DNA of 53,155 bases, from IMG/VR virus record IMGVR_UViG_3300029266_002291, positions 1 to 53,155 of that record; one strand, 5' to 3'. Positions within the stretch are counted from its first letter, which is position 1; each line of letters begins with the position of its first letter. The translations under genes were made by a program, and so were the position numbers. The DNA is from a virus. Of this stretch, positions 1 to 53,155 are shown one piece after another. The notes beneath the pieces were generated by a model. That model ran no database searches, was not told the origin of the DNA, and worked only from the letters and a program-made list of their open reading frames with translations.

Positions 1-42
1 GAGAGGGCGGGAGACGTAGCAGGCGTGGAGTTTTACGGGTTG

Positions 43-65
43 TCACTTTCCGAGTTGGAAAGTGA
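43..65. promoter_or_regulatory. Perfect 9-bp inverted repeat upstream of the HNH gene
   Basis: TCACTTTCC and GGAAAGTGA flank a 5-base loop (GAGTT). It sits about 45 bases before the HNH start. It could be an operator or the hairpin end of a transcript entering from the left. There is no T-run, so a classical terminator is not clear. No gene is supported in positions 1-109. Confidence 0.45.
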
Positions 66-109
66 TCAAAGAAGTGTGTTATGCATGTTTGCTATGCAAA
101 AGGAGTGCT

Positions 110-649
110 ATGCTGTCTGCTATGCCCTTCATGACCTGCAGTCGCAACGACTGCGACACCGAGATCTACGTGACCCGGCTCTCCCGGTTCGGCACGGCCT
201 ACTGCCCCGCCGTGGAGTGCCAGCGAGAGCGCAATCGGATCCGCCAGAGGTACTTCGCTGCCTCCAAGAAGACGCAGGGGATCGACGTCTATGCGCCCTA
301 CCGGGCTGGCGCCAGGAAGCGCGAGAAGAAGCGCATGGCCACCGGAGAGATCAGTTCGAAGCGAGAACGGTACGCGGACAGCTACCGGGACGGAGATGCT
401 CGGCGCCGGGCCAAGAAGCTCGGGATCGAGGCAGAGAACGTCAAGGTGCGCGAGGTCTTCGAGCGAGACGGATGGGTCTGTGGCATCTGCCAGCTCCCCG
501 TGGATCCCGAGTTGAGTTACCCCGATCCCGAGTCAGCCTCCCTCGACCACGTCGTTCCGCTGTCGAAGGGCGGCAAGCACACGAGGGCCAACTCGCGCTG
601 CTCCCACCTGAGCTGCAACGTGCGCCGCGGGGCACGAGACGAGCTCTGA
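110..649 (+). CDS. HNH endonuclease, free-standing
   Basis: The 179-residue product ends in a typical HNH fold. A CxxC pair (CGIC) follows the segment VFERDGWVC, then comes the core SLDHVVPLSKGGKHT, then a closing region SHLSCNVRRG. The N-terminal third has further Cys residues (CSRNDCD, CPAVEC) that may bind zinc, and a basic middle. HNH enzymes of this type cut DNA and in phages often act as homing endonucleases. I chose the ATG at 110 because AAAGGAG lies about 5 bases upstream. An in-frame GTG at 62 would add 16 residues but has no ribosome site. The gene stands alone, divergent in strand from the primase that converges on it. Confidence 0.8.
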   Translation: MLSAMPFMTCSRNDCDTEIYVTRLSRFGTAYCPAVECQRERNRIRQRYFAASKKTQGIDVYAPYRAGARKREKKRMATGEISSKRERYADSYRDGDARRRAKKLGIEAENVKVREVFERDGWVCGICQLPVDPELSYPDPESASLDHVVPLSKGGKHTRANSRCSHLSCNVRRGARDEL

Positions 650-944
650 AGTCGCCAGATGCCGCTTCATCAAGATTTTTTGGAACAGTCAGGAGACCGT
701 CATCAAGATCATCTAGCCCTGAACAGCACTTATAGACCCCCTAGTGACACTTTTGACACTTTGACACTTATTTAGAAATACATCCCATGAAGGATGTGCA
801 TCAAGATCAATACGGGTTACAAACATCGCATGTAGATGATCTTGTGTGATGTGCACACACCACATGGGCCGGACCTGGAAAAAAAGCGTCAGTGTCAGAC
901 AAGCCTCTGACCTGGGCTTTCTCCTGTCACTTGTGTCAGGACGC
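650..944. other. Non-coding, AT-richer intergenic region; candidate replication or control region
   Basis: This stretch lies between the convergent HNH and primase genes, and I see no gene on either strand. It is markedly richer in A/T than the surroundings. It contains three tandem TGACACTT copies at 745-769, a TGTCA at 893-897, and an imperfect palindrome CCTGtCACttGTGtCAGG at about 924-941. Near 797-860 there is a loose inverted arrangement of GATGTGCATCAAGATC against GATCTTGTGTGATGTGC. Position beside the replicative primase-helicase and the iteron-like repeats make an origin or operator region plausible, but this is inference. Confidence 0.45.
745..769. repeat. Three tandem TGACACTT iteron-like repeats
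   Basis: Copies lie at 745-752, 754-761 and 762-769, so the spacing is 9 and then 8 bases. Related TGTCA boxes in inverted orientation follow at 893-897 and in 924-941. Short tandem boxes like these are typical binding sites for a replication initiator or repressor. The binding protein is unknown. Confidence 0.6.
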
Positions 945-986
945 GCAGGAGGCCCGGTCTCAGCGATCGAGATCCGGGCCTCCTGC
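945..986. terminator. Strong hairpin between convergent HNH and primase genes
   Basis: GCAGGAGGCCCGG pairs perfectly with CCGGGCCTCCTGC (13 bp), and TCTC/GAGA extends the stem inward with one bulge. It lies just past the primase stop. No long T-run follows on either strand, so efficiency is uncertain, but the position between convergent genes fits a bidirectional terminator. Confidence 0.6.
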
Positions 987-999
987 GGTGCGTTGCTGG

Positions 1000-3648
1000 C
1001 TAGCTGAGGGGGTCGCGCGCCCATCGCGGAGCCTGGAGCGCGACGGCGAAACCGCGCGCTCGGCTGGTCCGAATCTGCTCGAACCCCCGCGTCTTCATCC
1101 GTTTCGTGATCGCGTGCACGCTCATTCCGTCCCCCGCACCGCGTGCGCGAGTCCACTCGGCGTGCCGCTGGCGGATGTCGATCGTCGGCGTGAACGTCCC
1201 CTCGGCGCCGACGATCAGCTCCTCGTCCATGAACTGCCCGAACTCGTCCTCGTTGGCGATGTACCCCGAGCGCGCGACTTCGGCCTCCACGGGGCGGCTC
1301 AGGCCGTCCTGCATCCAGCGCTGCGTGCCCCTCACCGCCCACGCGAGGATCCCCGAAAGCTCCTGGCTGATGATCATGTCCTTCAGCCCCAGCACGCGCC
1401 GCTCGGGCGGCACGGGGTGCACCCACGGGATGTAGTGCAGCCGCCGGTGCACCGCGGCGTCGTCGGAGATGTGCGGGTCGTGGTTGGTCATCAGGTGGAC
1501 CTTGCCGATGACTTTGAAGTCCCGCCAGTTTTCCCCCATCCCGCGGGCGGTGATCGACGAGTCTCCCGAGAGGCGCTTCGCCAGTGCTTCATTCATCCGC
1601 GCGCCTTCGGGTGTCTCGTCCAGCGCGAGCAGGCGCCCGCCCTCCATCTTCATCAGCTCCGCCGGGTGCTCCTCGTTCCGGCGGGTCAGCAGCATGGTCG
1701 GCGGGATGGCCTTCCCGAGCTCGCCCATCAGCGTCATGAGCACCTCGTAGAACAGCGACTTGCCGGTCTGGGGGAAGCCGACGTGGAAGAACAGCACCTG
1801 CTCGGTAGTCATCCCGGTGATCGAGTAGCCGATGATCCGCTGCAGGTAGTCCCGCATGTCGACCGACGGGAAGGCGGCCTCCAGGAAGGTCTCCCACATC
1901 GGCGCCTTCGCCTCCGGGTCGTAGGGCACCTGCAGCTGCCGCCGGAACATCAGCGACGGATCGTGTGCGAGCAGCTCACCGCTCGCCAGGTCGATGACGC
2001 CGTTGACCGTGTTCAGCAGCATTGGCTCAGCGTCGAACTCCTCCGGCGCGGCGTCGAGCTCACCGATGTACTTGATCATCTTCGCTGCGGCTGCACACTT
2101 CGCCGCGGCGTTCTGCTCCTTGACCCACGTCTTGAACTCGGCCCTCTCGTTGCGCACCTTACCCCGGCCGACGACCACGTCCTCGTCGTCGTAGAAGCCA
2201 GCCTCCAGTGCGGGCAGTTGCTCGATCATCTCGACGGCGGCCTTCTCCCCGCCGGTCTTCGACTCCCTCCACGCCCCGTCGGAGTAGCGCAGCCACTTGT
2301 CGAGCGCCGGGGAGTAGCGCAGCTCGCCACCGAACATCGCACTGATCCGGTCGGCGTTCCCGCGGTCGGACCACTGGTACTTGCGCCAGGTCAGCGGCGG
2401 CGCTCCGGCAGGATCTCGTGAGTCACCGCCAGGCGCGCCATCGACTGAACCTCCCTCGGGAGCGTCCGCCACCACGCCAGCGCTGCCGGGATCGGGCTGC
2501 CTGGCGCTGCCCAGTCCGCCGTCGGTGGTGTCGGGATCAGCAGCCCCTGACCAGACGCCAGGGGCTGCTGCGTGGGGGGAGGCATCGCCTCGATGTTCCA
2601 TCGAGGTCTCGTAGCCCGGCGCGAGGGGGTCGGTGACCGTCGCGGGCGGCGGAGCAGGCTCGGCGCGGCCGACCTGGCTGTTCCACTTCTTCACGACGTC
2701 GCGCATCGTCCACCCGTCGTCGGTGGGTGCCATGTCGGCGAACAGCTCCTTGGCCCGCTCGAGCGACAGGGAGTTCCAGTCGGCCTTCGCCAGCTCCGCG
2801 AGACGGTAGGCGGCGTCGGCCTGGATCTTCTCCCACCCGCGGCCTCGCGAGTCGCTCTTGCCGACGGGCCAGTCGGCGATGTCGGCCAGCTCCTCGCGCA
2901 TCGCGGCGAGCACCGACTTCACGTAGCGGTTGCCGCGCTCCGGGGAGACCTCGACGGGATCGAGTTCGGGCTCCGGCGCGATGGCAGGCGCCGGGGGCGC
3001 GTACTCGTCGAGGACGTCTTCCAGGCGGAGCCTGTCGACCAGCTGCGACTCCTCGGCGAACTTCACGCGCACCGGGACCGGCTTGCCGTCGATCTTGAGG
3101 TTCGTCGTCCCCGGCGCCCGCAGGATCCGCGCGAGGTCGTAGACGTTGTCGACGTGCCCGCCGTGGCGCTGGGCGACGAGCTGCACGAGTTGGCCGAACC
3201 GCTCGATGAAGAAGGCAGCGCTCTTGGTGTGGGAGATCTCGCCGAAGTCGATCCGCCACCGCGGCTGCAGGCCGTGGCCGGAGGCGACGATGGCGACGGG
3301 CTGCGCGCCGATGAGCTCGGAGACCTCGGCGATCACCTCGCGGCAGACGGCGTAGCTGGCGAGCTTGCCGGGGCCCACGTCGAGGTCGGCCCACAGCGCC
3401 CGGACGCCGGTGACGTCGTCGGCGGTGCCGCGGGAGCCGGGGTCCTTCGGGCGGCGCATGGGGTTCGCGCCGATCCAGCAGTCGACGGCCTGCCGGGCGT
3501 TGATGACGTCGTGGGCGGCCGACACCTTGACGATGCGGAAGCCGAGGCCGCCGGAGGGGCGCTTCCAGTTGATGCTGATGAGATCGTCGGGCTCGAAGCC
3601 CACCACCTCCAGGTACCGGATGATGTCCGGGTTGGTCGCGTCGCTCAT
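1000..3648 (-). CDS. Primase-polymerase (AEP-like) fused to SF3 / D5-type helicase
   Basis: The 882-residue protein starts MSDATNPD, where its ATG overlaps the stop of the upstream HTH gene as ATGA. An in-frame ATG nine codons earlier lies inside that gene and is less likely. The N-terminal third has archaeo-eukaryotic primase marks: an Asp-x-Asp in WADLDVG, the SGHGLQPRW motif, and a late R-x-PGTTN. A Pro/Ala/Gly-rich linker (about residues 350-420) leads to a D5/P4-like SF3 helicase. It has Walker A GFPQTGKS near residue 620, an LLALDETPEG Walker B-like segment, and LMTNHDPHI, typical of sensor 1. The protein would prime and unwind at the phage origin. No separate DNA polymerase gene is visible in the window. 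Confidence 0.85.
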   Translation of the reverse strand: MSDATNPDIIRYLEVVGFEPDDLISINWKRPSGGLGFRIVKVSAAHDVINARQAVDCWIGANPMRRPKDPGSRGTADDVTGVRALWADLDVGPGKLASYAVCREVIAEVSELIGAQPVAIVASGHGLQPRWRIDFGEISHTKSAAFFIERFGQLVQLVAQRHGGHVDNVYDLARILRAPGTTNLKIDGKPVPVRVKFAEESQLVDRLRLEDVLDEYAPPAPAIAPEPELDPVEVSPERGNRYVKSVLAAMREELADIADWPVGKSDSRGRGWEKIQADAAYRLAELAKADWNSLSLERAKELFADMAPTDDGWTMRDVVKKWNSQVGRAEPAPPPATVTDPLAPGYETSMEHRGDASPHAAAPGVWSGAADPDTTDGGLGSARQPDPGSAGVVADAPEGGSVDGAPGGDSRDPAGAPPLTWRKYQWSDRGNADRISAMFGGELRYSPALDKWLRYSDGAWRESKTGGEKAAVEMIEQLPALEAGFYDDEDVVVGRGKVRNERAEFKTWVKEQNAAAKCAAAAKMIKYIGELDAAPEEFDAEPMLLNTVNGVIDLASGELLAHDPSLMFRRQLQVPYDPEAKAPMWETFLEAAFPSVDMRDYLQRIIGYSITGMTTEQVLFFHVGFPQTGKSLFYEVLMTLMGELGKAIPPTMLLTRRNEEHPAELMKMEGGRLLALDETPEGARMNEALAKRLSGDSSITARGMGENWRDFKVIGKVHLMTNHDPHISDDAAVHRRLHYIPWVHPVPPERRVLGLKDMIISQELSGILAWAVRGTQRWMQDGLSRPVEAEVARSGYIANEDEFGQFMDEELIVGAEGTFTPTIDIRQRHAEWTRARGAGDGMSVHAITKRMKTRGFEQIRTSRARGFAVALQAPRWARDPLS

Positions 3649-3824
3649 GCTGACACCGTCCGCTCTTCGAGCCACTGCTCGAGCTTGTCCTGGGGGTAGC
3701 GCACTCGCTGGCTGTCGATCCGCACGTAGGGCGGGCCCTTCTTCTTCCGGCGCCAGCGCTTCAAGGTGTCCACCGTATAGCCGACCCGCAAGGCGGCCTG
3801 GTTGGACGTGAGCATCGTGGTCAT
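3645..3824 (-). CDS. Small HTH (MerR/excisionase-like) DNA-binding protein
   Basis: The 59-residue protein reads MTTMLTSNQAALRVGYTVDT followed by LKRWRRKKKGPPYVRI. This is the helix-turn-helix plus wing layout of excisionase/MerR-type proteins, with VRYPQDKLEQWLEER closing the fold. Its stop overlaps the primase start (ATGA), so the two are coupled. An ATG at 3824 has AGGT-rich sequence upstream. It probably regulates its own leftward promoter or acts as an accessory DNA-binding protein for replication. There is no integrase nearby to make it a true excisionase. Confidence 0.75.
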   Translation of the reverse strand: MTTMLTSNQAALRVGYTVDTLKRWRRKKKGPPYVRIDSQRVRYPQDKLEQWLEERTVSA

Positions 3825-3918
3825 GCGACCTCCGAGGTGTTGTGGGGGGCTCTGGGGGGTGCTACGGTAGCATTCTCACAGCAAGTCACAACCCACTCGC
3901 CGACACAAGGAGCCCACC
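3825..3918. promoter_or_regulatory. Divergent control region with an 11-bp palindrome
   Basis: The region separates the leftward HTH/primase operon from the rightward operon. The palindrome GCTACGGTAGC (3861-3871) is perfect about its central base and contains a TACGGT that could serve as a -10 box. It is a natural operator candidate for the adjacent HTH protein. AAGGAG at about 3908 is the ribosome site of the next gene. Confidence 0.45.
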
Positions 3919-4173
3919 ATGGCCGATCCGCAGAAGCTCTACTCGAAGTCCTTCGTCAACATCGAGGACGGGGGGGCGGAGTTCACCGAGGGGCTGATCC
4001 TGTCCCACGTCAAGCTCTCCCTCGCCGCCATGGAGTCCGTCGGCGACGTCGACTGGTCGACGTTCCGGCTGGAGATCAAGCCGAGCGACGGCAGCTTCGA
4101 CGGCAGCTTCGGCACCGAGCCGCGACCGGGTCTGCTCCAGGTCGTCGCCACCGCCACCGCGACGGAGAGCTGA
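3919..4173 (+). CDS. Hypothetical protein, 84 aa
   Basis: The product starts MADPQKLYSKSFVNIEDGG and ends ATATATES. It is acidic, with alternating hydrophobic and polar residues suggesting beta strands, and has no membrane segment or Cys. ACAAGGAGCC precedes the ATG at good spacing. It opens the rightward operon that leads into the helicase. I do not recognise a family. Confidence 0.7.
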   Translation: MADPQKLYSKSFVNIEDGGAEFTEGLILSHVKLSLAAMESVGDVDWSTFRLEIKPSDGSFDGSFGTEPRPGLLQVVATATATES

Positions 4174-4175
4174 CC

Positions 4176-4367
4176 ATGGACCTGCAGGAGATCCACGAGG
4201 CCGTCAACCGCGGCCTGCTCACCCTCATCTACGTCCTGCTCGCGATCGTCCTCTTCGGCCTGATCAAGTTCGGGCTGCAGATCAACGACATCCTCGACAC
4301 CGTGGGCGGCTTTTTCGAGCCGCAGTGCTACCCGGTCGGCGAGACCGGCGCGGAGGTCTGCGAGTGA
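4176..4367 (+). CDS. Small membrane protein, 63 aa
   Basis: A short amphipathic N-terminus (MDLQEIHEAVNRG) is followed by one clear transmembrane helix around residues 15-35 (LLTLIYVLLAIVLFGLIKFG). The acidic tail has two Cys. It starts three bases after the previous stop, and its own stop overlaps the next start (GTGA). Function unknown. Confidence 0.7.
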   Translation: MDLQEIHEAVNRGLLTLIYVLLAIVLFGLIKFGLQINDILDTVGGFFEPQCYPVGETGAEVCE

Positions 4368-4756
4368 GCGCCGACGCCTGCCCGCCCGGCGTGCCCGAGG
4401 GCGCCCGATGCGTGACCCTGGCCCAGCTCCGCGACGAGGTGGCTAAGGAGAGCGGCAGCCTCCGGCGCGGGCCGCGCGGATCCTACCTGCGGTTCAAGAT
4501 CTGGCAGCCCAAGATGCTGTTCAGCGTGATGGGCACCGCGCGGGCTGTACTGGGCGGCGGGGTGAGCTCCGAGCACGGTCAGCGGGTGTTCGCACTGGAG
4601 TACGCCACCGGCATCCGGCGACCGGGCAGCTGGAGGGTGCTGGCGTTCACCGGCCCCAACGACTGGGCCGAGGTTCAGGTCTGGATCTGGACGCTGGACG
4701 ACGCCGAGCGTGAGCGGAAGACGCGCATCGCCGCGCGGGAAGCGAGGAGTGCATGA
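4364..4756 (+). CDS. Hypothetical protein, 130 aa
   Basis: I chose GTG at 4364 because it overlaps the preceding TGA as GTGA, the coupling seen throughout this genome. The protein has a basic, Trp-containing core (RFKIWQPKMLFSVMGTARAV; AEVQVWIWTLDDAERERKTR) and an Arg/Ala-rich helical end. Its stop overlaps the helicase ATG. No family recognised. Its place in a helicase operon suggests an accessory role in DNA metabolism. Confidence 0.65.
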   Translation: MSADACPPGVPEGARCVTLAQLRDEVAKESGSLRRGPRGSYLRFKIWQPKMLFSVMGTARAVLGGGVSSEHGQRVFALEYATGIRRPGSWRVLAFTGPNDWAEVQVWIWTLDDAERERKTRIAAREARSA

Positions 4757-7317
4757 GCACGCTGACGAAGATCCTCGACCACATCGGCTTTGCGCCACGA
4801 CCGCAACAGGTCGCGCTCTACGAGGCCCTCATCGAGGCTGACGAGCAGGGGGTCGTCGCTCAGGCTGGCACCGGCTGCATCCAGGGCGACGCCGAGATCA
4901 TCATCAACCGCGGCGGCAACGGCGTTCGCCGACCACTCCGCGAGCTCGTCCACAAGTTCAACGGCGGAGTGGACGAGCGAGGGAAACGTTGGAACCTGAG
5001 AATCCCCACGATGGTCCAGCGCAAGGCTGCCGACGGGACGATCCGACTCGCCCGACTGAAGGCCGCGTGGTACAGCGGGATCAAGCAGACCTACACGGTC
5101 ACCACCTCCACCGGCCGTCAGGTCCGGGCTACAGACGAGCATCCCTTTCTGACCGAGCGCGGCTGGCTCCGGCTCGACGAACTGCAGATCGGTGAGTTGG
5201 TCCACGTCCGCGGCGAGCAGGCGGCCGGGAGGAAGTGCCAGCCGAAGCCCCAGTACGTCCAGGTGCACGGATTGGTCGGCCACCCCGGCGCGAGTCGCCG
5301 CGGCTACAAGCGCCACGGCTACCGCTACCCGCAACATCGGCTCGTGATCGAGGCCGAGATGAACGGACTGGACTACGACCTGTTCGTCAAGCGGCTGCGG
5401 GACGATGATGCTGACGACCTAGTCTTCCTGAGTTCGGAGCTCTACGCGGTTCACCACATCGACCGCGACTCGCAGAACAACGAGCGATCGAACCTGCAGG
5501 TGATGACCCACGAAGATCACCACCGCCTGCACGCCGACCTGGGTAAGACGCGGAGCGTCCTCTACAAGGCCGTCACGGAGGAGGTCGTCTCGGTCGAGCC
5601 CTACGGCATGGAGGAGACCTACGACCTGGAGGTTGAGGACGACCCACACAACTTCATCGCCAACGGCTTCGTGGTGCACAACACCGGTAAGTCGATCGCT
5701 GTACTTGCCGCGGCGGCCGACATGCGCGAGCTTCACGCAAAGCCGACCCTCGTCATCTGTCCGACCAATATCTTGCTCGACCAGTACCTCAACGTCGACG
5801 CGCCGCGAGTGTCCGAGGCGCTCGGCATCACGATCAAGTCGCTGAAGGGCCGCAACCGCTACCTCTGCAGCAATGCGCCGGGCTTCTCCGGCGTCGGCCG
5901 CCTGCCCGACGAGGTGATCGCCGCCGAGGTCGAGATGAACCAGCGGCTGCACGAGGAGGAGATCTACGAGCCGGAGAACACGCAGTGGTTCGGCTGCCCC
6001 GGCAGCGACGAGTGCGACCCGCGCAACGAGGACACCATCTGCCACTACCGTCGGGCCAAGAACGACCTCGACGGCGCCGACATCATCGTCACCAACGCGC
6101 ACCTGTTGATCATCAACGATCAGCTGCGCGGCAAGCCCCCGATCGAGCTCAAGGACAAGGAGACCGGTGAACCCATCGGCGAGTACCAGCCCAGCATCTT
6201 CCCCGAGCACGGCGCCGTCTTCGTCGACGAGGCCCACACCCTCGAGGACAACCTCCGCTCCTTCGCTACCCGAAGCATCCCTCTGGGAGCTGTTGACGGG
6301 CTGGGGCTGGGGACGTGGCTGGTCGGCCAGCAGCGCGCCCACCGCAGGGCCGTCGCCGTCACCCCCACCCGAGAACTGGCCGCGGCGCTGAAGGAGGTCG
6401 CCGACCAGCGTGACCCGGACCTCAACAAGCGGCAGAAGGAGGCCGTCGCCGCGGCGGCCTACATCATCCAGCGCGGGCAGGACAAGGCCTACGCCGAGAA
6501 CGAGGCCGTGCTCTGGTTCGACCCGCAGGAGTACCCGAAGAAGCCACGGCTGGTGAGCACCCAGATCAACCTCGCCGGTGGGGCTCGCCGGATCCTCACC
6601 GCCCAGCCATTCGGCCTCGTGTCGGGCACGGTGTCGAAGAGCCTCCGCGGCGCGCTCGGCATCACCGACGCCACCTTCCTGGATTGTGGGCACCCGTTTG
6701 ACTACGGCAAGCAGGTGACGCTGAAGATCAGCTCAAAGTCCGGCAGCTTCAAGGCGACGAAGAACAAGCCGGAGTGGACGATCGACCGGTTCAAGGAGAT
6801 CGAGGCCGCCGTCCGCGACTCCGGCGGCGGCGCGCTCCTCCTGTTCTCCAGCTACAAGGACATGGAGAACGCCTACTACTGGCTGAACAGGGCGTTGCTC
6901 GGCTCCGGGCTGGACCTGCGCACGCAAACGCGTGAGGGCGACAAGCGGGAGCTGGGCCAGTGGTTCAAGGACCACGGCAACGCCGTCCTGTTCGGCACCG
7001 AGTCCTTCGCCACCGGCTTCGACGTCCCCGGCGACGCGCTGCGCCTGGTGGTGATCTGGAAGCTGCCTTACCCTGGCCTGGACCCGGTGACGAAGGCCAT
7101 CTCGGCCCGTAGTCGCCAGCGGTACGAGGACATGATGCTAATGAAGGTCACGCAGGCCGCGGGGCGCCTGATCCGCACCTCGACCGACACCGGCACGATC
7201 TTCATCGCCGACTCCCGCGCCGAGGATGTCCTCTTCGGCCGCGACGACCCGATGATCGCCCACTTCGAGGAGATGGCCATGCCGAAGAAGAAGACCCGCG
7301 CCTGGGATGTCGAGTGA
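4753..7317 (+). CDS. DinG/XPD-like superfamily 2 helicase interrupted by an intein
   Basis: The precursor has 854 residues; removing the intein (residues 42-310) leaves about 585. Joined exteins restore a Walker A motif AGTGTGKS, preceded by a Q-like motif (FAPRPQQVAL). The DEAH box is VFVDEAHTLED. Four Cys (YLCS, FGCPG, DECD, TICHY) fit the Fe-S cluster of the XPD/DinG group, and DIIVTNAHLLI is typical of that group. The C-terminal motifs FATGFDVPGDALRLVVI and QAAGRLIR are the helicase domain-2 signatures. These enzymes unwind DNA 5' to 3', so a role in replication, recombination or R-loop removal is likely. The start overlaps the previous stop by ATGA. Confidence 0.88.
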   Translation: MSTLTKILDHIGFAPRPQQVALYEALIEADEQGVVAQAGTGCIQGDAEIIINRGGNGVRRPLRELVHKFNGGVDERGKRWNLRIPTMVQRKAADGTIRLARLKAAWYSGIKQTYTVTTSTGRQVRATDEHPFLTERGWLRLDELQIGELVHVRGEQAAGRKCQPKPQYVQVHGLVGHPGASRRGYKRHGYRYPQHRLVIEAEMNGLDYDLFVKRLRDDDADDLVFLSSELYAVHHIDRDSQNNERSNLQVMTHEDHHRLHADLGKTRSVLYKAVTEEVVSVEPYGMEETYDLEVEDDPHNFIANGFVVHNTGKSIAVLAAAADMRELHAKPTLVICPTNILLDQYLNVDAPRVSEALGITIKSLKGRNRYLCSNAPGFSGVGRLPDEVIAAEVEMNQRLHEEEIYEPENTQWFGCPGSDECDPRNEDTICHYRRAKNDLDGADIIVTNAHLLIINDQLRGKPPIELKDKETGEPIGEYQPSIFPEHGAVFVDEAHTLEDNLRSFATRSIPLGAVDGLGLGTWLVGQQRAHRRAVAVTPTRELAAALKEVADQRDPDLNKRQKEAVAAAAYIIQRGQDKAYAENEAVLWFDPQEYPKKPRLVSTQINLAGGARRILTAQPFGLVSGTVSKSLRGALGITDATFLDCGHPFDYGKQVTLKISSKSGSFKATKNKPEWTIDRFKEIEAAVRDSGGGALLLFSSYKDMENAYYWLNRALLGSGLDLRTQTREGDKRELGQWFKDHGNAVLFGTESFATGFDVPGDALRLVVIWKLPYPGLDPVTKAISARSRQRYEDMMLMKVTQAAGRLIRTSTDTGTIFIADSRAEDVLFGRDDPMIAHFEEMAMPKKKTRAWDVE
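4876..5682 (+). mobile_element. Intein with HNH homing endonuclease, inside the helicase Walker A
   Basis: The 269-residue element begins with Cys (CIQGDAE) and ends with His-Asn (FVVHN) before Thr, the classical class 1 splice junctions. Block B is RATDEHPFL, and the closing blocks are ETYDLEVEDDPHNF and IANGFVVHN. The middle carries an HNH nuclease, VHHIDRDSQNNERSNLQVM followed by HEDHHRLH. It splits AGTG from TGKS, the most conserved point of the ATPase, as homing elements usually do. The reading frame is open throughout, so splicing is probably active. Confidence 0.9.
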
Positions 7318-7478
7318 CCCGGTCGGAGTGGGGCTGGATCACCGTCTGCTGGCTGTCGCTGATCGCCGCGCTTGGCTTCCAGGAGCTGGCGTTCCAGGGG
7401 AGCAACTGGTGGGCCGTCCCGTCGTTCTTCTTCTTCCTGCTCGCCATGTTCTGTCTGGCGAGCGGTCCGCAACAGTGA
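7314..7478 (+). CDS. Small membrane protein, 54 aa
   Basis: GTG at 7314 overlaps the helicase stop as GTGA. The product has two hydrophobic segments, WITVCWLSLIAALGF and WAVPSFFFFLLAMFCLA, joined by a short polar turn, and a four-residue tail. This pattern suggests a two-pass membrane protein. Function unknown; it is too far from the lysis genes to call a holin. Confidence 0.6.
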   Translation: MTRSEWGWITVCWLSLIAALGFQELAFQGSNWWAVPSFFFFLLAMFCLASGPQQ

Positions 7479-7533
7479 TCTGGCTCCGCAGCATCCGTGA
7501 CGTCGCCTCGGAGCTCGTCTCCGCTGCGACTGC

Positions 7534-7539
7534 TACGCT
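7534..7539 (+). promoter_or_regulatory. Putative -10 box TACGCT upstream of the terminase region
   Basis: TACGCT lies in a 110-base non-coding gap, 50 bases before the next ATG, and resembles other TAC(T/G)CT boxes in this genome. No convincing -35 element is seen. Confidence 0.4.
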
Positions 7540-7588
7540 GTACCCACTCGACGCGCAGGTCCGCGTCACCGAGACCCAGGAGGTCCCC

Positions 7589-7951
7589 ATGACACAAGCA
7601 CCGAAGGTCGTCATCCCGGTCGAGTTCGACTCCACCGAGGCGCGCAAGCAGCTCGCCGAGTTCTGCGGCCAGCGTTTCGTGATCAGCTTCAACGGCAGTC
7701 GATCATCCACTGAGTTCGTCATGACGCAGCCCCCGTTCAGGGACCTCCTGATCGAGGACCAGCTGCGGCCGAACTACCACGAGGACACCCGCCTCGTTGA
7801 CATCGTCGCGCAGTTCGGTTACATGGAGTACTCCCGCGGGTTCGAGCTCGGGAGTACTCCGAAGCCCGACGACTGGACGGAGCTGACCGACATCATCAAG
7901 AACTCGTGGCGGCGGGCCGCACGCGAGCAGCTCAAGGAGATGAACGTCTGA
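7589..7951 (+). CDS. Hypothetical protein, 120 aa
   Basis: The start MTQAPKVVIPVEF follows CCCAGGAGGT at ideal spacing. The protein is acidic and soluble, with a C-terminal helix SWRRAAREQLKEMNV, and no motif I recognise. Its stop shares one base with the small terminase start (TGATG), so it is coupled to the packaging genes. Confidence 0.7.
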   Translation: MTQAPKVVIPVEFDSTEARKQLAEFCGQRFVISFNGSRSSTEFVMTQPPFRDLLIEDQLRPNYHEDTRLVDIVAQFGYMEYSRGFELGSTPKPDDWTELTDIIKNSWRRAAREQLKEMNV

Positions 7952-8514
7952 TGGCTGGTGTCGGCAAGACGGGCCCGATGGCCAAGCGCGAGGCGGAGCG
8001 GATCCGCACGCCTGCGCCCGCCGGAGGTCGCGCGAAGGAGATCACGCCGGACCAGATGGAGCAGCTGCCGTTCGAGATCGAGCTGCTCGTTGAGCCGCCG
8101 GAGCCGGACGAGGCGTGGCACGACATCGCGAAGATGGTCTACGTCGCGCTGCTCCGCGACCCCGCCCGCATCTGGATGGGCCCCGCGGACTGGGCGTACT
8201 GCTACCTGATGACCGAGAGTCTCTCCCGCGAGCTGAAGCCGCAGGTCGTCGGCATCGTGGAGGGCGGCTACGACGCCGAGACCGGCGAGACGATCGCAGG
8301 GCACGTCGCCCGCGAGATCGTGCCCATGAAGGGCAACACGCTGACGGCCATCCAGAAGTGGCTGCAGTCCCTCGGCGTCACCGAGGCCGCCCGCATCGGC
8401 ATGGGCAAGGAGATCACCTTCAACCAGCTGCCGACGGCGACCGCGGAGCCCACCGAGGACGAGGTCGTCGAGACCCGCGAGGGCTTCTTCAGCATCAACG
8501 GGGGCAAGGAGTGA
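7951..8514 (+). CDS. terS: Terminase small subunit
   Basis: The 187-residue protein fits actinophage small terminases. It has a basic N-terminus, a central helix with WMGPADWAYCYLMTESLSRE, and a late segment LTAIQKWLQSLGVTEAARIG. This segment occurs in TerS proteins that recognise the packaging site and load DNA on the large subunit. It lies just upstream of TerL, separated by two small genes. The ATG overlaps the previous stop (TGATG), and its stop overlaps the next GTG. Confidence 0.7.
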   Translation: MAGVGKTGPMAKREAERIRTPAPAGGRAKEITPDQMEQLPFEIELLVEPPEPDEAWHDIAKMVYVALLRDPARIWMGPADWAYCYLMTESLSRELKPQVVGIVEGGYDAETGETIAGHVAREIVPMKGNTLTAIQKWLQSLGVTEAARIGMGKEITFNQLPTATAEPTEDEVVETREGFFSINGGKE

Positions 8515-8744
8515 GCGAGGCGACGAAGAATGCTGTCGAGGACGCCCTGAAGGCACACCTGGCCGACGAAGCGCCCGACACCTACCTCACCGAGTGGGCG
8601 GTGGTAGTCACCGGCGTGACGCCACGGGACACGAACCGGTACCTCTGCTCCTATGCCACCGGCATGTCCCACCACTCGGCGGTGGGGCTGACGCTCTACC
8701 TCCATGAGGACGCCTCGACTCAGGACGAGGTGATCGACGAGTGA
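8511..8744 (+). CDS. Hypothetical protein, 77 aa
   Basis: GTG at 8511 overlaps the TerS stop (GTGA). The acidic protein has a central patterned segment, WAVVVTGVTPRDTNRYLCSY, and TLYLHEDAS near its end. It is probably a compact alpha/beta protein. Similar small genes lie near terminases in other actinophages as far as I recall, but the function is unknown. Confidence 0.6.
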   Translation: MSEATKNAVEDALKAHLADEAPDTYLTEWAVVVTGVTPRDTNRYLCSYATGMSHHSAVGLTLYLHEDASTQDEVIDE

Positions 8745-8953
8745 GTCAGGTCGCCTGGAACGAGCTGGAGGCCGATGACGACGCCTGGCAGACCACCTGG
8801 AGCAACGGCAACACGCAGCTGCACGTCGTGCCCGCGGGCGACCTCCTGATGCACGATGAGGTCGACTGCGCGTGCCAGCCCTACGTCGAAGACCTCGGCG
8901 AGGGCGACACCCTCTACGCCCACAACCCTTGGGACGGGCGGCCGGTGACGTGA
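8741..8953 (+). CDS. Hypothetical protein, 70 aa
   Basis: GTG at 8741 overlaps the previous stop (GTGA). The acidic product contains Cys-Ala-Cys (DCACQPYVEDLG) and a His before it (LLMHDEVD), which could bind a metal. It ends this coupled group. Function unknown. Confidence 0.6.
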   Translation: MSQVAWNELEADDDAWQTTWSNGNTQLHVVPAGDLLMHDEVDCACQPYVEDLGEGDTLYAHNPWDGRPVT

Positions 8954-8967
8954 GCATCCCCGCGTGA

Positions 8968-8973
8968 TACTGT
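8968..8973 (+). promoter_or_regulatory. Putative -10 box TACTGT before terL
   Basis: TGATACTGT sits in the gap after the 70-residue gene, about 30 bases before the strong ribosome site AAAGGAGGTG at 9001-9010. It could start a terminase transcript. No clear -35 element. Confidence 0.4.
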
Positions 8974-9007
8974 TCTGACATCGTTTTGTTTCTACAACCG
9001 AAAGGAG

Positions 9008-9487
9008 GTGATCCCCATCCCATCCCTTCTTGAGGAAGCGGTCAAGCCGCTCGAACCGAATGAGCCGATCCCCCAGGATCTGCTCAACACCGTGACGGTC
9101 TCGCACATCGGTCCTACCTGGGAGCCGAACCCGAACTGGAACGGCGTGAATCTGCTCGGCCCCGAAGGCAAGTACATCCTGCCGGAGTTCTCGCTGGGCT
9201 ACCAGGCATGGGCGTGGGTGCGAGAGAATCTGCTCGCACCCGACTCCAACGACGCCCAACCCACGCCATTCACGCCGACGTTCGAGCAGTACCGCTTCGT
9301 TCTCTGGTGGTACGCCGTCGATAGCCATGGCCGCTTCCTATTTCGCCGCGGTGTTCTGCAGCGATTGAAGGGGTGGGGCGATTTTTTGGCAAGGACCCTC
9401 TTGCCGCAGTCATTTCCGCGATCGAGCTGCTCGGCCCGTGCCGCTTCAAGGGTTGGGCGACCAAGGATCTCCCGCAGTACGGCCTAG
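9008..9487 (+). CDS. terL: Terminase large subunit, N-terminal segment (zero frame)
   Basis: This frame encodes the TerL N-terminus: GPTWEPNPNWNGVNLLGPEG, then YRFVLWWYAVD, then FLFRRGVLQRLKGWG, the lead-in to the ATPase P-loop. Homology stops at GWG near 9379, and the remainder (to 9487) is out of frame. The rest of TerL continues in the -1 frame from about 9388. The start is unclear. The GTG at 9008 is inside the ribosome site AAAGGAGGTG, and no ATG/GTG/TTG follows at normal spacing; ATC at 9017 is spaced correctly but would be a very rare start. Confidence 0.75.
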   Translation: MIPIPSLLEEAVKPLEPNEPIPQDLLNTVTVSHIGPTWEPNPNWNGVNLLGPEGKYILPEFSLGYQAWAWVRENLLAPDSNDAQPTPFTPTFEQYRFVLWWYAVDSHGRFLFRRGVLQRLKGWGDFLARTLLPQSFPRSSCSARAASRVGRPRISRSTA

Positions 9488-12111
9488 ACCCCCAGGGACG
9501 CGCCGTAGTGCGTCGAGGCCTGCCCGTCGCGGCCGAGAACCCCACCGCGTGGGTGCAGATCGCCGCCGTCACCAAGACGCAGCCGCTGGCGCTTGACACT
9601 CCGGTTCGGACTATCAACGGCTGGTCGACGATGGGCGAACTCAAGGTCGGCGATGCCGTTTTCGGCTCCGACGGTCAGCCTGTCCCAGTGGCTCGTGAGA
9701 CCGAGGTGATGCATGGCCTGAAGTGCTACGAGGTCTCCTTCTCCGACGGAGAGAAGATAACGGCCTCGGCTAGCCACGGCTGGACCGTCGAGGGGCGCAA
9801 CGGACACGACGACGGCTTCATCAAGGAGACGTTGTCCACCGAGGAGCTGGCCGAGCGCTGGGATCGGAAACGCTGGCGATTCCGCATCCCGATCGTGCCG
9901 ATCATCACCGAAGATCGTGACCTGCCGCTCGACCCCTACATGCTCGGGCTGTGGCTCGGGGATGGCGCGACCGCTGACTCCACGATTGCCATCGACTGGC
10001 GACTACGTGACGAGATCGAAAGCATCGTTCAGCCGTACGTCGGTCTGGATGAAGAAGTGATCTGGAAGTACCAGAAGGGGAACTCCGGCACGTTCCGCAT
10101 CAGGACACGCCAGTACGTTTGCCCGCGCGGTCATCACTACGTGGACAACTACTGCATCCAGGCGGGCAACAAGGTGTGCCGCACCTGTATTCGTCTTGGC
10201 AAGGCGGGGCGCGCAGATGCACCCACCATCCCGACGTTCCGTGAGAAGCTGCGCGACATCGGAGTGCTGGGGGACAAGCACATCCCCGACAGTTACTTCC
10301 AGGCCGGGAGCAACCAGCGCCTCGCACTGCTTCAGGGTCTGATGGACTCCGACGGTGGCATCAGCCCCGGTGGCCGCGCCACCTTCACCAACAAGAACCT
10401 TGAGCTGATTGAGGGGATCTGTGAGATTCTCTCCTCTCTGGGGATTCGATGGAATGTGCAGCCCGCCGATAATGGCGCCCAACGAGTCCAGTTCACCCCC
10501 TGGGCGGCACTCAATCCCTTCCGCCTGGGTTACAAGAGGGAGCGGGTCCAGAGGGAGCGCCGTTACGCCCATCGCAGTATCGTTGGCGTCCGCGAGGTTG
10601 AGTCGGTCCCGGTGAAGTGCATCGGCATCGATACCGATGACCACCTGTTCCAGGTCGGATACTCGGGCATTCTCACGCACAACACTCAGAACACGATGTT
10701 GTTGATGCCTGGGCTCTTTAGTGACGAATGCAAGAGCAAGGCGCACATGCGCAACGACTCCATTGGCGTCACCAAGGTGACAGCTTTCCGTGGGCGCCGT
10801 CAGATTCAGGCTGTCACCTCAAACCCCCGCGCCCTGGAGGGCGGTCGCCCCTCACTGGTGATCAAGAACGAGACCGAGCACTGGATCGAGACGAACAACG
10901 GCTGGGCCATGGACAAGGCCATTGACCGCAACGCGGCGAAGTCCCGCAAGGGCGCCGCCCGGTCGCTGGCCATCTGCAACGCCCCCGAGCCGTCCGAGGA
11001 GTCCGTCGGCCTGAAGGAGCGCAACGCCTACCTCCGCGAGGTCGAGGGCACCGCGTTCAAGACCGGCGTCCTCTACGACTCCCTGGAGTTGGCGGAGTCC
11101 GTCACCCTCTACCCGCCGGGCATCGACCACCTGGAGCCGGAGTTCCAGGAGCCACTCGTCTACGAGTGGATCGAGTACGCGATCAAGAAGGTCCGCGGCG
11201 ACTCGTGGTGGCTGGACCCCGAGCGCATCGCCGCAGACATCCTGGACACCAAGGACTCCGACAACGGCGGCCTGTCCGAGGCCCGCCGGTTCTTCTTCAA
11301 CCAGACGATCGCCGCCGAGGACGCCTGGGTCCTTCCACAGGCTGTGGATCTCGCTGTGGACCCGTTGGTCGGCGCGCTGCGCACCCGCACCGCCGACGTC
11401 ATCCGCATCGGCTGGGAGCCCGTACGCCCCGACGAGCCGATCGTCATGTTCTTCGACGGCTCGAAGTCCGACGACGCCACCGCGCTGATCGGCTGCCGCC
11501 TGTCCGACGGCTACACCTTCACCATCGGCATCTGGCAGGCCCCACCGGGCCGGAGGCGCCGCGGGAAGAACTCCTGGCTGGCTCCCCGCGGTGAGGTCGA
11601 CACGCGCGTTGACGAGGCGTTCGAGCGGTTCACCGTCGTCGCCTTCTGGGCCGACCCCAGCCACGCCAAGGACGACGAGGACGGCGCGGGCTACTGGGAC
11701 GGCTTGATCGACGAGTGGCACCGCCTGCACAAGAACGAGCTGCTGCACTGGTCGACGAAGACGGGCGCCGAGCAGCACTCCATCCTATGGGACATGTCCT
11801 CGCCGCAGCGCACCAAGATGTTCGTCGCCGCGGCCGAGCGCACGGTCGCCGAGTTCGAGCGCCGCGACGAGCACAACGACATCGCCCCCACGTTCTCCAT
11901 CGACGGCAACCCGCGCCTCATGGAGCACCTCAAGAACGCCAAGATGGCGCCGAGCAACTTCGGCGTCGGCCTGCGCAAGGAGGGCCGTGAGAGTCTGCGT
12001 AAGATCGACGCTGCGGTCTGCCTGGTCGGCGCCCGACTCTTGCGTCGGATTGTGCTCAATGCCGAACCCGAGCCCGAGGAGCAGAAGGGCGGTTGGGCCT
12101 GGGCCGACTGA
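9373..12111 (+). CDS. terL: Terminase large subunit, main segment (-1 frame), with intein
   Basis: This frame continues TerL from GKDPLAAVISAIELLG onward. After removal of the intein (9583-10683) the exteins join as VTKTQ-TQNTM. The ATPase region holds the Walker B-like LVIKNETEHW. The nuclease domain starts at MFFDGSKSDDATALIG and continues with FWADPSHAKDD and KIDAAVCLVGARLL. These are the packaging motor ATPase and the RNase H-like nuclease that cuts concatemers. The GTG at 9373 has no ribosome site, so independent translation is unlikely. The product is probably made by -1 frameshifting from the upstream frame, unless a base is missing in the T-run. Confidence 0.88.
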   Translation: MGRFFGKDPLAAVISAIELLGPCRFKGWATKDLPQYGLDPQGRAVVRRGLPVAAENPTAWVQIAAVTKTQPLALDTPVRTINGWSTMGELKVGDAVFGSDGQPVPVARETEVMHGLKCYEVSFSDGEKITASASHGWTVEGRNGHDDGFIKETLSTEELAERWDRKRWRFRIPIVPIITEDRDLPLDPYMLGLWLGDGATADSTIAIDWRLRDEIESIVQPYVGLDEEVIWKYQKGNSGTFRIRTRQYVCPRGHHYVDNYCIQAGNKVCRTCIRLGKAGRADAPTIPTFREKLRDIGVLGDKHIPDSYFQAGSNQRLALLQGLMDSDGGISPGGRATFTNKNLELIEGICEILSSLGIRWNVQPADNGAQRVQFTPWAALNPFRLGYKRERVQRERRYAHRSIVGVREVESVPVKCIGIDTDDHLFQVGYSGILTHNTQNTMLLMPGLFSDECKSKAHMRNDSIGVTKVTAFRGRRQIQAVTSNPRALEGGRPSLVIKNETEHWIETNNGWAMDKAIDRNAAKSRKGAARSLAICNAPEPSEESVGLKERNAYLREVEGTAFKTGVLYDSLELAESVTLYPPGIDHLEPEFQEPLVYEWIEYAIKKVRGDSWWLDPERIAADILDTKDSDNGGLSEARRFFFNQTIAAEDAWVLPQAVDLAVDPLVGALRTRTADVIRIGWEPVRPDEPIVMFFDGSKSDDATALIGCRLSDGYTFTIGIWQAPPGRRRRGKNSWLAPRGEVDTRVDEAFERFTVVAFWADPSHAKDDEDGAGYWDGLIDEWHRLHKNELLHWSTKTGAEQHSILWDMSSPQRTKMFVAAAERTVAEFERRDEHNDIAPTFSIDGNPRLMEHLKNAKMAPSNFGVGLRKEGRESLRKIDAAVCLVGARLLRRIVLNAEPEPEEQKGGWAWAD
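9382..9388 (+). other. terL: Candidate -1 frameshift heptamer T TTT TTG inside the terL P-loop
   Basis: In the upstream frame the codons read GGC GAT TTT TTG. Slipping back one base gives TTT TTT GGC AAG GAC and restores TerL. The joined product would read GWGDFFGKDP (or GWGDFLGKDP), while my expectation from related TerL proteins is GWGKDP. So an extra segment is present whether the shift is translational or the T-run has lost a base. Confidence 0.6.
9583..10683 (+). mobile_element. Class 3-type intein with LAGLIDADG endonuclease in TerL
   Basis: The 367-residue element starts with Pro (PLALDTPVRTINGWSTMGEL) rather than Cys/Ser, and ends LTHN before Thr. Block B reads ITASASHGWTV, with Trp two after the His. 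Block F has Cys in VKCIGIDTDDHLF, and block G has Thr before His-Asn. This Trp-Cys-Thr set plus the missing N-terminal nucleophile is the mark of class 3 inteins. The endonuclease motifs are MLGLWLGDG and LLQGLMDSDGG. A zinc-ribbon-like insert (YVCPRGHHYV with NKVCRTCIR) lies between them. The frame is intact. Confidence 0.88.
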
Positions 12112-12114
12112 GGG

Positions 12115-12120
12115 TAAGCT
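12115..12120 (+). promoter_or_regulatory. Putative -10 box TAAGCT before the polysaccharide lyase gene
   Basis: GGGTAAGCTG lies four bases after the terL stop and 28 bases before the next ATG, which has its own CCTGGAGG ribosome site. Together with the terminator at 13033 it would make the lyase gene a self-contained cassette. Confidence 0.45.
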
Positions 12121-12148
12121 GTGAACCACGACAATCCTGGAGGCAACC

Positions 12149-13027
12149 ATGCCCGTCAACGTCCCCACGAACGAGGAGTTCGACGCGCTGGAGAAGCGCG
12201 TCGCCGCTCTCGAGAGCATCCCCACCCAGCCGGAGCCGGAGCCGGAGCCCGAGCCGGAGCCCCCCGCCCCCGAGCCGACCCCTGAGCCCCCGGCGCCCGA
12301 GCCCGTCGGGGATCCCCGTGGACCCTCCGGCGACACCGTCATCTGGCAGTGGGACCCCGCCGAGACCCTGGCCAAGCCGGGTGTCTGGCGGCACCTCCAG
12401 AACGCCGAGACTTCGAGTTCCAACCAGCTCGTCAGCGCCTGGCCGAACGGGACGGCGACCCGGACCACGCTGCCCGTCGTCGATGGCGAGAAGGTGGTCC
12501 TCTTCGAGTGCCGCCCAGGCGACGTAGGCGGCGGCAGCGGCAACCGTTCCGAGCTGTCCGGCGCGCTGCAGTCCTGGCGGTTCAAGGAGGGCGACGAGCG
12601 GTGGTTGCAGTACCGCATCGCCTTCCCCGAGGGCTTCGAGATCACCGGGCCCGGCTTCTTCATCGTCACGCAGTTCCACTCGGGCATCGGCTCCCCGCCG
12701 GTCAGCGTGAGCTTCGACGACGCTCGGAACCTCCGTGTCGGCGGCAACGTCCCCGGCGCCCCGAGCAACCTCCTGCTCAGCAAGGCCGACTTCGACGCCC
12801 GGCGTGGCACCTGGCTCGACGTGAACCTGCACCTGATCAACTCGCAGGACCCCGCCAAGGGCGGCCTGGAGGTCCACTTGGACGGCGAGCTGGTCATCCC
12901 GTGGCACAGCCGCGCGACGATGCTCTCGGCCGAGAACTACGTCAAGATCGGCATGTACCGCAACCCCGCGATCACGTCGACCAACCGCATCGCCTTCGGC
13001 GCCGGGATGCGGCTCACCGCTCCGTGA
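12149..13027 (+). CDS. Polysaccharide lyase, heparinase I-like concanavalin fold
   Basis: The 292-residue protein begins with a short heptad helix (EEFDALEKRVAALES). A Pro-Glu repeat linker (about residues 28-52) follows, then a beta-rich domain. That domain shows features I associate with the Polysacc_lyase (heparin lyase I-like) family: a GNRSEL segment, YRIAFPEGFEI, FFIVTQFHS, LEVHLDGELVI and the near-terminal YVKIGMYRNP. Such enzymes cleave acidic polysaccharides by beta-elimination. There is no signal peptide. The coiled-coil plus linker resembles a virion attachment stalk, so a particle-bound depolymerase is possible. Its place between terminase and portal, with its own promoter and terminator, suggests a transferred cassette. 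Confidence 0.65.
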   Translation: MPVNVPTNEEFDALEKRVAALESIPTQPEPEPEPEPEPPAPEPTPEPPAPEPVGDPRGPSGDTVIWQWDPAETLAKPGVWRHLQNAETSSSNQLVSAWPNGTATRTTLPVVDGEKVVLFECRPGDVGGGSGNRSELSGALQSWRFKEGDERWLQYRIAFPEGFEITGPGFFIVTQFHSGIGSPPVSVSFDDARNLRVGGNVPGAPSNLLLSKADFDARRGTWLDVNLHLINSQDPAKGGLEVHLDGELVIPWHSRATMLSAENYVKIGMYRNPAITSTNRIAFGAGMRLTAP

Positions 13028-13032
13028 TCCAT

Positions 13033-13067
13033 CGGCCCCGCCTCCAGGTCTAGCGGGGGCGGGGCCG
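13033..13067 (+). terminator. Hairpin terminator after the lyase gene
   Basis: CGGCCCCGCC pairs with GGCGGGGCCG (10 bp) around a 15-base loop, starting six bases after the stop. The following sequence is CCTCGTCC without a T-run. It insulates the lyase gene from the portal promoter. Confidence 0.6.
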
Positions 13068-13085
13068 CCTCGTCCGAGCGGAAGG

Positions 13086-13091
13086 TACTCT
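13086..13091 (+). promoter_or_regulatory. Leaderless-type promoter of the portal gene (TACTCT, 6 bases before ATG)
   Basis: TACTCT is followed by exactly six bases and then the portal ATG, so the transcript would start at or next to the start codon. No well-placed Shine-Dalgarno is present. The same spacing occurs before the genes at 16223 and 25612. Confidence 0.55.
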
Positions 13092-13097
13092 GTCAGC

Positions 13098-14528
13098 ATG
13101 GTGATGAGTCCGACGCGCGTGATCGGGAAGTGCGTCGACGACTTCCCCGCCTTCCGCCGGGCCCGCGGCCGGGCCAACTCCCTGGACTACTGGATCCGCG
13201 GGGAGCAGGGCACCGACCGCGCGATCGGCGAGGAGGGCACCGGCATCTACGTGCCGAACCCCTACTCGCAGACCGACGAGCACATCGACCTTTCGACCCG
13301 CTCCTACACCCCGTGGGCCGGTCTGGTCGTCGACACCCTCGCCCAGACCATGTTCCTCGAGGGCGTCCGCATGCCAGGTCAGCAGGAGAACCTGCAGGCG
13401 TGGGAGGCATGGCAGCGGAACAGCTGGGACGCCTACCAGGCGCAGATCTACCGCGGCGCCCTCGGCCACGGCATCGCCTACGCCTCCGCGCTGCCCGGCA
13501 ACGACCGGCTGACCGGCAAGCGGATCCCGAAGCTCAAGGGCCACTCCGCGCGCTCCATGGCCGCGTTCTACGACGAGGACGACGAGGACGAGTTCCCGAC
13601 GCACTCGATCAAGGCCACGCCGTACCGGATGGACGACGGTGAGTGGGGCTGGAACGTCCGCTACATGGACGAGGAGGCGATCCACTACCTCTCCTGCAAG
13701 GGCGACGGCACCGACACTCGCGACTGGTCCTACATCTCCTACGAGGTGCACGGCATGGGCGTTTGCCCCGTCGTGCGGTACACCAACCTCATCGACCTCG
13801 ACGGCCGCGTCACCGGTGAGATCGAGCCGGTCATCCCCGTCCTGCGGCGCATCGACCAGAACACCTACGACCGCCTGATCGTGCAGCGCTTCGGTGCGTG
13901 GAAGGTCCGGTACATCACCGGCCTGGTCAAGCCGAAGAACATGACCGAGGAGGACTATCGGAAGGGCATGGCGAAGCTGCGCGTCGGCGACTTCCTCACC
14001 TCAGAGTCCTCGGACACGAAGTTCGGCTCGCTGGAGGAGACTCAGCTGGCGGGCTTCATTGCAGCCTCCGACAAGGACTTGCGCGACCTCGCCGCGGTCC
14101 GCCAGATGCCGCCCCATGCCCTGGGCGGCGAGGCCCCGCAGATGCAGCCCGAGAGCCTTGCGGCGATCAATGCAAGCCTCATGAAGCGCTCGCTGGAGCG
14201 CCGCACGTCGTTCGGCGAGTCCCACGAGCGCCTGTTCCGCCTGTCGGCGGTGCTCATGGGCAACAGTGCCGAGGCGGAGGCCTGGAACATGCAGGTCCGT
14301 TGGCGCGACACCGAGACCCGCTCGCTTTCCCAGACGGCGGACGCGCTCGGCAAGATCGCCCAGCAGCTGAAGGTGCCCGTCGAGATGCTGTGGGAGCGCA
14401 TCGAGGGCTGGACCGACTCCGACACCGAGCGGGCCAAGGACTTGGTCGAGAGCGGCACGATCGACGCCCTGATCGCCGACTTCGAGTCCAACGGCTTGCT
14501 CAACCCCCAGCAGCCCGCTACGGTCTGA
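13098..14528 (+). CDS. Portal protein
   Basis: The 476-residue protein has the SPP1 gp6-like portal pattern. It has an N-terminal segment with YTPWAGLVVDTLAQTMFLEG, a central beta region with GVCPVVRYTNLIDLDGRVTG, and VIPVLRRIDQNTYDRLIVQR. The late helical part includes RQMPPHALGGEAPQMQPESL and ends in repeated helices. The portal forms the ring at one capsid vertex through which TerL pumps DNA and to which the neck attaches. The size is normal for actinophage siphoviruses. It follows a leaderless-type promoter and precedes the MuF-like gene by two small genes. Confidence 0.88.
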   Translation: MVMSPTRVIGKCVDDFPAFRRARGRANSLDYWIRGEQGTDRAIGEEGTGIYVPNPYSQTDEHIDLSTRSYTPWAGLVVDTLAQTMFLEGVRMPGQQENLQAWEAWQRNSWDAYQAQIYRGALGHGIAYASALPGNDRLTGKRIPKLKGHSARSMAAFYDEDDEDEFPTHSIKATPYRMDDGEWGWNVRYMDEEAIHYLSCKGDGTDTRDWSYISYEVHGMGVCPVVRYTNLIDLDGRVTGEIEPVIPVLRRIDQNTYDRLIVQRFGAWKVRYITGLVKPKNMTEEDYRKGMAKLRVGDFLTSESSDTKFGSLEETQLAGFIAASDKDLRDLAAVRQMPPHALGGEAPQMQPESLAAINASLMKRSLERRTSFGESHERLFRLSAVLMGNSAEAEAWNMQVRWRDTETRSLSQTADALGKIAQQLKVPVEMLWERIEGWTDSDTERAKDLVESGTIDALIADFESNGLLNPQQPATV

Positions 14529-14530
14529 CG

Positions 14531-14962
14531 ATGCGTGAGATCACCCAGCTGTACGTCCAGGGATCGAACCGGACGGACGGGCACACCAACGACGGCATCC
14601 CCGGCGACTGCTGGCGGGCCGCCCTCGCCAGTTTGCTCGACCTGGACGTCGAGGAGGTTCCGCACTTCGGGCTGTACGTTTCGTGGTGGCTGGAGAGCCG
14701 TCGCTGGATGCGCAGTCGCGGGGTCGACCTGGCCTACTACTACGCCAGTGACTGGATCGGCGCGGACTCGGGTCCGCCGATGGTGCTGGATGGCCCGAGC
14801 CCCCGCGGCCCGTTCCGTCACTGTGTAGTCGGGCTCCCCGGCACCGGCGAGCTCGTCTGGGATCCGCACCCGACCCGGATGGGCCTGGTCGAGGTCGAGG
14901 GCTTCTTCATGATCACCGAGCCGTACGACAACTTGCCTGACCGCTTGATGCTGGAGGCATGA
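14531..14962 (+). CDS. Papain-like cysteine peptidase-type protein, 143 aa
   Basis: The segment GIPGDCWRAALASLLDLDVE is the nucleophile helix pattern of papain-fold proteins (Cys27). His97 in PFRHCVVGLPGTG and Asp111 in LVWDPHPTR are well placed to complete a Cys-His-Asp triad. Related small proteins occur in phages and bacteria. Substrate and role are unknown; a peptidase, an amidase or a toxin-like activity are all possible. It begins two bases after the portal stop. Confidence 0.55.
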   Translation: MREITQLYVQGSNRTDGHTNDGIPGDCWRAALASLLDLDVEEVPHFGLYVSWWLESRRWMRSRGVDLAYYYASDWIGADSGPPMVLDGPSPRGPFRHCVVGLPGTGELVWDPHPTRMGLVEVEGFFMITEPYDNLPDRLMLEA

Positions 14963-14964
14963 CG

Positions 14965-15324
14965 ATGGCTGACTGTTCATTCTGCGAGATCGTCGCTGGG
15001 CGGGCCCCGGCAACCATCCTTGCAACATGGCTCGGAGCTATGGTGATTGAGCCATTGAACCCAGTTGTGCCGGGCCATGTACTTGTGATTCCGCGCGAAC
15101 ACGTCACCGACTGGGTTGATCCTGGTCGCGAGGAGCACGACGGTTACGGTCTGCGCTTCGCCGTTGCGTTGGCCCAAGAGTACGCCCGGCGTGAGAGCAT
15201 CGGCGATTGCAACCTCATCACCTCCCGAGGTCCGGCGGCGACACAGACTGTTGGACACCTTCATCTTCACATCGTTCCGCGTCATGAGGGTGATGGCCTG
15301 GCGCTGCCATGGACCGAGCAATGA
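14965..15324 (+). CDS. HIT-family nucleotide-binding hydrolase
   Basis: The 119-residue protein has the HIT layout. It starts CSFCEIVAG, has PGHVLVIPREHVTDW in the middle, and carries the histidine triad in TVGHLHLHIVPR (His-x-His-x-His). These enzymes hydrolyse nucleotide phosphoramidates or dinucleoside polyphosphates. I chose ATG 14965 because GGAGG is seven bases upstream; an ATG at 14959 overlaps the previous stop. The codon use is more A/T-rich than the neighbouring portal gene, which suggests separate acquisition. Its place within a head-gene operon is unusual. Confidence 0.85.
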   Translation: MADCSFCEIVAGRAPATILATWLGAMVIEPLNPVVPGHVLVIPREHVTDWVDPGREEHDGYGLRFAVALAQEYARRESIGDCNLITSRGPAATQTVGHLHLHIVPRHEGDGLALPWTEQ

Positions 15325-16205
15325 CCGCACCCACGACGAGCCTGGCCGCGCTGGACGCTCAGGCTCGGGCTGCACAGGCTCAGAACGCCGCGAAGGTGGC
15401 GGGACTGACGCTGGCGCTGTGGATGCAGACGATCGACTCCGAGAACATCTCGACGACGTCGACGGACTGGCTGACGCAGGTCGTGCAGTTCATCCTCCGT
15501 GGGCGGCAGGAGTCCTACCGGATTGCCGTCGCCTACGCCCGCGCCGTGCGCAAGATCCAGGCCCCCAGCGCGCCCGCCTTCGAGATCCCCCGTCCGCCGG
15601 ACCCGCCGCGGGAGCAGCTGCTGCGCTCCCTGATCCACACGGGGCCCCGCGAGCTGGCCGTGAACCTCGCGAAGACGCCCGACGTGGAGGAGCCACCCCC
15701 CGGTGCCCCCCCGGCCGACGTGGAGCGCGCTGAGCGGGCCCGTAGCCTCAAGGCGCAGACCCGCGATCAGCTGGTGCGCAACGCCGGGGTCAAGGCCGCC
15801 GCGTCGGCGTTTAGGTACACCGCCAACGGCGGGCGCGACACCGCAGATCTCATCGTCGTCCGCGACCCAGCGGCGATCGGCTACGTGCGGGTGACGAAGG
15901 ACAAGCCGTGTGCCTTCTGCCTGATGCTCGCCTCGCGGGGCCCTGTGTTCTCGGAGGACTCCTGGGACGAGTCGGATGCGCGCTTCACTGGGCCCGGCAA
16001 CCACAAGGCACACGATTCGTGCGCTTGCGGAATCCGCGCTGTGTACCGGCGTGGCAAGGAGAACTGGACCGACACGGCGCGGGTCGCCGATGAGCTGTGG
16101 CGCCAGATGCTGAAGGACAACCCCGGCATTGGCGGGGCGAAGGCCCGGAACAAGTTCGCCGAGCTGGCGCGCAAGGCGGGGATCGCAGACCTGTCCCGCT
16201 GGTGA
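15321..16205 (+). CDS. MuF-like head morphogenesis / capsid maturation protein
   Basis: The 294-residue protein starts in ATGA overlap with the HIT gene. A helical N-terminus is followed by a Pro-rich middle, then the conserved C-terminal block YVRVTKDKPCAFCLMLASRG ... HDSCACGIRAVYRRG. This block is found in actinophage MuF-type proteins encoded right after the portal. Such proteins join a few copies to the portal vertex, and in some phages they carry or lead to a protease. No separate maturation protease is seen here. The paired Cys (CAFC, CAC) probably hold a metal. Confidence 0.75.
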   Translation: MTAPTTSLAALDAQARAAQAQNAAKVAGLTLALWMQTIDSENISTTSTDWLTQVVQFILRGRQESYRIAVAYARAVRKIQAPSAPAFEIPRPPDPPREQLLRSLIHTGPRELAVNLAKTPDVEEPPPGAPPADVERAERARSLKAQTRDQLVRNAGVKAAASAFRYTANGGRDTADLIVVRDPAAIGYVRVTKDKPCAFCLMLASRGPVFSEDSWDESDARFTGPGNHKAHDSCACGIRAVYRRGKENWTDTARVADELWRQMLKDNPGIGGAKARNKFAELARKAGIADLSRW

Positions 16206-16210
16206 GTTGC

Positions 16211-16216
16211 TACAGT
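16211..16216 (+). promoter_or_regulatory. Leaderless-type promoter (TACAGT, 6 bases before ATG)
   Basis: TACAGT is followed by six bases and the ATG at 16223, with no ribosome site between. This is the same geometry as the portal promoter. Confidence 0.5.
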
Positions 16217-16222
16217 TCATGC

Positions 16223-16540
16223 ATGACTGACGAAGGCGACGAGTACCACACTCTCGACGAGTTGTACGAGTATCGGATGCTCTACAACGCGCACGCTGCG
16301 AACGAGTGGGCTCGACACGGGACCTATCCGGTTGTGAAGTCTTGGCGCCACTCTGACGGAGAGTTGTGCTTTGACGGTGGTTGGTTCATTGTTGTAGCCA
16401 CCTTGCCAGGTGGGCAGGTGTCCAACCACTATGCAGCCGACCACTGGGGACTCTTTGACATCCCCGAGGTCGAGCTGCCTCCCGAGTATGACGGCCACAC
16501 GCCACGCGACGCTGCTGATCGTCTCCGCACTAGCCTGTAG
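16223..16540 (+). CDS. Conserved phage hypothetical protein, 105 aa
   Basis: The product contains ELYEYRMLYNAHAANEWA, then VVKSWRHSDGELCFDGGWF, and ends with DGHTPRDAADRLR. I recognise this pattern as a protein found in many phages of Gram-positive bacteria with no assigned role. The gene is more A/T-rich than its neighbours and has its own leaderless-type promoter. It therefore looks like an independently expressed extra gene (moron) between head genes. Confidence 0.75.
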   Translation: MTDEGDEYHTLDELYEYRMLYNAHAANEWARHGTYPVVKSWRHSDGELCFDGGWFIVVATLPGGQVSNHYAADHWGLFDIPEVELPPEYDGHTPRDAADRLRTSL

Positions 16541-16549
16541 CACGGCGTG

Positions 16550-16555
16550 TACGCT
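16550..16555 (+). promoter_or_regulatory. Putative -10 box CGTG-TACGCT
   Basis: CGTGTACGCT matches the boxes before scaffold (16960) and capsid (17617) in all but one base. It lies 44 bases upstream of the next ATG. Confidence 0.45.
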
Positions 16556-16599
16556 GGGCACTACATGGCCGCCCCGCGGCACCGATCGAGGAGGACCAG

Positions 16600-16824
16600 A
16601 TGACCGCTCCCACTCCGCGGCCCGTGACCGAGGCGCCCGCGTCCGACCCCCGTCCCGCCAGCCGTCCCGCCACCGTCGCCGGTGGCAAGGCGCACTGGGA
16701 CGCGCTGACCGCCGAGGCCGTCGCCACCGGCGGCATCCCGTGGACCGAGCTGCGTGACGGCTCCACGGCACCAACGGTGCGCGAGGCCGAGCTGCTGCCG
16801 AAGCCCTCGACCCCGGCGGTCTGA
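16600..16824 (+). CDS. Small Pro/Ala-rich hypothetical protein, 74 aa
   Basis: The ATG follows GAGGAGG at good spacing. The N-terminal half is Pro-rich and disordered (MTAPTPRPVTEAPASDPRPA), and the rest is mildly helical. It lies just before the scaffold gene with its own promoter. It could be a minor capsid or scaffold accessory protein; function unknown. Confidence 0.55.
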   Translation: MTAPTPRPVTEAPASDPRPASRPATVAGGKAHWDALTAEAVATGGIPWTELRDGSTAPTVREAELLPKPSTPAV

Positions 16825-16899
16825 TCGACCCACAGGATTCCGAGCCATTCGCCGGTTGGTTGGATGGTGCAGGAATGGTGGCGACCGAAATACGCAGGC

Positions 16900-16947
16900 G
16901 AGACCCCGACGTGAATCCCCCCGCTGGGATAGGGTAGTCGGGGTCTT
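16900..16947 (+). terminator. Hairpin terminator before the scaffold promoter
   Basis: AGACCCCGAC (16901-16910) pairs with GTCGGGGTCT (16937-16946), a 10-bp stem with a 26-base loop, followed by TCGTCTGT. It lies in the gap between the 74-residue gene and the scaffold gene, with the next promoter 14 bases downstream. Confidence 0.5.
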
Positions 16948-16959
16948 CGTCTGTCCGTG

Positions 16960-16993
16960 TACTCTCGAACCACTTGATCCCGAGCCGGGATCA
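16960..16993 (+). promoter_or_regulatory. Scaffold promoter (TACTCT) with a 5' leader hairpin
   Basis: The -10 box TACTCT is at 16960-16965 in the context CGTGTACTCT, identical to that before the capsid gene. The leader begins soon after and contains a perfect 8-bp stem, TGATCCCG with CGGGATCA (16975-16993). The ribosome site CCAGGAGGG and the GTG at 17017 follow. Such 5' hairpins can stabilise abundant mRNAs. Confidence 0.55.
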
Positions 16994-17016
16994 CCGACGC
17001 CCCAGGAGGGCCCGCT

Positions 17017-17607
17017 GTGGCCAAGAAGACCAAGATCGAGCTGCCGAAGTACGAGGACTGGAAGGCCCCCTGGGAGGTCGACGCCGACGGCAACGAGATC
17101 CCGGCCGAGGAGCAGCAGTTCGATGCCGCCAAGGCCCGCAAGCTCATCTTCGACCGCACCGTCGACAAGGCGCGGGTCCAGAACAGCCTCGTCGAGACGA
17201 CCGAGCGCGCCGAGGAGCTGGAGGGCCAGATCGCCGGGGCCGCGAACCCCGAGGAGCTGACCAAGGTGCAGGAGCAGCTCGCGCAGACCATCAAGGAGCG
17301 CGACGATGCCAAGAGCGGCACGGCCGCCGAGACCCTGCGCCTGCGCATCGCGCTGCGCAAGGGACTCGACGAGGACTGGGCCGACCGGCTCCGCGGTGGC
17401 ACCGAGGAGGAGCTGGAGGCCGACGCCGAGAAGCTGCTCAAGAGCTTCGGCGGCACCGGCAAGCCCGCGGCCGACGACGACAACCCGAACCCGCGCTCCA
17501 CCCCGCGGCGCACCGTCACCCCCGGCGACCCGCTCACCGGGGGTGAGCCGGACAAGAAGGAGCCGACCGAGGCCGAGGTGCTCGCGAGGTACAACGCGCG
17601 CAAGTAA
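17017..17607 (+). CDS. Scaffolding protein
   Basis: The 196-residue, highly charged, coiled-coil-rich protein lies directly before the major capsid gene, as scaffolds do. The N-terminus has YEDWKAPWEVDADGNEIPAE. The middle is a long Glu/Lys helix (ELEGQIAGAANPEELTKVQE), and the end is a disordered basic-acidic tail with EVLARYNARK. Scaffolds guide procapsid assembly and are removed before or during packaging. The GTG start is preceded by CCAGGAGG. Confidence 0.8.
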   Translation: MAKKTKIELPKYEDWKAPWEVDADGNEIPAEEQQFDAAKARKLIFDRTVDKARVQNSLVETTERAEELEGQIAGAANPEELTKVQEQLAQTIKERDDAKSGTAAETLRLRIALRKGLDEDWADRLRGGTEEELEADAEKLLKSFGGTGKPAADDDNPNPRSTPRRTVTPGDPLTGGEPDKKEPTEAEVLARYNARK

Positions 17608-17616
17608 CGAGGCGTG

Positions 17617-17622
17617 TACTCT
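17617..17622 (+). promoter_or_regulatory. Major capsid promoter (CGTG-TACTCT)
   Basis: TACTCT follows the scaffold stop by nine bases. The leader of about 60 bases can form ACGGTCC...GGATCCGT (one bulge) before the ribosome site ACAGGAGA. A dedicated promoter fits the high demand for capsid protein. Confidence 0.5.
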
Positions 17623-17689
17623 GACATCTGAGACGGTCCACAGGTGGGATCCGTGACCAGCCCCCCGCTAGACAAGACAGGAGACTCCA

Positions 17690-18673
17690 GTGGCCGTCCA
17701 GGTGGAGAAGTCCCGCAAGGTGCTCCCCTTCCTCTTCCCCGTGATGGAGCAGGAGTCGATCCTGTCGCTCCTCTTCACGCGGGTGGGAGACGAGACCTTC
17801 GTCAACTCCCAGGGTGACACCGTCACCATGCGCGTCGGTGGCCTCCGTGCCGTCGCCCGCAAGTACGAGTGGCGTGAGCGGCGTGCGCCGATCGTCACCG
17901 ACGACATCAAGGGTGGGCAGGGTGTCGACATCACGTTCGGTACCCACACCTACTCGGCGACCGAACTGACCGACGAGCACTACACGATGGACCCGGTCAA
18001 CCTCGCCACTGACGTCGTCATGCCGCAGGCCGAGGCCGTCGCCCATGACCTCGAGCTCGACATCCGCGACTCGTTCAACCAGATGCGCCCGAAGGTCACG
18101 CTCACCTTCAACACCGGCGACGACCCGTACGACTTCGCGGTCGACGCGCAGGCCGAGCTCGACGGCTTCCGTGTGGCCCCGAACGACGCCGGTCGCTTCT
18201 GGCTGGTCGGCGCCAACGTCGCCAAGGACATCCTCAAGAGCGACCGGATCACTCGGTTCGACTCCGCGGGTGAGGACAACCGGCTGGCGCTGCGCCGCGG
18301 TACCATCGGCGACCTGGCGGGCCTGCGGGTCGTCAAGAGCCTCGACGTCAACCCGAACTTCAGCATGGTCTCCCACAAGACCGGCCTGGTGTTCGGCAAC
18401 CTGGCGCCCAAGGTGCCCCCGGCAGGGATCGTCTCCGGTGCTCGCCTGGCGCGCAACGGCTTCTCGCTGCGGCACGTCATGGACTACGACACCGACTTCA
18501 TGAGCCTCCGGTCGGTCGTCTCGACGTTCTCCGGCGCCACCCCGATCTACGACGAGCGCGTCGGCGGCACCGGCCGCGACGCGATGGACCTGAAGGAGTA
18601 CGCCGACGGCGTGCAGCCCGTCTCGGTCCGCTTCCTCGGCGTGAACTACAACGGCACGAACGCCGACGCCTGA
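17690..18673 (+). CDS. Major capsid protein
   Basis: The 327-residue protein follows the scaffold gene. It has an early helical stretch (MAVQVEKSRKVLPFLFPVME), an extended loop region (VGDETFVNSQGDTVTMRVGG), and the pattern EAVAHDLELDIRDSFNQM. This resembles P22 coat-like/HK97-fold capsid proteins of actinophages. The C-terminal region includes VSGARLARNGFSLRHVMDYD and a short receptor-like loop before the end. It forms the icosahedral shell. The GTG start has ACAGGAGAC upstream. A terminator follows directly, so its transcript is separated from the downstream genes. Confidence 0.88.
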   Translation: MAVQVEKSRKVLPFLFPVMEQESILSLLFTRVGDETFVNSQGDTVTMRVGGLRAVARKYEWRERRAPIVTDDIKGGQGVDITFGTHTYSATELTDEHYTMDPVNLATDVVMPQAEAVAHDLELDIRDSFNQMRPKVTLTFNTGDDPYDFAVDAQAELDGFRVAPNDAGRFWLVGANVAKDILKSDRITRFDSAGEDNRLALRRGTIGDLAGLRVVKSLDVNPNFSMVSHKTGLVFGNLAPKVPPAGIVSGARLARNGFSLRHVMDYDTDFMSLRSVVSTFSGATPIYDERVGGTGRDAMDLKEYADGVQPVSVRFLGVNYNGTNADA

Positions 18674-18687
18674 CGGCAGACGCACTA

Positions 18688-18721
18688 GCCGCCCTCCTCC
18701 GCTTCGGCAGAGGAGGGCGGC
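18688..18721 (+). terminator. Terminator after the major capsid gene
   Basis: GCCGCCCTCCTC pairs with GAGGAGGGCGGC (12 bp). An inner GC-TTCG-GC tetraloop stem adds stability, and TTCGTC follows. It lies 15 bases after the capsid stop. Confidence 0.8.
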
Positions 18722-18727
18722 TTCGTC

Positions 18728-18733
18728 TATGCT
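18728..18733 (+). promoter_or_regulatory. Putative -10 box TATGCT after the capsid terminator
   Basis: TATGCT is six bases past the terminator stem and 30 bases before the next GTG, which has GAAGGAGA upstream. It would restart transcription of the fibre and neck genes. Confidence 0.45.
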
Positions 18734-18763
18734 GGGCCCAACGACTTCCCGAAGGAGATTCCC

Positions 18764-19108
18764 GTGCCGTTCACCACCGCTGGCCTCAACGCAGGCGTCG
18801 ACGGCATCGCGTCCGCCGGTGCCCGCATCCTCTTCTTCACCGCCGATCCCGGCACTACGATCACGAACGAGGTCTCGGGTACCGGTCGTCCGACCACCAC
18901 CTGGGCGGCAGCGTCGACCGGCTCTCGCGCGGGCTCGCAGGTCTCAGCGCCGATCCCCGCGAACACGACGGTCACCCACTGGGGCATCGGCACCGCGGCC
19001 ACTGGTGGCACCCTTCTCTACAGCGCCCCCCTGAGCGCCCCCGAGCCCTTCGGCAGCGCGGGCACCATCCAGCACACCCCGACCATCCGCGTCGAGAACC
19101 CGGCCTGA
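18764..19108 (+). CDS. Putative head decoration or minor structural protein, 114 aa
   Basis: The GTG start follows GAAGGAGA. The product is Ala/Thr/Gly-rich and beta-like: MPFTTAGLNAGVDGIASAGA, then ILFFTADPGTTITNE, then THWGIGTAATGGTLLYSAPL. This sequence style recurs in small actinophage structural proteins near capsid genes, sometimes as attachment domains of fibre proteins. A head surface role is likely but unproven. Confidence 0.55.
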   Translation: MPFTTAGLNAGVDGIASAGARILFFTADPGTTITNEVSGTGRPTTTWAAASTGSRAGSQVSAPIPANTTVTHWGIGTAATGGTLLYSAPLSAPEPFGSAGTIQHTPTIRVENPA

Positions 19109-19129
19109 CCCGAAAGGTAGGCCGACGGC

Positions 19130-22100
19130 GTGCCGATCCAGCTCCAGACCACGTCACGCGGCGAGCTGACCGCCAACGGCACCAGCGTCAGTGCACCCCT
19201 CCCCGCGGGCACCGTGGCGGGCGATGTCCTGGTCGCCGAGCTGTCCGCCCAGCACAACGTCCCGACACCCGACCAGGCGGGATGGGTGACGATCGCTGGT
19301 TCGGCGCTCAGCACCATCTCCGCAAACCTGTACCTGCGCGTGGCTACCGCCTCCGAGCCCACCACCATCACCTTCACCGGCCTACCCTCGTCCGGGCACA
19401 GTCTCCAGGTGAGCCGCTGGACCGGTGTCGACACCGCCAATCCGATCGACGTGCCGGGCGTCGGCTTCAACCAGGGCACCACGACCAACTTCATCGACGC
19501 CCCGTCGCTGAACATCGTCACCCCCGGCGCCGTGGTCGTCACCGGGCTCGGCATCCAGTCCGGCGGCTCGACGCGATTCTTTACGCCCCCCTCTGGGGTG
19601 ACGCTCGTCGTCGAGGACGACCCTGCCAGCGCCTTCTCCCGGCGCGGCTTCATCTATCAGGAGCCCCGCGCCGCTGCTGGCGCCACTGGCACCCGCCGCT
19701 TCGCCATGTCGGCGTCACTGCCGCAGGCGGGCACCGTCTTCGCGCTCCGCCCGGCGACTAGCACTGGGCCTGTCGCCCCGACCGTTAGCGCCGGGGCCGA
19801 CGCCTCGATTCTCCTCGGCAACCCTTTCGAGCGCACGGCGACCGCCACCGGCTCGCCGACCAGCTGGGAGTGGACCGTCGTCGAGGGGCCCGGCGGCATC
19901 CGGCCCATCGGCACCTCGGCCACCCTGTCGTGGACCCCCACCGAGGTCGGCAGCTACATCCTGGAGGCCACCGCCACCAACGCGGCCGGTTCCGGCTTCG
20001 ACCTCGTGACCGTGACGGTCACCGAGCCGCCGGTGATCGACGGCACGCCCGAGGTGGCCTGGACCGGGTTCAGCGCGAAGCCCAGCGGTTCGGCGCAGAC
20101 GCACAGCCTGCCCGGCGTGCAGGTCACCACAGCGGGCCAGTACGTCGCCGTCGGCGTGGTCTACAGCAACGACAACCTCCAGACCACCAGCGGCGTCACC
20201 CTGGGCGGCATCGCCCTCGCCCAGCTCGTCTCCGCGGTCGAGCAGGACGACTCCACCACCCAGATCTGGGGCGTCTACAACCCGCCCATCGGCACCTACT
20301 CGGCGACCGCGACCCTGTCCGCCCCCACCACGCTGGCCGACCAGATGCTCGGCGTCGGCGCCTGGGTCGTTTCGAACGCCGACCCGGCCGCCCCGCTCCG
20401 TGGTGTCGCGCCCGCGAACGCCGAGGCCACCACCATCACGGCCACCGCCGCCACGCAGTCGGGTGACCTCGTGGTCGGCCTGGGCCACATGGAAGCCGTC
20501 ATCGCCAGCGGTGCGACGTACGGCATGACCGGCCCGGCGGGATTGGTCCAGGACTGGAACGTCGTCCCGGCTGACGCCTCCATCGGCGCCCACGTCACCG
20601 CCACTGGTACCCAGACGTCCTTCACCTGGACGAGCTCCATCGTGGAGAAGCTCTCCGGCACCATGGCGGTCTTCGCCGCCGCCGAGGGCGGCGGCGGTAC
20701 CGCCCCCGTGCCCGCGCTGCAGTCCCGCGTGGTCGACCTGCCCACCGACACCGAGGGTGCGGTGCGGGTCCGCACCTCCGATGCGAACAGCGTGCGCCTG
20801 GTGGTCGGCATCAACGCGGCCGTCACCACCGGAGTCGTGACCGGTTCGGCGGTCACCCCCGACGCGGACGGTCGCGCCACGGTGACCGCGACCGGCCTGG
20901 CGCCCCACACCCGGTACTACTACCGCATCCAGATGACGGACAGCGCCGGGGGCACACACCTGGACACGGGCACCGTGGGCGAGTTCGTCACCGCCCCCGC
21001 ACCCATGGCGCCGACCAGCTTCGGGTTCGACTTCTCCTCCTGCTGTGACGCCGCGGACTCCACCGCCATGGCCGCCATCGCGGCCCGCAAGGACGACCTG
21101 ACGATTCACCTGGGCGACCTGTACTACCACGACGGCACGGGCACGACGCTGAGCAACTTCGAGGCGCGCATGGACGCCAAGATCACAGCGCCGCACCACG
21201 CCGCCGCCCTGGCCGTGGCGCCGTTCCTCTACACCGGCTCCGACCACGACGGCATGACCAACAACTCGTACTGGGGCGTCAACAACACGGCCTGGACGAA
21301 TTGGAACACTGCGTTCCGCTCCCGCTTCACCAGTCGGGGCATCCCCGCCACCCGGGGCGTCTACCGCACCTTCGCCTGGGGTCGCATCCGCTTCATCATC
21401 CTGGACGACCGCTCCTTCCGGACCACCACCACCGCCCTGGGTGCCACCCAGAAGCAGTGGCTCAAGGACACGATCACCGCGGCCCCTGAGCCGGTCATCG
21501 TCATCGCGTCGAGCCCGCCGTGGACGGACACCGCGGACACCAGCGGAGACGGCTGGGACGGCGTGCCCGCCGAGCGGCTGGAGCTGGCGGACTTCTTCGC
21601 AGCGTCCGGCAAGCGCATCGCCATGCTGGGCGGTGACCAGCATGCCCTGAGCATCAATAACGGCACCAGCTCCGACGGTGGGATCCACGTCTTCCAGGCG
21701 TCCCCGCTGAACAACTCGTCCAGCCACAAGGGCGTCTACACCACCGGCCCGTACCCTACGACGACCGGCGTGCAGGTGCAGCAGTACGGTCGCATCTGGG
21801 TCGACGACACCGGTTCCGACATCACGCTGACCTTCACCGGCTACTCCGCCGACAACACCGCTCGCATGACGGGCACCATGGTGTACGACGAGCCGGTCGT
21901 CCCCGAGGTCCACACCACCACCGGCACCGCGACGACCCGCGCCACGGCCACCGCCAGCAGCTCGAAGCGCGCCAACTCGACCGGCACGGCGCGTGCGCTG
22001 GCGAGCGCCAGCGGAACCTCGACGAAGCTCGCAGCGATCGCTGCGACCGCAAGCGCGACTGCTCGAGCACTCGCCTCCACGGCGAAGCGGGCTGCGACGA

Positions 22101-22852
22101 CGGGACTGGCGCGAGCCCTGCCCTCGGCGTCGGCCGCAACGAGCGCCAGTCGCGCGACCACCGGCACCGCCACGGTGGTCGCGACCGCCCAGGGCGCCAC
22201 CACGGGGGTGCACACCACCTCCGCCACTGCGGTGGCCCGCGCGTCGGTAAGCTCCGTCACGGGCAACGCCGCGGGTGAGATCCACGTCACCAGCGGCACG
22301 GCCTCCGCGGGCGCCCGCGCAACAGCGTCGACCAGCAGCACGCACACCGGCACGGGAGTCGCGAGGGCTCGTGCCTCTGCGCTGGCGAGCACCGTGACCA
22401 GTCGTGCGACGGTCGCCAGCGCCACGGTTCGCGCTGTGGCCGCCGGAACGGTCATGAGCCTGCGCCAGACTCAGGGCGCAGCCGTGGCGGGCTCCCTGGC
22501 CAGTTCCGAGACCAGCTCATTGCGCCTCACCCTCGGCGATGCCGTGGCCTACGCCACGGCGACCTCGCTGACCCAGCAGGTCGGGTACATCCCGCCGCGG
22601 ATCACCTTCGACGTCGTCGACGCCACGCTGAGCTTTGACGGCGCCAGCGACGCCACCATCCACTTCGACGGCGCCAGCGACGCGTTGATCATGAGCGACG
22701 GCGAAGGTGTGGCGATCCTTGCGCCCGAGCAGCTGGCCACCGCCGTACTGCTCGACGTGCGGGACTACGCGGCCACTCTCGCCACCGACGGCGAGAGTCA
22801 CGCTACTCTGGACAGCGACGGCGTCTCCTCAGCGACGCTCCACACCCCGTAG
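19130..22852 (+). CDS. Giant structural protein with PKD-like, FN3-like and PhoD-type phosphoesterase domains
   Basis: The 1240-residue protein starts at GTG 19130 after GAAAGGTAGG. Domains in order: a beta-rich N-terminus (1-210); a PKD/Ig-like domain (about 213-300); a second beta domain (about 305-520); an FN3-like domain with LAPHTRYYYRIQMTDSAG (about 525-620); and a PhoD-type phosphoesterase (about 629-920). The last shows LTIHLGDLYYHDG, TGSDHDGMTNN, GRIRFIILDDRSFRT and RIAMLGGDQHALS. All metal-site motifs are present. Residues 925-1105 are an Ala/Thr/Ser/Arg low-complexity stalk, and the end contains a doubled FDGASDA unit. Its place between capsid and neck genes suggests a virion (head or neck) appendage that could hydrolyse phosphodiesters such as teichoic acids. 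Confidence 0.8.
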   Translation: MPIQLQTTSRGELTANGTSVSAPLPAGTVAGDVLVAELSAQHNVPTPDQAGWVTIAGSALSTISANLYLRVATASEPTTITFTGLPSSGHSLQVSRWTGVDTANPIDVPGVGFNQGTTTNFIDAPSLNIVTPGAVVVTGLGIQSGGSTRFFTPPSGVTLVVEDDPASAFSRRGFIYQEPRAAAGATGTRRFAMSASLPQAGTVFALRPATSTGPVAPTVSAGADASILLGNPFERTATATGSPTSWEWTVVEGPGGIRPIGTSATLSWTPTEVGSYILEATATNAAGSGFDLVTVTVTEPPVIDGTPEVAWTGFSAKPSGSAQTHSLPGVQVTTAGQYVAVGVVYSNDNLQTTSGVTLGGIALAQLVSAVEQDDSTTQIWGVYNPPIGTYSATATLSAPTTLADQMLGVGAWVVSNADPAAPLRGVAPANAEATTITATAATQSGDLVVGLGHMEAVIASGATYGMTGPAGLVQDWNVVPADASIGAHVTATGTQTSFTWTSSIVEKLSGTMAVFAAAEGGGGTAPVPALQSRVVDLPTDTEGAVRVRTSDANSVRLVVGINAAVTTGVVTGSAVTPDADGRATVTATGLAPHTRYYYRIQMTDSAGGTHLDTGTVGEFVTAPAPMAPTSFGFDFSSCCDAADSTAMAAIAARKDDLTIHLGDLYYHDGTGTTLSNFEARMDAKITAPHHAAALAVAPFLYTGSDHDGMTNNSYWGVNNTAWTNWNTAFRSRFTSRGIPATRGVYRTFAWGRIRFIILDDRSFRTTTTALGATQKQWLKDTITAAPEPVIVIASSPPWTDTADTSGDGWDGVPAERLELADFFAASGKRIAMLGGDQHALSINNGTSSDGGIHVFQASPLNNSSSHKGVYTTGPYPTTTGVQVQQYGRIWVDDTGSDITLTFTGYSADNTARMTGTMVYDEPVVPEVHTTTGTATTRATATASSSKRANSTGTARALASASGTSTKLAAIAATASATARALASTAKRAATTGLARALPSASAATSASRATTGTATVVATAQGATTGVHTTSATAVARASVSSVTGNAAGEIHVTSGTASAGARATASTSSTHTGTGVARARASALASTVTSRATVASATVRAVAAGTVMSLRQTQGAAVAGSLASSETSSLRLTLGDAVAYATATSLTQQVGYIPPRITFDVVDATLSFDGASDATIHFDGASDALIMSDGEGVAILAPEQLATAVLLDVRDYAATLATDGESHATLDSDGVSSATLHTP

Positions 22853-22864
22853 GAGGGCAGCCTG

Positions 22865-23206
22865 GTGGCGGACTTCGTTCTGAAAGCCAACGATCGACTC
22901 CCGGCGATCAAGGCGACGCTCAACGTCCAGGGTGCGCCCGTGCCGCTGGCCGACGCGACCAAGGTCGACTTCATCATGCGGTCCAAGGGCGCCAATCAGG
23001 CCGAGCCGAAGGTCAACTCGGCGGCCGTCATCGTCGACCCGACGGGTGGCATCGTCCGCTACGACTGGGCCGTCGGCGACACGAGCACCCCGGGCAGCTA
23101 CGAGGCGGAGTGGGAGGTCACCTGGTCTGACGGCAAGACGCAGACGTTCCCGACCAAGACCTACCACACCATCGACATCCTCGCTGACCTGGACAGCGCC
23201 GCCTGA
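22865..23206 (+). CDS. BppU_N-like small structural protein
   Basis: The 113-residue protein begins ADFVLKANDRLPAIKATLNV after a GTG. It has PLADATKVDFIMRSKG and IVRYDWAVGDTSTPGSYEAE, the layout of the N-terminal domain of phage baseplate upper protein (BppU_N). In actinophages such genes often follow fibre or decoration proteins. It may anchor or fold the preceding 1240-residue protein. It shares one base with the next gene (TGATG). Confidence 0.55.
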   Translation: MADFVLKANDRLPAIKATLNVQGAPVPLADATKVDFIMRSKGANQAEPKVNSAAVIVDPTGGIVRYDWAVGDTSTPGSYEAEWEVTWSDGKTQTFPTKTYHTIDILADLDSAA

Positions 23207-23769
23207 TGGCCACCGAAGCCCCGCTCTCCTTCGACGCGACCACCACCGAGGTCGCCGAGCCGCTCCCGGCGCTCAACGCCCCGCTCACCACGCCCGCCCA
23301 GCTCGCGGTGTGGCTCGGTCTGCCGCAGATCCCGCCGGACAAGGCCGACTTCGCCGACCAGATCCTCATGGGCGTCGCCGTGGTCATCCGTATGGCGGGC
23401 GACCCGAAGTGGACGATCGACACCATCCACCCGCGGGCGAAGCTGCTGGCCGACATCAAGGCCAAGGACTTCTACCAGCACCCGAACGGCGAGCAGTCCG
23501 AGACCGTCGGCCCGCTGTCCAGTCGGTACATCGACGACGTCATGCTGCGGTACAAGCTCACCGAGGACGAGGAGCGCCTGCTGGCGGGCCTCGTCGAGGG
23601 TGACGTCAGCGAGCCCACGGTCGGCATCCCCGGCCTGTGGGTCATGTCCACCACCCGCGGGCCCGTGGAGACCCACCGCGCCAACGTGGGCGTCCTGACC
23701 GTGCCGTGGTGGCGGGGCAGCTCCTTCCCGTACTACGCCGAGGGCGCATTCGGCTCTCCGGAGGCGTAG
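23206..23769 (+). CDS. Head-tail connector (adaptor) protein
   Basis: The 187-residue protein is the first of a typical neck cluster. LTTPAQLAVWLGLPQIPPDK is the start of the helical adaptor fold that binds under the portal. The C-terminal part is beta-like (GIPGLWVMSTTRGPVETHRA). Position and gene size both fit the first connector. It closes the portal channel once DNA is packaged. Confidence 0.7.
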   Translation: MATEAPLSFDATTTEVAEPLPALNAPLTTPAQLAVWLGLPQIPPDKADFADQILMGVAVVIRMAGDPKWTIDTIHPRAKLLADIKAKDFYQHPNGEQSETVGPLSSRYIDDVMLRYKLTEDEERLLAGLVEGDVSEPTVGIPGLWVMSTTRGPVETHRANVGVLTVPWWRGSSFPYYAEGAFGSPEA

Positions 23770-23772
23770 ACC

Positions 23773-24081
23773 GTGGAGACCATCACGATCGCTGTCCGCG
23801 CCGCGCGGCCGAAGAACTCCGACGGCGACTTCATCGGCGAGCCAAACGCGTGGATGCCGCTGTATGGCGCGATCGTGTGGCCGCGGGCCTCGGAGGAGAA
23901 GGACGGCGGCGAGGTCAACATCGACGGCTGGAACGTGAAGCTCGACTGGGGCACCACGGCCGCCGCCATCCAGTCCGACGCCCAGCTGGAGATCCTCGGC
24001 GAGGTGCACTCGGTCAGCGAGCCGCCCGCCCGCTATCTCGGCAAGGCCGTCATCCTCAAGACTCTGCACGTGAGCACCTGA
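23773..24081 (+). CDS. Head-tail stopper-like protein, 102 aa
   Basis: GTG at 23773 lies three bases after the previous stop. The product is a small beta protein (VETITIAVRAARPKNSDGDF; EILGEVHSVSEPPARYLGKA) of the size and position of siphovirus head closure (stopper) proteins. It shares one base with the following gene. Confidence 0.6.
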   Translation: METITIAVRAARPKNSDGDFIGEPNAWMPLYGAIVWPRASEEKDGGEVNIDGWNVKLDWGTTAAAIQSDAQLEILGEVHSVSEPPARYLGKAVILKTLHVST

Positions 24082-24455
24082 TGCCCATCCGGGTCACGCG
24101 CTACAAGCACGACGCCGCGGGCGTGACGGCGTTCATGAACGGGCCCGAGCTGGGCGAGGCGGTCACCGAGGCGTCCCAGGATGTCGTGGCCATCGCCCGC
24201 CCCATGAGCTCCACGCTGGCGGGCAACTGGGCCGTCGAGGTCGGGCCGCCGGTCCTCATCGAGGGCTTGTCCCGCCTCACCCGCAACGTCACCAACGACC
24301 ACGAGGCCGCTGCCGCGATCGAGTTCGGCTCCGGCGTGCGCAACCGCGGCGCCACCGGCGCGAACGTCCGACCCCAGGGGGGCTACTCTGATCCGCAGCG
24401 CATCCTCGGGACGGCCGGGTCTCGCGTGGGCGACTACCAGGGAGAGCCAGGGTGA
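24081..24455 (+). CDS. HK97 gp10-like neck protein, 124 aa
   Basis: The protein starts MPIRVTRYKHDAAGVTAFMN. It has helices with ASQDVVAIARPMSSTLAGNW, and ends in a Gly-rich tail with AAAIEFGSGVRNRGATGANV, a pattern of gp10-like neck/tail completion proteins. The ATG shares a base with the upstream stop (TGATG), and its stop overlaps the next GTG. Confidence 0.6.
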   Translation: MPIRVTRYKHDAAGVTAFMNGPELGEAVTEASQDVVAIARPMSSTLAGNWAVEVGPPVLIEGLSRLTRNVTNDHEAAAAIEFGSGVRNRGATGANVRPQGGYSDPQRILGTAGSRVGDYQGEPG

Positions 24456-24880
24456 CCTTCCCGTCGATCAAGTCCACCCGGCCGTATGGCGACGGTGTGG
24501 CCGCGGGCAAGCTCCTGCTGGCCCGCTGGTTCCCCGAGCTGGCCGACGAGCAGGATGGCACCTTCCACGTCGGACGGGTCTTCCCCAACGACCGGAACCT
24601 CATCGACATCCTGCCGTTCGTGCGAATCCGCGACATCGGCGGGAACGACAACGGGCTCAGTGACCGGCAGCTGATCGACTTCGACTTCTTTCACAAGACG
24701 TATCGCGAGGTCCGCGAGCTGGCGGACGAAGCGCGGACCCGGTTGTTGAGCTATCCTCATGTTGCAGGCTCCACGGTGATCGACCAGGTGTCAACCGCCA
24801 TGCGACCCCACGACGTCCCCTGGGACGACGACAGGATCTACAGGCAGTACAGCAGCTTCACGTTCAGCGTCCGTCGCTGA
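24452..24880 (+). CDS. Tail terminator protein
   Basis: The 142-residue protein from GTG 24452 has the layout of siphovirus tail terminators: FVRIRDIGGNDNGLSDRQLI, then FDFFHKTYREVRELADEAR, and a beta end (IYRQYSSFTFSVRR). It lies directly before the major tail protein, the standard position. It caps the tail tube and joins it to the neck. Confidence 0.75.
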   Translation: MTFPSIKSTRPYGDGVAAGKLLLARWFPELADEQDGTFHVGRVFPNDRNLIDILPFVRIRDIGGNDNGLSDRQLIDFDFFHKTYREVRELADEARTRLLSYPHVAGSTVIDQVSTAMRPHDVPWDDDRIYRQYSSFTFSVRR

Positions 24881-24904
24881 CAGACCCCGGAAGGAAGACA
24901 CACC

Positions 24905-25570
24905 GTGAGCTTCGAGGCACTCAGGCAGCAGCAGGACGACCTGGTCCGGAAGGTGCTCGACGGCGCCTTGTTCCGGGCCCCGATGACCGCCCCGCACATC
25001 TCCGCGGCCACCCTCTTCGCGCCCGACGGCGAGTTCCTGGAGCTCCCCCTCGGCTGGGAAGACCTCGGCCTGCTGAACACCGACGGCATGGGCCACAGCC
25101 GGTCAGTCACCAGCTCCGAGACCCCGGCCTTCGGTCGCACCTCGCCGGTCCGCTCCGACGTCTCCACCGACACCGATACGATGAGCGTCGTCTGTATCGA
25201 GACCAAGCTGTCCACCATCGAGCTGGGCACCGGCTCCGTCATCGCCCCCGGCGCGCGGGACGCGACCAACGGCTCCCTGGAGATCAAGAAGCCCCCGCGC
25301 CCGACCCCGCGGCAGTACCGCTTCTTCTCCGTCGCCAAGGACGAGACCGCCGAGGGTGACATCTACATCTGCAAGTACATGCCCAAGGGGAAGATCGGCT
25401 CCTACGGTGACCAGGCCATGAGCGTCGGCGACGACGCCTTCGGCTGGCCCGCCACGGTCACCGGTCAGGTCGACGAGACGTGGGGCGCGTCGGGCTCGTG
25501 GATCTTCGGTGGCCCGGGTTGGAACGCCCGGCTGGAGCAGATGGGGCTGACGCCCCTCGCCGTAGTGTAA
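24905..25570 (+). CDS. Major tail protein
   Basis: The 221-residue protein starts at GTG 24905 after CCGGAAGGAAG. It has SFEALRQQQDDLVRKVLDGA, then LELPLGWEDLGLLNTDGMGH, and the conserved beta barrel part with VVCIETKLSTIELGTGS. DIYICKYMPKGKIGSYGDQA and the end SWIFGGPGWNARL complete the tube subunit. Many copies stack as the tail tube around the tape measure. A strong hairpin follows it at 25580. Confidence 0.85.
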   Translation: MSFEALRQQQDDLVRKVLDGALFRAPMTAPHISAATLFAPDGEFLELPLGWEDLGLLNTDGMGHSRSVTSSETPAFGRTSPVRSDVSTDTDTMSVVCIETKLSTIELGTGSVIAPGARDATNGSLEIKKPPRPTPRQYRFFSVAKDETAEGDIYICKYMPKGKIGSYGDQAMSVGDDAFGWPATVTGQVDETWGASGSWIFGGPGWNARLEQMGLTPLAVV

Positions 25571-25576
25571 GTGCTC

Positions 25577-25605
25577 TTTACTGAAGCCCTCTGAAGTGCC
25601 ATACT
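25577..25605 (+). promoter_or_regulatory. Leaderless-type promoter of the HNH gene, inside a hairpin
   Basis: A -35-like TTTACT (25577-25582) and a -10 CATACT (25600-25605) are separated by 17 bases. Six bases later comes the ATG at 25612. This is the same TANNNT-N6-ATG geometry as two other genes here, and the promoter overlaps the hairpin at 25580-25629. Confidence 0.55.
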
Positions 25606-25629
25606 ACTGGCATGACAGAGGGCTTCAGT
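25580..25629 (+). terminator. Long hairpin enclosing the HNH start codon; terminator of the major tail gene
   Basis: ACTGAAGCCCTCTG pairs perfectly with CAGAGGGCTTCAGT (14 bp), and TGCCA with TGGCA continues the stem inward. The ATG of the HNH gene (25612) lies in the 3' half. In a read-through tail transcript the start would be masked, while a transcript starting at the internal promoter would not contain the 5' arm. Confidence 0.75.
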
Positions 25630-26466
25630 GTGTCCAGGACCAGTGCGGGCCGTCAGGTGTTGGTCGAGCGGCGTTGCAAGGACTGTGGGGCACCCCTGAC
25701 CCATGTCGGTGGCAAGGGGCGCTGGCCGGTGCGCTGCCCTGAACACCAGGCAGCTCGGCGGAACGAAGTGAACAGGGAGAAGAAGGCTAGGTACCGCGAG
25801 TCAGCTCTTGTCGGATCTCCTCGACTCTGTGCCGACTGCGCCACGCCGCTCATCAAGACTTCGCACAAGTGGCCGACGCGCTGTTCTCCATGCCAGGTTG
25901 AGCAGACCAAGAAGCGCGCGGGCGAGCGTCGAGCGATCAGGGTCAAGCCGGTTACCAGTTGCCCCGACTGCTTGAAGCCGCATCCTAGTGACGCCCCTCG
26001 TCGTCAGGGCTCTCGATGCGCTGCGTGTGCTCAAATTCGCGGGAATCAGCTTGCGGCTGAGTATCGCCGCAAGTATCCCGAACGCGACCGCGCCGTTGCT
26101 AAGGCGTACCGCGAGCGCCATCCCGACAGAGTCATCAATAGGAATCACGCTCGTCGCGTAGCGACCACCGGCGCCGAGTCGGAACAGATCCTTACCTCGG
26201 TCCTCTTGGAGCGCGACGGAACGCGCTGCTCACTCTGCCCCGAAGAGATCGACTTCGAGCTCAAGTGGCCTCACCCTGGCTCTAAGAGTCTGGACCACAT
26301 CACCCCTGTCGCCGCAGGTGGGTCGCATACGTACGACAATGTCGCTCTGGCGCACCTGGTCTGCAACATCAGCAAGAACGTGGGCGAGGCACCCAAGACG
26401 ACTTACGCCGACCTCGTGCGTGCTACCGTAGACGCTGTGACTCAGGCTTCAGCAGTACAGTCGTGA
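25612..26466 (+). CDS. HNH endonuclease with N-terminal zinc ribbons, 284 aa
   Basis: Three Cys clusters (RRCKDCG with RCPEH; LCADCA with RCSPC; SCPDCLKPH with RCAAC) precede a basic helix (YRRKYPERDRAVAKAYRERH). The C-terminal HNH domain follows: TRCSLCPEEIDFELKWPHPG, then SLDHITPVAAGGSHTYDN, then HLVCNISKN. It is a free-standing, probably homing, endonuclease inserted between the major tail and tail chaperone regions. It is richer in A/T than its neighbours and flanked by hairpins at both ends, so it looks like an independent insertion with its own promoter. Its C-terminal nuclease block resembles that of the HNH gene at 110. Confidence 0.85.
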   Translation: MTEGFSVSRTSAGRQVLVERRCKDCGAPLTHVGGKGRWPVRCPEHQAARRNEVNREKKARYRESALVGSPRLCADCATPLIKTSHKWPTRCSPCQVEQTKKRAGERRAIRVKPVTSCPDCLKPHPSDAPRRQGSRCAACAQIRGNQLAAEYRRKYPERDRAVAKAYRERHPDRVINRNHARRVATTGAESEQILTSVLLERDGTRCSLCPEEIDFELKWPHPGSKSLDHITPVAAGGSHTYDNVALAHLVCNISKNVGEAPKTTYADLVRATVDAVTQASAVQS

Positions 26467-26468
26467 GC

Positions 26469-26510
26469 GGTGGGGCGACCCTGTCTGTGGAGGGCCAGGG
26501 TCGCCCCACC
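26469..26510 (+). terminator. Terminator after the HNH gene
   Basis: GGTGGGGCGACCCTG pairs perfectly with CAGGGTCGCCCCACC (15 bp, 12-base loop) two bases past the stop, then TTCAAC. Confidence 0.8.
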
Positions 26511-26549
26511 TTCAACACCCCGTCCTCCACACCCTGAAGGGAGCCCGTC

Positions 26550-26762
26550 GTGGCCACCAGCAAGCCCCGTTCCACCTCGAACACCGACAAGCTCGTGCTG
26601 GTCAGCCCCGACGGCGAGGACACTCGCGAGGTGACCACCGCGGCCGACGAGGTTGCCCTGCGCTGGCGTGGCTACCTCCCCGCCGAGCAGGCCAAGCTGG
26701 AGGCCCCCGAGCCGCCCAAGCCGACGCCCCCGGCTCCCCCGTCCACCTCCAACCCCTCCTGA
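26550..26762 (+). CDS. Small hypothetical protein, 70 aa (paralogue of 26780)
   Basis: The GTG start follows GAAGGGAG. The product reads SNTDKLVLVSPDGEDTREVT, then ALRWRGYLPAEQ, with a Pro-rich tail. It shares the pattern SPDG...T...E...LR...GY with the next gene, so the two are likely duplicates. Similar short proteins lie near tail genes in other actinophages as far as I recall; function unknown. Confidence 0.6.
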   Translation: MATSKPRSTSNTDKLVLVSPDGEDTREVTTAADEVALRWRGYLPAEQAKLEAPEPPKPTPPAPPSTSNPS

Positions 26763-26779
26763 CCTGAGAGGCTCCTCCG

Positions 26780-27025
26780 ATGGCCCGTTCCACCTCCTCC
26801 GGCCCCCTGCCGCGGCTCTACAGCCCCGACGGCCGTCGGTCGATCGTCCCCACCTCGAAGGAGGAGGGTGCCACCCTCCGCGACGACGAGGGCTACACCA
26901 CCACGCCGCCGAAGAACGTCGCCACCGCGAACTCCGGCGCCGAGGGGCAGCGGCGAGCCCGCGCCTCCTCGACGACCGAGGGCTCGGAGACCAACACCGG
27001 CAGCACCACCCCGGACGAGTCCTGA
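26780..27025 (+). CDS. Small hypothetical protein, 81 aa (paralogue of 26550)
   Basis: The product reads LPRLYSPDGRRSIVPTSKEE, then GATLRDDEGYTTTPP, and ends in a Ser/Thr/Gly-rich disordered tail. It shares the SPDG and LR...GY motifs with its upstream neighbour. A stable terminator follows 7 bases after the stop. Confidence 0.6.
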   Translation: MARSTSSGPLPRLYSPDGRRSIVPTSKEEGATLRDDEGYTTTPPKNVATANSGAEGQRRARASSTTEGSETNTGSTTPDES

Positions 27026-27031
27026 CGTGAG

Positions 27032-27055
27032 CCGCCCCCGCTTCGGCGGGGGCGG
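27032..27055 (+). terminator. UUCG-capped terminator before the tail chaperones
   Basis: CCGCCCCCGC and GCGGGGGCGG form a 10-bp stem closed by a C(TTCG)G tetraloop, one of the most stable hairpins known, followed by TATCATC. Confidence 0.75.
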
Positions 27056-27099
27056 TATCATCTCCTCCACCACCTCCACACAGGAAGAAGCCCTCCACC

Positions 27100-27456
27100 A
27101 TGGCTGCTGAGAACACCGTCCACCTCGACCTCGACGCGCTGGAGCGCGAGAGCGTCCAGGGTCTGCCGAAGAAGAAGAAGGACCCCTACTTCGTCGTCGC
27201 CGGTGGCAAGCGGGTCACCTTCCGCGACGCTGTCGAGCTGAACTACACCGTCCTCGCCACCATGGAGGACACCCCCGGCCGGTTCTTCCGTGCCGCGATC
27301 AAGGACCCGGCCGAGCGGACTCACTTCCTGAACTGGGCTAACGACGCCGGTGAGGACAACACCTCCGGCCTCAGCGGCGTGAAGCTCCGTGCCCTCATGG
27401 AGGGCTACCGGGACTACTACGGGCTGGACAAGATGGGAAACGCCGTCGGCTCCTAG
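27100..27456 (+). CDS. Tail assembly chaperone, short form
   Basis: The 118-residue protein (MAAENTVHLDLDALERESVQ) has PYFVVAGGKRVTFRDAVELN and ALMEGYRDYYGLDKMGNAVG, and ends at TAG 27454. It corresponds to lambda gpG-type chaperones that coat the tape measure during tail assembly. A slippery site lies seven codons before its stop. CAGGAAG precedes the ATG. Confidence 0.85.
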   Translation: MAAENTVHLDLDALERESVQGLPKKKKDPYFVVAGGKRVTFRDAVELNYTVLATMEDTPGRFFRAAIKDPAERTHFLNWANDAGEDNTSGLSGVKLRALMEGYRDYYGLDKMGNAVGS

Positions 27457-27908
27457 CGTTACTGCAACGCTACGGAGCCGAGGTTGAGGTCGACCTCCAG
27501 ACGGTAGCCCAGCTTGACCTGGGCTACCTCTGGAGGGCTCGCAAATGGCGGAAGCTGTTGAACTTCATCGACAAGCTGCCCGCCAACTCGAAGACCAACG
27601 AGGCGATGGCCAACGACGCCGACTACGTTCGGGCGGTCCTCAAGAGCGGCACCAAGCTCAAGTCGTCGAACAACCCCGGCCTGTCCGTCTGGACGATCGA
27701 GGCCGCACTGCTGGCGCGCAACAACGATCTGCAGCAGCAGAACAACCTCCTGCTCCAGAAGATCAACTCCAAGGCCGGTGCGCAGGTGCCGCAGTTCGTC
27801 CCCGAGCCCCGGCCACTCACCGCCTTCGACGCCGTGCGCCAGGAGCGCAAGCTCGCGACTTACCATGATCTGACGTCTAAGCTGTTGGGCAGCCGCGCAG
27901 GGAAGTAG
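27100..27908 (+). CDS. Tail assembly chaperone, long form by -1 frameshift
   Basis: A -1 slip at G GGA AAC (27435-27441) joins codons up to 27441 with the frame that reads RRRLLALLQRYGAEVEVDLQ, then DLGYLWRARKWRKLLNFIDK. It continues to 27908, giving about 269 residues. The LWRARKWRKLLN segment is the usual signature of the gpT-like extension. The second frame has no ribosome site of its own and its N-terminal part precedes any start codon, so frameshifting is needed. The short to long ratio sets tape-measure chaperoning, and the tape-measure gene follows directly. Confidence 0.88.
27435..27441 (+). other. Programmed -1 frameshift heptamer G GGA AAC
   Basis: In the zero frame the codons are ATG GGA AAC. 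The heptamer has the X XXY YYZ form known from phage tail chaperones. Confidence 0.9.
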
Positions 27909-27938
27909 CCCTCCGCACGATCCAGAAGGAGGACCGCG

Positions 27939-30900
27939 GTGCCCCCGCCATACTCGGCAGGATCCATTTTTCTGAGCGTGGTTCCATCGTTCAGGGGTGT
28001 CCCCGAGCAGATCCGCGAAGAGTTCCGCAAGATGGCCATTGACGCCGCGGACGCGCTCGACAAGCCGTTCGAGGATCGGGTCACCAAGAGCATCCCGAAG
28101 GCTGTCGAGAAGGCCGGGAAGGCCGCGGCGGAAGCGGCAGGCAAGGCAGGCGAGGAGTCCGGCAAGAAGTACGCCGGGAAGTTCGACGCCACCGTCAAGT
28201 CGGCCGTGGCCAGCCTCAACAAGAGCCTGCCGACGATCCAGCCGAAGATCGACGACAAGTCGATGAACGCTCAGCTGAAGGCGGTCGCCCGGAACCTGGC
28301 GGTGCTCACCGACTCCAAGAAGGAGATCGGGATGGAGCTGAACCCCGGCACCACCTTCGAGTTGCTGACAAAGATCGAGTCGGACCTCCGTGACATCCAG
28401 GACCGCGCCGGGAGCATGGACCTCCGCGTCAACGCCGCCGACATGATGGTGACGGTCGCCAAGGCTCGCGGAGAGCTGGAGTCGCTGAACGGGATCCAGA
28501 TTGAGCCGGAGCTGAAGCTCGACCGGCAGATGGGCGAGTTCGAGCGCACCCTGAAGAACGCCATCAAGGGCGCCACCGACCGGATCCCGCCTGTCACGCT
28601 CACGGCCGACTCCTCGGACGTCGAGAAGGAGATCAAGGACATCCGCCAGGAGCTGTTCGAGCTCGGCGACAAGGACATCGGCATCGACATCGACGCGGGC
28701 TCCGCGTTCCTGCGCCTCGGCCAGCTGCAGAGCCGCCTCCAGCTGGTGAGCGACGGCCGGTGGGGCATTGACATCAGCGTCGACGCCGCGGCAGCAGCAG
28801 CCCAGCTGGCTGGCGTGCTCGCCATGGTGGAGAAGCTCGACAACACCGAGGCCGAGATTGACATCGACGTCGACGGCAAGGCCGCCACTGCCGCGATGCG
28901 CGAGATCTCTCGCGAGGTGGGCGACGCCAGCCGACGCGCCGACGACGGCGCCAACTCCTTCCGCGCCTTCAACGCCCGCGTGCTCGGCATCGCCGCCATC
29001 GGGCCCGCCGTCATCCCCGTCCTGGGCATCCTCGCCGCCTCGATCGGCGGCCTCCTTCCGCTTCTCGCCGTCGGCGGTGCCGCAGCGGGTGTGTTCGCCC
29101 TTGGAGTGGTGGGCATCGGTGACGCGGTCGGAGCCATGGGTGACGCACAGAAGGACGCCGCCGCCGACTCGGCCGCCTACAACAAGGCCGTCACCGCCGC
29201 CACCGCTGGAGTCCGTGACGCCGAGCGCGGCCTGGCCGCGGCTCGGCGGGATGCTGGTGAGAGCGCGGAGCAGGCCAACCGCCGCGTCATGTCCGCCCTC
29301 CAGGGTGTTCAGGACGCCGAACGCGACCTGTCCGACGCGCAGCGAGATGCCCGGCAGGCCCAGGCCGACCTCACCGAGGCCCGCCGGGAGGCGGCCGACC
29401 AGGCCGAGAAGCTGGCCCTCCGCGGGCGCGACAACCTCCTCGACGCCCGCCAGGCGCAGCTCGACCTCAACGAGGCGCAGGCCGACTACGACGCGGCCCT
29501 GGCCGAAGGTGTGGCGGGCGACGCCCTGGAGCAGCTGTCCATCGACCTGGACCGCGCCCGGCTGCGCATGGATCAGGTAGCCGAGACCAACGGGGACATC
29601 GCCTTCGAGCAGCAGAAGTGGATCGACGGCGGGGTCGAGGGCTCTGACGTCGTCGTCGCCGCTCAGGAGCGCGTCGAGGAGGCCAACCGCCGGGTCGGTG
29701 ACCAGGAGCGCGCACTCGCCGAGGCCAACGTCGCCGTCGCCGAAGCCCGCGCCGAGCAGTCCCGCGCCGCGGTGGAGGCCAACGAGAGCATCCGCGACGC
29801 CCAGGAGCAGCTGGCCGAGGCGCAGCTGGCCTACACCGACGCCGTCACCCAGACTTCTACCGCGCAGGACAAGCTGGCCGAGTCCATGGCTGCCCTGTCG
29901 CCCGCGGGCCAGAGCTTCGCCGCCTACCTGTTCAGCCTCAAGCCGCTGCTCGACGAGTTCCGGGAGCGGGCGCAGGAAGGCCTACTCCCCGGCCTGCAAA
30001 CGTGGATGCAGGCGATCATCGGCACCTACGGCCCCCAGTTCCTCTCGATCGTCTCCGGCATGTCCGCCGCCATCGGCGGCATGTTCGCCTACTTCGGTGA
30101 GGTTCTTCAGCAGGAGCCGTTCCGCCAGTTCTTCGACATGGTCGAGCGCTCCGGGCCCGCCTTCATCGGGATCATGGGCGAGGTGCTCGGCAACCTCGGG
30201 CTCGGCGTGGCCAGCCTGATCGCCGCCATGGAGCCGCTCGGCTTCGTCTTCGGTCAGTGGCTCGTCGATGCGACCGCGGCCTTCGCCAACTGGGCGGACA
30301 ACCTCGCGGGCAGCGAGGGCCTCAAGGGCTTCATGGAGTTCGTCGAGCGGGTCGGCCCGAAGGTCGGCGAGTTCTTCGAGGCGCTCCTCGGAGCGATCAT
30401 CGCCATCGTCATCGCCCTGGCGCCGTTCGGCGAGGACTTGCTGGAAGGCTTCACCGCCTTCCTCAACTGGATCGCCGACATGGACACCGAGAAGCTCGGT
30501 GCCATCGTGATCGGCATCGTCGGACTCACCATCGCCTTCCAGACCATCGTCGGTCTCAACGCCCTGATCCAGGGCTTCGCCACAGTGGTCAGCCTGGCCA
30601 GCGTGGCGTTCGGTTCCGTGGCTGCCACGGCCCCCGCGGGTGCCGCAGGGCTCGTCGGGTGGAGCGGGGCGGCCACGGGCGCCACCGCCGCCTCCGGGGG
30701 GCTCCTGAGCGTCCTGGGGTCGATCGTCATCATCTCCGCCATCGTGGTCGTCGCGATCGGGCTGATCGGGCTGGCGCTCTACCTGCTCTGGCAGAACAGC
30801 GAGACCTTCCGCGACATCGTGACAGCCGTCTGGGATGCCGTCCAGTGGGCGGCCCAGCGTGTCGCGGACTTCTTCATGACCTACGTGTGGCCGATCATGC

Positions 30901-32948
30901 AGCAGGTCTGGGGCTTCATCGCCGAGACCGCTACCAGGGTCTGGAACGACGTGCTGAAGCCGATCTTCGATCTGTGGGTCGAAGTGTTCGGCTACGTCAT
31001 GAACTGGATGAAGTACGCCTGGGACATCGTCGGCAAGCCACTCTGGGACCTGATCGTCGACGTCGTCAAGACGGTGTGGGAGACCGTTCTTCAGCCGATC
31101 TTCGGGCTCATTGGCTTCGTCTTCGCCGACCTGTGGAGCACGATGACGGCGACCTGGAACGCCTGGGGGAAGCCCCTTTTCGACGGGATCATCGCAATCG
31201 TCTCCTGGTTGTGGCGCGAGGTCTTCGATCCGATCATGCGCCTCCTTCTCGAAGCCTTCAGCGGGTTCGTCTACGGCGTCGACCAAGCCTGGCAATTGCT
31301 CCTGAAGCCCGTCTTCGAGGCGTTCGGTGCAATCGTCGAAGGACTCGTCCTGATCTTCCAGGGGAGCTTCGATGGCGTCAAGATGATCTGGGACGCCCTG
31401 GTGGGCCTCTTCTTGAACCCGGTCCGCTTCGTCGTCGAGACCGTCCTGAACAAGGGCATCATCGCAGGCATCAACTGGATCGCCAGCAAGTTCGGAGCGG
31501 GCGAGCAGTGGATCGACCCCGTCCCCACCGGGTGGATCGGTGAGGCGCAGCAGTACCTCAGCTTCAACGACGCGCCCGGCCGCGCGACCGGTGGTCCGAT
31601 CCCCGGCAGCTCGCCTACGAAGACCGCGGACAACATCCCGATCTGGGCCACCGCCGGTGAGTTCATGCAGCCCGTCGACTCGGTGGAGTACTACGGCACC
31701 AACGTCATGGAGGCCATGCGCAAGCGGCTCATCCCCAAAGAAATGTTCCAGGGCCTGGCCAGTGGTGGCCTGGTGGCCCTCGGCCGCCGCCTGCAGCAGA
31801 TGGGCGGCAAGGTCAGCCGCCACTCCGCGTTCGACGGTGTGACGCCGACCAGCGGGCACGGCAAGACCTCGAAGCACTACACCGATGACGCCATCGACGT
31901 CAACACCCGGCCCGGCACCTCCGCGCTCGAGCAGCGCGAGCTGGCGCCCATGGCCGCCCTCGCACGGAGCCTCGGCTTCCGCACGATCTTCATGAGCGCC
32001 GGGCACTTCAACCACCTCCACGTCGACACCGGCAAGGGTGACAGCATCGGCCAGACGTCCGGCGAAACCGGCGCGTCGGACCCTGGCCTCCTGGAGTCCA
32101 GCTCCATCTGGGGCAAGATCGGCGACTTCGTCAGCGGGCCGGTCGACTTCCTGAAGGGCATCGCCACCAAGGCCGCCGAGGGACTCGCCGACAGCCCCCT
32201 GCTCGACATGCTGGTCAACATCCCGATGCGGATCGCCGAGAAGGCCGCTGGGTCACTCATGGATCTGCTGGGCAACATGACGAGCATCGTGGACACCACC
32301 CGCGGCGAGGAGGGCGAGTCCCTCAGTGTCACGGAGAACAAGGCTGCTGTCCGCGGCATCGCCGCACAGCGGAAGTGGGACTCCGGCGCCGAATGGACCG
32401 CCCTCGACAAACTCATCCAGAAGGAGTCCGGCTGGCGCAACGCCGCCCAGAACCCCACCTCCACCGCCTACGGCCTCTTCCAGTTCCTCAACAGCACCTG
32501 GGGGACCACCGGCTACGCCAAGACGTCGATCCCCTCGATCCAGGCGCAGGCCGGTCTGCAGTACATCGCCAACCGGTACGGCAGTCCCACCAAGGCGTGG
32601 GCGTTCCACCAGGCGAACAACTGGTACTCCGAGGGCGGAGAGGTCAAGGCCAACCAGCAGCAGGCCGACGGCTCGATCGTCCCCGACCTGCATGACCTGG
32701 GCGGCTGGATCCACCCCGGCCTGAATGTCATCATGAACCGCACGGGGCGGCCGGAGCCGGTCTTCAACCCCGAGCAGTTCGACAACATCCAGGCCCTCGC
32801 CGACGGCGGCCGTGGTGGGCCCATGATCGGCTCCCTGAGCCTGCCGATGGTCGCCGCGAACCCGCACGAGGCGGTCGACGAGGTCGTGCACCAGCTGCGC
32901 GTCTACAGTGACCAGGGCGGCGGACGCTACCGAGACCTGGGGGACTGA
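27939..32948 (+). CDS. Tape measure protein with M15-like and lytic transglycosylase-like domains
   Basis: The 1669-residue protein starts at GTG 27939 (AGAAGGAGG upstream). It has a helical N-terminus, a hydrophobic stretch (GPAVIPVLGILAASIGGLLP, about 350-400), and a long coiled-coil (about 420-640) with further hydrophobic segments to about 1200. Residues about 1295-1370 resemble a zinc D,D-peptidase of the M15 type: GKTSKHYTDDAIDVN with HFNHLHVD. Residues about 1470-1567 resemble an SLT transglycosylase: LDKLIQKESGWRNAAQNPTS, AYGLFQFLNSTWG and YGSPTKAWAFHQ. The protein sets tail length and would open peptidoglycan during DNA entry. Confidence 0.9.
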   Translation: MPPPYSAGSIFLSVVPSFRGVPEQIREEFRKMAIDAADALDKPFEDRVTKSIPKAVEKAGKAAAEAAGKAGEESGKKYAGKFDATVKSAVASLNKSLPTIQPKIDDKSMNAQLKAVARNLAVLTDSKKEIGMELNPGTTFELLTKIESDLRDIQDRAGSMDLRVNAADMMVTVAKARGELESLNGIQIEPELKLDRQMGEFERTLKNAIKGATDRIPPVTLTADSSDVEKEIKDIRQELFELGDKDIGIDIDAGSAFLRLGQLQSRLQLVSDGRWGIDISVDAAAAAAQLAGVLAMVEKLDNTEAEIDIDVDGKAATAAMREISREVGDASRRADDGANSFRAFNARVLGIAAIGPAVIPVLGILAASIGGLLPLLAVGGAAAGVFALGVVGIGDAVGAMGDAQKDAAADSAAYNKAVTAATAGVRDAERGLAAARRDAGESAEQANRRVMSALQGVQDAERDLSDAQRDARQAQADLTEARREAADQAEKLALRGRDNLLDARQAQLDLNEAQADYDAALAEGVAGDALEQLSIDLDRARLRMDQVAETNGDIAFEQQKWIDGGVEGSDVVVAAQERVEEANRRVGDQERALAEANVAVAEARAEQSRAAVEANESIRDAQEQLAEAQLAYTDAVTQTSTAQDKLAESMAALSPAGQSFAAYLFSLKPLLDEFRERAQEGLLPGLQTWMQAIIGTYGPQFLSIVSGMSAAIGGMFAYFGEVLQQEPFRQFFDMVERSGPAFIGIMGEVLGNLGLGVASLIAAMEPLGFVFGQWLVDATAAFANWADNLAGSEGLKGFMEFVERVGPKVGEFFEALLGAIIAIVIALAPFGEDLLEGFTAFLNWIADMDTEKLGAIVIGIVGLTIAFQTIVGLNALIQGFATVVSLASVAFGSVAATAPAGAAGLVGWSGAATGATAASGGLLSVLGSIVIISAIVVVAIGLIGLALYLLWQNSETFRDIVTAVWDAVQWAAQRVADFFMTYVWPIMQQVWGFIAETATRVWNDVLKPIFDLWVEVFGYVMNWMKYAWDIVGKPLWDLIVDVVKTVWETVLQPIFGLIGFVFADLWSTMTATWNAWGKPLFDGIIAIVSWLWREVFDPIMRLLLEAFSGFVYGVDQAWQLLLKPVFEAFGAIVEGLVLIFQGSFDGVKMIWDALVGLFLNPVRFVVETVLNKGIIAGINWIASKFGAGEQWIDPVPTGWIGEAQQYLSFNDAPGRATGGPIPGSSPTKTADNIPIWATAGEFMQPVDSVEYYGTNVMEAMRKRLIPKEMFQGLASGGLVALGRRLQQMGGKVSRHSAFDGVTPTSGHGKTSKHYTDDAIDVNTRPGTSALEQRELAPMAALARSLGFRTIFMSAGHFNHLHVDTGKGDSIGQTSGETGASDPGLLESSSIWGKIGDFVSGPVDFLKGIATKAAEGLADSPLLDMLVNIPMRIAEKAAGSLMDLLGNMTSIVDTTRGEEGESLSVTENKAAVRGIAAQRKWDSGAEWTALDKLIQKESGWRNAAQNPTSTAYGLFQFLNSTWGTTGYAKTSIPSIQAQAGLQYIANRYGSPTKAWAFHQANNWYSEGGEVKANQQQADGSIVPDLHDLGGWIHPGLNVIMNRTGRPEPVFNPEQFDNIQALADGGRGGPMIGSLSLPMVAANPHEAVDEVVHQLRVYSDQGGGRYRDLGD

Positions 32949-33886
32949 TGGCCGAGCTCAGCGAAAAGCAGTTCGAACTCAAGGGCGTCGTCTTCGGCTG
33001 GGGCTGCCCCGTCGACGTCCATCAGGGCGGCTGGAACCCCGGCGGCAAGAACACGCGCAACCGCGACGTCGAGCACCCCACCCGCGACGGCATGCGCCCC
33101 GGCAAAGACCTGGCGGGCCCGCAGACCCACGCCTTCAGCCTGTTCGCCAACCAGGAGAACGAGCACGACGCCTGGGCGACCGTGGAGGCGCTCCAGTACG
33201 CCTGGGACGCCGACGAGGAGCGCAAGAAAGCCGGAGAGGTGCTGCCACTGCGCTACTGCATCGCCGGGCAGACTCGTCGGGTCTATGGGCGCCCGCGGCG
33301 CTGGACCCCCTCTTCTACTGAGACTGGTGTCACTGGTCGCATCGACATCGAAGCCGACTTCGTCACCGTCGACCAGATCGTCTACGAGGACGAGCTGCAG
33401 TTCGAGACCTTCCCGATTGCGATCCCGACCGACACTACCGCCGGTGTCGTGGCCCCGCTCGTACCGCCCTTCAGTAGCGCCGCCGGATCCTCCACCACGA
33501 TCTACAGCATCACCGTGGGAGGCACCCGCCCCACACCGGTGTGGATCACCTTCAAGTCGCCGTACGGACTGGCAGGGGCCAGCGTTCGTGTGACCGAGAG
33601 GAGTAAGCCAGTCGGAGCTCCGGCGGACTACAGGCTGACCGACTGGACGGCAGCGCTGCGCGACCCACTCGGCGTCAGCGACGAAGTCACGATTGACGCG
33701 CGCCCCTGGATCACTGCAGCCACCCGGTCGGACGGTAGCGGCGTCCGAGTGTCGCCACGGGTCACGCGGATCCACGAGCTGTGGCTGCCACCCGGTGGGC
33801 ACAGCGTAGCCTTCACCGGCAACGACCCCACGGGCACCGCCACGGCCACGGTAAGCTGGCGGAACGCACGCCGCTCCCCACGATAG
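32948..33886 (+). CDS. Distal tail / minor tail protein, 312 aa
   Basis: The ATG shares one base with the tape-measure stop (TGATG). The protein has KQFELKGVVFGWGCPVDVHQ, then GMRPGKDLAGPQTHAFSLFA, and LPLRYCIAGQTRRVYGRPRR. This is the order of Dit-like proteins of actinophages, which form the ring joining tube and tip. The C-terminal half is a separate beta domain (PTPVWITFKSPYGLAGASVR). Its position after the tape measure agrees. Confidence 0.75.
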   Translation: MAELSEKQFELKGVVFGWGCPVDVHQGGWNPGGKNTRNRDVEHPTRDGMRPGKDLAGPQTHAFSLFANQENEHDAWATVEALQYAWDADEERKKAGEVLPLRYCIAGQTRRVYGRPRRWTPSSTETGVTGRIDIEADFVTVDQIVYEDELQFETFPIAIPTDTTAGVVAPLVPPFSSAAGSSTTIYSITVGGTRPTPVWITFKSPYGLAGASVRVTERSKPVGAPADYRLTDWTAALRDPLGVSDEVTIDARPWITAATRSDGSGVRVSPRVTRIHELWLPPGGHSVAFTGNDPTGTATATVSWRNARRSPR

Positions 33887-33895
33887 GACACCCTG

Positions 33896-34888
33896 ATGGC
33901 AGACGTGATCGGCTTCGACCCGGTGGCCTACTCGATCGACGGTGGACTCCATCCCGGTTTGCTGCTGCGCACGGCGCAGTACGCGGCCACGGGTGGGGCC
34001 GAGGGGGTCGTGTCGGCCCAGGACTGCCGAGTCCACCAGCTGGCCACGCCGGGTCGGGGGATCGCAATCGACCCTGGGGCCATCAACATCCGCAACGAGT
34101 CGGGCACCTCCCGCAACCAGACCTACGTCGCGAACGCCAGCGAGCTCACCACCCTCGATGGACCCACCAGCACGACGGTCAAGCGCAGCTACGTGGTACT
34201 GGTCCGCATCGAGGATCCCGAGTTCGGGTGGCCGCAGCCGAACGAGACGGATGCTCTCGATCACCAGTACACCAAGCCGATCTTCCACGGTCCGGTGCCG
34301 GAGTCGACGACTCACGCCAGTCAGCTGAACCTCGACTACTCCGCCTACGCCCTGGCTCGCATCGACATCCCGGCGAACACCACCACGATCACCGACGCCA
34401 TGATCACCGACCTCCGCGAAGTGGCCAACCCTCTCCGTAGGCCGAAGCTCACCGCCGTCAGCCTGACCAGCGCGACCGCCGACCACGCCGTCAACCAGGA
34501 CAGCTGGCAGAACTGGCCCTCGGCGGCGGCCCCATTCAAGGTGCCGAACTGGGCCACGGAGATGATCATACGCGTCAGGGTGAGCGGCATCTGGACCGAC
34601 ACCGGCGCCGTCGGGGCATCCCTGCGCGCCGTCTACAGCCCGTTCAACGGCGCGATCGTGGCTGCCACCGCGACCACTCCGGTGATCGAGACGACGGCCA
34701 GCGCGCAGCGGCGGCAGTACCAGATCGACGACCAGATCCCACTCCCCGCCAGCGTGCGAGGCACCACCCAGTACATCTACACGCAGGGCGCGAAGTTCCC
34801 CGGCACCGCCGGGGGCAGTGGTCGGCTGATCGCGGGTAACGGTACGCGAGTCGTCTACGACATCGAGTTCCTGCAGACGGCGGACTGA
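33896..34888 (+). CDS. Minor tail protein, 330 aa
   Basis: The protein begins MADVIGFDPVAYSIDGGLHP. It has a beta-rich body with GVVSAQDCRVHQLATPGRGI, SYVVLVRIEDPEFGWPQPNE and a C-terminal lectin-like or jelly-roll region (TEMIIRVRVSGIWTDTGAVG). It sits among tip genes, so it may form part of the baseplate or bind the receptor. No catalytic motif seen. Confidence 0.65.
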   Translation: MADVIGFDPVAYSIDGGLHPGLLLRTAQYAATGGAEGVVSAQDCRVHQLATPGRGIAIDPGAINIRNESGTSRNQTYVANASELTTLDGPTSTTVKRSYVVLVRIEDPEFGWPQPNETDALDHQYTKPIFHGPVPESTTHASQLNLDYSAYALARIDIPANTTTITDAMITDLREVANPLRRPKLTAVSLTSATADHAVNQDSWQNWPSAAAPFKVPNWATEMIIRVRVSGIWTDTGAVGASLRAVYSPFNGAIVAATATTPVIETTASAQRRQYQIDDQIPLPASVRGTTQYIYTQGAKFPGTAGGSGRLIAGNGTRVVYDIEFLQTAD

Positions 34889-34889
34889 G

Positions 34890-36011
34890 ATGGCCTCCGG
34901 CGACTGGCAGTACATGGCCGCCCGAATGACCGGCGACGGCTACTTCGACATCCTCGAGACCGAGCTACCGATCACCATCGACTCGATCGACCGGTCACTG
35001 TCCGCGCCCTCCTCGATGGGCGGCGTCATCACCAACGAGGTCGAGCGACTGAAGATCGGTGGCCGCCTCCTGCTCGAACCCTGGAACACCGTCATCATCG
35101 CCGTCGCCTCCGGCTACATCCGCGGCATGACCATCTACCGGCGTCCGACTTTCAACGGTCCCACCTGGGCCCTCGACCAGATCGGTCTCAGTGGCTACCC
35201 GCTCAAGCAGATCTACGACGGCGAGAAGGTCTACATCGACACCGACCCGCTCGACATCGTCCGCGAGGTCTGGAACCACCTGCAGTCTCAGCCCGGTGGC
35301 AACCTCGGTGTCACCATCGACCAGCTGGCGAGCCCGATCCGTGTCGGCAAGCCAGCCGAGCAGGTCGAGTTCACCACCGGCGCGGGTGAGAACGTCAGCT
35401 TCGAGGCGGGTCCGCGCAAGCTGAACTGGTGGCAGACCACCGACTGCATGAAGGTCGTCAACGACTACTCCAAGGAGACGCCGTTCGACTGGCGCGAGGA
35501 TCTCTCCTGGAACGGCGACCAGCCGCACTGTCACATCGCCATGGGCTACCCCACCATCGGTGGGCGACGGACCGACCTCAACGGCTTCATCCTCGGACAG
35601 AACCTCTCCACCGAACCGGCCGCCGCGGGTGGCGAGTACGCCAACCAGCTGCACGTACTGGGCGCCGGTGAGGGGCGCGATCGCGTCCGGGGGTTTGCTC
35701 GCCGCACCGACGGTCGTATCCGTCGCGCGGAGGCCATCGAGGACGACAGCCTGGAGTCCATCCGGGCCGCCAACGTCGCCGCCGAGACCGGCCTCGCCGT
35801 CCGCCGCGGTGAGCTGACCGTCGACAACATCACGGTCTACGACCACCCGAATGCACCACTGGAGGCGATCGAGCTGGGCAACAGCTACAAGCTGTTCGCC
35901 GTGACCGAGCACTTCGAGGTCGACACCTACGTCCGCGTCGTCGCCCGGTCCGATGCGCCCGGCCAGTCGGACCACGCTACGCTGACGGTCGTGCGGGAAG
36001 AGCTGCGATGA
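34890..36011 (+). CDS. Minor tail protein, Gp37/Tal-like, 373 aa
   Basis: The protein starts MASGDWQYMAARMTGDGYFD. It has the pattern ELPITIDSIDRSLSAPSSMG, LKIGGRLLLEPWNTVIIAVA and VYIDTDPLDIVREVWNHLQS. This matches tail-tip hub proteins of the ReqiPepy6 Gp37-like type. The end reads LELGN-like, as EAIELGNSYKLFAVTEHFEV. It would form the hub of the tail tip. It overlaps the fibre gene by ATGA. Confidence 0.7.
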   Translation: MASGDWQYMAARMTGDGYFDILETELPITIDSIDRSLSAPSSMGGVITNEVERLKIGGRLLLEPWNTVIIAVASGYIRGMTIYRRPTFNGPTWALDQIGLSGYPLKQIYDGEKVYIDTDPLDIVREVWNHLQSQPGGNLGVTIDQLASPIRVGKPAEQVEFTTGAGENVSFEAGPRKLNWWQTTDCMKVVNDYSKETPFDWREDLSWNGDQPHCHIAMGYPTIGGRRTDLNGFILGQNLSTEPAAAGGEYANQLHVLGAGEGRDRVRGFARRTDGRIRRAEAIEDDSLESIRAANVAAETGLAVRRGELTVDNITVYDHPNAPLEAIELGNSYKLFAVTEHFEVDTYVRVVARSDAPGQSDHATLTVVREELR

Positions 36012-38398
36012 CCAACAGCTACGAGGAGCTGGCCAGGCGAGTCGTGCGCCTCGAGCGCCGCTTGTCGAACTCCACGCCCCAGCTGACTCACTCCACCATC
36101 GAAGGTGGCGCCCTGCCGGTGCGTGCCGAGGGTGGGCAGCTGACGGCGATCATCGGCCAGCAGTACGATGGCACGTACGGAGCCTTCACCGTCGCCGGGC
36201 CCACTCCACCGACTCCCGACGGCCCGATCGTCGAGTCGACCGTGCCCGGTGCCACCGTGACGATCCCCGGCACCTGGGAGCCGCTGCCGCCGCCCATGCC
36301 CGGTATGGCAGCCACTCCCCAGGTCGCGCCGATGGACTTCCTGCTGTACGAGGTGCACGCCGCCCCGACGCCAGACTTCTCGGCGCTCCTCTTCTCGACC
36401 CTGAAGGGCGAGGTGAAGAACGCTCGCGGTGGCGACTGCAACGTGGCCTTGCCGCCTGACACGGACTACTGGTTCCGTGTCGTCGCCCGCACGCAGTCCG
36501 GCAGGGCCAGTGCACCGAGCGCGGTGGTGGGCCCGGTGCGCGCCCGCAAGATCGTGCAGAACGAGCTGGACATCGACTTCACCCAGTTCGGCGGGGCCAA
36601 CCTCTTCTACGGCCCCACCGACCCTCGGGAAGACCCGCAGGCATCCGTGGGCACGGGCGACCTGTGGTACGCCGAGGTGGGCGCCACGGACGGCGGCACG
36701 AGGCTCTACGAGTCGCGGCGGTGGGACGGCGACACCTGGGAGCCTCTGGCTGACCAGAGCGCCAGTCAGGCCCTCGCTTCCGCGATCGGCGCGGCTGCCC
36801 TGGCGGGCAGCAAGACGCGCTGGGTCACCGCCGCGGTCGCCCCCACGCCGACGGCGGCCGAGGATGCGGAGCCGGACCTCCTGTGGTGGACCGACACTGC
36901 CAACGACAACGTCATCAAGTCCTGGCGCAGCCCCGACTGGCACGAGCAGCGGCTGGGTAACGGCGCCATCCAGCCGGGGTCGTTGGTGCTGTCCGAGCTC
37001 GCCGTTACGGGCTCGGTGACGGCCTCCCTTCTCGAAGCCCTCATGATCTTGACCAACATGCAGGTCATCGGGAACCCGCTGGGGAATCGGATCACGATCA
37101 GCGGGGTCGAGGACGAAACCTTCGGCATCCAGCAGGTGGTGGATGGCCGCGTCACCTTCCAGCTTTCCCCGGACGGCTCGACATTCTTCGCCGGGGTCCT
37201 CTCCGGCCGCTCGAACAACTACAGCGAGGCCAGCACCGGCTGGATGATCGACGCCGAGGGGGACGCCGCTTTCCAGTCCCTGCAGGTCTTCGACAGCCTC
37301 ACCACGAACAGCCTGAGCGTCTCGTCGCTCTCCGTGGGCGGAACCCCCCTCGCCGACCTGCTGGCCCAGGCTCGTCCTCGCCTGGCTGGCCGCGGCGAGA
37401 ACGACACGATCAAGCTGTCCGGGGTGACTTCGGAGACCGGCGTCGCCGAGCTGGGCTTCACCGCCTACCCCGGCGAAGAGTACGAGATCAACGTCAACGG
37501 GCCCGAGTACCTCACCACGACGACGGGGACCAGGGTCGGCTTCTACATGCGCGCCACCCTGGACGGCTCGGCTCCGTCGGTGAACTCGCTGCTGATCAAG
37601 AACTTTGGTCAGTACCCTGGCGACCCGGCGACGGCCCGGATGTTCGAGCCGATGCCGTTCTTGTGGAACCCTGGCGTCACGACCCCGACCACCTGCCGTA
37701 TCCTGCTAACCGTCTTCAAGACCGGGAGCAGCACGGATGACGGCACGATCTCCGTCAGTGCCGAAGGGACCATCCGGCGCATCCAGATGTACGCCCGCCC
37801 AGCCGGGCAGGGCTTGCCAAACTCACTCCGTGTGAACCATTCCACGGCCGTCGCCCCGCCCCCGCCGCCCCCGCCGCCGGTCCAGTACTACTCCGACATC
37901 TACTTCTCCACCTGGACCGCCAGCTACCAGGAGAACGGCAACAAGCGGATCTCCGGCGGCGACATGTATCAGGGCTACTACGAGAACTTCAACGGTAGCC
38001 AAGGGTCGATGATCGGCTTCGACCTGACGACCATCCGCAACCGACTGGCGGGTGCCACGATCAAGTGGGCCACTCTACACATCCTGAACCGACACACCTA
38101 CAACGGCACCGGGGCAACCATCCTCATCGGCACTCACGGCGCCAACGGCGAGGCGACCAACTGGAACTTGGCCCCGGCGATGAACCCGCGACGTCGCGCG
38201 GCTAACATCTCCAAGGGCGGGTGGCTGGAGATGGACGTGACCGACATGGTGACCGACATCCGCAACAACCAGCAGTCCGGGTTCACCATTGGCTACCCGC
38301 CGCCCACGGACCTCTACAACAAGGGCTACTACGGCTATTGGTTCGGCCAGAACGCCGGGATCGACCGCCCTCACTTCAAGGTTGGTTATGACAAGTAG
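36008..38398 (+). CDS. Tail fibre / receptor-binding minor tail protein, 796 aa
   Basis: The start MTNSYEELARRVVRLERRLS is a short coiled coil. An FN3-like domain (LYEVHAAPTPDFSALLF; YWFRVVARTQSG, residues about 110-180) follows, then a trimer-type body with beta repeats (about 280-480). A further beta domain runs to about 610, a run of eight Pro lies near residue 620, and a compact C-terminal domain (about 628-796; IYFSTWTASYQENGNKRISG, GWLEMDVTDMVTDI) completes it. The Pro hinge and separate end domain suggest a swappable receptor-binding tip. It overlaps the upstream gene by ATGA. Confidence 0.75.
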   Translation: MTNSYEELARRVVRLERRLSNSTPQLTHSTIEGGALPVRAEGGQLTAIIGQQYDGTYGAFTVAGPTPPTPDGPIVESTVPGATVTIPGTWEPLPPPMPGMAATPQVAPMDFLLYEVHAAPTPDFSALLFSTLKGEVKNARGGDCNVALPPDTDYWFRVVARTQSGRASAPSAVVGPVRARKIVQNELDIDFTQFGGANLFYGPTDPREDPQASVGTGDLWYAEVGATDGGTRLYESRRWDGDTWEPLADQSASQALASAIGAAALAGSKTRWVTAAVAPTPTAAEDAEPDLLWWTDTANDNVIKSWRSPDWHEQRLGNGAIQPGSLVLSELAVTGSVTASLLEALMILTNMQVIGNPLGNRITISGVEDETFGIQQVVDGRVTFQLSPDGSTFFAGVLSGRSNNYSEASTGWMIDAEGDAAFQSLQVFDSLTTNSLSVSSLSVGGTPLADLLAQARPRLAGRGENDTIKLSGVTSETGVAELGFTAYPGEEYEINVNGPEYLTTTTGTRVGFYMRATLDGSAPSVNSLLIKNFGQYPGDPATARMFEPMPFLWNPGVTTPTTCRILLTVFKTGSSTDDGTISVSAEGTIRRIQMYARPAGQGLPNSLRVNHSTAVAPPPPPPPPVQYYSDIYFSTWTASYQENGNKRISGGDMYQGYYENFNGSQGSMIGFDLTTIRNRLAGATIKWATLHILNRHTYNGTGATILIGTHGANGEATNWNLAPAMNPRRRAANISKGGWLEMDVTDMVTDIRNNQQSGFTIGYPPPTDLYNKGYYGYWFGQNAGIDRPHFKVGYDK

Positions 38399-38407
38399 AG
38401 GAAGGGC

Positions 38408-38767
38408 ATGATGGCGCAGTTGTTGATCGAGGTCCCGGATGAGGTGGCGGTGCAAGTCGCTGCCGCGGTGCGCGAGCGCTATGCGGAGGTCATCCGAACG
38501 GCGTACCCTGAGGGTGTGGAAACCAACGCCCAGGCTTGGCGAGCCGTCGCAGCGTGGTGGACAGCGAACCTGCTGGCCGAGCACCATGCCGAGAAGACCC
38601 GCCAGGCTGGTCAGCAGAAGGTCGACGCGGCAGAGAGGGCCCGAGACGACGCGGTCAGGACGGCGCGCGCCAAGGCGTGGTCCACTGTTCAGGCGGTCAT
38701 GCTGCCGCCCGTCCCGCCGCCTGGCGAAGAGCCTGCACCAGGGGGCGTCGTAAGCGGCCTACCCTGA
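38408..38767 (+). CDS. Hypothetical protein, 119 aa
   Basis: The protein starts MMAQLLIEVPDEVAVQVAAA. It is mainly helical with a charged coil (EKTRQAGQQKVDAAERARDD) and a Pro-rich tail. The second ATG (38411) is better spaced from GAGGAAGG and may be the true start. It lies between tail fibre and lysis genes; function unknown. Confidence 0.6.
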   Translation: MMAQLLIEVPDEVAVQVAAAVRERYAEVIRTAYPEGVETNAQAWRAVAAWWTANLLAEHHAEKTRQAGQQKVDAAERARDDAVRTARAKAWSTVQAVMLPPVPPPGEEPAPGGVVSGLP

Positions 38768-38790
38768 TGTGTAACACCTGAGGAGATGCT

Positions 38791-38937
38791 GTGAGCAACA
38801 TCGTAGAGTGTAACGACGACCCGAAGCTCACTGAGGAGGAGCTGGAGGCCATCGACGTACTGGCCAAGCTCTCACCGGCGGATCGAGCCGCAGTCGAACA
38901 GCTGGCTGTCGCTCAGCGCGCGAAGGAGTCCAACTGA
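38791..38937 (+). CDS. Small acidic hypothetical protein, 48 aa
   Basis: GTG 38791 follows TGAGGAGAT. The product (VSNIVECNDDPKLTEEELEA, then IDVLAKLSPADRAAVEQLAV) is helical and ends in TGATG overlap with the amidase start. The strong ribosome site and the coupling support a real gene. It could serve as a translational lead for the lysin or as a small regulator. Confidence 0.6.
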   Translation: MSNIVECNDDPKLTEEELEAIDVLAKLSPADRAAVEQLAVAQRAKESN

Positions 38938-39860
38938 TGGCCTGGATGTCTGGCGCGGTCCGCAAGCCGCTGCCCAATCCGAGCAAAACCAAGATGGCCC
39001 GTTACGACGTCGTGGTGGTCCACACGATGGTCGGCTCGCTGGTCGGCACCGATGGCTACTTCCGTGGCCTCACGAACGGCGTCAACTCCCACTTCGGCAC
39101 CGGTGGCCTCGGTGAGATCTGGCAGTGGGTGGACACTGCCGTTCGGTCTGGTGCGAACGGCGCGGGCAACCACCGCGCGATCACGATCGAAAACGCCGAC
39201 ATGGGTCCGGGTTTCAGTTCCTGGAACACCAGAGACGGCGCCGCGGTACCCGCGTTCACCCCAGCGCAGATCGAGGCCAACGCCCAGATCTGCGCCTGGG
39301 CGCACCTCGCCCATGGTGTTCCGCTGGTCGCCGTGGACACAAGTCGACCGAACGTCCGAGGCATCGGCTACCACCGCCTCGGCTGCAACCCCTGGCGAGT
39401 GCCGGACGGAGAGTTGTGGTCCTCCGCCACTGGCAAGGTGTGCCCCGGCGTGCGCCGGATCGCCCAGATCAATCAGATCATCGAGCGCGCCAAGCAAATC
39501 GTCGCTGGCGCTGACGCAGAGGAGAATGACATGTACGACGACAAGGCCCGCGGTGAGGTGGTCGGCCGTCTCGACGAGGCGATCGGGCTCCTGCGCTCCA
39601 TCCACCCGGCCGTTGCCTCCCTCCAGGTGGGCGTCATGGACCCGTCGAGCGGTGTGCGGACGCTCGTTCTCCAGCTCGCGGGCCGCGATCCCGTGGAGGT
39701 CGACAGCGCTGAACTGGTCGAGGCTCTGGCCCCGACGCTGGTGCCCGCTATCATCGCCGCACTCGACGAGAAGGCGGGGCTAACCAAGGGCGACGTGAAG
39801 GAGGCGGTCAGCGAGATCCTCGCGTCACTGCAGTCGGCGGTGACGCCGGACCCTCGCTGA
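38937..39860 (+). CDS. Endolysin, N-acetylmuramoyl-L-alanine amidase (type 2 / PGRP-like)
   Basis: The 307-residue protein has the amidase fold with zinc ligands His29 (VVVHTM), His146 (GIGYHRLGCNPW) and Cys169 (GKVCPGVRR), plus SHFGTGGLGEIWQWVDTAVR and NHRAITIENADMG. It cleaves the bond between muramic acid and the stem peptide. Residues about 195-307 form a helical C-terminal region that may bind the wall (KARGEVVGRLDEAIGLLRSI). No signal peptide, so release depends on holin. The next gene starts inside its stop. Confidence 0.88.
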   Translation: MAWMSGAVRKPLPNPSKTKMARYDVVVVHTMVGSLVGTDGYFRGLTNGVNSHFGTGGLGEIWQWVDTAVRSGANGAGNHRAITIENADMGPGFSSWNTRDGAAVPAFTPAQIEANAQICAWAHLAHGVPLVAVDTSRPNVRGIGYHRLGCNPWRVPDGELWSSATGKVCPGVRRIAQINQIIERAKQIVAGADAEENDMYDDKARGEVVGRLDEAIGLLRSIHPAVASLQVGVMDPSSGVRTLVLQLAGRDPVEVDSAELVEALAPTLVPAIIAALDEKAGLTKGDVKEAVSEILASLQSAVTPDPR

Positions 39861-40330
39861 CGCCCGAGCCTGCTCTCCGGCGTCCCCGTCTTGGCCTCCC
39901 GGTCGAAGCGGGGACGTACCGGATCACGAGTGGGTTCGGGCTGCGGCGCAACGCCGACGGTACGGAGTCGATGCACCGCGGGGTCGACTTCGCGCACAAG
40001 ACCCCCGGCAAGGACTACTCCGGGGCCTCCATCTTCGCGATGGAGGACGGCGTCGTCGTCGAGGGATCCGATCGCGCGTCGGTGAGCGGTTTTGGCAACT
40101 GGGTCTGGCTGCGCCACATCATCGACGGCCAGGTGGTCGACACGATCTACGGCCACGTCTACCGGCAGGACATCACGGTAAAGAAGGGCGACCTGGTTGC
40201 CCGTGGGCAGAGGATCGCGAAGGTCGGCAACAACGGCGACTCGTCCAGTGCACACCTGCACGCCGAGGTGTGGCGGGGTGGGCGCACGGACGGCATCGCG
40301 GTGGATCCAGTACCCTGGATGGAGTCGTGA
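39857..40330 (+). CDS. M23-family (LytM-like) peptidase; start probably CTG
   Basis: Family homology begins well before the first ATG in the frame. YRITSGFGLRRNADGTESMH is the classic M23 opening with the first His after it (HRGVDFA), and HLHAEVWRGG carries the HxH zinc pair. Upstream the frame is open but has no ATG, GTG or TTG back into the amidase gene. CTG at 39857 overlaps the amidase stop as CTGA, exactly like the ATGA and GTGA overlaps elsewhere. This gives a 157-residue protein. ATG 39971 would remove the substrate-lid residues. A second lytic enzyme, cutting peptide cross-links, would complement the amidase. Confidence 0.75.
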   Translation: MTPEPALRRPRLGLPVEAGTYRITSGFGLRRNADGTESMHRGVDFAHKTPGKDYSGASIFAMEDGVVVEGSDRASVSGFGNWVWLRHIIDGQVVDTIYGHVYRQDITVKKGDLVARGQRIAKVGNNGDSSSAHLHAEVWRGGRTDGIAVDPVPWMES

Positions 40331-40545
40331 GCCTCCACGATCCCCGAGTCGGCCAGGTCGACGCCACGCCGACGGCCAAGGTCGCCGCTGGCTCACTGGC
40401 GGGCGCGGCCGTGACGATCCTGGTGTCAGTGACCAAGAGCTTCGGCTACGAGCTCGAGCCTGAGGTTGCCGCTGCACTGGTTGTCGTGGTGGGCTACGCG
40501 GCGGCGTACTTCAAGAAGAGTCGCCCCGGCGACATTGATCACTGA
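40327..40545 (+). CDS. Small membrane protein, holin candidate, 72 aa
   Basis: GTG 40327 overlaps the M23 stop (GTGA). Hydrophobic segments KVAAGSLAGAAVTILVSVTK and EVAAALVVVVGYAAAYFKK flank a short polar turn. A charged N-terminus (SLHDPRVGQVDATPTAK) and tail follow holin layout. It is directly downstream of both lysins. Confidence 0.6.
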   Translation: MSLHDPRVGQVDATPTAKVAAGSLAGAAVTILVSVTKSFGYELEPEVAAALVVVVGYAAAYFKKSRPGDIDH

Positions 40546-40571
40546 ACGTCCAGCCCACTCACAGGAACGGC

Positions 40572-40607
40572 ATGAGGCAGGTACGCTGAGATGCGTACCT
40601 GCCTCAT
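40572..40607 (+). terminator. Perfect 15-bp hairpin terminator in the lysis region
   Basis: ATGAGGCAGGTACGC pairs with GCGTACCTGCCTCAT around a 6-base loop, followed by CGCTTTGCG. A TACGCT at 40582 inside the stem resembles a -10 box. Confidence 0.75.
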
Positions 40608-40633
40608 CGCTTTGCGTAAGGAGATGACTCGCC

Positions 40634-40978
40634 GTGGAGTTGCTCGGCATCGACCCGGCGATCCTGATCTCCCCGGCCGCACTGCTCGGCATCGTCTTTC
40701 TTGGCTTCATGCTGGGGATCTTCTTCCCTCGCGCCACGGTCACGCGACTGTGGAAGCAGCTCGACGCGCGTGAGGCGGAGAACAAGGAGCTGCGCGACAC
40801 CCTCGACACGCAGGCCGACTCGATGGAGAAGCTGGCCAGCCAGGTGGGCGACGTGAAGACCGCTCTCCAGGGGGTGCTGTACGCCATGCAGGAGATCCAG
40901 GCCGCGGGTCGCTATGCTGCAGGTATGGAGCCCGCTCCGCGGACCCTCATGCAGAAGACTCGGGACGGGGAAGCGTGA
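40634..40978 (+). CDS. Membrane-anchored coiled-coil protein, 114 aa
   Basis: GTG 40634 follows GTAAGGAG. The N-terminal hydrophobic segment (LISPAALLGIVFLGFMLGIF) is one transmembrane helix. A charged coiled coil comes next (LWKQLDAREAENKELRDTLD, about 35-90). The layout resembles a spanin-like or holin-partner protein. It is coupled to the next gene by GTGA. Confidence 0.65.
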   Translation: MELLGIDPAILISPAALLGIVFLGFMLGIFFPRATVTRLWKQLDAREAENKELRDTLDTQADSMEKLASQVGDVKTALQGVLYAMQEIQAAGRYAAGMEPAPRTLMQKTRDGEA

Positions 40979-41199
40979 CCACCATGTGGCTGTTCGGCAA
41001 GGAGCCGCCCGCGAGGGGGTTGGAGATCTCTGAGCACACGCGCCGCGTGCGCAGTCGAACCGAGCGCCTGGCCGAAGCGATCGAGGCCCAGGGCGTAGAG
41101 ACCCGCGCCGTCGCGCGCGAGGCCGAGCAGATCCGACAGAACAACCACTTCGGACCGGCACTCATCGCCGCGTTCTCGACCCCCCGGAGGAAGACGTGA
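40975..41199 (+). CDS. Small charged hypothetical protein, 74 aa
   Basis: GTG 40975 overlaps the previous stop. The protein is mainly an amphipathic helix (HTRRVRSRTERLAEAIEAQG). No membrane segment. It sits between two membrane protein genes, so a soluble lysis partner is possible; function unknown. Confidence 0.55.
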   Translation: MTTMWLFGKEPPARGLEISEHTRRVRSRTERLAEAIEAQGVETRAVAREAEQIRQNNHFGPALIAAFSTPRRKT

Positions 41200-41525
41200 T
41201 CGACGTCCTGCTGTACGCCGTCGTGGTGGTCACGCTGAGCTACCTGATCTACCGCTACCACCGGTACTCGACCTGGGAGCGAACGCCCGCGGGCCGCGCC
41301 TTCATGCTCATGAAGGTCTGCCTGCTCGCGCTAAGCCTATACGGGCTGGCCAACGTATGGTTCCTCAGCGGCACGGCCGAGGATGCGATCCGGGCGGTCA
41401 TCACGCTGTCCATCACCGGTGCGCTGATCTACCAGACCCGCGTCGTCATCGACAGCCAGGGAGGCTTCCGCCGGAGCAAGCGCGAGGCGGCCGAGCTGGA
41501 GGAGCCGCATCAGCCCATGACGTAG
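41196..41525 (+). CDS. Multi-pass membrane protein, 109 aa; holin candidate
   Basis: GTG 41196 overlaps the previous stop. Three hydrophobic helices are visible: LLYAVVVVTLSYLIYRY, FMLMKVCLLALSLYGLANVW and AIRAVITLSITGALIYQT, with a charged tail of about 25 residues. This layout fits a holin-like protein. It ends the rightward operon and converges with the Endo VII gene, overlapping it by 16 bases. Confidence 0.65.
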   Translation: MIDVLLYAVVVVTLSYLIYRYHRYSTWERTPAGRAFMLMKVCLLALSLYGLANVWFLSGTAEDAIRAVITLSITGALIYQTRVVIDSQGGFRRSKREAAELEEPHQPMT

Positions 41526-42115
41526 GTCATGGGGTGCTCGCCGGAGCGCATCCGCTCGAGCGGACTCTTCTCGACGTACGCCAGCGCCCTCTGCGCCACG
41601 CTCAGCTCATTCAGGAGCTTCGCCAGGGTCTTGTTGCACCCCCACTCTGGCGAGGCGCACAGCAACCCCCTGACGGCGTTCGTGCGGTGGTCGTGGTCGA
41701 CGGCCAGTCGGCGGGCCCGCGGCTTCTCCCCGCAGATGTAGCAGCGGCCCTGCTGCCACTCCAGGAGCGCGGCGTACTCCTCGGGGCTGATGTCGTACGT
41801 GCGAGCTACCTGGGAGGCCCTGGATGCCTGTGAGGCGTGCGCGCGGCACTTCGAAGCGCGGCTGTACTCGATCGGCACCTGCTGCTGGCAGCCTGAGCAC
41901 CAGCGCCAGCCGGGGTGCCACTCCCGCTCCGGCATCCGGGCGCGGTACTCATAGCCGGGCTTCCCCTCGGCGCGGGCCCGGCGGCGCTCGGCGTACATCA
42001 CTTGGTCGTCGATCGGCTGCTTGGCCAGCCAGCACCAGCTGCACCGGTGCGCGGGGAGCTTCTTCTTGCGCTTCCCGCAGTCGATGCAGAGTGCTGGTAC
42101 TGACTTCTTGCTCAT
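41510..42115 (-). CDS. Recombination endonuclease VII-like protein
   Basis: The 201-residue protein from ATG 42115 has zinc Cys pairs (CIDCG, CSWCW, CSGC) in the N-terminal half. The Endo VII domain reads ISPEEYAALLEWQQGRCYIC, RRLAVDHDHRTNAVRGLLC and WGCNKTLAKLLN. Endo VII resolves branched DNA before packaging. It is the last gene of the leftward arm. A candidate earlier ATG (42142) overlaps the tRNA-like element and is less likely. Confidence 0.8.
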   Translation of the reverse strand: MSKKSVPALCIDCGKRKKKLPAHRCSWCWLAKQPIDDQVMYAERRRARAEGKPGYEYRARMPEREWHPGWRWCSGCQQQVPIEYSRASKCRAHASQASRASQVARTYDISPEEYAALLEWQQGRCYICGEKPRARRLAVDHDHRTNAVRGLLCASPEWGCNKTLAKLLNELSVAQRALAYVEKSPLERMRSGEHPMTYVMG

Positions 42116-42116
42116 G

Positions 42117-42190
42117 TGGGGTGGTGAGGACTCGAACCCCACTCGCGCGAGTATGCCCCGCGCTCTACCGGTGACTCGTCAGTCCACCCC
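42117..42190 (-). tRNA. tRNA-like element, possible tRNA-Met(CAU) or a decayed tRNA
   Basis: On the minus strand the ends GGGGTGG and CCACCCC form a 7-bp acceptor stem with discriminator A. A T-arm TGGGG-TTCGAGT-CCTCA is perfect in form. An anticodon arm CGCGG-GGCATAC-TCGCG gives anticodon CAU. Two faults stand out. Position 33 is G rather than U, and the D-stem 5' half does not pair with GAGC in GGTAGAGC. CCA is not encoded. It lies two bases before the Endo VII start. It may be an inactive or divergent tRNA. Confidence 0.4.
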
Positions 42191-42193
42191 AGG

Positions 42194-42217
42194 CCCTCCC
42201 CGCCGGAGCGGGGAGGG
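42194..42217 (-). terminator. Hairpin terminator of the leftward arm
   Basis: CCCTCCCCGC and GCGGGGAGGG form a 10-bp stem with loop CGGA, seven bases past the stop of the secreted microprotein gene on the minus strand. It separates that operon from the tRNA-like element and the Endo VII gene. Confidence 0.7.
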
Positions 42218-42223
42218 GGTCGA

Positions 42224-42394
42224 TCAGGTGATGCCCGCGTGGCAGATGACGGGGCCACCCCAGAAGAAGTGGCAGTGCCAGGTGGCCCTGGCCATGCCCG
42301 GCGACGGCTCGGCGCTGGCCGCGGGAGCGGCGGCGAGGCCGACGCCACCGGCGATGACGAGGCTCCCCAGCACGGCGAGCAGGCGACGGCGCAT
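42224..42394 (-). CDS. Secreted microprotein with two Cys, 56 aa
   Basis: The start MRRRLLAVLGSLVIAGGVGL and APAASA-EP form a clear Sec signal peptide with a cleavage site near residue 28. The mature part of about 28 residues contains WHCHFFWGGPVICH, with two Cys and two His that could form a disulphide or bind metal. The ATG overlaps the upstream stop (TGATG). It is likely exported by the infected host cell; function unknown. Confidence 0.7.
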   Translation of the reverse strand: MRRRLLAVLGSLVIAGGVGLAAAPAASAEPSPGMARATWHCHFFWGGPVICHAGIT

Positions 42395-42879
42395 CACTCG
42401 TCGCCGAACGGGTCGTCGTCGGGCGCGTCGCCGGACACGTCGGGCTCCGGCTCGGGCTCCTTGGCCTTGGCCGCCTTCGCCCGCGACTTCGGAGCGGACT
42501 TCGGCTCCTCGGCGACGGCGACGGCGTCGCCGTTCTCGCTGGCCTGGAACTCCTGCTCCGCCTGGATGGTGTCGTCGACGTCGGCCGCCGGGTCCACGAC
42601 GTCCTCAAGCGTCGGCGCCTCGTCGAGCTCGGCCTGCGCCTGGTCGTCGGGGAAGCCGTCGTCGCTGTCCTGGTTGGCGAGGTGAGCGTCGAGGTCGAAC
42701 TCCTCGGGCAGGTCGGGGTGCGCGAGGCGCCACTTCAGCTCACGCTGCGCCCGGTTCACCTCGGCGTTGGCCTCGGTCGCCTTCTCGACGGCGAGGGTGT
42801 GCTTCTTCTGGGCGCGGCCGACGACGTCGCGCGCCTTGACGGCGTCGTCGATGGCCTTCTCTGCTGCAGTCTTGGGCAT
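42394..42879 (-). CDS. Coiled-coil protein with acidic C-terminal tip, 161 aa
   Basis: ATG 42879 follows CAGGAGGT. Residues 1-60 are a charged helix (AEKAIDDAVKARDVVGRAQK). The middle is highly acidic, then a basic Ala/Lys stretch (KSRAKAAKAKEPEPE) precedes an end DDDPFGDE that resembles the partner-binding tip of SSB proteins. It lies between the putative SSB and a secreted protein. It may be a replication accessory protein; no family recognised. Confidence 0.6.
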   Translation of the reverse strand: MPKTAAEKAIDDAVKARDVVGRAQKKHTLAVEKATEANAEVNRAQRELKWRLAHPDLPEEFDLDAHLANQDSDDGFPDDQAQAELDEAPTLEDVVDPAADVDDTIQAEQEFQASENGDAVAVAEEPKSAPKSRAKAAKAKEPEPEPDVSGDAPDDDPFGDE

Positions 42880-42920
42880 GTGAACCTCCTGGGTTCGGGG
42901 TGTTGTGGAGGGGGTGGTGC

Positions 42921-42964
42921 GGGCGGGCGCCGGGTGATGTGGAGAGGTCCGCCGGCGCCCGCCC
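42921..42964 (-). terminator. 13-bp hairpin after the SSB-like gene
   Basis: GGGCGGGCGCCGG pairs perfectly with CCGGCGCCCGCCC around an 18-base loop, eight bases past the SSB-like gene stop on the minus strand. It could be a terminator or an attenuator. Confidence 0.65.
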
Positions 42965-42972
42965 GAGTCGCG

Positions 42973-43641
42973 CTAGACGACCAGTGCGTCCCCGCGCATC
43001 AGCGCGACGTCGAAGCCGGTCCGGTGGGCGAACGGCGGCTCGTCCTCGGCGTCGGCGCCGCCCGCGAACGGGTCACCGCCGGTGGTCGGCTCGGACTTGG
43101 CCGCCGGGTCACCCCAGGGGTCCGAGTCCTCCGACGCCTGGCCGGAGTTCTCGGTCAGCGGGTCGTCGTTGGTCGGCGGCAGCTCGGCGCCGACCTTGAT
43201 GACCGCCTTGAACATCTTGGGGTGGTTGCCCTTCTTGGCGGGCACCGACTTGTCGTCGCCGACGTACTGGAGGGCCAGCGTGTCGCCCGGCTTCAGGCGG
43301 TAGTTCGGGTCCTCCAGCTCTTCGCGGACCTTCTTCTGGGCCGCGACGATCTGCCGGTACATCGAGGTGGTGGCCTTCTTGCCCATCTTCTTGGCCCACA
43401 GCGACCGCTTCTCGCCGTCGTCCTCGACGGACGCGACGAGCACGAGCTTGGGGTCGCCGTTGTCCCAGCGCTCCACCTCGCCGTCGTCGTCCTTCTGCTC
43501 GAGGAGCTTGGGCCAGTCGAGCACCTTCAGCTTGACCCACTCCCCCTTGGGGTGGCCGCCGTTGGGCTCGTGGAAGGAGACCGCCGGGACGGATTCGAAG
43601 GACTCGAGGGGGTCCTGCTCGGGGCGCTGGCTGCTCGTCAT
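42973..43641 (-). CDS. Putative single-stranded DNA-binding protein, 222 aa
   Basis: The protein has an OB-like beta segment with GEWVKLKVLDWPKLLEQKDD, KLVLVASVEDDGEKRSLWAK and YRLKPGDTLALQYVGDDKSV. The disordered acidic C-terminus contains DPWGDP and DPFAGG motifs, typical of phage SSBs that recruit partners. The end (TGFDVALMRGDALVV) is unusual. The ATG overlaps the upstream stop (ATGA). A replication role fits its neighbours (exonuclease and helicases). Confidence 0.5.
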   Translation of the reverse strand: MTSSQRPEQDPLESFESVPAVSFHEPNGGHPKGEWVKLKVLDWPKLLEQKDDDGEVERWDNGDPKLVLVASVEDDGEKRSLWAKKMGKKATTSMYRQIVAAQKKVREELEDPNYRLKPGDTLALQYVGDDKSVPAKKGNHPKMFKAVIKVGAELPPTNDDPLTENSGQASEDSDPWGDPAAKSEPTTGGDPFAGGADAEDEPPFAHRTGFDVALMRGDALVV

Positions 43642-43913
43642 GTTCGTACCTCGTCTTCGTTGGGGTTCGTTGTGGTGTTGCTGAAGTCACCGTACTCGAC
43701 TCCTACTCGATGTGCAAACTCATCGAGAGTCGCTTGCAGCTCGCGCCGCATCACGGCCTTGGCCGCGGTCATCCAGAGCCCGAACTCGACGTGCCCGAGC
43801 TCTCCGCACAGGATGGTCATCCGCGCCTTGTCAACCTGGAAGGCATACCAGGGGAGCTGATCGACCTCGACCACGAGGAAGCCACCGACCCGCTGGGTCT
43901 TGCGGACGGTCAT
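43638..43913 (-). CDS. Hypothetical protein, 91 aa
   Basis: ATG 43913 overlaps the upstream stop (ATGA), so I prefer it to the ATG at 43940. The product (MTVRKTQRVGGFLVVEVDQL) has a beta strand pattern, then a helical part with ARMTILCGELGHVEFGLWMT. Function unknown. It is coupled to the SSB-like gene. Confidence 0.6.
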   Translation of the reverse strand: MTVRKTQRVGGFLVVEVDQLPWYAFQVDKARMTILCGELGHVEFGLWMTAAKAVMRRELQATLDEFAHRVGVEYGDFSNTTTNPNEDEVRT

Positions 43914-44086
43914 CGGTTGTCGATCCAGAGCTGATCGCATTCGACTGGCGTGTGGTCAGGAGGCGTCGGGTCGCCGGGCTGCCAACCCACGGGGAGCCGA
44001 GGGCCCGCGCAGAGCAGGGTGCTAGGCATGCGTCCCCGGAAGGTGGTCAGGCAGCTGGGGCACTGCCAGCCGATGAAGATCCTCAC
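43910..44086 (-). CDS. Small zinc-ribbon-like protein, 58 aa
   Basis: GTG 44086 overlaps the upstream stop (GTGA), and its stop overlaps the next ATG (ATGA). The product has CPSC (VRIFIGWQCPSCLTTFRGRM) and two later Cys (LLCAGP, VECDQ). A four-Cys zinc knuckle is plausible. Function unknown. Confidence 0.55.
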   Translation of the reverse strand: MRIFIGWQCPSCLTTFRGRMPSTLLCAGPRLPVGWQPGDPTPPDHTPVECDQLWIDNR

Positions 44087-44262
44087 TCTGGCGCTCGTTC
44101 GTGCGCCAGACGAAGTGCAAAAAGTCCATGCTTCATGGCGAACGACCAGGACACTTCCGAGCCAGAGTTGACCAACCCGCCTTCGTCATAGATGTCCCAC
44201 CACCACTTGAAGTGGCGACGTTCGGCACCAGGCGCCTTGTAGACCTTGAGATAGACCCTCAT
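44083..44262 (-). CDS. Small conserved protein with WDIYD motif, 59 aa
   Basis: The product reads MRVYLKVYKAPGAERRHFKW, then WWDIYDEGGLVNSGSEVSWS. It shares its design (beta start, Lys-Val-x-Lys, W-x-WDIYD) with the gene at 47622, so the two look like paralogues. It overlaps the exonuclease stop (ATGA). The fold looks like a small beta sheet; function unknown. Confidence 0.6.
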   Translation of the reverse strand: MRVYLKVYKAPGAERRHFKWWWDIYDEGGLVNSGSEVSWSFAMKHGLFALRLAHERAPE

Positions 44263-45320
44263 CCCTGCCCCCTCTCGCGGATGGCCTTCCAGCCGTAGGA
44301 CATCAGGTCGTCGGTCCAGACGTCCTTGAACTCGCGGTACAGCTCCTTCATGACCGCCTTGGTCGGCGTCTCCATGGCGTCGATCAGGCTGCGGACGTGG
44401 TCCTCCATCAGGAGGTCGGTGTCCAGCGGCTGCTTCTTCTTCGTCATCGTGTGCCGCTTGCGGTAGTCGCGGGCCTCGATGGCGATGCGCGCGCCGATCC
44501 GCCCCTCCTCCAGGTCCAGCGGCCACCACTCGGCCTCGACGCGGCCGTGCTCGTCGGGGTCGGCGGAGACCTGCAGTCGGATCCCGTAGTCGGGGTCGAC
44601 GTCCCACCCCTGGTCGGCGTACGTGGTGCGCAGGTGATTGCCGTCGTCGTCGACCTCGTACGGGTCGCCGCCCTCGTAGACGGCCAGCTGCACCTGGTCG
44701 GCGTCGATGTTGATGCGGCCCGACTTGAGGTCGATCAGCACCAGCTTCTTCCGCCACGGCACCTCGGCCAGGAGGTCGAAGCTGCCCGCGGACATCAGCC
44801 GGTCGTTGGCGACGAACAGCTCGCGCACCACCGGCTTGATCCGCAGGCGGTCCATGGAACGCTGGATCGCCTCGACGTGCAGCTGCATGTACTCCGGCAC
44901 GTCGGCGAGGACGTCGTCCCCCTGCTCCATGAAGCGGTGCAGCGCGGAGCCGAAGTCCCGTCGCTGGTGGGCCTTCGCACGCTCCAGGGCACGCTCCCCG
45001 ACCTCGTCGAGGATGCGGCCCTCCTCCTTGTTCCGCCCGGCGTCCCGTTCGCCGAGGCCGGTGGAGTAGGTGGAGGAACCCGCCAGCGCGCTGAGCTCGG
45101 CGTCCATGCCGGTGCCCTTGATCTTCATGCGGGTCTGCCAGAGCTGCAGCCCATGCGTGCTCTGGATCTCCTTGGCCAGCGTCGAGGCCGACGTGTAGGG
45201 CACCGGGCCCCAGCCGTCGGCGCGGTACAGCAGCGCCCGTCCCCAGCGGTCGCGGGGGACGCCGGAACGGTCGAGGGGGGTCGAGTCGTCGAGCGGATCG
45301 AGGGCGGGCATCTGGCTCAC
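44259..45320 (-). CDS. RecB/Cas4-like PD-(D/E)XK exonuclease, 353 aa
   Basis: The protein has the RecB-nuclease motifs in order: His128 in FGSALHRFM, Asp182 in SAGSFDLLAEV, Asp197-x-Lys199 in LVLIDLKSG, and Gln in DQVQLAVYEGG. The N-terminal region (PYTSASTLAKEIQ) is also typical. It would resect or degrade DNA ends during recombination or host genome breakdown. The first codon is GTG at 45320, overlapping the upstream stop (GTGA). Confidence 0.8.
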   Translation of the reverse strand: MSQMPALDPLDDSTPLDRSGVPRDRWGRALLYRADGWGPVPYTSASTLAKEIQSTHGLQLWQTRMKIKGTGMDAELSALAGSSTYSTGLGERDAGRNKEEGRILDEVGERALERAKAHQRRDFGSALHRFMEQGDDVLADVPEYMQLHVEAIQRSMDRLRIKPVVRELFVANDRLMSAGSFDLLAEVPWRKKLVLIDLKSGRINIDADQVQLAVYEGGDPYEVDDDGNHLRTTYADQGWDVDPDYGIRLQVSADPDEHGRVEAEWWPLDLEEGRIGARIAIEARDYRKRHTMTKKKQPLDTDLLMEDHVRSLIDAMETPTKAVMKELYREFKDVWTDDLMSYGWKAIRERGQG

Positions 45321-45487
45321 TCCTGCGCCCCCTCGATCGCCTGGGCCTCATCCTCGGTGATGATCGCGTTGCCGCTGACGCCGAGCTCGAACACCGACTC
45401 ACGGTTGATCCAGTCGAAGTCGACCACGGTGTCGTTGTCGGCCAGCAGCTTGCGCATCACGCTGGCGAGCTCTGCGTCTCCACGCAT
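45317..45487 (-). CDS. Small acidic hypothetical protein, 56 aa
   Basis: The product (MRGDAELASVMRKLLADNDT, then VVDFDWINRESVFELGVSGN) is acidic and helical. It overlaps both neighbours (TGATG upstream, GTGA downstream). No family recognised. Coupling to the exonuclease suggests a linked role. Confidence 0.6.
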   Translation of the reverse strand: MRGDAELASVMRKLLADNDTVVDFDWINRESVFELGVSGNAIITEDEAQAIEGAQE

Positions 45488-45762
45488 CACGGCTCGACCA
45501 CCACATTGACGTACGTCCGAGTGTCGCCGAGGCCGCGGGTCCAGATCGCCTCGTTGCCACCGTCGAGCGTTATGTGCTCGGGGTCGCCGCTCGGCGTCAG
45601 GCCGAGCACGCGGTGTAGGCCGCCGCCGATGGTCAGCAGGTCTTCGGAGCCCTCCGAGCTGGTCGCCAGGCGCTTGCCGGTGGTGCCGTCGAGGTACTTC
45701 CAGCGCCAGCCGCCGCCGGACATCCGCGGGCGGCTTGAGCGGTAGATGACGACGCGGTCCAT
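45487..45762 (-). CDS. DUF1508/YegP-like small protein, 91 aa
   Basis: The start MDRVVIYRSSRPRMSGGGWR leads into WKYLDGTTGKRLATSSEGSE, which resembles YegP-type repeats (a stressed beta hairpin with RxxNGxxxASSEGY). The later region is unlike the family. The assignment is tentative. ATG 45762 overlaps the upstream stop (TGATG). Confidence 0.5.
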   Translation of the reverse strand: MDRVVIYRSSRPRMSGGGWRWKYLDGTTGKRLATSSEGSEDLLTIGGGLHRVLGLTPSGDPEHITLDGGNEAIWTRGLGDTRTYVNVVVEP

Positions 45763-45998
45763 CACTTCTCCGCCTGCTTCGTCCAGACCTGCCACGAGCC
45801 GGGAGCGAAGTACTGCACCAGGACGATGTTGATCAGGAACGCCTGCCAGTAGCTGACGCCCAGGTCGGGCAGGAGGGCGCCGAGCACGAGCATGAGCACC
45901 CAGGCCCGCACGAACCACAGCACGATGCTGGTGGCGAAGTTGAGACCGAACGTGCCCTTGGGCCGGACGATCGTGACCGGCATCGGCGCGGTGGTCAT
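45762..45998 (-). CDS. Membrane protein, 78 aa
   Basis: The product has two hydrophobic helices, FATSIVLWFVRAWVLMLVLG and WQAFLINIVLVQYFAPG, after a polar start (MTTAPMPVTIVRPKGTFGLN). ATG 45998 overlaps the upstream stop (TGATG). Function unknown. Confidence 0.65.
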   Translation of the reverse strand: MTTAPMPVTIVRPKGTFGLNFATSIVLWFVRAWVLMLVLGALLPDLGVSYWQAFLINIVLVQYFAPGSWQVWTKQAEK

Positions 45999-46501
45999 CA
46001 GCCCTTCACCACCGAGACGAACGTCCGGCCGCGCGTGTCGGCGTAGGTCATGTCCTCGGCGGTCGCGATGGCCTCCGTGTGCGCCTTCTTGAGGACATGG
46101 TGCAGGCGGTCGTTGACCTTCCTGGCCGCCCCGTGCTCCGCGTTGACCATCTCCTCCTCGGTCATCTCGTCGGTGACCCCGGCGAGCTCGATCTCGATGG
46201 CGGCCAGGTGCGCCTCGACGTTCTCCTGCATCGCTGGGGTGGCCTCGACGAGGCGGAAGTCGACCCGTGCGAGGCCGAGAAGGTTCTGCTCCTCGCGGTC
46301 GGCGACCCACTGGCGCCGGACGTAGCGGCGGGTGGCCTTCTTCTGCTCGCGCGCCGCCTGGCGGGCCCGGAGCCGCCGGACCTGACGGGCGGAGAGCTGG
46401 ACCTGCCGGTCGGCCTGGCTCGACTTGGCGGCAAGCGCTTCGGCCATCTGGGACTTCATCCGCAGCGTCTGCGCCGCTGCGTCGCTGTACTTGATCTCCA
46501 T
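45998..46501 (-). CDS. Basic coiled-coil protein, 167 aa
   Basis: ATG 46501 (MEIKYSDAAAQTL) is better spaced from GAGAGG than ATG 46510. The product has a strongly basic helix (ARQVRRLRARQAAREQKKAT), then a long acidic helix (MQENVEAHLAAIEIELAGVT). It may bind nucleic acid. It is the first gene after the operator-like motif at 46535. Function unknown. Confidence 0.6.
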   Translation of the reverse strand: MEIKYSDAAAQTLRMKSQMAEALAAKSSQADRQVQLSARQVRRLRARQAAREQKKATRRYVRRQWVADREEQNLLGLARVDFRLVEATPAMQENVEAHLAAIEIELAGVTDEMTEEEMVNAEHGAARKVNDRLHHVLKKAHTEAIATAEDMTYADTRGRTFVSVVKG

Positions 46502-46534
46502 GGTGGACATCCTCTCGTCGTGGTGCAGTGGAAG

Positions 46535-46554
46535 TGAGTGTAGACCTACTTGTC
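46535..46554 (-). promoter_or_regulatory. 20-bp conserved operator/promoter motif, copy 1
   Basis: On the minus strand it reads GACAAGTAGGTCTACACTCA, with a TACACT -10-like box inside. A second copy with one change is at 47861. It overlaps the last codons of the gene at 46546 and lies 33 bases upstream of the ATG at 46501. Confidence 0.6.
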
Positions 46555-46920
46555 GAACGAGGGAAGCAGCTTCACCGCGTTCGCCAGCGCATCGTGGGCG
46601 TTGTCGATCTGCAGGTCAGTGGCATCGTCGGACTCCTCGAGGTCCACGAGGCTTCGTGCCGCGGCGATCACCTTGGCGTCGACCGCGGAACGGAGGAAGC
46701 CCAGCCGCGCGACCGCCCAGACGGTCTCGTTGCAGATCGCCCGTCGCTTGCGGTGTGCGTTCTCGTTCGAAGCGAGGTACTCCTCGAGCTGACTCTGCGC
46801 CGCCTCGGCGACCTCGGCCACCTCGCGGACCCGAATGGTCACCTGGTCCAGGGCCGCCTGCACCGAGGGCCAGACCTCCTTCGTCACGTCGCGGATCCGC
46901 AGCGTCATCGTGCTCGCCAT
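46546..46920 (-). CDS. Hypothetical helical protein, 124 aa
   Basis: The protein (MASTMTLRIRDVTKEVWPSV) is almost entirely helical, with AAQSQLEEYLASNENAHRKR and LRSAVDAKVIAAARSLVDLE. No Cys cluster or membrane segment. It shares one base with the HTH gene upstream (TGATG). Function unknown. Confidence 0.6.
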   Translation of the reverse strand: MASTMTLRIRDVTKEVWPSVQAALDQVTIRVREVAEVAEAAQSQLEEYLASNENAHRKRRAICNETVWAVARLGFLRSAVDAKVIAAARSLVDLEESDDATDLQIDNAHDALANAVKLLPSFDK

Positions 46921-47120
46921 CAGAACTTCGCCGGTCGGTGGCTGGCCAGCAAGTACCTGTCCAGCTCAGCTGGATCGAACAGGTAGCGCCTGCCGATGCG
47001 GTAGTGCGGAAGTCGACCGGACGTCACATGCGTGTAGACGGTCCGCGGACTGATGCCGAGTCGAGTGGCAGCGTCCTTGACGCTGAGCAGCTCGTTCGGC
47101 AAAGGTGCTGGTGTGGTCAT
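46920..47120 (-). CDS. HTH (excisionase/MerR-type) DNA-binding protein, 66 aa
   Basis: LLSVKDAATRLGISPRTVYT, then HVTSGRLPHYRIGRRYLFDP and AELDRYLLA, form the helix_turn_helix_17 pattern: HTH, wing with RIGRR, and closing helix. It is a candidate regulator of the leftward arm. Start MTTPAPLP at ATG 47120. GAAGGAAAG lies upstream. Confidence 0.8.
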   Translation of the reverse strand: MTTPAPLPNELLSVKDAATRLGISPRTVYTHVTSGRLPHYRIGRRYLFDPAELDRYLLASHRPAKF

Positions 47121-47124
47121 GTGA

Positions 47125-47625
47125 TCACTTTCCTTCGTGAGTGTGGGGCAGGTCCATGAAGAGACCCCCGACGGCGTCGGGGTCGTGCATCTCCTCATGC
47201 GCCCTGGTGATCTGCACCAGGGTCTTGAAGCCGCCGTTCTCGTTCGATCCGGCGTACGTGCCGTGGTAGAAGTTCAAGTGGTCGCGGGCGATCGTGAGCG
47301 CGTCGCGCTTCCCCTTGACGGGGAACGCCGGGACGATCCACCGCTTCGCCCGCTCGGCCATGCGCTTCTCGCGCTCGTGGTCAACCAGCAGCTCGGCGCC
47401 CAGCTCGTGGCGGGCGATGAACTCGGCCTCCTCGGGCGTGGCCTCCAGGATGGTGACCTTGCGGTCCCGTGGATGCGGTCCTGTCGTGGCCTGGTGGCCG
47501 CCGCGGTCCTTGAGCCGGAAGTAGCCGCGCCTCGGGCCCGCGATCACCAGTAGCGGCTCCTTGGTGGGCGAGAGCACCACCGTGCCGACGGTGACCTCTT
47601 CCCAGGTGCCCGGACGCTCGATCAC
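47125..47625 (-). CDS. Hypothetical protein, 166 aa
   Basis: GTG 47625 overlaps the upstream stop (GTGA). The product has a beta start (TWEEVTVGTVVLSPTKEPLL), then a charged helical region (EAEFIARHELGAELLVDHER) and LTIARDHLNFYHGTYAGSNE. No family recognised. The C-terminus is His-rich (PHTHEGK). Confidence 0.6.
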   Translation of the reverse strand: MIERPGTWEEVTVGTVVLSPTKEPLLVIAGPRRGYFRLKDRGGHQATTGPHPRDRKVTILEATPEEAEFIARHELGAELLVDHEREKRMAERAKRWIVPAFPVKGKRDALTIARDHLNFYHGTYAGSNENGGFKTLVQITRAHEEMHDPDAVGGLFMDLPHTHEGK

Positions 47626-47807
47626 GAGTGGTCCTGTACCGCCCGAGAGGCTTGGGCGAGCGCCTCTTCTTGAGAACTGGCCATCCCCACGTCGACGGCG
47701 TACGTGGACGACTGGTCGAGGTCGTAGATGTCCCAGAACCACGGCAAGATCAGCATGGAGCCATCCGGTCGAGGGAGCATCTTCCACACTTTGATCTTCA
47801 GCTTCAT
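47622..47807 (-). CDS. Small conserved protein with WDIYD motif, 61 aa
   Basis: The product reads MKLKIKVWKMLPRPDGSMLI, then LPWFWDIYDLDQSSTYAVDV, paralogous to the gene at 44083. It ends in a helix with SSQEEALAQASRAVQ. GGGGAGG precedes the ATG. It is the first gene leftward of the control region at 47808-47898. Confidence 0.6.
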   Translation of the reverse strand: MKLKIKVWKMLPRPDGSMLILPWFWDIYDLDQSSTYAVDVGMASSQEEALAQASRAVQDHS

Positions 47808-47820
47808 CTTGGCCTCCCCT

Positions 47821-47880
47821 CATCGGCACGGGCGGCCGATGCTGTGCATGAAGTGTAACCTGAGTGCAGACCTACTTGTC
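47821..47880. promoter_or_regulatory. Divergent control region: 7-bp inverted repeat and operator motif copy 2
   Basis: CATCGGC and GCCGATG (47821-47841) form an inverted repeat in the leader of the leftward gene. The 20-bp motif at 47861-47880 reads GACAAGTAGGTCTGCACTCA on the minus strand and differs by one base from copy 1. TTGACA (minus strand) overlaps its edge, and TACACT follows 19 bases on. The RHH gene starts 19 bases downstream on the plus strand, so it could bind here. Confidence 0.55.
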
Positions 47881-47898
47881 AATCCCCGGAGGATCACC

Positions 47899-48129
47899 AT
47901 GGCGCGCGTCGCCCGCTTCACCCACGCCATCCCCGTGTACGAGACCCCGGAGATGCGTGAGCGCATCCTCCGCCTGGCCGACGCCGGTGAGGTCAGCCAG
48001 GCGGAGGTGGTGCGCTACGCCATCCGCAACGGGATCACCGCCGCGGAGGATCTCTGGGGTCAGCCCAGCAGCCAGACCACCAGCGCGGTCGCCGCCACGA
48101 TGAAGGGCGACAGCACCAGCGCCAGCTGA
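47899..48129 (+). CDS. Ribbon-helix-helix (CopG/Arc-like) regulator, 76 aa
   Basis: The product reads MARVARFTHAIPVYETPEMR, then ERILRLADAGEVSQAEVVRY and AIRNGI, the ribbon (short strand) followed by two helices. It is the only rightward gene in the leftward arm. CCGGAGGATC precedes the ATG. Its end overlaps the DUF1353 gene by 70 bases tail to tail. It is a good candidate for the main repressor or early-late switch of this arm, probably self-regulated at the adjacent motif. Confidence 0.75.
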   Translation: MARVARFTHAIPVYETPEMRERILRLADAGEVSQAEVVRYAIRNGITAAEDLWGQPSSQTTSAVAATMKGDSTSAS

Positions 48130-48524
48130 GGCGCGTCCCGCAGGAGGCCCGCGGGTCGCCGCCCCCCGTTGAAGGGTGCGGCGACCCGGACAGCCGCCCA
48201 CATCAGCCACTGGCGCACCGGGTCGACACCCTCCTCGCGCAGCACGCGCCGGAAGATCCCGTCGGCGTCCCGCGAACTCACCAGACCGAGCGGGATGCCG
48301 TGGGTGATCAGCCAGTCGTGCAGCACCGCGGCCAGCGTCCAGACGCCGGCGCGAGGCACGAACCACTGTAGGAACCACGGCACCGTGGCGAAGTCGGTGA
48401 CGTAGCCGATCGGCACCGTGAACGTCTGCGTGCGCCCCTGGTAGACCAAGTTGTGGTTGACGATCTTCCAGCGCACCGGGTCGTGACGCCGGACGGTGAA
48501 TCGCTCGGGGTTCTGGAACGGCAT
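48060..48524 (-). CDS. DUF1353 family protein, 154 aa
   Basis: The motif order TFTVPIGYVTDFATVPWFLQ, then TLAAVLHDWLITHGIPLGLV and SRDADGIFRRVLREEGVDPV matches DUF1353, a phage family of unknown function with conserved Asp and His-Asp-Trp. The C-terminus adds a hydrophobic helix (LALVLSPFIVAATALVVWLL) that would anchor it in the membrane. ATG 48524 overlaps the upstream stop (TGATG). Confidence 0.8.
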   Translation of the reverse strand: MPFQNPERFTVRRHDPVRWKIVNHNLVYQGRTQTFTVPIGYVTDFATVPWFLQWFVPRAGVWTLAAVLHDWLITHGIPLGLVSSRDADGIFRRVLREEGVDPVRQWLMWAAVRVAAPFNGGRRPAGLLRDAPQLALVLSPFIVAATALVVWLLG

Positions 48525-48637
48525 CAGCCGAGCACCTGCACGACGGCGTAGGTGACGATGCCGAAGAACCACAGGATGATCAGCACCCCGACGACGATCG
48601 CCCAGTTCGGCGGCGGGGGCTTCGGCGAAGTGGTCAC
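48524..48637 (-). CDS. Small membrane protein, 37 aa
   Basis: GTG 48637 overlaps the upstream stop (GTGA). A Pro-rich start (VTTSPKPPPPN) is followed by one transmembrane helix (WAIVVGVLIILWFFGIVTYA). Overlaps on both sides support it. Function unknown. Confidence 0.55.
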   Translation of the reverse strand: MTTSPKPPPPNWAIVVGVLIILWFFGIVTYAVVQVLG

Positions 48638-48960
48638 GCGGTGGCCTCCTGTTCAGCTTCCCACAGCTCGCGGGCGTTGGTGCCACACTCGCTGCACTCT
48701 TCATCGTCGGCCGGAACATGGCCATCACCCCGACCTACCGCTTGGCAGGCGACGCAGGGGGTGCAGAGTGACATCCCCATCTGGGCGAACTCGGGGTCCT
48801 CGCAGATGTAGCACCCCTCCCTGTGCACCCGCGGCGTGGAGGTCCGCCCACTGGTCAGCATGAAGTAGGCGGGGTCACTGGTCGGCATCTGAGTCGACTG
48901 GCGGAGTCCTAGGCAGGTTGCCCCGCAGTCACCGCCACACCAGTGGCAGTTGCTGGCCAT
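48634..48960 (-). CDS. Multi-zinc-ribbon protein, 108 aa
   Basis: Cys groups CHWCGGDCGATC, CYIC, CTPCVAC and CSEC give at least ten Cys for two or three zinc sites. Two ATGs (48963 and 48960) follow CAGGAGGT; I chose the second. It is probably a nucleic-acid or protein-binding adaptor. Function unknown. Confidence 0.6.
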   Translation of the reverse strand: MASNCHWCGGDCGATCLGLRQSTQMPTSDPAYFMLTSGRTSTPRVHREGCYICEDPEFAQMGMSLCTPCVACQAVGRGDGHVPADDEECSECGTNARELWEAEQEATA

Positions 48961-49295
48961 CATGACCTCCTGATCAGCCCCGGATGGGGCTCGGTTGGGC
49001 GGCGACCGCGGTTGCGGATCGCCTTCTTGGCGTCGTTGCCTTCGCGCGATGACTTCGCGCCGTGGTGAGGGTGGCACGACGCACGAAGCCCGTCAAGTCC
49101 GTGGTAGTCCGGCGCCTTCCAATGGTCGACGCCGCCGTCGGCCGGGCGGGTGCACCGGCGGAAGCTGCCGTCGTCCCGCTTGACCGGCCACTCGCACCGG
49201 CCCTTCGACCGCTTCTTGACCGCGGGGACGATCTCGGACTCCCAGTTGCCGGGCAGGGTGGCGCGACGGTTGCTGCCACGCCACCCCCCGCTCAT
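48960..49295 (-). CDS. Small HNH endonuclease, 111 aa
   Basis: The protein has the compact HNH layout of many phages: RCEWPVKRDDGSFRRCTRPA, then GGVDHWKAPDYHGLDGLRA, and SCHPHHGAKSSREGNDAK. Such small HNH proteins often assist terminase when next to it, but here it lies in the early arm. ATG 49295. Confidence 0.8.
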   Translation of the reverse strand: MSGGWRGSNRRATLPGNWESEIVPAVKKRSKGRCEWPVKRDDGSFRRCTRPADGGVDHWKAPDYHGLDGLRASCHPHHGAKSSREGNDAKKAIRNRGRRPTEPHPGLIRRS

Positions 49296-49296
49296 G

Positions 49297-49464
49297 TCAG
49301 CAGAAGGGGTTGATGATCCGGCACAGGTAGCCCTGGGCGGTCCAGACGGGACCGATGTAGGGCTCCTCGTCGATGACCGGCCGGGCCTGGGCCGCCGCGG
49401 GGGCGGCGACGGCGGTCAGGGCGACGGTGGCGGCGATGACGGTGGCGCGGATGAGGTTCTTCAT
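49297..49464 (-). CDS. Secreted microprotein with two Cys, 55 aa
   Basis: The start MKNLIRATVIAATVALTAVA and AAPAAAQA-RP form a Sec signal peptide with cleavage near residue 27. The mature part of about 28 residues ends QGYLCRIINPFC, so the last residue is Cys. GAGGAGGTGTG precedes the ATG. It resembles the gene at 42224 in design, although not clearly in sequence. Function unknown. Confidence 0.7.
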   Translation of the reverse strand: MKNLIRATVIAATVALTAVAAPAAAQARPVIDEEPYIGPVWTAQGYLCRIINPFC

Positions 49465-49466
49465 GA

Positions 49467-49841
49467 TCACACCTCCTCGATCTTCTGCAGGGTTACGGAA
49501 CCCGCGACCTCGGTGACGACCTCGAAGGTGATGAAGTCCGAGGCGATCGTCGCGCCGCGGGCCCGGAGTTCGGAGTCGGGGCCGACGTGCCAGCGCCCGA
49601 CGGAGTCCTGGTGGATGAAGGGGTGGGTGTCGAGGTACCGCTGGGTGACGGTGACCTGGTCGCTGGCGAAGATGACGCGGCCGGACTCGTCGGCCACGAG
49701 CAGGCGGCCGTCGGCGGGGTGGTGGAGAGTGGTGTTCATGGAGGCCTCCAGGGGCTCAGGGGTGATCATCGGCTCGGGGTTCTGGATGGTGAGCGTACCG
49801 GGCGGCAGGCTCCAGCTCTCGTCGTAGTAGAAGTTCGTCAC
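49467..49841 (-). CDS. Hypothetical protein, 124 aa
   Basis: GTG 49841 overlaps the upstream stop (GTGA). The protein begins VTNFYYDESWSLPPGTLTIQ. It has beta strands (GRLLVADESGRVIFASDQVT) and an FITFEVVTEVAGSVTLQKIE end. No family recognised. Confidence 0.6.
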   Translation of the reverse strand: MTNFYYDESWSLPPGTLTIQNPEPMITPEPLEASMNTTLHHPADGRLLVADESGRVIFASDQVTVTQRYLDTHPFIHQDSVGRWHVGPDSELRARGATIASDFITFEVVTEVAGSVTLQKIEEV

Positions 49842-50008
49842 TGTCGGATCGGTTCGTCGAGTTGGCAGGACCGGACTTCGTAGCCGTACATGGCTGGCCA
49901 CGGGTCTTGATCACAGGCAGCCTGCGCCGCCTGTTCGGTCGAGAAGACACCGAGAACTTCCTCGGCTCCCCAGTTGACGTTGGCGATAGCCAACCACAGA
50001 GTCGTCAC
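49838..50008 (-). CDS. Hypothetical protein, 56 aa
   Basis: GTG 50008 overlaps the upstream stop (GTGA). The product (VTTLWLAIANVNWGAEEVLG, then VFSTEQAAQAACDQDP) is a small alpha/beta protein and ends SCQLDEPIRQ. Coupled on both sides. Function unknown. Confidence 0.55.
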   Translation of the reverse strand: MTTLWLAIANVNWGAEEVLGVFSTEQAAQAACDQDPWPAMYGYEVRSCQLDEPIRQ

Positions 50009-50163
50009 GTCGTGCCCTTCATGCGCCCACCGGCCATCACGCTCTCGCGAGCGGCCTTCGCGCGGCACTTGCCGCACAGGACGACCTCGAGCGCCTCGTG
50101 GTCGACCATCATCGTCTGGATGGTGGCGGGGTTGCCGCAGCGCGTACACTTCCCCATCGCCAT
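50005..50163 (-). CDS. Zinc-ribbon microprotein, 52 aa
   Basis: CTRCGNPATI and CGKCRAKA form a CxxC-CxxC zinc ribbon around a helix turn (MMVDHEALEVVL), and the end is basic (GRMKGTT). ATG 50163 overlaps the upstream stop (TGATG). Possible transcription or RNA-binding factor; function unknown. Confidence 0.6.
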   Translation of the reverse strand: MAMGKCTRCGNPATIQTMMVDHEALEVVLCGKCRAKAARESVMAGGRMKGTT

Positions 50164-50576
50164 CAGTCGACCGCCTTGCCGGTCATACCGTCGACGAGCA
50201 GGGTGAGCGCGCCGGGCGGGGGCTCCGCGAGACCCTGACCGTTCCTGATGACCACCCAAAGGCTCCGGCCGCGGTACACCACGGCGGTCTCGGTGCTCGC
50301 CGAGTAGGCGATGTCGTTGATGCTCGGCTCGGCCTTGTCGACGTTGGCGTAGATCGACGGCGGCTCGACGAAGAGGCTGCGCTCGTTCGCCTTGAACGGC
50401 TCGCCGTGCTGGGTGATCGAGCGCGTGTCTCCCCCGTCGGTCCTGACGTCGATCCACTTGCCGTCGGGAAGGATGCGGATCCTGCCGACATGCGGCGGGA
50501 AGTCGCCGATGTCGGAGACGAGGACGGCGCGCTGGCCCTCGACGAGGGCGTCGATCTGGGACTGGGTGATGGTCAT
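50163..50576 (-). CDS. Hypothetical protein, 137 aa
   Basis: The protein (MTITQSQIDALVEGQRAVLV) has alternating beta strands (GKWIDVRTDGGDTRSITQHG; ETAVVYRGRSLWVVIRNGQG) and no Cys. ATG 50576 overlaps the upstream stop (ATGA). Function unknown. Confidence 0.6.
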   Translation of the reverse strand: MTITQSQIDALVEGQRAVLVSDIGDFPPHVGRIRILPDGKWIDVRTDGGDTRSITQHGEPFKANERSLFVEPPSIYANVDKAEPSINDIAYSASTETAVVYRGRSLWVVIRNGQGLAEPPPGALTLLVDGMTGKAVD

Positions 50577-51154
50577 GGGCACTCTCCTTGATCGGTGTGT
50601 ACGACGCTGTCCGCGCCGCAGTCGGGACACCAGGCCTGGCGGCCGGTGATCCACTCGGTGAGCTGCTTGGAGCCTACTTGATGAAGTAGGGGTCCGGCAA
50701 GCGTGTAGCCGTCCTGGAAGCTCCACGTCCCCTTCGGGCGGCGCTCCCAGACTGAGACGAATCGGAGATTCCGTCTCCATCCTCGCAGGATCAGCCACTC
50801 GATGCCCGCGGCCGTCTGGATGTACGTGGGCGGCTCCACGGTCCAGCCGTAGTCGCTGGCCAGTTCGGCCATGGCCCTGCCGCGGTCGGGGATCTCCGAG
50901 GCCTTCGCCAGGCGTGGCGGCACCTTGGGAGGCTCCGGCGGGGGCGGGGGACCGCTGGGCTTCTTCGCCTCCAGGGCGTCACGCCGCAGCTGTCGCTGAC
51001 GCTCCAGGGTCTCCTCGTCCACCGGCGTTCCCAGCACCGGACGGTGCGGCTCCGTCCCCGGCGGCACGCTGGTGTGCTTCCAGTCCTTGATCGGGCGCCC
51101 GTGCAGCGTCCCCGCGTAGCCGCGGACGCCCCCGCCGCACAGCCCGCACTTCAC
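50573..51154 (-). CDS. Zinc-ribbon-ended hypothetical protein, 193 aa
   Basis: A CGLCG pair lies at the N-terminus and a CPDCG pair at the C-terminus. Between them are a Pro-rich linker (GPPPPPEPPKVPP) and a beta domain (EWLILRGWRRNLRFVSVWER). The operator-like palindrome at 50673-50690 lies inside the gene. Both ends overlap neighbours. Function unknown. Confidence 0.6.
   Translation of the reverse strand: MKCGLCGGGVRGYAGTLHGRPIKDWKHTSVPPGTEPHRPVLGTPVDEETLERQRQLRRDALEAKKPSGPPPPPEPPKVPPRLAKASEIPDRGRAMAELASDYGWTVEPPTYIQTAAGIEWLILRGWRRNLRFVSVWERRPKGTWSFQDGYTLAGPLLHQVGSKQLTEWITGRQAWCPDCGADSVVHTDQGECP
50673..50690. promoter_or_regulatory. Palindrome CCTACTT-GATG-AAGTAGG within a gene
   Basis: A perfect 7-bp inverted repeat. 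Its arm CCTACTT also occurs in both copies of the 20-bp motif at 46535 and 47861, so it may be a further site for the same regulator or a chance match. Confidence 0.35.
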
Positions 51155-51378
51155 AGCTCGAGGTGCCCGTTCTTGTCACCGATGACGATCTGGTTCGACC
51201 ACACCCGCACCACGAACTGCGTGCGGTCGATCGAGTCGGTCTTGGCGAAGATCCGCTTCAGGTGGGTCTTGACCGTGTCCTCGGCCACGTGGAGGCGCCG
51301 GGCCAGCTGCTGGTTCGGCAGGCCCTCCAGTGCCAGCAGTCTGGCCACCCGCATCTCGGCTTCGGTCAACGTGATCAT
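51151..51378 (-). CDS. LuxR/GerE-type HTH protein, 75 aa
   Basis: The product is nearly all one LuxR-type HTH: LTEAEMRVARLLALEGLPNQ, then LARRLHVAEDTVKTHLKRIF and AKTDSIDRTQFV. There is no sensor domain. GCAGGAGGC precedes ATG 51378. A stand-alone LuxR HTH may tune host or phage promoters. Coupled by overlap on both sides. Confidence 0.8.
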   Translation of the reverse strand: MITLTEAEMRVARLLALEGLPNQQLARRLHVAEDTVKTHLKRIFAKTDSIDRTQFVVRVWSNQIVIGDKNGHLEL

Positions 51379-51872
51379 GTTGCCTCCTGCTGTCGGTGGA
51401 AGACCTCGCCGCAGACTGGACAAGCCCAGGTCCCATCATCGCCCCATCGGGGCCAGTGCACCGTACCGACGTCGCCCTCTTCCTGCCAGACGCCACGCTG
51501 GACGCGCTGGGCTCCCGGCGTCGACCTCGGCGTCACGGCTCCCTCCTGGCGGCGCCGGTAGTAGTCCCGCCAGTAGTGGATCTTGCACAGCCCACGGGCA
51601 TGGAAGGGCCTGCTGCACTCATCCTCCGAGCACGCGGCAGGCACCTTCAGCTGGCGCGGCATGATCCCCCTCTCCCGGCGGATCGTCTCCCGGTAGTGCG
51701 GCTCGCACTCACCCCGGCCGTAGTGTGGTCGGCTGCACCCTTCGCGAGAGCAGGGCTGCCGACCCCGCGGCTTCGTGCCGCGGGCCCGACGTCGGCCGCG
51801 CTCGTAGCACTTCGGGCACAGCCCGCGGCGGAACCCGTGCCTGGAGCCACCCCCGCACTCGGTGCACGTCAC
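51375..51872 (-). CDS. Zinc-finger protein with repeated Cys-His motif, 165 aa
   Basis: GTG 51872 overlaps the upstream stop (GTGA). The motif CSREGCSRPHYGRGECEPHY is followed by a second copy CSEDECSRPFHARGLCKIHY, each about 20 residues, plus CTECG, CPKC and a final CPVCGE. The protein is very basic. Such modules are common in actinophage proteins that bind nucleic acid, sometimes joined to HNH domains. None is seen here. Confidence 0.65.
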   Translation of the reverse strand: MTCTECGGGSRHGFRRGLCPKCYERGRRRARGTKPRGRQPCSREGCSRPHYGRGECEPHYRETIRRERGIMPRQLKVPAACSEDECSRPFHARGLCKIHYWRDYYRRRQEGAVTPRSTPGAQRVQRGVWQEEGDVGTVHWPRWGDDGTWACPVCGEVFHRQQEAT

Positions 51873-52006
51873 GTCTTCCCCGTGATTACGCCGCAGGGAT
51901 TGCAGAGCTTTCCCTTGTTCCACGTCGGTCCGCCGCAGCACCGGCACTCCTCGGCCTCCTCGTAGATCACCGAATCCTTGGGCGGCCGGGGGTCGATGCG
52001 GCTCAC
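51869..52006 (-). CDS. Zinc-ribbon microprotein, 45 aa
   Basis: The product (VSRIDPRPPKDSVIYEEAEE, then CRCCGGPTWNKGKLCNPCG) has four or five Cys forming a zinc ribbon. GTG 52006 and its stop both overlap neighbours (GTGA). Function unknown. Confidence 0.55.
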   Translation of the reverse strand: MSRIDPRPPKDSVIYEEAEECRCCGGPTWNKGKLCNPCGVITGKT

Positions 52007-52329
52007 AGTCCGGCCTTGATCAGAGCGTCGGCGACGTGGTGCGGGTAGGACTCTCCCAGCCGCATCCCGCCGCACAGGCAGGGGTTGATGCCCGGCCGCG
52101 GGTGCTCCAGCAGGATCGACGCCAGCAGCTCGCGGCGGGGGTTGGGCGACGCCAGCGGGCAGCTGGCCTGGTGCGTGCTGAAGTGCACCAGGTTGCAGCC
52201 GTTGGGACACGCCTGCACCGGATCGCCGTACGGGGCCATGGCGCACGGCTCGGGTGTGGCGTGCCGGCAGCTGCCGAGCTCCTCGGCGCAGTGGGGGAAC
52301 GTAGTGCCCTTGCGCAGCATGCCGCTCAC
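52003..52329 (-). CDS. Cys/His-rich hypothetical protein, 108 aa
   Basis: GTG 52329 overlaps the upstream stop (GTGA). Cys/His groups HCAEELGSCRHATPEPC, CPNGCNLVHFSTHQASC and CLCGG could hold two zinc ions. The end (HHVADALIKAGL) is helical. Function unknown. Confidence 0.55.
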   Translation of the reverse strand: MSGMLRKGTTFPHCAEELGSCRHATPEPCAMAPYGDPVQACPNGCNLVHFSTHQASCPLASPNPRRELLASILLEHPRPGINPCLCGGMRLGESYPHHVADALIKAGL

Positions 52330-52595
52330 AGCGACCGCGCCCGGAACTTGGCTTCGCGCTCGGCGATCATGGCGTCGAGGTGCGGCTTCTGCCACTCGAC
52401 GACCGGCATGTCGAACAGGGCGCGGGTCCGGCGGCGGGCGGCGTGGATGCGGCCACGGCGGGCGAGCTGCCGCCAGCCCGTCATCAGCGCCCAGACGATG
52501 CCCAGCGGCCAGGCGACGATGACCAGCACGGCGCCGATCAGGGCGGCCGTGGCGAGCTGCCAGAGGTTGACGAGGGAGTCAGGGTGCAGGGGCAT
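52326..52595 (-). CDS. Membrane protein, 89 aa
   Basis: One long hydrophobic stretch (LATAALIGAVLVIVAWPLGI and VWALMTG) is followed by a basic helix (RQLARRGRIHAARRRTRALF). The positive charge after the membrane segment suggests a cytoplasmic tail. GTAAGGAGG precedes ATG 52595. Function unknown. Confidence 0.65.
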   Translation of the reverse strand: MPLHPDSLVNLWQLATAALIGAVLVIVAWPLGIVWALMTGWRQLARRGRIHAARRRTRALFDMPVVEWQKPHLDAMIAEREAKFRARSL

Positions 52596-52597
52596 GG

Positions 52598-52750
52598 TCA
52601 GGCCTCCTTACCGGCGTAATAGGCGAGGTACAGGGCACTGCCGAGCAGGAAGCCGAACACGCCGTCCCACACCTCCCACCCTGCTTCGATGCAGATGAGC
52701 AGCAGAGCCTCGATGACGACGATGGTGAGTGCGATGTTCCGAGCGCGCAT
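52598..52750 (-). CDS. Small membrane protein, 50 aa
   Basis: Two hydrophobic segments, IALTIVVIEALLLICIEAGW and GVFGFLLGSALYLAYYAG, follow a short basic start (MRARN). ATG 52750 lies two bases after the upstream stop. Function unknown. Confidence 0.6.
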   Translation of the reverse strand: MRARNIALTIVVIEALLLICIEAGWEVWDGVFGFLLGSALYLAYYAGKEA

Positions 52751-52752
52751 GA

Positions 52753-53043
52753 TCAGGACTCCTCGATCAGGTCGGGGCGGTTGTCGAGCTTGTCGACCAC
52801 CGCCTGCAGGGCCTTGGCCTTCGGACCGGTGAAGTCGTGAACGGCGTAGGCGACCACGCTGCGGACGCTCTCGCGGGTCCACGGCGCGCCGGGGATGGGC
52901 TTGACGCCGAGACTGGTGTTCTGCACCTGCTGGAAGGTGGCGATGCTCGCCGTCGTGGTGAGGATGCCCGCGTCGACGGAGAAGGGGAAGGCCTCGCGCA
53001 GCGCGGCGATCTGGGGCGGGGTGAGCTTCTTGATCTTGATCAT
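52753..53043 (-). CDS. Hypothetical protein, 96 aa
   Basis: The protein (MIKIKKLTPPQIAALREAFP) is helical, with a TTTASIATFQQVQNTSLG middle and an acidic end. CCGGAGGCC precedes ATG 53043. Function unknown. Confidence 0.6.
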   Translation of the reverse strand: MIKIKKLTPPQIAALREAFPFSVDAGILTTTASIATFQQVQNTSLGVKPIPGAPWTRESVRSVVAYAVHDFTGPKAKALQAVVDKLDNRPDLIEES

Positions 53044-53044
53044 G

Positions 53045-53155
53045 TCAGGCCTCCGGGTTGATCATGGCGGCGTACAGCTCGATGGCTGAGGTCTGGAGCT
53101 GGCGGACAGTGGGCTGCAACACGTCCCTGGCGGCGGCCCTGGCGGCGTCCCCGGC
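53045..53155 (-). CDS. Partial gene at the right edge, C-terminal 36 aa
   Basis: The frame is open from the window end and finishes TSAIELYAAMINPEA before TGA. The visible part is helical (AARAAARDVLQPTVRQLQ). The start lies beyond the window, or at the GTG visible in the middle if the gene is very short. Function unknown. Confidence 0.45.
   Translation of the reverse strand, partial: AGDAARAAARDVLQPTVRQLQTSAIELYAAMINPEA

What the first reader, a model, noticed from the sequence alone, without database searches (positions are those of the whole stretch)
9360..9400. TerL is encoded in two frames joined at a T-run inside its ATPase P-loop
The N-terminal TerL homology ends in LKGWG in one frame and resumes as GKDPLAAV in the -1 frame. 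A T TTT TTG heptamer (9382-9388) lies exactly at the junction. Removing 11 bases (GATTTTTTGGC) would give a normal GWGKDP. So either the phage uses a programmed -1 shift to make TerL with an altered P-loop, or a 12-base insertion is present and one T is missing from the read or the genome. Programmed frameshifting in a terminase is not something I know of.
Basis: partly seen in the sequence, partly recalled or inferred. Interest (0 to 1): 0.78.

Follow-up and report, generated by a model that had tools for sequence, protein, structure and literature searches.

The report
Ribosome-hop site in phage terminase gene
In this phage, and in dozens of relatives, the gene for the DNA-packaging motor is cut by a tiny insert inside its ATP-binding loop that the ribosome apparently has to jump over, so one of the rarest tricks in protein synthesis seems to be common in actinobacterial viruses.

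Summary
TerL runs in one frame to LKGWG (GGC, 9377-9379) and resumes as KDPLAAV at 9391 in the -1 frame, after 11 extra bases (GATTTTTTGGC). Relatives show that this is a recurrent feature. At exactly this place (GWG^KDP, Walker A) I found 33 different short inserts (4-13 nt) in 48 loci, including phages phiHau3, GreenWeasel, BroPlease and vB_MoxS-R1. They share one layout: take-off GGN; a next codon that is a stop or UUA in 27 of 33; then a second GGN (28 of 33) directly before the lysine codon. All 9 inserts divisible by three begin with a stop; all inserts that begin with a sense codon break the frame. Both flanks are under purifying selection. This fits translational bypassing (T4 gene 60-like), which rebuilds an ordinary GWGKDP, better than -1 frameshifting, which would put 2-4 residues into the P-loop. 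Bypassing was already proposed for phiHau3, tied to UUA. The stop-codon and other forms, the repeated gain or loss, and an associated AUC/AUU start are, as far as I could find, unreported. The window is an outlier (A-site codon GAU, U UUU UUG heptamer), so -1 frameshifting stays the main rival. Nothing was tested experimentally.

The parts
9002..9013 (+). Shine-Dalgarno site AAGGAGGTGATC, a 12-base match to the anti-Shine-Dalgarno sequence
   Evidence: Sequence; start scan. Of the two GGAGGTGA sites in the window, the only one with the full 12-base match.
9017..9019 (+). Probable TerL start codon ATC, 8 nt after GGAGG; the mechanical ORF start GTG 9008-9010 lies inside the Shine-Dalgarno site
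   Evidence: In L039 and L053 the AUY codon is the only in-frame candidate before GPTW. Inferred, not shown.
9017..9379 (+). TerL N-terminal part up to LKGWG
   Evidence: phrog_9, 8e-12; 40-45% identical to cultured actinophage TerL.
9377..9379 (+). Presumed take-off codon GGC (Gly of Walker A)
   Evidence: Same position in 33 distinct junctions.
9380..9387 (+). Presumed bypassed gap GATTTTTT
   Evidence: Comparison with relatives. TTT is a rare codon here (1.0 per 1000) and this is one of two T6 runs in 53 kb.
9382..9388 (+). In-frame -1 slippery heptamer T TTT TTG (rival mechanism)
   Evidence: Sequence.
9388..9390 (+). Presumed landing codon GGC
   Evidence: GGN at this place in 28 of 33 distinct junctions.
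9391..12111 (+). Rest of TerL (KDPLAAV... with the nuclease part), interrupted by the intein
   Evidence: phrog_9, 1.1e-29; 67% identical to L002 over 473 aa.
9380..9487 (+). Zero-frame tail if the ribosome does not shift (stop at 9485-9487)
   Evidence: ORF list.
9583..10683 (+). TerL intein, 367 aa (Pro1 ... Asn367, +1 Thr), with a LAGLIDADG_3 domain
   Evidence: Pfam PF14528, 27.5 bits against a cut-off of 22.5; boundaries read from the extein match.

Best explanation
The 11 bases are a short non-coding insert that the ribosome hops over. Peptidyl-tRNA-Gly leaves GGC (9377-9379), skips the gap GATTTTTT, re-pairs with GGC (9388-9390) and resumes at AAG (9391). The product is one TerL with an ordinary Walker A loop (GWGKDP), from which the intein then splices itself out. 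Shown: the split, the conserved position, the layout shared with relatives and purifying selection on both sides. Inferred: that hopping happens, its efficiency, and that the KGWG nascent peptide and the G-rich mRNA help take-off. The likely effect is a low or conditional output of TerL, which is needed in few copies. How well take-off works at GAU in this phage is unknown.
For: Same codon interrupted in 48 loci, 33 distinct junctions, 4-13 nt. First codon after take-off is TTA or a stop in 27/33 (base-shuffle mean 1.8, maximum 9 in 100000); last codon of the insert is GGN in 28/33 (mean 2.3, maximum 10). All 9 in-frame inserts start with a stop and all 16 sense-codon inserts are not multiples of three. 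Insert length and frame differ between close relatives while the layout stays: L022 8 nt and L036 7 nt; L023 8, L052 7 and L038 10 nt; L249 TAG 9 nt and L263 TGA 8 nt. dN is well below dS on both sides in all 18 pairs, though least so for window-L002 downstream, 0.33 against 0.69. No insert of 35-64 nt before GGN-AAR. A second site with the same layout (TCT, TTA..., TCC) lies before VVLNE in phiHau3, GreenWeasel, L048, L256 and L269. The downstream frame often has no start codon for 26-51 codons after KDP, so the two halves must be joined. Bypassing had been proposed for phiHau3 and StrepC.1 (PMC5009743).
Against: No experiment. The window is the only one of 33 junctions whose A-site codon (GAU, 8.1 per 1000 in this phage) is neither a stop nor UUA, CCA, AGA or AGG, so what triggers take-off here is unclear. 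It also carries a perfect in-frame -1 heptamer. No conserved RNA fold was found around the site, whereas T4 gene 60 needs stem-loops. Four junctions land on AGC and one on GAC, which pair only in part with tRNA-Gly.
Confidence: 0.6

Rival explanations
1. Programmed -1 frameshifting on U UUU UUG (9382-9388), giving a TerL with a P-loop lengthened by four residues, GWGDFFGKDP.
For: The heptamer is intact and in the right frame. The A-site codon of the presumed hop, GAU, is not slow, unlike in relatives. GGT-TTA inserts create G GGU UUA, and the three distinct ones among the 33 junctions (5, 8 and 11 nt; L253, L261, L025/L043) also need a -1 shift, as does a later one (L282, 8 nt).
Against: No surveyed TerL has a stop-free in-frame insertion between GWG and KDP, so this loop does not vary in length. 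A -1 shift would give FIEDKDP in L025/L043 and GWGFSKDP in L253, losing the Gly-Lys of Walker A. It cannot explain the relatives with stops or with inserts of 4, 6, 7, 9, 10, 12 or 13 nt. UUG is a weak A-site codon for this type of slip (own knowledge).
Confidence: 0.24
2. Sequencing or assembly error, or a damaged gene in one phage particle (for example six T read instead of seven).
For: One metagenomic contig; no second copy of this insert in IMG/VR. The break lies at a homopolymer.
Against: Even with seven T a 12-nt insert remains at the place where relatives are interrupted. Isolated phages and prophages sequenced independently show the same kind of break. The downstream part is intact to the end.
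Confidence: 0.1
3. TerL is made as two proteins, the second starting at GTG 9373 (MGRFFGKDP...).
For: A GTG lies 18 nt before AAG in the right frame.
Against: L002, L028, L036 and L054 have no start codon in the downstream frame near the junction, and the first one after KDP is 26-51 codons on, yet those codons are conserved. A split inside Walker A would need two pieces to form one P-loop.
Confidence: 0.04
4. RNA polymerase slips on the T6 run, so a fraction of transcripts has seven U.
For: T6 run at the junction, one of two in the window.
Against: Six T is short for slippage (own knowledge). Relatives lack any such run.
Confidence: 0.02

Closest known systems
Streptomyces phage phiHau3 / prophage StrepC.1 terminase, proposed UUA-linked bypassing (discussed in PMC5009743; the original report, Smith et al. 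2013, was not held)
   Same: Same gene, same codon (KGWG then KDP), short insert, take-off and landing on Gly codons.
   Different: phiHau3 has UUA in the A site (GGC|TTACTCC GGT) and a second site before the VVLNE motif. The window has GAU, a T run and no second site. Stop-codon (TAG, TGA, TAA), CCA, AGA and AGG forms were not described there as far as I could find.
Phage T4 gene 60 translational bypassing
   Same: Gly take-off and landing codons. In many relatives (L002, L028, L034, L039, L042, L049, L050 and others) a stop directly follows the take-off codon, as in GGA UAG.
   Different: Gap 1-10 nt instead of about 50; no conserved stem-loop found; topoisomerase gene instead of terminase.
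Bypassed inserts in Magnusiomyces capitatus mitochondrial genes
   Same: Short inserts removed at translation, many sites.
   Different: Mitochondrial ribosome, dozens of genes. Here one or two fixed motifs of one phage gene.
-1 programmed frameshifting (tail assembly chaperones, dnaX)
   Same: An X XXY YYZ heptamer is present in the window.
   Different: The relatives do not keep the heptamer or the frame.
infC (IF3) AUU start codon
   Same: AUC/AUU start after a strong Shine-Dalgarno site in many of the interrupted TerL genes.
   Different: Phage terminase; the link to IF3 was not tested.

Membership tests
Hau3-type interrupted TerL | Insert between the Gly and Lys codons of Walker A (GWG^KDP) of an otherwise intact TerL | tested here: met
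Hau3-type interrupted TerL | UUA codon directly after take-off | tested here: not met
   Window has GAU; TTA occurs 0 times in 16,024 codons of the window's genes
T4 gene 60-type bypassing | Matched or synonymous take-off and landing codons | tested here: met
   GGC and GGC in the window; GGN landing in 28/33 distinct junctions
T4 gene 60-type bypassing | Stop codon directly 3' of the take-off codon | tested here: not met
   Window GAT. Met in 17 of 33 distinct junctions, among them the nearest relative L002
T4 gene 60-type bypassing | Stimulatory mRNA stem-loops | tested here: inconclusive
   No conserved or stronger fold than in uninterrupted TerL
T4 gene 60-type bypassing | Stimulatory nascent peptide | tested here: inconclusive
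   KGWG precedes all KDP-type sites found, but KGWG was part of the search pattern. Among relatives found by the C-terminal part, 6 of about 56 GWG loops and 0 of 16 GHG/GAG loops are interrupted, which is not significant
T4 gene 60-type bypassing | One continuous protein without the gap | not testable with these tools
   Needs mass spectrometry or a reporter
-1 programmed frameshifting | In-frame X XXY YYZ heptamer | tested here: met
   T TTT TTG at 9382-9388
-1 programmed frameshifting | Heptamer and frame conserved in relatives | tested here: not met
   Inserts of all lengths modulo 3, no shared heptamer

The most novel reading that the evidence does not exclude
TerL of many actinophages is gated twice at translation: it starts at AUC/AUU behind a near-perfect Shine-Dalgarno site and needs a ribosome hop in Walker A (in some a second one before the VVLNE motif). 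The motor would then be made only when translation is in a particular state, for example late in infection or after induction, perhaps after the phage alters the ribosome or its factors. The hop site would be gained and lost repeatedly, with UUA, stop and other rare codons as interchangeable triggers.
Probability: 0.2. Interest if true: 0.92.

Novelty: new variant of a known kind. Interest (0 to 1): 0.8.

Why it matters
Natural translational bypassing is known from very few cases (T4 gene 60, yeast mitochondria, a suggestion for phiHau3). A set of 33 distinct natural junctions at one codon, differing in gap length, A-site codon and landing codon, would turn a curiosity into a system whose rules can be read and tested. 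It shows that UUA control is at most one form of it. It also means that TerL genes of this kind are annotated as broken or hypothetical (as in GreenWeasel). It raises the question why an essential ATPase is interrupted in its catalytic loop again and again.

Tried and rejected
Longer inserts (35-64 nt before GGN-AAR): none in IMG/VR. A second copy of the window's insert to check the T count: none (L347 is a chance match). Conserved RNA structure: none; the 60 nt downstream are on average slightly less structured in interrupted genes. Two-protein model: rejected for most relatives for lack of starts. Similarity to plasmid DNA: none. Solved structures by sequence: none at 0.001. Host-genome survey: 393 genomes of the order of G001 gave one TerL site, already known, and one chance match, L350. 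Several pattern matches were not TerL (for example L017, L018, L027, L037) and were left out. L315 has one extra A in GGCAAAAGAT; possibly an error, not counted. The original phiHau3 paper was not held. No later paper on terminase bypassing was found in the held library. A homing-endonuclease origin of the inserts was considered but not tested.

Full report
What is there. TerL starts behind a strong Shine-Dalgarno site near 9017 and is read to LKGWG, ending with GGC at 9377-9379. Then come GAT TTT TTG in the same frame, but the homology continues from AAG GAC CCT at 9391 in the -1 frame. Between them lie 11 bases, GATTTTTTGGC. The last three repeat the Gly codon. The rest of TerL holds a 367-aa intein (9583-10683) and ends at 12111. 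There is no second TerL.

It is not unique. The nearest relative, L002 (67% identical), has GGT TAGTTGAACA GGC AAG at the same place, with a stop directly after the Gly codon. The Streptomyces phages phiHau3 and GreenWeasel have GGC TTACTCC GGT AAG and GGC TTACCCC GGT AAG. Pattern scans of IMG/VR and of genome contigs, read as peptides on both sides, together with BroPlease and the Microbacterium phage vB_MoxS-R1, gave 33 distinct junctions in 48 loci. A further one, L282 GGT TTACC GGA, came from a search on the C-terminal part.

The layout. Written as take-off, gap, landing: GGC A GGC; GGT T AGC; GGT TA GGT; GGT TGA GGT; GGC TTAC GGC; GGC TTACC GGC; GGT AGACC GGC; GGC TAACTA GGC; GGT TAGCTA GGC; GGT TGAAACC GGA; GGC TTACCCC GGT; GGT TGACCACCC GGA; and so on. 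The codon after take-off is TTA in 10, TGA in 8, TAG in 6, TAA in 3, CCA in 2, AGA in 2, AGG in 1 and GAT in 1 (the window). When the bases of each insert are shuffled, TTA or a stop stands there in 1.8 of 33 on average and at most 9 in 100,000 trials; observed 27. GGN at the end is expected in 2.3, at most 10; observed 28. Inserts divisible by three all begin with a stop (9 of 9). Inserts that begin with a sense codon are never divisible by three (16 of 16). So every insert makes normal reading impossible, and the frame of the rest is not what is kept. The junctions are partly related by descent, so these figures describe a pattern and are not strict probabilities.

Both halves are kept by selection. 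In 18 pairs of relatives, dN is lower than dS upstream and downstream of the site, including pairs whose inserts differ in length and thus in frame. The weakest contrast is window-L002 downstream (0.33 against 0.69 over 59 codons). The label 'interrupted' needs 16 changes on a tree of 146 TerL (quick method), at least 9 of them forced by well-supported branches, and 20 on a larger set. Sites have therefore been gained or lost many times. Among 80 TerL picked by their C-terminal part, 6 of about 56 with a GWG loop are interrupted, and none of 16 inspected with GHG or GAG (difference not significant).

A second site. phiHau3, GreenWeasel, L048, L256 and L269 have one more insert before VVLNE (a Walker B-like motif by its form): TCT TTAACGG TCC, TCT TTAGCGG TCC or TCT TTAG TCC. 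The layout is the same with serine codons. The window lacks it.

Mechanism. Bypassing from one Gly codon to the next gives GWGKDP in every case, even where the landing codon is AGC or GAC, since the landing codon is not decoded. Frameshifting gives two to four extra residues in the P-loop in the cases it can serve and cannot serve the stop-bearing ones. I therefore favour bypassing for the family (about 0.85) and, with less certainty, for the window (0.6). The reserve has two reasons: the window's A-site codon GAU is not a stop and not especially rare (8.1 per 1000), and the gap forms a perfect U UUU UUG heptamer. TTT is rare in this phage (1.0 per 1000).

Prior knowledge. The review PMC5009743 reports likely bypassing in the phiHau3 and StrepC.1 terminases, links it to the UUA codon and points to the KGWG nascent peptide. 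The original paper was not held. In the held library I found no report of the stop-codon forms, nor of sites outside Streptomyces phages. The finding is thus a new variant of a known kind, and the family is much larger and less tied to UUA than described.

An unexpected companion. In 23 of 39 interrupted TerL with a readable start, the best start is AUC or AUU about 8-10 nt after a Shine-Dalgarno site, against 1 of 105 uninterrupted ones (18 of the 23 have a match of 7 bases or more). L039 and L053 have no ATG, GTG or TTG in frame before the conserved GPTW. The test was made after seeing the pattern. Corrected for descent it is consistent in direction (about 4 pairs to 0) but too small to be significant. 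In the window the start would be ATC 9017 behind a perfect 12-base Shine-Dalgarno site.

Limits. No proteomics, no reporter, no raw reads. The scan was anchored on KGWG and KDP codons, so other places and other loops were not sampled evenly.

Noticed in passing
9002-9019 and start regions of L015, L023, L036, L039, L053, L249, L263 and others: AUC/AUU as probable TerL start behind a strong Shine-Dalgarno site, associated with the interrupted P-loop (23/39 against 1/105).
   Followed up: partly
9583-10683: TerL intein beginning with Pro and followed by Thr, with a Trp in SHGWTV and a Cys in KCIGID; looks like a class III intein, with a LAGLIDADG domain. Class not tested.
   Followed up: partly
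4876-5682: Second intein (Cys1...Asn, +1 Thr) inserted in the Walker A loop of the helicase ORF 4753-7317 (AGTG^TGKS).
   Followed up: partly
L015, L016, L048, L256, L269, about 100 codons after KDP: Second bypass-like insert, TCT TTANCGG TCC or TCT TTAG TCC, directly before VVLNE; seen only in TerL that are also interrupted in Walker A.
   Followed up: yes
L034, about 327 codons after KDP: A lone in-frame TGA (GAF*DPAHW) in a TerL that also has the TGA-type Walker A insert; further recoding or an error.
   Followed up: no
L315 near 1672: One extra A in GGCAAAAGAT at the same P-loop position; a one-base version or a sequencing error.
   Followed up: no
L015 (GreenWeasel) 2403-4069: TerL annotated as two hypothetical proteins plus a terminase in the public record, because of the two inserts.
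   Followed up: yes
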